DNA from: a virus
DNA: 20,149 nt
Reading direction: 5' to 3' (one strand)
IMG/VR virus record: IMGVR_UViG_3300035698_032749
Coordinates: 1-20,149 of that record
Shown in pieces: positions 1 to 20,149 of the stretch. The notes beneath the pieces were generated by a model. That model had not been told where the DNA came from, did not search any database, and saw only the letters and a list, made by a program, of their open reading frames with translations. The position numbers were made by a program, and so were the translations under genes. Each line of letters opens with the position of its first letter. Position 1 is the stretch's first letter.

Positions 1-111
1 CTCGAAGTCATGAGTCTTTTGATTAAGAGTAGCTACCCTGTCGGCTTTGTCTACATCTTTAAAAAACTTCCACCCTCTTTCCGTTAGAATTTCTGTCTTA
101 GAATCGAAGCA
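1..111 (-). other. Intein N-terminal splicing block inside the large terminase
   Basis: From Cys128 the protein reads CFDSKTEILTERGWKFF and then KDVDKADRVATLNQ. This is the classic start of a Hint/intein domain (block A): a nucleophilic Cys, a T-x-I-L-T strand, then G-W-K and a short acidic helix. It directly follows the terminase sequence GSDNYD, where uninterrupted terminases normally continue with something like LVG or LRG. The rest of the intein (block B TxxH, a possible homing endonuclease, and the His-Asn end) would lie left of the window. No stop or frameshift is visible, so the element looks intact as far as it can be read. Terminases are a known intein host; this insertion site is read from the sequence. 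Confidence 0.82.
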
Positions 112-492
112 ATCGTAATTATCGCTCCCCACCAGCTGAAAAAGAGACTCAGAACCATTTTTACTCTGCATGCGTATCTTCATCTCTTGAGAGTTCTTTT
201 GAACAACAAGTTCTTCAGGAAAGTAGTCAAGTATCCTAAAGCCATCATTGGTCATAGAATCCCAGATTACTTTCTTAGCCTGCGAATAAGTAGGAAAAAT
301 ATAATAGTAAACACCAGGGTTCTCCCACATTTGACGGATGACATAGTTGAGAGCTGTAATATCTTTACCGGCACGACGTGGCAATATGGCTAGGACGCGC
401 TTAAACCCAGAGTCTAGCGCTTTTAAAATAGGAACTTGATAGGGTCTGGGCTTATAACTATTAAGCCGGGTCTCCACCTCTACGTTTGTCAT
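1..492 (-). CDS. terL: Terminase large subunit, N-terminal part, interrupted by an intein (partial at left edge)
   Basis: This is the ATPase-nuclease that packages phage DNA. Only 164 codons lie in the window and the frame is open to the left edge. Residues 1-127 are the N-terminal ATPase domain, with a Walker A-like loop PRRAGKD at 38-44, then the usual YYYIFPTYSQAKKVIWD stretch at 62-78 and QLVGSDNYD at 119-127. At Cys128 the homology to terminases stops and an intein begins (annotated separately). The ATG at 490-492 overlaps the end of the upstream small-terminase-like gene by 32 bases, which fits a TerS-TerL pair. The SD is poor, so translation may be coupled to the upstream gene. The identification rests on motif reading. 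The Walker A form ending in GKD is common in phage terminases. Confidence 0.85.
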   Translation of the reverse strand, partial: MTNVEVETRLNSYKPRPYQVPILKALDSGFKRVLAILPRRAGKDITALNYVIRQMWENPGVYYYIFPTYSQAKKVIWDSMTNDGFRILDYFPEELVVQKNSQEMKIRMQSKNGSESLFQLVGSDNYDCFDSKTEILTERGWKFFKDVDKADRVATLNQKTHDFE

Positions 493-922
493 CGTTCTTT
501 TCGTAGATTCCTCGATAAGGCTGTTGAAGTTCTTCTCTTCCATAATTTTCTGCGTGTCTTTTCATTGAGGATTTAGATTCTGCCTCAGCTGCTGCTTCTT
601 TAATCTCTTTCTCTACATCCAATCCGTGGGAATCATAATAGCGTAAATAGCGCATGAGAAGCTTGACCTTGTGGGCTGGTAACTCATCTCTATTCATAGC
701 CATGTGTAGCCACTTGTTATGTAGGATTGATTTCATAATCTCAAAGGTATTATTAACCTTATCGCTAACGTAACAAAAATATTTTAAGTATTGATAGCCA
801 ATTCCCTTCCATTGAAGAAATTGAGGGACCGTGTAAGAGTCCTTTTTCTTCACCCAATCAAGCATCCACGCACAGAGTGAATCGAGGTACTCATCAGAAA
901 CCTGTATGCTACGCATTTTCAT
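461..922 (-). CDS. Probable terminase small subunit
   Basis: A 153-aa protein just upstream of the large terminase and overlapping its start by 32 bases. The middle (about residues 35-100) is helical with aromatic and basic residues. The last third is highly charged: an Ala/Glu-rich helix, then a basic Arg/Lys/Asp/Gly tail. That arrangement suits a DNA-recognising small terminase whose C-terminus contacts the large subunit, but no diagnostic motif is seen and the call rests mainly on position. Start choice is uncertain: ATGs at 922 and 916 are both possible and neither has a clear SD. An AT-only palindrome lies just upstream. It could instead be an unrelated packaging-associated protein. Confidence 0.5.
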   Translation of the reverse strand: MKMRSIQVSDEYLDSLCAWMLDWVKKKDSYTVPQFLQWKGIGYQYLKYFCYVSDKVNNTFEIMKSILHNKWLHMAMNRDELPAHKVKLLMRYLRYYDSHGLDVEKEIKEAAAEAESKSSMKRHAENYGREELQQPYRGIYEKNDDKRRGGDPA

Positions 923-946
923 AGTAAAAATATTTTTTATTTTACA

Positions 947-1330
947 TTAATCAAATACGTCTTTTATGGCACCATTTATTCTTTCTATGAAATCTAGAGT
1001 TAAAGGCTCAACGCTTGTAGGAGAGAGTGAAACTCCAGCGCTTTCCTCTATCTTCCTGCTTACTTCCTGGATGTTGCGTTTTGTAGCAAGAGCATTAAGC
1101 TCAATGACTGAGTAAAGATGGGCTAGGGAAATCTTTAAAGAATCTCTCTCATGTTGCGCTTTCGCTGGATCAAATCGAACAGCCACACCAGTAGATGTAA
1201 CAAAAATAGGTGTACTTGGGGCGGACGGAGGCTGTGATCTTCTAAAACAGCAGCAGTTGCATGAATTTGTTATATCAATATCGATATCTCGTACTCGAGC
1301 AGTTACTTTTAAAGGTGTAAGTGTGGCCAT
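947..1330 (-). CDS. Hypothetical protein with a Cys cluster
   Basis: A 127-aa protein of unknown function with a very strong SD (GAGGAGGG, 5 bases before the ATG). The N-terminal 20 residues are beta-like. A tight Cys cluster follows, CNCCCFRR at residues 24-31 (Cys24, 26, 27 and 28), then a Pro/Ser linker and two helices from about residue 55 to the end. There is no signal peptide or membrane segment, so the cysteines are probably cytoplasmic and could bind metal or be modified. It lies 23 bases downstream of the RNA-ligase gene and 24 bases upstream of the small terminase gene, in the same operon. The strong ribosome site suggests substantial expression. Confidence 0.7.
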   Translation of the reverse strand: MATLTPLKVTARVRDIDIDITNSCNCCCFRRSQPPSAPSTPIFVTSTGVAVRFDPAKAQHERDSLKISLAHLYSVIELNALATKRNIQEVSRKIEESAGVSLSPTSVEPLTLDFIERINGAIKDVFD

Positions 1331-1353
1331 ATCAACCCTCCTCTTTTAGAAAT

Positions 1354-1935
1354 TTAGGCAAACATATCTTTTCTAAGTTTTGCCATACGTCCATCCGGAT
1401 GTTTAAAAACAATTCCTTCGGCTATTAAAGATCCAGTTCCAGTCTCCAAACAAAACGCACTCTGTAAAGATTTAAGAAGAGAAAAAAGTTGGTCAAGATA
1501 AACCTGAGGCGCCTCTATAAGTGGACATTGATTAAAAGGAACAAAGAGATTCATAGCGAGTTTATAATCATTATTTTGAACACCAGGCCCCACTAACTCC
1601 CCGTAAACTCTTCCGCTAAATCCACTACGAATCCAACCTTTTGTAATAGCATTGGTGACTCCCGCAATAACTCTTTGATTAAACTTATTCTGTCTGCCTA
1701 TGATAGGATTCTCAATAATCCTGTTCTTTCGATTGTCTACTACTACTAGATTACCTTCTTCAAAGATGCAGCAAATATTAGTTCCATTAATCTTTTCTGT
1801 GATCTTAACGTCTGGGTTATCAAACACCCATTCATATCCTGGATTAACTTCTTCAGTTGCGAGATATTTCCCGTTTATCATCTTGCGAACAAATGGGCAT
1901 TCTATCTTAGGAAAGTCTATTATTTCGTACTTCAT
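1354..1935 (-). CDS. RNA ligase family protein (nucleotidyltransferase fold)
   Basis: A 193-aa protein with the motifs of covalent nucleotidyltransferases. Motif I is TEKINGTN with the expected AMP-accepting Lys48. An NRKN segment follows near residue 70. A YGELVG segment has Glu113 (motif III-like), AEGIVFK carries motif IV at about 172-178, and KLRKD at 186-190 is motif V. This matches the RNA-ligase/Rnl2-like family, which seals RNA ends using ATP. It ends just after motif V, so it lacks the C-terminal domain of T4 Rnl2. The ATG at 1935 has GGAG 8 bases upstream; an in-frame ATG at 1962 would add 9 residues with a poor SD. It could repair RNA cut by host defences, but DNA-end or nucleotide chemistry cannot be excluded. 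Confidence 0.78.
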   Translation of the reverse strand: MKYEIIDFPKIECPFVRKMINGKYLATEEVNPGYEWVFDNPDVKITEKINGTNICCIFEEGNLVVVDNRKNRIIENPIIGRQNKFNQRVIAGVTNAITKGWIRSGFSGRVYGELVGPGVQNNDYKLAMNLFVPFNQCPLIEAPQVYLDQLFSLLKSLQSAFCLETGTGSLIAEGIVFKHPDGRMAKLRKDMFA

Positions 1936-1991
1936 AAATCCATCTCCGGTTTCGGTAACCATTGCTACAGTTTCATCGTAAATATATTTTT

Positions 1992-2177
1992 TTAATCTGA
2001 TTCGATTATAAAATAACTCCAGTTCTTAAAACAAGATATTAAAATCTCTTCTCCTGTTAGGGAGTCTCTTTTATAAACTTTTATTAATTTATCCTCTGTC
2101 AACTCATAAAAGTATTTGACATATAACTCTTCATACTTTGTGTATGAGTCTTCGTAATAAATAATAAACGTTTTCAT
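1992..2177 (-). CDS. Small hypothetical protein
   Basis: A 61-aa protein rich in Tyr, Glu and Lys, with no motif I recognise. Its ATG overlaps the stop of the preceding gene in an ATGA arrangement and it has no clear SD, so it is probably translated by coupling. The alternating hydrophobic/charged pattern suggests a small beta-rich fold. Nothing in the sequence indicates function. Confidence 0.6.
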   Translation of the reverse strand: MKTFIIYYEDSYTKYEELYVKYFYELTEDKLIKVYKRDSLTGEEILISCFKNWSYFIIESD

Positions 2178-2434
2178 GGCAAGTCTATTATCCCGCTCTC
2201 ACGGACAAGTGCCCCTATTTCTTCAGCTAAGCGTATCCGCTCTTCTGAGGGACTGGGTTCATACTTTGTAACGTTTCTGCATATGCTATAAATCTCCCAG
2301 AGAATTCCTGAGTAGTCTCCCCCTTTTAAGGCTAGCATAAGCTCTTGCCTTCCCTCGGGAAGCATAAATTTTAAAGTAACTTCTGGCACACCTGCCTCCG
2401 GGATTGGATATTCTAAATTAAATTTATTTCCCAT
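2174..2434 (-). CDS. Small hypothetical protein
   Basis: An 86-aa acidic protein with AAGGGAG 5 bases before the ATG. A beta-like N-terminus (residues 1-32) is followed by helices, including an acidic segment EERIRLAEEIGALVRE near 64-79. Its start lies within the end of the preceding 55-aa gene and its stop overlaps the next start, so the three small genes form a tightly coupled block between the resolvase and RNA-ligase genes. No family is recognised. Confidence 0.65.
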   Translation of the reverse strand: MGNKFNLEYPIPEAGVPEVTLKFMLPEGRQELMLALKGGDYSGILWEIYSICRNVTKYEPSPSEERIRLAEEIGALVRESGIIDLP

Positions 2435-2580
2435 GTTGGCTCCCTTATGTGAAAGTTCATCATTCTCGCATCTTCGTAGCCAAGATTAATATATTCGCTT
2501 AATAATTCAAAAGCTAAATCAGCGGACTCGAGTATACCTACAATCTGTCTGCTTTGAACGTACACGAGATACATATTCAT
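2413..2580 (-). CDS. Small hypothetical protein
   Basis: A 55-aa protein starting MNMYLVYVQSRQ. The start at 2580 is chosen because the resolvase stop lies one base upstream (TAA-A-ATG) and GGAG sits 10 bases before it. A longer reading from 2619 would add 13 residues inside the resolvase gene and has no SD. The sequence looks like a small alpha/beta protein with a helix around residues 20-32. Function is unknown. It overlaps the next gene by 22 bases. Confidence 0.55.
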   Translation of the reverse strand: MNMYLVYVQSRQIVGILESADLAFELLSEYINLGYEDARMMNFHIREPTWEINLI

Positions 2581-2581
2581 T

Positions 2582-3019
2582 TTAATAATACTCCGGGACA
2601 AAAGGTACAGAAGGGACAAAAGGTTCGATATAGAAAAGCGTCATGGGTTCCTCGGAATAAAACTTTCGTGCATTAAGCTCGTAGATTAAAGCATCATCTT
2701 TCCATAAAACTTCATTAAGTGCATCGTTTACGAATTTGACAAGGTTATCTAGATCAGGAATGGTGCTGTGAGGCGTTTTAAGGGCCCTTGTAGCCTTTAT
2801 CTTACTCCAGCTAGCTGGAATTACCATATGGAACTCGATCGTTAATTTAAGGGGCCCTGTAATCATTTCTTGATTAACTAGCTGCTCAAAAAGGATTGCT
2901 CTTAATCTCTTCTTCTTCTCGCTTTGCCTGTCAAAGTACTTCTTGCCATGTCGTCCCGCTCTCATCCAAGGAACAGGTTTGCCTTTAATTATAAACTTCA
3001 CATCTCTCCTTAATTTCAT
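2582..3019 (-). CDS. rusA: RusA-type Holliday junction resolvase
   Basis: RusA enzymes cut four-way DNA junctions during phage recombination and help prepare DNA for packaging. This 145-aa protein has the family pattern: FIIKGKPVPWMRAG at 9-22, then PDLDNLVKFVNDAL at 88-101 and KDDALI at 107-112. Asp89, Asp91 and Asp108/109 match the metal-binding acids of E. coli RusA, and Lys95 matches its catalytic Lys. It overlaps the initiator gene upstream by 35 bases. ATG 3019 gives the full length. A GTG at 3001 with AAGGAG 4 bases before it would start the protein at VKFIIKGK, nearer to typical RusA N-termini. The C-terminus carries VP tripeptide repeats encoded by 9-bp DNA repeats. Confidence 0.9.
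   Translation of the reverse strand: MKLRRDVKFIIKGKPVPWMRAGRHGKKYFDRQSEKKKRLRAILFEQLVNQEMITGPLKLTIEFHMVIPASWSKIKATRALKTPHSTIPDLDNLVKFVNDALNEVLWKDDALIYELNARKFYSEEPMTLFYIEPFVPSVPFVPEYY
2595..2621 (+). repeat. Three tandem 9-bp units, gggacaaaa type
   Basis: On the plus strand the units read gggacaaaa, ggtacagaa and gggacaaaa. They lie in the last codons of the RusA gene on the opposite strand, where they encode the FVP-SVP-FVP tail. The same unit occurs four times on the plus strand at 6360-6395. Confidence 0.75.
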
Positions 3020-3974
3020 ACTTCTCTAAAAGCTGATTTAACTCTAACTCAAATCTTGGATTAGAAAACTTTAAGATCTTAGATTCGGATTGTCCACCAG
3101 GATTAAACTCTAGGTAGTTGTGAGATAACTCAAAGCGTCCAAACCTAGGACATGTTTGAGTGTACACAGACCTTGCTCTTAACTCGTTTTTCTCCTCTAG
3201 CCTTTTTAACCTCTCAGGATCATTTACCTGATGACTTATCTTTTCGAGTAGCCAGCCATCTTTGAGCCCCTTAATCAACCAACCGATAGGATTCTTAGTT
3301 TCATGTTCGACTTCAGGATGCTTAATTAAGTAGCTTATTCCATCCTCAATTTCTTTTGGAGAAAACCCTGATTTCTTAAGCTCCAAATTAACCCTTTTTA
3401 AAAACGCGGCGGCGCCGTCGCTGCTTCTCTTATCTGTAACTCTAATATTACGTAGTAATAAGGAAGGGCCCTTTTTGTCCTGTGCATATGTAAGGGCCGA
3501 AAATGGCTCTTGGCTATGCACTTTTTCGGGTTTATGCTTATTTGTGCCCTTGGCTTTAAAGACAGTTTTAAGGAAGTTTTCACGCGCAATTTCAGGCACA
3601 TTATCTTTAGTGAGCTGTTTATCCCAGAAGTCTTTAATTTTAGATTTAGGGACCATTTGTCTTATTCTTCCGCGAGGTGATGCGTAGGTGTTTCTGTAAA
3701 CCCATTTTTTATTATCTAGTTCTAGAATCAATTTTTTAACTTGTCTTACGCTGAGATTCATTTTATTAGCTAAGAACTTGTCTGATGCATAGCAGTAGGG
3801 CTGTTCAATGGAGAGCACACAAATTAAGCCATAAAGGTATGCCCCTGTTATGCCCAGTTCCATTATCCAAGGCTCTTCAAGGGTGACTGTATATATACGC
3901 GGTGGGTTTTCTAGCTCATTATCTAGATTGGTAGTTGCAATAAAAGGCTGATTGGGGGTATGGTTCTTAGGCAT
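2985..3974 (-). CDS. Winged-helix replication-initiator-like protein
   Basis: A 329-aa protein, first gene of the leftward operon, with AAGGAA 6-7 bases before the ATG. Residues about 43-107 read as a winged helix: a helical pair, then DKFLANKMNLSVRQVKKLILEL with the recognition helix around 74-86, followed by a wing containing GRIRQMV. A variable linker follows. The C-terminal third has KEIEDGISYLIKHPEV and NPIGWLIKGLKDGW (208-241), a helical signature common in plasmid and phage initiators (lambda O and DnaD-like groups). It probably binds the phage origin and recruits a helicase or loader. A transcription-factor role is the main alternative. Its end overlaps rusA by 35 bases. Confidence 0.65.
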   Translation of the reverse strand: MPKNHTPNQPFIATTNLDNELENPPRIYTVTLEEPWIMELGITGAYLYGLICVLSIEQPYCYASDKFLANKMNLSVRQVKKLILELDNKKWVYRNTYASPRGRIRQMVPKSKIKDFWDKQLTKDNVPEIARENFLKTVFKAKGTNKHKPEKVHSQEPFSALTYAQDKKGPSLLLRNIRVTDKRSSDGAAAFLKRVNLELKKSGFSPKEIEDGISYLIKHPEVEHETKNPIGWLIKGLKDGWLLEKISHQVNDPERLKRLEEKNELRARSVYTQTCPRFGRFELSHNYLEFNPGGQSESKILKFSNPRFELELNQLLEKYEIKERCEVYN

Positions 3975-4200
3975 AAGCGTTTCCTTATAGGTAAAAATGG
4001 TTATTTGACGTAGGCATTATCTTATAAGTTTGAGCGTTTATAATAGATACTGCCTTGTTTATCCTTGGGGTTAGTGTTTATGAGGCCAGAGTTTTTAGAT
4101 TTTGTAAAACTTCTTGAACTTTTGATCTAACTCCGTAGGACTTTCTAGTTTCTACGGAGCACTTTTAATATCAAATTACATTTTTAATCAATTAAATATT
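3975..4200. promoter_or_regulatory. Leader region of the leftward replication operon
   Basis: About 226 bases with no credible protein gene. It holds a plus-strand TATAAT at 4039-4044 without a good -35, a perfect hairpin at 4131-4159 (listed separately), and the 10-mer aatatcaaat at 4167-4176. That 10-mer also occurs at 4567-4576, at the edge of the divergent-promoter palindrome, so a second repressor half-site is possible. I found no convincing minus-strand promoter pair for the initiator gene, so the operon may be read from the repressor promoter. Confidence 0.4.
4131..4159 (+). terminator. Perfect 8-bp stem hairpin, possible terminator
   Basis: CTCCGTAG (4131-4138) and CTACGGAG (4152-4159) form a perfect 8-bp stem with a 13-base loop. 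On the plus strand it is followed by cacTTTTaa, a weak U-tract; on the minus strand no T-run follows. A rightward terminator is therefore more likely, implying a short plus-strand RNA antisense to the initiator leader. It could also be a structured leader or a protein-binding site. Confidence 0.4.
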
Positions 4201-4299
4201 TTATAATTCTTCGTACCAAGCTCCTTTGACTTTTGTGTTTAGCCAGTGGCAGCTTAAGATCAGTAAAAAAACTATACTAAGTAATATAATGGCGGCCAT
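4201..4299 (-). CDS. 32-aa single-span membrane peptide coupled to the repressor gene
   Basis: The ATG at 4297-4299 overlaps the repressor stop as TAATG, with a purine-rich GAGAGAG just upstream, so it is probably translated by coupling. The peptide begins MAAIILLSIVFLLILSC, a long hydrophobic helix, followed by HWLNTKVKGAWYEEL. An ILSC sequence at 14-17 resembles a lipobox but the N-terminus has no positive charge. Short membrane peptides next to repressors can act in superinfection exclusion or as toxins; neither is shown here. No codon-based test was possible at this length. Confidence 0.45.
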   Translation of the reverse strand: MAAIILLSIVFLLILSCHWLNTKVKGAWYEEL

Positions 4300-4541
4300 T
4301 AAACTCTCTCATTTTCTGTTGGCTTATCGGACAAGAAATCGTTAATTTCACGTGCATCAGTAGGAAATAAATGAATTAGAGCTAAAAGAAGCAGTCGATA
4401 AAACTGGCTAGTACAGTTTTTCTTTCCATTAAGAACGGACGAGATATGAGATCTACTATATCCTGTAAAATCAACTAAATAGTCAGCGGTAATTTTTTTG
4501 CGTTTAAGAAAGAGTCGGCACTCTTGTAACTTTTTATCCAT
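4299..4541 (-). CDS. Small HTH repressor-like protein
   Basis: An 80-aa protein with a lambda/XRE-like helix-turn-helix at about residues 12-48: KKITADYLVDFTGYSRSHIS with the turn at FTGYS, then SVLNGKKN. It has no C-terminal peptidase domain, so it would not be a LexA/CI-type cleavable repressor. The start at ATG 4541 is chosen because AAGGG lies 11 bases upstream; an ATG at 4550 is only 2 bases from that SD. It is divergent from the Cro-like gene at 4615 across a 73-bp region holding a palindrome over both promoters. It is probably the lysogeny-side regulator and probably represses its own gene. Confidence 0.7.
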   Translation of the reverse strand: MDKKLQECRLFLKRKKITADYLVDFTGYSRSHISSVLNGKKNCTSQFYRLLLLALIHLFPTDAREINDFLSDKPTENERV

Positions 4542-4555
4542 TTGAAACATTTCCC

Positions 4556-4584
4556 TTGTATTTAATAATATCAAATGATATATT
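4556..4584 (+). promoter_or_regulatory. Rightward early promoter
   Basis: -35 TTGTAT (4556-4561), a 17-bp spacer and an extended -10, TGaTATATT, with the hexamer at 4579-4584. It would start transcription near 4591, 24 bases before the first early gene. The -10 overlaps the palindrome at 4568-4581. Confidence 0.6.
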
Positions 4585-4592
4585 TCCAACAA
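4565..4592 (-). promoter_or_regulatory. Leftward repressor promoter
   Basis: On the minus strand, -35 TTGTTG (4592-4587), a 16-bp spacer and an extended -10, TGaTATTAT, with the hexamer at 4570-4565. Transcription would begin near 4558, almost at the repressor SD. Its -10 and that of the rightward promoter use opposite arms of the same palindrome, so the two polymerases should exclude each other. Confidence 0.5.
4568..4581. promoter_or_regulatory. Candidate operator palindrome ATATCA-AA-TGATAT
   Basis: A perfect inverted repeat with 6-bp arms and a 2-bp centre, between the divergent repressor-like and Cro-like genes. Each arm provides the TG of an extended -10 for one of the two promoters. 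A protein bound here would block both. Confidence 0.6.
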
Positions 4593-4614
4593 ATAAAACG
4601 CAAGAGAGATTAAA

Positions 4615-4872
4615 ATGAAAGAAGAAGTTGTAAGTTCAAAGAGTAACAAGTATTTTACGGTAAGGAACTTTGCTAAAAAAAATAAAGAGCATGGCTGTTG
4701 GCCAGACAGTGATTTATCAATTTGGGCTCTAAAGGCAAACTCTCCAGAAAATGGTTTTGGTGATGCTTTTGTGAAAGTAGGTCGAAGAGTGCTTATTAAT
4801 GAAGAAAAATTTTGGGAAGCCATAGGGCGCCTTCAGGAGGACAAACCTCGGGGAGAACAAGATGTTAGATAA
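4615..4872 (+). CDS. Excisionase/Cro-like DNA-binding protein
   Basis: An 85-aa protein, first of the rightward early operon. It has the layout of a widespread proteobacterial phage family: a YFTVRNFAKKN strand-helix at 13-23, a W-containing segment with SDLSIWALK, then FVKVGRRVLINEEKFWEAI at 52-70, where the GRRVLI hairpin is followed by a helix. This matches small AlpA/MerR-like winged helices that bind DNA as excisionases or regulators. Its position opposite the repressor suggests a Cro-type role. The ATG is preceded by a purine-rich AAGAGAGA. It overlaps the next gene by 11 bases. Confidence 0.65.
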   Translation: MKEEVVSSKSNKYFTVRNFAKKNKEHGCWPDSDLSIWALKANSPENGFGDAFVKVGRRVLINEEKFWEAIGRLQEDKPRGEQDVR

Positions 4873-5101
4873 TCCATGGATAGATACCCATAATTATTAC
4901 GAAGATCAGAGCGCTTCGGAGTGCATACTTCAAGATGCTAAGCAATGGGTTCTTGAAGTGGTTCATCATGCTTATCATACCGGAGATTTGGTCAGCTTTG
5001 AAAATGCTTTAGAAGAGCTCGCTGCTAGCTGGAACATTGCCCTACCGCTTGGAAGACTTAAATTAAAAGAAATACCTTCGGAGGTACTAAATGAAGAGTG
5101 A
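4862..5101 (+). CDS. Hypothetical early protein
   Basis: A 79-aa acidic, helical protein with a good SD (GGGGAG, 6 bases before the ATG). It contains several His/Tyr/Trp residues near the N-terminus and a leucine-rich amphipathic C-terminal half. No family is recognised. It overlaps both neighbours by 11 bases, so it is expressed with the early operon. Confidence 0.65.
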   Translation: MLDNPWIDTHNYYEDQSASECILQDAKQWVLEVVHHAYHTGDLVSFENALEELAASWNIALPLGRLKLKEIPSEVLNEE

Positions 5102-5330
5102 GAAAACGATCGTTGAGCAACTAAATGATTTAATGTTTAATTTTTTGGAAGAGAACCATCTAAATAATGAAGCCACCCTAGAGATTTTATCTAACATGAT
5201 GATCTTTTATAACTACACTCATAAGATTCCTTTGGATACTGTGAAAGGTGTAACTGATAAGATATTAAAGTTTTATAAAACGTTTGAAGATATGCGAGTA
5301 GAAGTTAAAAAGGAGAAGCCTAATGATTAA
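5091..5330 (+). CDS. Hypothetical early protein
   Basis: A 79-aa, almost entirely helical protein with GGAGG 6-7 bases before the ATG. The C-terminus is Lys/Glu-rich. It lies directly before the ERF annealing gene and overlaps it by 8 bases. Its size and position suit an accessory factor or host-nuclease inhibitor of the recombination set, but no motif supports this. Confidence 0.65.
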   Translation: MKSEKTIVEQLNDLMFNFLEENHLNNEATLEILSNMMIFYNYTHKIPLDTVKGVTDKILKFYKTFEDMRVEVKKEKPND

Positions 5331-5985
5331 CGAAGAAGTAGAGACTAAGAAAGTTGAAGAGATAGTAACACCATCACCTTATGAGTCAGCTCAACTAGGT
5401 GAGTTATTTACTGCTCTTGCAAAAGCGCAGTCAGCAATGGCGGTCGCTAAAACAGACAGCAGTAATCCTTTCTTTAAAAGTAAGTACGCTGATTTAGCTT
5501 CAGTTGTACGAGCTTCCAGAAAATCTCTTTCTAAAAATGGTTTGGCAGTTATTCAAAGTGTTATTCCTGGTAGAGAAGGAAAGCTCAACCTGCATACGCG
5601 TCTTTGCCATGCGTCGGGTCAGTGGATGGAGTCTTGTATTCCTGTACTTCCCCCTAAGCCAGACATTCAGACACTCGGTAGTTACTTAACTTATCTAAGA
5701 AGATACACCTATGCTGCGGTAGTAGGAGTTGTAGCTGCTGAAGAAGATGATGATGGTGAGTCAGCAATGGAATCTCCACGCCAAAAGGGAGTAGCATCTC
5801 CAGGATTTGAAAGAATTACAAAGGCCCAACTACAAGTTTTAAGTAATGAGCTAGAGGGCTTAGAAGAGATATTAGAGAGCCTACTTAAAGGTTATGGAAT
5901 ATCTAAGTTGTCAGATTTACCATCTAAAACTTATAGCAAATGCCTCGAAAGAATCAGAGAAATTAAAAGAGCAAAAGAGGATTAA
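5323..5985 (+). CDS. erf: ERF-family single-strand annealing protein
   Basis: ERF proteins form rings on single-stranded DNA and anneal complementary strands (type: P22 Erf). This 220-aa protein has the signature: NPFFKSKYADLASVV at 48-62, a central beta region, then GSYLTYLRRYTYAAVVGV at 119-136 followed by AEEDDDG. The C-terminal third (about 155-220) is a less conserved helical tail that may bind SSB or the exonuclease. AAGGAG sits 7 bases before the ATG. SSB follows 2 bases after the stop and a YqaJ exonuclease two genes later, the usual annealase-exonuclease pairing. Confidence 0.92.
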   Translation: MINEEVETKKVEEIVTPSPYESAQLGELFTALAKAQSAMAVAKTDSSNPFFKSKYADLASVVRASRKSLSKNGLAVIQSVIPGREGKLNLHTRLCHASGQWMESCIPVLPPKPDIQTLGSYLTYLRRYTYAAVVGVVAAEEDDDGESAMESPRQKGVASPGFERITKAQLQVLSNELEGLEEILESLLKGYGISKLSDLPSKTYSKCLERIREIKRAKED

Positions 5986-5987
5986 GA

Positions 5988-6359
5988 ATGCAAGAAATAA
6001 CTTTAATAGGAAACATGGGAAAAGATCCCGAAGAGAGAGAAACTTCAACAGGTAAGAAGCTAACTACTTTTTCACTCGCAGTGAGCCCGAAGAAAAATGA
6101 AACAGTGTGGTATGACTGTCAAATTTGGGAAAATAGGCTACCACAGTTTGCCAAAGTATTAGAGTATCTTAAAAAAGGTACACGTTTGCTTGTTCGCGGA
6201 GACTTAAGAACTCCCCACGTCTATCAAGCTAAAGACGGAACACATAAAGTAAGCCTTAAAATGGAGCTTAGCTTTGTGAAAATGATAGGGTCAAGCCACG
6301 AAAAGAAAGAAGAGACAACTAAAGAACAAAGCGTCTTTGCTGAAGAGATTCCTTTTTAA
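5988..6359 (+). CDS. ssb: Single-stranded DNA-binding protein
   Basis: A 123-aa OB-fold SSB. The N-terminus ITLIGNMGKDPEERET and the segment TFSLAVSPKKNETVWYDCQIW (27-47) are typical, as is the LLVRGDL strand near residue 70. It is short because it lacks the usual long Gly/Pro-rich linker. It still ends EEIPF, matching the acidic DDDIPF-type tip by which SSBs recruit partner proteins. It would coat single strands made during replication and by the exonuclease. It starts 2 bases after erf, with AGAGG upstream. Confidence 0.92.
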   Translation: MQEITLIGNMGKDPEERETSTGKKLTTFSLAVSPKKNETVWYDCQIWENRLPQFAKVLEYLKKGTRLLVRGDLRTPHVYQAKDGTHKVSLKMELSFVKMIGSSHEKKEETTKEQSVFAEEIPF

Positions 6360-6395
6360 GGGACAAAAGGGACAAAAGGTACAAAAGGATAAAAG
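6360..6395 (+). repeat. Four tandem 9-bp units filling the gap after ssb
   Basis: Units gggacaaaa, gggacaaaa, ggtacaaaa and ggataaaag run exactly from the base after the ssb stop to the base before the next ATG. The last unit supplies the AAAAGGA SD. The first three match the repeats at 2595-2621. Confidence 0.8.
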
Positions 6396-7109
6396 ATGAG
6401 TGAAAAAGATATTAAATATCATTTAAATAAGTTTGTTGAACATATCGGCAATATGGAGGCTAGCCTTAATATAAATTGGGATCGGACAGCCAAATTTCAA
6501 GAAAACTATATGTTTGAAGTAAAAGCTATGCAGGAAAAGCTAGAAACACTAGAGCAAACAGGTGATTTGGCAAAAATGGTCTCTTCTATTAAAGAACAGG
6601 TCCATATAGCCTCGACTACCATAAAAAAAGAAGTGGGCTCTTTACGAATTGAAAGAGAGGAGTCCCTCTCATCTATTGAAAAAGAAAGTGCCCTAAGAGA
6701 CTCGTTTTTAAAAGATTTAAAAGTAATATTGAAAAAGGCAAGCGAGTTAGACCTCGAAAAGACTGCTATGAAGGGGGCATTAATGGCATTAAATTATGTT
6801 AAGGAATTTAAAGACTCCTACGCTCATTTACAGAGACTTAAAACTGTTCTTAAGAGTATGGATTTACCCTCTTTTGATTATATCCCCGATACACTGTACC
6901 ATGCAAATTGGAATTTAGATCTTAAAAAGGTAGGGTTATCTACACGAACCCTAAAGCAATTAAATAATAAGAATATTATTACTTGTGGCGATCTAGCGTC
7001 GCAGCATGAACAATTTCTTATTGAAGACTTTAATGTAGGGGAAAAAATGATGAAGGAAATTAAAATAAAACTTCATCAAGTAGGCCTTAGGCTAGGGATG
7101 TATACATGA
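6396..7109 (+). CDS. Coiled-coil protein with a C-terminal RNA polymerase alpha-CTD-like domain
   Basis: A 237-aa protein. Residues about 1-160 are helical and charged, with heptad-like stretches at 36-120 suggesting a coiled coil. Residues about 172-237 read like the alpha-subunit C-terminal domain: LDLKKVGLSTRTLKQLNN, then a GDL turn, then FNVGEKMMKEIKIKLHQVGLRLGM across 212-235. Aligned to E. coli alpha, Arg184 matches Arg265, and Gly215, Lys217 and Glu221 match Gly296, Lys298 and Glu302; Asn268 and Ser299 are changed. The domain is a double helix-hairpin-helix that binds DNA minor groove. It lies between ssb and the exonuclease and overlaps the latter by 4 bases. It could bind DNA or mimic alpha; the role is unknown. 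Confidence 0.75.
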   Translation: MSEKDIKYHLNKFVEHIGNMEASLNINWDRTAKFQENYMFEVKAMQEKLETLEQTGDLAKMVSSIKEQVHIASTTIKKEVGSLRIEREESLSSIEKESALRDSFLKDLKVILKKASELDLEKTAMKGALMALNYVKEFKDSYAHLQRLKTVLKSMDLPSFDYIPDTLYHANWNLDLKKVGLSTRTLKQLNNKNIITCGDLASQHEQFLIEDFNVGEKMMKEIKIKLHQVGLRLGMYT

Positions 7110-7993
7110 AAATAATAACATTTGATGATGGGCAAGGAAGTGATTCTTGGCTAATTTGGAGAAAGGGTGGAATTGGAGCTTCGGACATAGGGGTTTTAAT
7201 GGGATCCAACTCTTATTCTACTCCCTTGCAGCTTTGGGAAAAGAAATGTGGTTTTAGGCAGGAAGACCCTATAAATTTTGCTATGTCACATGGAATATCT
7301 CATGAAGATGTAGCGCGCCAATGGGTAAATGAACATCATCAGCTAAATTTAAAGCCTGTATGCATAGAAGATACCGAAAAAACTTATTTTAGAGCCTCTT
7401 TAGATGGATGGGATTTTGATTCTCAGACTTTAGTAGAGATAAAGTGTCCTATTAGTGAAAAAGTTTTAGATGCAGCAAGATTAACTCAGTCAATTCCAGC
7501 TTATTGGTATGATCAAATGCAGTGGCAGATTATGTTATCAAATCCTAAGAGAGCTTTTATAGCTATTTGGGATTATAGATATAATTCATGCTTAACAATT
7601 GAAGTGACCTCAAGTACTAAGAAAATAGAAGAGATGCGCCTTAAAGGTGAGGCATTTTGGCATGGAGTACAAATAGGCAAGGCACCGGAACCTCAAAAGG
7701 GCGACTACATAGAAATAGATGACCCACAGGTCCATGAACTACTATTGGAGTATCAAAGTGTGGCTGACAAAGAAGCGGCCTTCAGCGCCCGCAAAAAAGA
7801 GCTTAAGAAGAAGATAGAAGAATACGGAGACGATGGCAATTTCATTGCTTTTGGTTTTAAAGTTCAAAGAATGGCTCCTCGCTCATCGTATGATTTAGAT
7901 AAGATGAGAATCGATGGAATAGATGTCGATAAATATATCAAAAAGTCCGATAGCATAGGGTACTATAGAATTTATCCTCCCAAAGGAAAATAG
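7106..7993 (+). CDS. YqaJ-type viral exonuclease (lambda Exo fold)
   Basis: These 5'-3' exonucleases resect duplex ends to make single strands for the annealing partner. The 295-aa protein shows the family motifs in order: WLIWRKGGIGASDIGVLMG at 15-33, Glu67 in HGISHED, then LDGW with Asp100, VEIKCP with Glu111 and Lys113, and the Gln-rich helix YDQMQWQIM at 135-143. Asp100, Glu111 and Lys113 form the catalytic D-E-x-K. The C-terminal part (about 190-295) is a helical and beta extension. The start overlaps the previous stop as ATGA, with AGGG upstream. It is the last gene of the early operon and converges with the lipoprotein gene 33 bases away; no clear terminator is seen in that gap. Confidence 0.92.
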   Translation: MKIITFDDGQGSDSWLIWRKGGIGASDIGVLMGSNSYSTPLQLWEKKCGFRQEDPINFAMSHGISHEDVARQWVNEHHQLNLKPVCIEDTEKTYFRASLDGWDFDSQTLVEIKCPISEKVLDAARLTQSIPAYWYDQMQWQIMLSNPKRAFIAIWDYRYNSCLTIEVTSSTKKIEEMRLKGEAFWHGVQIGKAPEPQKGDYIEIDDPQVHELLLEYQSVADKEAAFSARKKELKKKIEEYGDDGNFIAFGFKVQRMAPRSSYDLDKMRIDGIDVDKYIKKSDSIGYYRIYPPKGK

Positions 7994-8026
7994 TATACTT
8001 GGCAGTAGGTTACAGACTGTGCTATC

Positions 8027-8230
8027 TTATTCTGCACTAAAAGGAGTTAAATCAATATCAAAGCCTGTTTTTTGGCTTATTAACTCTTCTACACCTTCTT
8101 CAATTATATTATCTGAAGGATAATTTTTGTAGATAGATTTAAATGCAGAGCAGCTGCATAAAACCATCAGTGCTATTCCTAATATTAGACCAATGAAAAA
8201 TTGAAATTTTTTAAATAATTTTATAATCAT
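8027..8230 (-). CDS. Small lipoprotein
   Basis: A 67-aa protein starting MIIKLFKKFQFF: a basic N-terminus, a hydrophobic helix at 11-24, and a lipobox L-C-S-C with Cys27 as the likely lipidated residue. The remaining 40 residues are acidic and would lie in the periplasm. The start at 8230 is chosen because AAGGAA lies 5 bases upstream. An in-frame ATG at 8317, overlapping the adhesin stop as TAATG, would add 29 charged residues before the signal. Small phage lipoproteins at the end of a late operon are often outer spanins, but no partner spanin, holin or endolysin is recognised here. Confidence 0.65.
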   Translation of the reverse strand: MIIKLFKKFQFFIGLILGIALMVLCSCSAFKSIYKNYPSDNIIEEGVEELISQKTGFDIDLTPFSAE

Positions 8231-8316
8231 CGTAGTTCCTTTTGTTAAAGGGTAATATTTTTTGAGGTAATAATCTATTTCTTCTTTAAATTCTTTCATT
8301 ACCTCAATATATCTCA

Positions 8317-9111
8317 TTAGAAGAATTCCGTAATTAAAATTACACCCGCGGCACCAACGGCCCCTACATTAGCTCCTCCACCTGAACTATGAGCACCTGA
8401 GGCTCCGCCTCCATAATTTCCACCAGCTATACCGACGCCTCCGCCTCCAGCTCGGGATTGGGCGCCCCCACCTAATTGAGAACTTCCACCTGTTCCCCCC
8501 GCTCCATTAAGTCTAACTGGTCCCGAAGCCGGCGTTGTTACACCTGCACCTCCACCTTGCCCTTGTATGTTTATATCACCCAGACTACCAACTCCACCGA
8601 TTCCTCCATTTACCCATATATCATTGGCAGTACTTCCTTGTCCACCAGCCCCTCCTGTCGCACTAAGAATAGCTCCTAAAGAAGTTGTACCGCCTGTTCC
8701 ACCTGCACCTGCTATTGCTCCCGCTGTTCCAGCAGCACCAATTGTAACTGCTTGTGATACACCAATTGTGGTGTCATCAAATACTTTTTTGGCTGATCCG
8801 CCTCCGCCGCCTCCACCGCCCGCAGTGGCATGACCACCAGCTGTTGCTGCAGAGCCTCCAGAACCGCCTCCCCCTCCGACGAGCTCAACGATACAATATT
8901 GCATACCCACTGTAGGAGTATAAGTTCCATTAGCAGTAAAAGTTTGCATAGCGACCTGGGTTCCGCCCTCTCCAGCTGAAGTCCAAGACGTATTACCTAC
9001 GCCATCGGTAGTTAAAACTTGACCATTTGTTCCGTCAACTGTAGCTAGGGAATAAGCTCCATTAACTTCTAAAGCGCTCGTTTCATTATTAATTGAATTT
9101 GTTACTGCCAT
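8317..9111 (-). CDS. Glycine-rich tail adhesin (polyglycine type)
   Basis: A 264-aa protein. Residues 1-50 include the fibre motif NGQVLTTDGVGNTSW. Residues 56-77 carry QTFTANGTYTPTVGMQYCIV, the usual lead-in to a glycine-rich tip domain. From 78 to about 255 the chain is long Gly runs broken by short polar or hydrophobic loops, ending GAAGVILITEFF. This fits receptor-binding tips built of packed polyglycine-II helices, as in T-even-like gp38 adhesins, where the loops between runs set host specificity. AAGGAG lies 5 bases before the ATG. It is the last structural gene of the fibre cluster. Confidence 0.8.
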   Translation of the reverse strand: MAVTNSINNETSALEVNGAYSLATVDGTNGQVLTTDGVGNTSWTSAGEGGTQVAMQTFTANGTYTPTVGMQYCIVELVGGGGGSGGSAATAGGHATAGGGGGGGGSAKKVFDDTTIGVSQAVTIGAAGTAGAIAGAGGTGGTTSLGAILSATGGAGGQGSTANDIWVNGGIGGVGSLGDINIQGQGGGAGVTTPASGPVRLNGAGGTGGSSQLGGGAQSRAGGGGVGIAGGNYGGGASGAHSSGGGANVGAVGAAGVILITEFF

Positions 9112-9120
9112 GATGTCTCC

Positions 9121-9945
9121 TTAACTAATATTGATGCTTCCACCAATAGAATAAATTATTTGAAAATTGGTATCAGCCACAGAACAGACAATACCTATTG
9201 TGTCACCGAGGGTTGTTGATATAGTGGTTCCTGTTACTCCCACTGTACTTAAGCTAGAACCAAGGCCAATTGATTGTCCAGCATTTTGAGCGACTGTCCA
9301 ACCACCTGCGTTAATTCCGCTAATCGAAAAATGATCTCCTACGGCAGCTGTTACAGGTAAAGTAAATATTACCCCTCCACCGGCATTAGCAAAGTACCCT
9401 TCATTAGATACCATTGGGTGAGTAGCCGCAGTAATAACACTCCAACCCAGTCCCCCTCCTGTCGTACTAAATGTAATTTGATTTGCTCCACCTTCTATTA
9501 CCATACCCGAGCCACTAATATAAGTAATATCCCCAGTGGCAGAGGGAACAACTGGAGACGTTCCAGTCGGTACTATAAAATTAGTTAATACCTGACCATT
9601 ATCAGATTCAATAGTAAGTGTATTAGTTCCACCGATCACTGTAATACCGCTAGAACCGGTCATCGTTATTTCGTTACCAGCAGTCGGGATTACGGGAGAG
9701 GTACCTGAGTCCGGGATAAAAGTTTCTACTGCGCCTGAGGTACCACCTATTTGCACCCATATAGCCGTATTACCTGTTATGTCGGCAAGTTTGTACCAAT
9801 CATCAGAGCTTTTATCTAGCCACTCATCTCCCTCGCGAAAATTTTTACTATCATTACTAGTGGGAGCTCTAAGACGCGCAATACGGCGTACAACAGGTTG
9901 AGATCCTATAGGATAATTTAAAGGTGAGCCGGTTGGTACAGACAT
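9121..9945 (-). CDS. Short tail fibre protein with tandem repeats
   Basis: A 274-aa protein. The N-terminus has a fibre-attachment-like motif, RAPTSNDSKNFREGDEW at 26-42, similar to the start of the 715-aa fibre. Two repeats of about 39 residues follow at 76-114 and 123-161 (SGTSPVIPTAGNEIT versus TGTSPVVPSATGDIT). Residues 168-274 form a C-terminal domain (NEGYFAN, FTLPVTAAVGDHF, NAGQSIGLG, GDTIGIVC) that recurs at the end of the next fibre. It is probably trimeric and beta-rich. AAGGAG overlaps the upstream stop, 6 bases from the ATG. Confidence 0.75.
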   Translation of the reverse strand: MSVPTGSPLNYPIGSQPVVRRIARLRAPTSNDSKNFREGDEWLDKSSDDWYKLADITGNTAIWVQIGGTSGAVETFIPDSGTSPVIPTAGNEITMTGSSGITVIGGTNTLTIESDNGQVLTNFIVPTGTSPVVPSATGDITYISGSGMVIEGGANQITFSTTGGGLGWSVITAATHPMVSNEGYFANAGGGVIFTLPVTAAVGDHFSISGINAGGWTVAQNAGQSIGLGSSLSTVGVTGTTISTTLGDTIGIVCSVADTNFQIIYSIGGSINIS

Positions 9946-9955
9946 CTATAACTCC

Positions 9956-11776
9956 TTAAGTAACATTTACGGAACCTTGTTTAATATTTGCTACGAACCC
10001 TAGATTAGGAATTACACATACGATTTCTATCCAGTCCCCTTGCGCAGTTGAGACTATTGTACCCGAGGTGGTCGTTGTCAAAGCGGTTCCTAATCGGATA
10101 CTTTGCCCCGTTTGTTGGGTAACAGAAAAACCAGCTGCATCGATCGCTACTACTTGGAATGTGGATCCTATCGGAGCTGTAACGGGTAATGCACAGGCGA
10201 CCCCTAAAGCATTATTAGTAAAATACCCATTATTTACAGCCATAGTAACAGATGCGCCCGTTTCCATGTTCCAATCAAAGTCGCTTATAGCTGAGCCGTC
10301 AATTGTAATAGTAGAACCCGCACCCGATGTACTTATTCCATTGGTTCCCGCTAGAGTCAAAACATTGGCAGCTGGTGTAGCCGAGCCAGTATCAGCATCG
10401 TATTGGGTTGCAATCGAAGTATGCGCTTCAATATTTATGGTATTGGGCCCGTTAGTAACAGTAAGCGATCCAGCCGAAGAAGTAATATTAGCAGGAGAAG
10501 GGGCGCCGCCTGTCGAACCAACTAAAAGTTCTCCATCAGCAAGCGGGCCAACCTCTAACAAGGCGCCAAGAGCCCCAAAATAGGGAACAGCATTTTGAGT
10601 AGCGTAATTTAAAAGAACTTTACCTGCTCCTTTAGTTGCCATACTTAAATCAATATTTGCATCAGACCCATCAGCAGTAATCACATTATCTTCTATATTA
10701 CAACCGGATGTAAGAGAATTAGTTTCAAATATTGATGACTTGACGGTGGCACCTGTAATAGTTAAGGTTGCAGCCACATCTGTATTATCAAGGTAACTAA
10801 CTCCTGTAATGGATAAATCTCCGGCACCCGTGCCTGCTATTGAGGGATTATTTGAAGAGTCAATTGAAGAATTTACGATGGAGCAGTCCGAAGATGAGTT
10901 CATGGCAATCGCCGCGCTAGCCCCACCTAAAATGTCACTATTACTTATGTTAACACTAGATGTATCATTAATTATAATAGGATTATTGACTGTACATCCA
11001 TTGGAAAAGCTAATTATAGAAGTTCCTGAAAAGGTGCAGGGACACCCTATTACTGAAGAATAAAATACTCCTAGGCCCCCACTCATTAAAAGAGGATTTA
11101 AAGACCCAAATCCGACCTGACTATTCATAACTAATAGGGTGGCACTTCCACTATTATTTAGGATGCCTTCTTCAAGTGCCAAAGTTATTGTATTAAAAAT
11201 TTTTAAAAATGCGCTAAAGTAACTAAGTCCAGCCCAATTGGGTAAATTAAAAATATAACCATTAATAGAAGCTGTTGTACAATTCTTTATTTCTATATTT
11301 GTATCTCCAGCCGCGGGACTACTTATAATAGCCGGTGAACCGGTTAAAACAAAATTATCAATTTCAATGTTCCCTGTTGTAGGTGGTAGGTGCTGCCCAT
11401 TTATTGTGCAGTTATTCCCACTTCCAACCAAATGGATTCCATCGTATAAAACTAAATTTTCATTGTAAACGCCAGGTTGAACGTATACAAATATATTTCC
11501 ACCGGCAGCATCCGCTGCATCAAGAGCATTTTGTATTGTTTGATACCCAGCTGTTCCAATAGGTCCAACTACATATGGGGTAATAGGAAATTGTCCTGGG
11601 GCGGAGCCCGCAGTAATTGTGAGAGTATTGGTCCCCGGATTACCCGCTACCGTTACTATCCCTGTGCCAACTACATTTATTAACCCGGCACCACTTGGTC
11701 CAACAGGCCCGCCTGTATTACCTTGTAGTGCATCTAAATCGTTTTCTATATCTGTAAGTCTACCTGCTTGTGACAC
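9956..11776 (-). CDS. Tail fibre/spike with right-handed beta-helix domain
   Basis: A 606-aa protein. The start is taken as GTG 11776 because AAGGAGG lies 6 bases upstream and the upstream stop overlaps it as TAGTG. An ATG at 11812 would add 12 residues inside the upstream gene with no SD. After a short helical N-terminus and a GPVGPSG linker, residues about 65-110 match the 715-aa fibre (VVGPIGTAGYQTIQNALDAA, then YVQPGVYNENLVL), the entry to a pectate-lyase-like beta-helix. The helix runs to about 380 with short Asn/Ser-rich rungs. Residues about 500-606 are the shared C-terminal fibre domain. No catalytic residues for sugar cleavage were identified. Confidence 0.8.
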   Translation of the reverse strand: MSQAGRLTDIENDLDALQGNTGGPVGPSGAGLINVVGTGIVTVAGNPGTNTLTITAGSAPGQFPITPYVVGPIGTAGYQTIQNALDAADAAGGNIFVYVQPGVYNENLVLYDGIHLVGSGNNCTINGQHLPPTTGNIEIDNFVLTGSPAIISSPAAGDTNIEIKNCTTASINGYIFNLPNWAGLSYFSAFLKIFNTITLALEEGILNNSGSATLLVMNSQVGFGSLNPLLMSGGLGVFYSSVIGCPCTFSGTSIISFSNGCTVNNPIIINDTSSVNISNSDILGGASAAIAMNSSSDCSIVNSSIDSSNNPSIAGTGAGDLSITGVSYLDNTDVAATLTITGATVKSSIFETNSLTSGCNIEDNVITADGSDANIDLSMATKGAGKVLLNYATQNAVPYFGALGALLEVGPLADGELLVGSTGGAPSPANITSSAGSLTVTNGPNTINIEAHTSIATQYDADTGSATPAANVLTLAGTNGISTSGAGSTITIDGSAISDFDWNMETGASVTMAVNNGYFTNNALGVACALPVTAPIGSTFQVVAIDAAGFSVTQQTGQSIRLGTALTTTTSGTIVSTAQGDWIEIVCVIPNLGFVANIKQGSVNVT

Positions 11777-12120
11777 TATTTGCCTCCTTCCGCAGACATT
11801 GTTTCCACCCATATGGACCCACTTGAGACAGTGGCCGAAACCTCCTTAACATATATTTGTGTACCGGCAGAGATAAATAATCCGTCATCTCTTACCTTAT
11901 TGGCAGATAAATCGAACAACTGAAAAGAATTTACCGCAAGCCGCAAATGATTAATTACCCCGTCAAAAGATATATATACATCTTGATCCATGGCATTTGT
12001 TAGCATGATTAAACGCGTGTGATCTACTAAAGGAGTACCAATAGCTATATACCCAGCCCCAACCACACCAAAATCAATCTCTCTTAAAGGTTCAAATCTA
12101 ACTCTTGTTCCGTAAGCCAT
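11776..12120 (-). CDS. Small virion-associated beta protein, paralogue A
   Basis: A 114-aa beta-rich protein homologous to the gene just upstream. Shared blocks are IGTPL near residue 30, a TISFDG-like strand (ISFDGVIN), a DLSANK turn matching INISSNK, and the C-terminal SAGTQIYVK strand. The pair probably forms small beta-sandwich units of the tail or fibre base. GAGG lies 5 bases before the ATG. Its stop overlaps the GTG start of the beta-helix fibre. Confidence 0.6.
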   Translation of the reverse strand: MAYGTRVRFEPLREIDFGVVGAGYIAIGTPLVDHTRLIMLTNAMDQDVYISFDGVINHLRLAVNSFQLFDLSANKVRDDGLFISAGTQIYVKEVSATVSSGSIWVETMSAEGGK

Positions 12121-12122
12121 TT

Positions 12123-12482
12123 TTACCTCGCATAAATTGTAGTTATAGAAATATTTCCAGCATTAGGAATTCCATCGGGGCCTTGCTTAACATAAAATTG
12201 GGTACCAGCTGGAAGAGATAGTTTGGAAATCCCTTCTTTATTACTAGAAATGTTAATCACCAGAGACGAATTTCCTATAATTAATATATTGTCATTTATA
12301 CCGTCGATAGAAATCCACGTCGAAAGAGGTACATTATCTATAACAATAGTAGATGTAATAATAAGCGAGTGAGCCGCCTCACTTAAGGGAGTTCCAATAG
12401 GAGTATATGCTCCTAAAACCCCTGTTTGATCAGCAGTCTTCGCTATCTCCAGCGCTGCCCTTATAGGTCTCGATACTGTCAT
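12123..12482 (-). CDS. Small virion-associated beta protein, paralogue B
   Basis: A 119-aa protein, paralogue of the downstream 114-aa product, sharing IGTPL, ISIDGIND, ISSNKEG and LPAGTQFYVKQ in the same order. The N-terminal helix (VSRPIRAALEIAK) is distinct. GGAG sits 10 bases upstream of the ATG. It overlaps the preceding small gene by 53 bases and ends 2 bases before paralogue A begins. A tandem duplication is the simplest explanation for the pair. Confidence 0.6.
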   Translation of the reverse strand: MTVSRPIRAALEIAKTADQTGVLGAYTPIGTPLSEAAHSLIITSTIVIDNVPLSTWISIDGINDNILIIGNSSLVINISSNKEGISKLSLPAGTQFYVKQGPDGIPNAGNISITTIYAR

Positions 12483-12669
12483 GATCTTTTATCTCCGTAA
12501 CTTTGTCTTTTTTAGGTTGAGTGACTTCTTCCATTTTAACTGCAAACAAATGGGCAACAGCCACGCAAAAGTCATATGCCTCGGCATATGATTTACCCAT
12601 AGGGATAAGAACTTTAAAGCCCTCATGTTTATCTGTGCCATCAATTTCTAAATAAGCTTTTTCTTTCAC
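12430..12669 (-). CDS. Small hypothetical protein in the fibre cluster
   Basis: A 79-aa protein that begins at GTG 12669, with AAAAGGA 5 bases upstream. The N-terminal half looks like a small alpha/beta unit (LEIDGTD, then VLIPMGKSYAEAYDFCVAVAHLF), and the C-terminal half is a charged, probably flexible tail ending in Asp/Glu. No family is recognised. It lies between the large beta-helix fibre and the paralogous beta proteins; a chaperone or linker role is possible but unsupported. Confidence 0.55.
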   Translation of the reverse strand: MKEKAYLEIDGTDKHEGFKVLIPMGKSYAEAYDFCVAVAHLFAVKMEEVTQPKKDKVTEIKDHDSIETYKGSAGDSEDC

Positions 12670-12683
12670 GTTATTCCTTTTGT

Positions 12684-14831
12684 TTACGGTGCAATATTAG
12701 TCCAATAAGGGATATATCTTACAGCAGTTCCGTTATAAATTTTTAACCAACCACTACTGTTTCCAGGGTTCGCTGTAGTCATTAAGACTGCCCCAGCTCC
12801 TGCACCCACTGCTTCATCTACAACATTGGTAAACATAACAGTCGCCGCTACACCTGTCCCCTCATCCCCATCCGCAATTATGCTTTGGCCTCTTACCGTA
12901 GTAGCTACATCTATTGCCGCAGAAAAAGCACTTATTCCTGCTACACTCCCACTTATTAAGGTTTGGTTCGCAAGTCGGATATCTCCTTGAGAGTAACTAT
13001 TGGCCGGGTCCCCCACAAACAAATCTAGTCCAAAGTTCCAATCCGCCACTGGCGAAGTAGATATAACTTTATAAGCTGCTGCTGCTGCAACAACTGACGG
13101 ACCAGATCCCGCAGGTCTAGTAGCGATATAACCATTGGCTAAATTATCTAATTGAGAAGAATAATCAACCGTTGCTAATATCGAGCCAACAAGTGGAGCA
13201 GTTGGTATTCCCGAACCTGCTTCAAACGATAGCCCATGAGAAGCGGCAGCTATAACATCTTGAGGCTGGTCGATAGGATCTGATTCTTCCATCTGTATTA
13301 TAGTACGAATACCAAATAGTTGACTTCCGATAATAGCGCCGTCACGTTGAGTAGAGGTGGTTTCAATTGCCCCCCCTTGTGAAATATTACAATTCGCTGC
13401 TCCAAAGTCCATTTGGGCATTCCAATTATTGTCCGTCCCGTCCCCTATAGCCGCAGTAAAATTAGAGTAAAAAGGTGTATAAGATGCACCATTAGTTCCA
13501 CCAGCTGTTGTCAGATATGCTTGGAAAATGGCATTATCCTGATTGAAAATTCCTTGACCTGCAGATACTGCCTGAGCCTGCGTTCCGACTGTAAAAGATG
13601 AGCCTGAATAAGCCCCACCCTCAGTTGCAGAATAAACTTTAGCTAGAGTGTTAGCTACACCAGTATCGGCAACAAAGTTTACATTACTAAGTTGGATGTC
13701 TCCTGGCCCTACTCCTATGATCGCTGGTGAGGTATCACTTTCTATATTACAATTTGCTAATTTTATTCCTTGAGACGAATCTTGCAATAAAGCAGCCCCT
13801 GTTGAAGGAATGAAATTACAATTATAATAATTGGCCTCAGTAGCATCTAACATTGTGATGGGCTCTAAAAATGTAGCATTAGTAGCATCAATAGACGCAG
13901 TGCCAGATAAATTAAGCACACTCCCAACTATAACTGACTCAAGGTTGATAGGACCAGATATATTCATTACTGCCCCAGCGCCTAAACCCACAAGGGAATT
14001 TTTTATTACTATTATTGCCCCGCCAGCGTTATTAATACCACCATCGCTAACAGGAAATGGAGCTACTGGAGGGTTGCTCAAATGATCTTCTATTTGTATA
14101 AGACCGATCCACCCTATTAAATCACATAAAAAACCATTCTGACACGCGGACGCACAATTATTAATAGATATAGATCCTGTCCCTGCAACTGCAGAGGATA
14201 AAACTGATGTAGTAGTTTGAAAATAAATAGTATTAAATGCCACATCACCTGATGCTGGTGGTGTGTGTACCCCAACAATGATAGTACCATAAGTGCCCAA
14301 ATCCGAAGTTGCAGGTGTACCATATAAATGCACATTGGCAACTAAAGTTAAGTCTTCAGTATAAGTTCCAGGTTGAATGTATACTACACCACCACCTGCT
14401 GCTGCAGCAGCATCAATCGCATCTTGAACTATTTGATAACCAGCCTGACCAATGGGACCAACAACAAACTGTGTAATAGGTATCCCATCGCCAGCAGCAT
14501 CAATTGTAAGGGTATCACCTAGTCCAGTAACTACGACTCCAGTTCCTCCTAGAAGATTAATGTTGCCAAGTGTAGGAGAAATTGCGCCTCCAATAGTACC
14601 AGTTAATGTATTAACTCCAGATGCACCTGCTCCACTAAATGAATCCCAAGATGCTGATCCGGCAACAACAGATGTTAGCCCAAACACTGAATCTAAAAAT
14701 TTATTTACCCATAATTGACCAATAGGATAGTTTTTGTCGTTTGCGGTAGGGTCTCTATTACTAACTATTGGACGTGGAAATACACCTTGTAAAGGATTGT
14801 CTAGTGCATAAGCTGAATTAATTTTTACCAT
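12684..14831 (-). CDS. Large tail fibre/spike with right-handed beta-helix domain
   Basis: A 715-aa protein, first of the fibre cluster. Residues 24-62 carry an attachment-like motif, RDPTANDKNYPIGQLWVNK, then FGLTSVVAGSASW, common in phage fibres. Residues 118-170 match the 606-aa fibre (VVGPIGQAGYQIVQDAIDAA, YIQPGTYTEDLTL), the start of a pectate-lyase-like beta-helix that runs to about residue 400. The rest (about 420-715) is a different beta domain ending GWLKIYNGTAVRYIPYW, a frequent fibre C-terminus, so the two paralogues share the helix entry but not the tip. GAGAGG lies 5 bases before the ATG and a good promoter is just upstream. Confidence 0.8.
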   Translation of the reverse strand: MVKINSAYALDNPLQGVFPRPIVSNRDPTANDKNYPIGQLWVNKFLDSVFGLTSVVAGSASWDSFSGAGASGVNTLTGTIGGAISPTLGNINLLGGTGVVVTGLGDTLTIDAAGDGIPITQFVVGPIGQAGYQIVQDAIDAAAAAGGGVVYIQPGTYTEDLTLVANVHLYGTPATSDLGTYGTIIVGVHTPPASGDVAFNTIYFQTTTSVLSSAVAGTGSISINNCASACQNGFLCDLIGWIGLIQIEDHLSNPPVAPFPVSDGGINNAGGAIIVIKNSLVGLGAGAVMNISGPINLESVIVGSVLNLSGTASIDATNATFLEPITMLDATEANYYNCNFIPSTGAALLQDSSQGIKLANCNIESDTSPAIIGVGPGDIQLSNVNFVADTGVANTLAKVYSATEGGAYSGSSFTVGTQAQAVSAGQGIFNQDNAIFQAYLTTAGGTNGASYTPFYSNFTAAIGDGTDNNWNAQMDFGAANCNISQGGAIETTSTQRDGAIIGSQLFGIRTIIQMEESDPIDQPQDVIAAASHGLSFEAGSGIPTAPLVGSILATVDYSSQLDNLANGYIATRPAGSGPSVVAAAAAYKVISTSPVADWNFGLDLFVGDPANSYSQGDIRLANQTLISGSVAGISAFSAAIDVATTVRGQSIIADGDEGTGVAATVMFTNVVDEAVGAGAGAVLMTTANPGNSSGWLKIYNGTAVRYIPYWTNIAP

Positions 14832-14866
14832 GGTGGCCTCTCATAATTTGTTATTTTAATTTTTAA

Positions 14867-14895
14867 TTTATATAACAAAAATTTTAATGTGGCAA
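14867..14895 (-). promoter_or_regulatory. Promoter for the tail-fibre cluster
   Basis: On the minus strand, -35 TTGCCA (14895-14890), a 17-bp spacer and -10 TATAAA (14872-14867), each 5 of 6 to the sigma-70 consensus. It would start near 14860, about 28 bases before the first fibre gene. The strand-opposed RHH gene and its palindrome lie just behind it. Confidence 0.6.
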
Positions 14896-14903
14896 TAAAA
14901 AAC

Positions 14904-14921
14904 TTAAGTAGATATACTTAA
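14904..14921. promoter_or_regulatory. Palindrome TTAAGTA-GATA-TACTTAA, candidate RHH operator
   Basis: A perfect inverted repeat with 7-bp arms and a 4-bp centre. It covers a plus-strand -10-like TATACT (14913-14918) and lies 19 bases before the RHH start codon and 9 bases behind the fibre promoter -35. The position suits autoregulation by the RHH protein and possible control of the fibre genes. Confidence 0.6.
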
Positions 14922-14939
14922 TATATACAAAGGATATAT

Positions 14940-15086
14940 GTGAAACCTAAGCCTAAGAAATTTATTTTTAATATACCTATCTCTGTATACGATCAGTTAA
15001 GTGTAGCTGCTGAAAAAAGAAATATGGCTAGAAGCGTGTACTTAGTACAAGTTTTAATGGAAGCTTTATCAAAAGAAATTAATTAA
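14940..15086 (+). CDS. Ribbon-helix-helix (Arc/CopG-like) DNA-binding protein
   Basis: A 48-aa protein starting at GTG 14940, with AAAGGA 5 bases upstream. The basic N-terminus (KPKPKK) leads into a short strand FIFNIPISVYDQL, then helix SVAAEKRNMARS and helix VYLVQVLMEALSKE. The pattern of strand, D-x-L start of helix A, an R-N-turn, and a second helix is that of a minimal RHH repressor that dimerises and inserts its ribbon in the DNA major groove. It is coded against the surrounding virion genes, with its own palindrome. An Arc-like regulator or an antitoxin are the two main options. Confidence 0.75.
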   Translation: MKPKPKKFIFNIPISVYDQLSVAAEKRNMARSVYLVQVLMEALSKEIN

Positions 15087-15096
15087 AGGAGTTACA

Positions 15097-15237
15097 ATGT
15101 TCAAAATCTATTTCCACTTATTTTTGTGTTTTATAGGATTGGCTTATTTAGTTTATTTAGCTGCCACAAGCCTGCGGGATAGCAGGAGAGAGGAGATGCA
15201 TGAAATACTCCGTAAATATTTTGAGGAGTTATTTTAA
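15097..15237 (+). CDS. 46-aa single-span membrane protein
   Basis: The ATG at 15097 has AAAGGAG 5 bases upstream and lies 10 bases after the RHH stop, so the two form a bicistron. Residues 3-25 are one hydrophobic helix rich in aromatics (YFHLFLCFIGLAYLVYLAA). A charged cytoplasmic-looking tail follows, with RDSRREEMHEILRKYFEEL. The size and layout fit a small phage membrane peptide (exclusion, holin-like or toxin-like); none is demonstrated. Its stop overlaps the end of the opposing 907-aa gene by 4 bases. Confidence 0.65.
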   Translation: MFKIYFHLFLCFIGLAYLVYLAATSLRDSRREEMHEILRKYFEELF

Positions 15238-17957
15238 GTGCTTTGTGCACGCGCTATTGCTTTATTCATTTGCCGAGACGACATACCTTTATCTTTCATT
15301 TGCTTATAAAGTGCTTGTCTTTCATCAAATGTGGTAGCTTTTTTAAGTTTGTTCCCATACCTAATAGCTGGAACTTGTTTAATGATCTGTTCTGCGAAAC
15401 TTCCAACCATTGAAGCTCCAGTTTTTAACCCGGCTGACACTGGTGCTAGAAAAGCTAATAAGCTGTAAGGGATAGTTATTCCAAATTCTTCTTTTATCTT
15501 ACTGCGTATAGGGAGAAAAATCATAGCTCCTATGGCAGCATTTCTCCATTTCTTTAAAATGCTCTTTTTAGGCTTGGTGCCCAATGTTCCTGTTGTTTCT
15601 TTACCACTAAATGATTTTTTTATATCTTCAAACTTATCTTTTAAACTAGATGATAATTTTCCTTTTTTAAGCTCATCAACAAATTCTCGACCAAAACTTT
15701 TAGCCTTATTGTTAACTGCAGTTAATTCTGAAACTGGTATACCTGTTTTATTGCTCAATGATTTTAAAGAAGCGGGGGTAATATTTTTTAGGTCATCTAA
15801 AATAGGAGCTAACTCTTTTTTAACAAGTTGTTCTGTCTTTTTATCTAGTTGGTCTAATATTTTTTTTTGTTTAACAAAATCTTTTTGAAAATCTTGGATG
15901 TCTTTTCGCAGAGATTTAAGGTTTTGTTTTATTAAAGCACTACCAGGTTTTTTAAGTTGAGATAGAGAACTAATTTTATCTAGTCGATTATCTATTTTAG
16001 CTTCGTTAATAGCTTGATTCTTGTTTAAGAGATTGAGTTCACGTTTAAATGAATGTTCTATTCCTTTAGGAAGCTCTTTAATTTTATTTTTTAAAGTTTT
16101 TTCTGCTTGTTGATACTCTTTTTTATAAGCTTCAAGAGTTTTTACAACCCTGTCTTTATAGGGAGCTTCGGGAAGCTTTCCCATATCAGCCCTTTTTAAT
16201 GCTTGATCAATAAATTTTTTATCTTTTTCAAACATTTCTGAAAGTTCGATTGCTTCGGGACTTTCAGGATATAAAGCAGCGCTTTTAACCTTTTCCATAT
16301 GCTTTGTAATAGCTGGCTCTAAATCGGATTCTCGGTAGGGTTTAACCCCTTTTTCTGAGACCCCCTTCAAATCTTCCAAACGATTACTTAAGGTATCAAT
16401 TTCTCGTCGTTTAAGTTTTACAGCTCTATCTAATAACACTTTTTGAGAGGCTGAATTTTTTCCTTTAGACTTATTTTCAAGGAAATCAATATCTTCCTTA
16501 GCTTTCGCTAGGTCTTTTTCTACAGCTGGCATTTGCTCTTTAATTAATTCTCTTTTTGTTTGTTCTCTTACAGTCAAAGGAGTCTCTTTTTTCCTTTTGG
16601 ATTCCTTATCTTGTTCTATATATTCTTCTAAAGGCCGTTCAGCGAGTTTCTTAGCCATTTCTTTAGGAGATTCACGCGGTTTTTCTGATACATTAATAGA
16701 TTCCTTGGACACCTCTCCAGTTTTGGTTGGCTCACGAGTAATATCTTTTACTACTCGTACAATATCTTTAGGGTTATTAAGATCGTACCCCTTTTCCACT
16801 ACTCTTTCCTTAATAGCAGATGCTGCTTGTTCAGGTGCTATATTAGCTTTCTTTAAAGAGGAATAAACATTTTTAGAATATTTTCCAGCATTATGCATAA
16901 GATCCAGTCCAAGGAACATACCTAAGTTCTGACCATATTGATCAAGAGATGGAAATTCTCCCTCCAGTACACCTTGGGCAGCGGTGAAGAGTCCTGCTTG
17001 TGCTCCTGTATCTATTAACTTTTGAGCAGCGCTTCCACCCTTCAATTGAAGAAGTTTTCGGCCAGCTGGAAATTTATTTAAAACCTTTAACTTAGTTAAT
17101 GGGCCTAAAGCCGCACCTAAAAGTGCACCTTTTCCACCAGCTTTAAGAGTCGCATCAGTCGCATTCAGAAAATCGCCAAAGGTACCTTTTTCACCTCTAT
17201 CCAAATACTTTTGATATTCCATGAGTCCTGTTTCCACCATAGCAGGTAGCGCCAAGGAACCAGCTCCTCCTCCGATCAGTGCACCAACCCCTGCACCAAA
17301 AGGTCCTGCTAAAGACCCCGCCGCACCGCCCGCTAGTCCGCCTGCCTGACCACCAGCTGCATAAAGAGGACTATCGCCTGCAAATTGAGCAAGACCATGC
17401 ACAATATTTTTAAGAAAAGTAGGATTTTTTAGTTGGGTTCTTTCTTGAAATGCTTTTTCCCCCTCTCCGCGCGTTATTCCTTCTACGCGGCCCACACTTC
17501 CAGCCTGAAAGCCCTTCTTCATCGCTTTCCATAACCCTTCTTTTTCTTGAGGCTGCGTATCTTGAGGCTGCGTATCTTGTAGAGCTTGCAGCCCAGGGGG
17601 GAGGTGCTCTGGCGCTGTAGATGGATTAAGTTTATCTTGGAGTGCTGACATAAATGCTCTTTCCCGACCCATAGTCGGAATCTTTTGGTTAGCATTTATA
17701 GAAATTTCTTCGTAATCAGACGGCTCAAAAAGGGCTAAGGATTCTTTAGGGACTCCGACCTTACTAAGTCCTGACTGAATATCAAATACGGTAAAAGGTT
17801 TATTAGCTTCAGCTTGATGGGCAGCTTGTTGCTTTTTTTGGGAAAGCATGTTCTGTAATTGATATTCTAATAATTTATTCGCCCCCGTAGAAAACCCTGT
17901 TCCGATTGATTGTCCTAATTCTTCACCATAATCATATTGTGGAAGTGTCTGTACCAT
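15234..17957 (-). CDS. Large internal/ejection-type virion protein
   Basis: A 907-aa protein. Residues 1-140 are polar. Residues 198-236 form a Gly/Ala-rich, membrane-like zipper (AAGGQAGGLAGGAAGSLAG, then GVGALIGGGAGSLALP). A second small-residue hydrophobic patch lies at about 270-290. Residues about 440-800 are Lys/Glu-rich, long helices with coiled-coil character. A hydrophobic pair near 830-860 and a basic tail close the protein. Such an architecture is typical of podovirus internal proteins that leave the head with the DNA and form a channel through the envelope. No lysozyme or transglycosylase motif was seen. AGGT lies 5 bases before the ATG. It is 7 bases from the 175-aa gene, probably its partner. 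Confidence 0.65.
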   Translation of the reverse strand: MVQTLPQYDYGEELGQSIGTGFSTGANKLLEYQLQNMLSQKKQQAAHQAEANKPFTVFDIQSGLSKVGVPKESLALFEPSDYEEISINANQKIPTMGRERAFMSALQDKLNPSTAPEHLPPGLQALQDTQPQDTQPQEKEGLWKAMKKGFQAGSVGRVEGITRGEGEKAFQERTQLKNPTFLKNIVHGLAQFAGDSPLYAAGGQAGGLAGGAAGSLAGPFGAGVGALIGGGAGSLALPAMVETGLMEYQKYLDRGEKGTFGDFLNATDATLKAGGKGALLGAALGPLTKLKVLNKFPAGRKLLQLKGGSAAQKLIDTGAQAGLFTAAQGVLEGEFPSLDQYGQNLGMFLGLDLMHNAGKYSKNVYSSLKKANIAPEQAASAIKERVVEKGYDLNNPKDIVRVVKDITREPTKTGEVSKESINVSEKPRESPKEMAKKLAERPLEEYIEQDKESKRKKETPLTVREQTKRELIKEQMPAVEKDLAKAKEDIDFLENKSKGKNSASQKVLLDRAVKLKRREIDTLSNRLEDLKGVSEKGVKPYRESDLEPAITKHMEKVKSAALYPESPEAIELSEMFEKDKKFIDQALKRADMGKLPEAPYKDRVVKTLEAYKKEYQQAEKTLKNKIKELPKGIEHSFKRELNLLNKNQAINEAKIDNRLDKISSLSQLKKPGSALIKQNLKSLRKDIQDFQKDFVKQKKILDQLDKKTEQLVKKELAPILDDLKNITPASLKSLSNKTGIPVSELTAVNNKAKSFGREFVDELKKGKLSSSLKDKFEDIKKSFSGKETTGTLGTKPKKSILKKWRNAAIGAMIFLPIRSKIKEEFGITIPYSLLAFLAPVSAGLKTGASMVGSFAEQIIKQVPAIRYGNKLKKATTFDERQALYKQMKDKGMSSRQMNKAIARAQST
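17546..17575. repeat. 15-bp tandem duplication in the ejection-type gene
   Basis: The unit cttgaggctgcgtat occurs twice in a row, in frame, giving the peptide DTQPQ twice at residues 128-137. The two copies are identical, which suggests a recent duplication in a flexible linker. Confidence 0.85.
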
Positions 17958-17964
17958 ATTTTAC

Positions 17965-18492
17965 CTATAAAATTCCAAGCATGGGTAAAAGTTTCATCAT
18001 AGCTGCCATACCGCCGGCTTGTCCAAGCCCCTGACCAGCTGCTGTTCCAAGCCCACCAAGTAAACCACTTGTAGCAGGACGTTGTATATTTTCAAATGAA
18101 GGTGTCATAGCACCTCCTAGTAAGGATTGAAGTTGTGACATTGCATTTCCTTGTAGACCGGATCTCTGAGCTTGTAAATTTTCTGCGAGTCCTGCTCCTG
18201 CTTGGCCCAATTGTTGACCAAAAGCTGAACTTTTTTGTGCATCCATACCAGTAAATCTCTCAGCTATACTCGGCATAATATCTTCATTAAAGTTTCTCAT
18301 TGCTGGAGCTTCAAAACTCTGCATCATTTCAGGGTTGCTAGAAAGTATTTGTTGTAAATATTTAAACATATCAGGCATTTGCTCAGAGGCGCCAGAAATA
18401 ACTTGATTTTGCAATCCTTGTTGCTGAGGTGTGAACCTTTGAAATTGATCTGTTTTTTCATTTTTACCTAGCAAAAAATCTAAGAACGCCAT
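17965..18492 (-). CDS. Virion-associated helical protein, probable ejection partner
   Basis: A 175-aa protein with AAGGAG 5 bases before the ATG. The first 60 residues are Gln-rich and helical. The middle has NEDIMPSIAERFTGMDAQKSSAFGQQLGQAG at 69-99 (seen in short podovirus virion proteins), and the C-terminus is Gly/Ala-rich and hydrophobic (GLLGGLGTAAGQGLGQAGG). Its adjacency to the 907-aa protein and its own small-residue C-terminus suggest an internal or tail-channel component. The assignment rests on composition and context; no catalytic motif is present. Confidence 0.6.
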   Translation of the reverse strand: MAFLDFLLGKNEKTDQFQRFTPQQQGLQNQVISGASEQMPDMFKYLQQILSSNPEMMQSFEAPAMRNFNEDIMPSIAERFTGMDAQKSSAFGQQLGQAGAGLAENLQAQRSGLQGNAMSQLQSLLGGAMTPSFENIQRPATSGLLGGLGTAAGQGLGQAGGMAAMMKLLPMLGIL

Positions 18493-18534
18493 GTTTTACT
18501 CCTTAAGTAAACTAGAACTGTAACATCTTTTTTA

Positions 18535-19041
18535 TTATAGCGCCGATATAAATTCTACAATAACAAAACATCTTGTATAAGCTGTGCGATCTATCCCTGT
18601 TGTTATAATAATGTTTGTTGCATCCATTTCTAAAGAGATATTTAAATTAAGTGTAGGTGAAGCAAACGGTATAGGTATCCAGCTAGTTAAAGGGGTGGTA
18701 GCAGCAGCATATATTTTTGTAACAGACTCCTCAATCCTAAAAGTTATCCCATGAAGCACCGACTTAGATGTAGCATTTGGAAGAGGGCCAAAATCTATTA
18801 CCTTTCTAATTACACTTCTAAAAGTAACATTTGCTGTAGTCTCCGTACTAAATGTAGGCAAAAACCTTTGACCAGTTATGGTTTCAACTCCATCATATAT
18901 CCCAGAATCCTTAGTATTTGTAGCAATTGCTATATTGTTTAGATACTGGCTAAGAACAATATCTTTTTCAGAAACTTTTTGAGGTATAATATAGGTTTCT
19001 GGAAGAAAATTATTAGGATTACCTTCAAAACTTCTTGTCAT
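18535..19041 (-). CDS. Virion structural protein, small beta-rich
   Basis: A 168-aa protein between the propeller-like gene and the ejection proteins. It contains VIDFGPLPNATSKSVLHGI around residue 85-103, a pattern I associate with podovirus tail-region proteins, then alternating beta strands with WIPIPFASP and a C-terminal VIVEFISAL strand. AGGT lies 5 bases before the ATG. It is probably a tail or head-tail joining subunit. No enzymatic motif is visible. Confidence 0.6.
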   Translation of the reverse strand: MTRSFEGNPNNFLPETYIIPQKVSEKDIVLSQYLNNIAIATNTKDSGIYDGVETITGQRFLPTFSTETTANVTFRSVIRKVIDFGPLPNATSKSVLHGITFRIEESVTKIYAAATTPLTSWIPIPFASPTLNLNISLEMDATNIIITTGIDRTAYTRCFVIVEFISAL

Positions 19042-19043
19042 AT

Positions 19044-20149
19044 TTAACCTATAATTCTTCCTGATGGCTCAACATATAGTATCATTCCATCTAATTGAAA
19101 ATCCGATTGGGAAATGGCCAAATCTTTCATTTGATCATCACTCATATATATCTTTATCTGTATCATTATGCCTTGTGTTTGCATAAAGTAACGGTGCCAA
19201 ATTCTTACCTGTTGCGCCTGGTAGGTAGAGTTGTCTTCAGGCCGCGATAAGAGAGTATTAGTTCCCAGGAGAGCGCCACCGACATCCTGCTCTTGTATAC
19301 TTTGTCCCGAGGAGTCAATAAAATAATCTACTGAAACTTCTCCGTCAGCAGTTCTATCAATTAAAAAATCCATAAAGGGCATACGAAACTGCTGACCAAT
19401 AGGAGTGCCAGGGTTCCATTGCTTAGATGTTATATTAATATTAGAAATACGAGTTATCTTACCCCCACCTGTGTAAGTGCCGGTAAAAGAAGTGGTAGGA
19501 TTAAGAGTAATAGTGTTTTCATCTATTACAATAATCTGAAATACGATTCCATTTAAAGATGTTATCCCAAGGCAGTCGTCTAATAATACATAACCATTAC
19601 CGGGCAAGTTATGGTTTATAACAGTAAGTTCCTGTGTAGTGGAATTCATATTTGTAATATATAAGGACTGCTCGTTAGATGATTTATCCCCGTCAATAAC
19701 AAAGGTAAAACCCTGCTGATTTCCGGCAACAATAGACCCAAATTGACTTTGATTTTGAGGCCCACCCCAAGAATCATTCCACGCAGCCCATGTACCGTAT
19801 ATTCTCCCTAAATCTGCCCAGCTTAAGTCCGCGTCTCGCTGGAAGTAACCAAAACAAGTAAATGAATCTTCGAAGATGGCCCAAGATGAATTTTGATAAT
19901 TCCAAACTAGAATTCGAGTTGGAAAGGTGGGATTAGATTTATCATCTGGGAAGGTCCAGTACACGACTTCACGATAAAAATCTCTTACTCCGTACACCCT
20001 CTCTGGTCCTGCATTGCCATTATGGATATTAAATACCTCATCAGGAATCATTTGATCTATCCGTTCTACATTTACCCCATTACAATTATGGACACCAACA
20101 TTCCCAACTCCAACAGCACCTTTATCAAATCCAATTATTGAAAAGCGAC
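19044..20149 (-). CDS. Propeller-like tail/head-completion protein (partial at right edge)
   Basis: The frame is open to the right edge, so the true start is outside; the ATG at 20051 is internal. At least 367 residues are present. The region after PDEVFNIHNG has VYGVRDFYREVVYWTFPDD, then RILVWNYQNSSWAIFED and CFGYFQ, the recurring Trp/Tyr-rich blades seen in P22 gp10-like packaged-DNA stabilisation proteins. The C-terminal half is beta-rich, with RPEDNSTYQAQQVRIWHRYF and a final VEPSGRIIG. In P22-like tails this protein plugs the portal and connects to the needle or fibres. It is the first gene of the visible late block. Homology to gp10 is inferred from the pattern, not proven. Confidence 0.55.
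   Translation of the reverse strand, partial: RFSIIGFDKGAVGVGNVGVHNCNGVNVERIDQMIPDEVFNIHNGNAGPERVYGVRDFYREVVYWTFPDDKSNPTFPTRILVWNYQNSSWAIFEDSFTCFGYFQRDADLSWADLGRIYGTWAAWNDSWGGPQNQSQFGSIVAGNQQGFTFVIDGDKSSNEQSLYITNMNSTTQELTVINHNLPGNGYVLLDDCLGITSLNGIVFQIIVIDENTITLNPTTSFTGTYTGGGKITRISNINITSKQWNPGTPIGQQFRMPFMDFLIDRTADGEVSVDYFIDSSGQSIQEQDVGGALLGTNTLLSRPEDNSTYQAQQVRIWHRYFMQTQGIMIQIKIYMSDDQMKDLAISQSDFQLDGMILYVEPSGRIIG

Follow-up and report, generated by a model that had tools for sequence, protein, structure and literature searches.

An essential gene of an uncultivated tailed phage, the one for the large terminase (TerL), is almost certainly interrupted just before its Walker B motif by a class 1 intein that carries a LAGLIDADG homing endonuclease. 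The window, which here means the whole stretch of DNA analysed, is an entire viral record of 20149 bases, and its terL open reading frame runs from 543 to 1 on the minus strand and is open at the left end. The first 144 residues (112..543, minus strand) are the N-extein, the ATPase part of TerL, with Walker A sequence RRAGKD and the ending GSDNYD. This part matched Pfam GpA_ATPase (E=0.003) and a PHROG terminase (E=9e-4), and its amino acid identity to thirteen viral-contig TerLs was 67-90% across all 144 residues. From base 111 the frame reads CFDSKTEILTERGWKFFKDVDKADRVATLNQKTHDFE, the 37 residues up to the record end, which we assign to the start of the intein (1..111, minus strand; block A, class 1 LAGLIDADG type; Cys1 codon 111-109). 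The earlier note called this cysteine Cys128, a number that starts from an inner ATG (492), whereas the longest ORF, which opens with the ATG at 543, makes it Cys145. Met occurs near the inner ATG in several relatives and at the outer start in none, which makes a TerL start at 492 plausible.

The intein and its site in the terminase

Only 111 bases of the window's own intein are visible, and because the record stops 37 residues into the insert, the remainder of the element was read in relatives. On their own, these bases gave weak profile matches only (Hint_2, E=0.23, below cut-off). Searches of the 37-residue fragment, a query too short for more, against Pfam, NCBIfam, PHROGs and the PDB likewise returned weak matches only, and the PF14890 intein model had no match in the window's own record, as expected with 37 residues.

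A search with the window fragment yielded 48 loci. Alignments to L001-L006 crossed the junction, whereas those to L007-L020 ended at it. In L001-L006 and L021-L023, an in-frame insert of 324-340 residues lies between GSDNYD and SLMGTNP (SLVGTNP in L022 and L023), while the intein-free L007-L020 and L024-L032 read directly through GSDNYD/SLMGTNP or a close variant, mostly with Ser after the D. Removal of the insert from the occupied genes leaves exactly the sequence of the intein-free relatives (L001-L006 and L021-L023 compared with L007-L020), as for a class 1 intein. The nearest occupied and empty pair, L006 and L019, differs by an exact 972-base insertion with flanks that show neither loss nor duplication. 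The insertion point in the window, GSDNYD/(intein)/SLMGTNP, falls between bases 111 and 112, just before Walker B and 13 residues before its acid, at a site that is empty in many relatives. Relatives with the complete element, together with those with an empty site, settle the identity of the window intein at the level of sequence.

The complete element was present in two contigs, L001 and L002, as 326 residues (L001 copy at L001:2696-3673), and the window intein is identical to its start at 111/111 bases; the unseen middle of the window copy is presumably the same. By our own counting of block positions (B, F and G), the L001 intein has Cys1, block B TPNH (T66/H69), block F VYCVSVPNQIIKVRRNG and the end WSGN/S (N326, +1 Ser). 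Its endonuclease motifs, FLGLYIAEG (E127) and YLVLGDG (D215), retain both catalytic acids, as in two-motif LAGLIDADG enzymes. Pfam LAGLIDADG_3 matched two segments of the protein, with an overall E of 5.6e-8. The whole of the NCBIfam intein N-terminus model TIGR01445 could be aligned, but at E=0.003 it stayed below its cut-off, as did the standard intein splicing-region profiles. The nucleophile Cys1 is shared by the window and 61/61 relatives. Beyond the window's visible part, T66 is kept in 60 of the 61 relatives (Ser in the remaining one) and both H69 and N326 in all 61, with Ser at +1 at the GSDNYD/S site.

An AlphaFold model of the intein from a 61-sequence alignment has the Hint fold (pLDDT 96.7, pTM 0.93; an earlier 7-sequence model was poor, pLDDT 66). 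Foldseek against the PDB placed the TliVMA, PhoVMA, PI-SceI and PI-PfuI inteins at the top (E down to 2.5e-16), followed by I-DmoI, and the best BFVD match was an 'intein splicing domain' from a phage, whose TM to the query was 0.90. The exact insertion, the intact splicing and endonuclease motifs, the predicted fold and the patchy distribution, all legible in the sequences, bear out the earlier note's reading of an intein in the large terminase, for which relatives supply complete in-frame copies and empty sites. Its insertion point, GSDNYD/C, and its proposed junction check agree with the direct read-through of intein-free relatives and with the L007-L020 matches that end there. The block B TxxH, the Cys, Ser or Thr after the intein and the resumption of terminase that it foresaw appear as TPNH, Ser at +1, and SLMGTNP followed by the Walker B stretch VVFSEY. 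The question it left about a homing endonuclease is answered by the LAGLIDADG motifs of the L001/L002 copy, which the window matches in all of its visible intein DNA.

Several other candidates were considered and rejected. A class 3 intein (no Cys or Ser at position 1, Trp-Cys-Thr triplet) does not fit, as Cys1 is present and L001 has Cys at F:4 but Ser at G:5 and Phe at B:12. A split intein was rejected because L001-L006 encode the same-site element in one uninterrupted piece. A match in Vibrio phage ZCVPP1 (H1) that crosses the junction was not taken as a same-site intein, since its annotated CDS of 1,476 nt is too short for a terminase with a long insert. The terL gene of L015 (L015:6001-7100) was examined for an intron; its frame breaks after YENSKQ and its C-terminal half lies in another frame with residues missing, which looks more like a deletion or an assembly fault.

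Identical intein DNA beside diverged exteins

The N-exteins of the window and L001 differ at 74 of 432 bases, with 45 codons changed synonymously and 14 non-synonymously, and the inteins at 0/111; had the intein diverged as fast as the extein, 111 bases without a difference would have a probability of about 1e-9. The last difference before the junction lies 19 bases away in L001 and 16 bases away in L002, so any co-converted flank is short. A DNA search with the intein end also identified L052, a contig that begins inside the intein. It matches L001 at 116/116 terminal intein bases and 11 bases beyond, and then diverges into a C-extein that is 71% identical in DNA. As a control, L001 and L003-L006 were compared with one another; in each of the ten pairs the inteins are less alike (62-68%) than either extein (65-81%).

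Since the shared intein DNA lies at a contig end, we considered an assembly chimera, in which the assembly ran on from this phage into the intein of another, the terL gene of the window phage being itself intein-free. Such an error would account for an intein part identical to that of another phage, and the identical tract, measured from the last difference to the window end, has a length near a k of 127 (129 nt for L001, 126 nt for L002). The first difference of L052 from L001 and L002 falls at its base 128, so that this contig begins exactly 127 bases before divergence. The contig ends match an assembly graph, for which we infer k=127, with one identical element in several genomes of the sample. 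In a contig that ends at a graph fork, however, reads connect the final k-mer with the unique part. The window and L052 both stop within the shared intein, as expected of one element in several genomes, and L052 leads from it into a third TerL C-extein. The two contigs are also complementary in gene content, with no overlap, and have GC contents of 0.390 (window) and 0.395 (L052). Their tetranucleotide correlation of 0.743 exceeds the values for the window against each of 14 other contigs, and is close to that of the window's two halves (0.746). L052 is a possible continuation of the window, with a remaining gap of about 2 kb at the other end, judged against the record of L003. We therefore consider a chimera very unlikely and favor an intein that belongs to the window phage.

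Vertical inheritance under strong constraint, without recent transfer, would fit the same-site inteins of L003, L004, L005 and L006, which at 62-68% DNA similarity indicate a site long occupied in this phage group, but it is most improbable given 0/111 and 0/116 differences, synonymous sites included, beside exteins that are 17% and 29% different, and given that, elsewhere in the set, it is the intein rather than the extein that changes faster. Intein DNA that is identical in a clearly different phage instead points to a recent jump between phages. These comparisons establish, as far as DNA identity can, a recent transfer of the intein between phages with terL genes that are some 17% or more apart, and a single intein allele, in its visible part, is shared by at least two, perhaps three, different terminases.

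The non-canonical C-terminal end and predicted splicing

The intein departs from the His-Asn end that the earlier note predicted: all 61 aligned relatives end in Gly-Asn, with Gly in place of the usual but non-obligatory penultimate His (G:6). At block F position 4, 56/61 have Cys, the second commonest residue there among inteins. Position 13 of this block, where inteins commonly have His (PMC4031507), is Lys in 15/18 terminase-site copies and mostly Tyr elsewhere. The block F His at position 311 is present in 30/43 copies in other genes and absent from 15/18 terminase-site copies.

Class 1 inteins without a penultimate His can splice (PMC5050341, PMC7664689), so its loss does not exclude class 1 membership. 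The mycobacteriophage Bethlehem RDF intein, likewise class 1 but in a different host gene, has a natural penultimate Gly and splices to completion, and replacement of this Gly by His slows splicing (PMC5050341). Because Gly-ended class 1 inteins splice, the terminase-site intein is expected, by analogy, to splice as well. A Hint domain that cleaves without ligation (bacterial intein-like, or a degenerate intein), leaving TerL processed or inactivated, would explain why the penultimate His and the block F position 13 His are both absent and why the weak Pfam match is Hint_2, but this too has very little to recommend it when Cys1, the block B His, the terminal Asn and the +1 Ser are kept in 18/18 same-site copies, terminase follows in frame, and a natural phage intein with the same penultimate residue splices fully (PMC5050341).

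For the favored class 1 intein, self-splicing of the precursor would begin with attack by Cys1, proceed by transesterification to Ser+1, and end with Asn326 cyclisation and an acyl shift. GSDNYD-SLMGTNP would thereby be restored and the packaging motor made active, and packaging would depend on protein splicing. The endonuclease would cut intein-free terL alleles of co-infecting phages, and repair of the cut terL would copy the intein in. The terminase-site clade may be part of an extensive lineage of phage inteins in which the Gly-Asn end is fixed. This end, together with the loss of His311 and the Lys F:13 of most clade members, therefore raises the speculative and rather doubtful idea that its Asn cyclises with a different assisting residue (e.g. 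Lys F:13 or the invariant Arg316), in a splicing variant that would be undescribed.

Distribution, related inteins and known systems

On a TerL tree of 37 terminases (14 with the insert and 23 without), at least eight gains or losses are required. Within sample 3300035698, as identified from contig names, different occupied alleles (L003, L052 and L072) were found together with an empty one (L007). In L022 and L023, the first catalytic acid has changed from E to Q and GDG to GDR, so the endonuclease looks decayed; the splicing motifs are intact. Occupied, empty and apparently decaying states coexist at one terL site, as the homing-cycle model expects. More distant terminases (L071-L079) carry related inteins, 39-100% identical, at the same terminase site, and related inteins below about 38% identity are mostly in other genes. 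A host search in bacterial genomes returned distant terminases only, in four MAGs, too little to name a host.

Further inteins were observed in these genomes. The terminase gene of L021 (L021:492-4064) contains two, the further one at FIS/TPRG, and within the same terminase family L008 has an intein at HDWS/SHFAD, in the nuclease domain, and L039 one at Walker A, RR/SGKD; the inteins at these three sites have canonical His-Asn ends. L040-L047, L129 and L140 carry related inteins that end NGN/T, at DFGL/TPA or similar sequences in other terminase-like proteins, and DFGL/TPA is probably a nuclease-domain motif. The Gly-Asn LAGLIDADG lineage occurs in many phage genes (L061-L140, the best 80 of 298 confirmed loci in one scan). 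Some of its hosts look like papain-like peptidases, with sites NSWG/S and G/SC before the likely catalytic Cys. The window itself also encodes a recombination module of ERF, SSB and YqaJ genes (5323-7993, plus strand), and an RNA ligase-like gene with a RusA resolvase (1354-3019, minus strand).

In mycobacteriophages, inteins occur more often in TerL than in any other protein. They are inserted there at Walker A, at Walker B, at the C-motif or in a helix of low conservation, and several have both splicing and DNA-cutting activity (PMC5050341). The mycobacteriophage inteins TerL1-a to -e and TerL6-f (Kelley et al. 2016, PMC5050341) resemble the present one in that they lie in the large-terminase ATPase domain, some with active endonucleases, and have spread between related phages; they are often near-identical per site and sometimes lack the penultimate His. 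The site described here, GSDNYD/S, is different and belongs to a different, uncultivated phage group. The TerL of Gordonia phage GMA6 (KR063280, L141) likewise has a LAGLIDADG-type intein with the end SGN/S, a few residues before Walker B (FQ/SAEYQFIGFDE). It aligns over all 326 positions but is 27% identical, and its flanking terminase is clearly different. We found no paper on this exact terminase site in the open-access literature, to which the search was confined.

TerL inteins are well known, and the present one is a new member from an uncultivated phage group, in which its recent transfer is well recorded. One intein allele, DNA-identical where visible, resides in phages whose terminases are 17-29% different, and a single phage group in which the same terminase site is found occupied, empty or with a decayed allele offers a clear natural snapshot of homing. 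A mobile intein of this kind can also break metagenome assemblies, and terminases may be annotated as truncated genes as a result.
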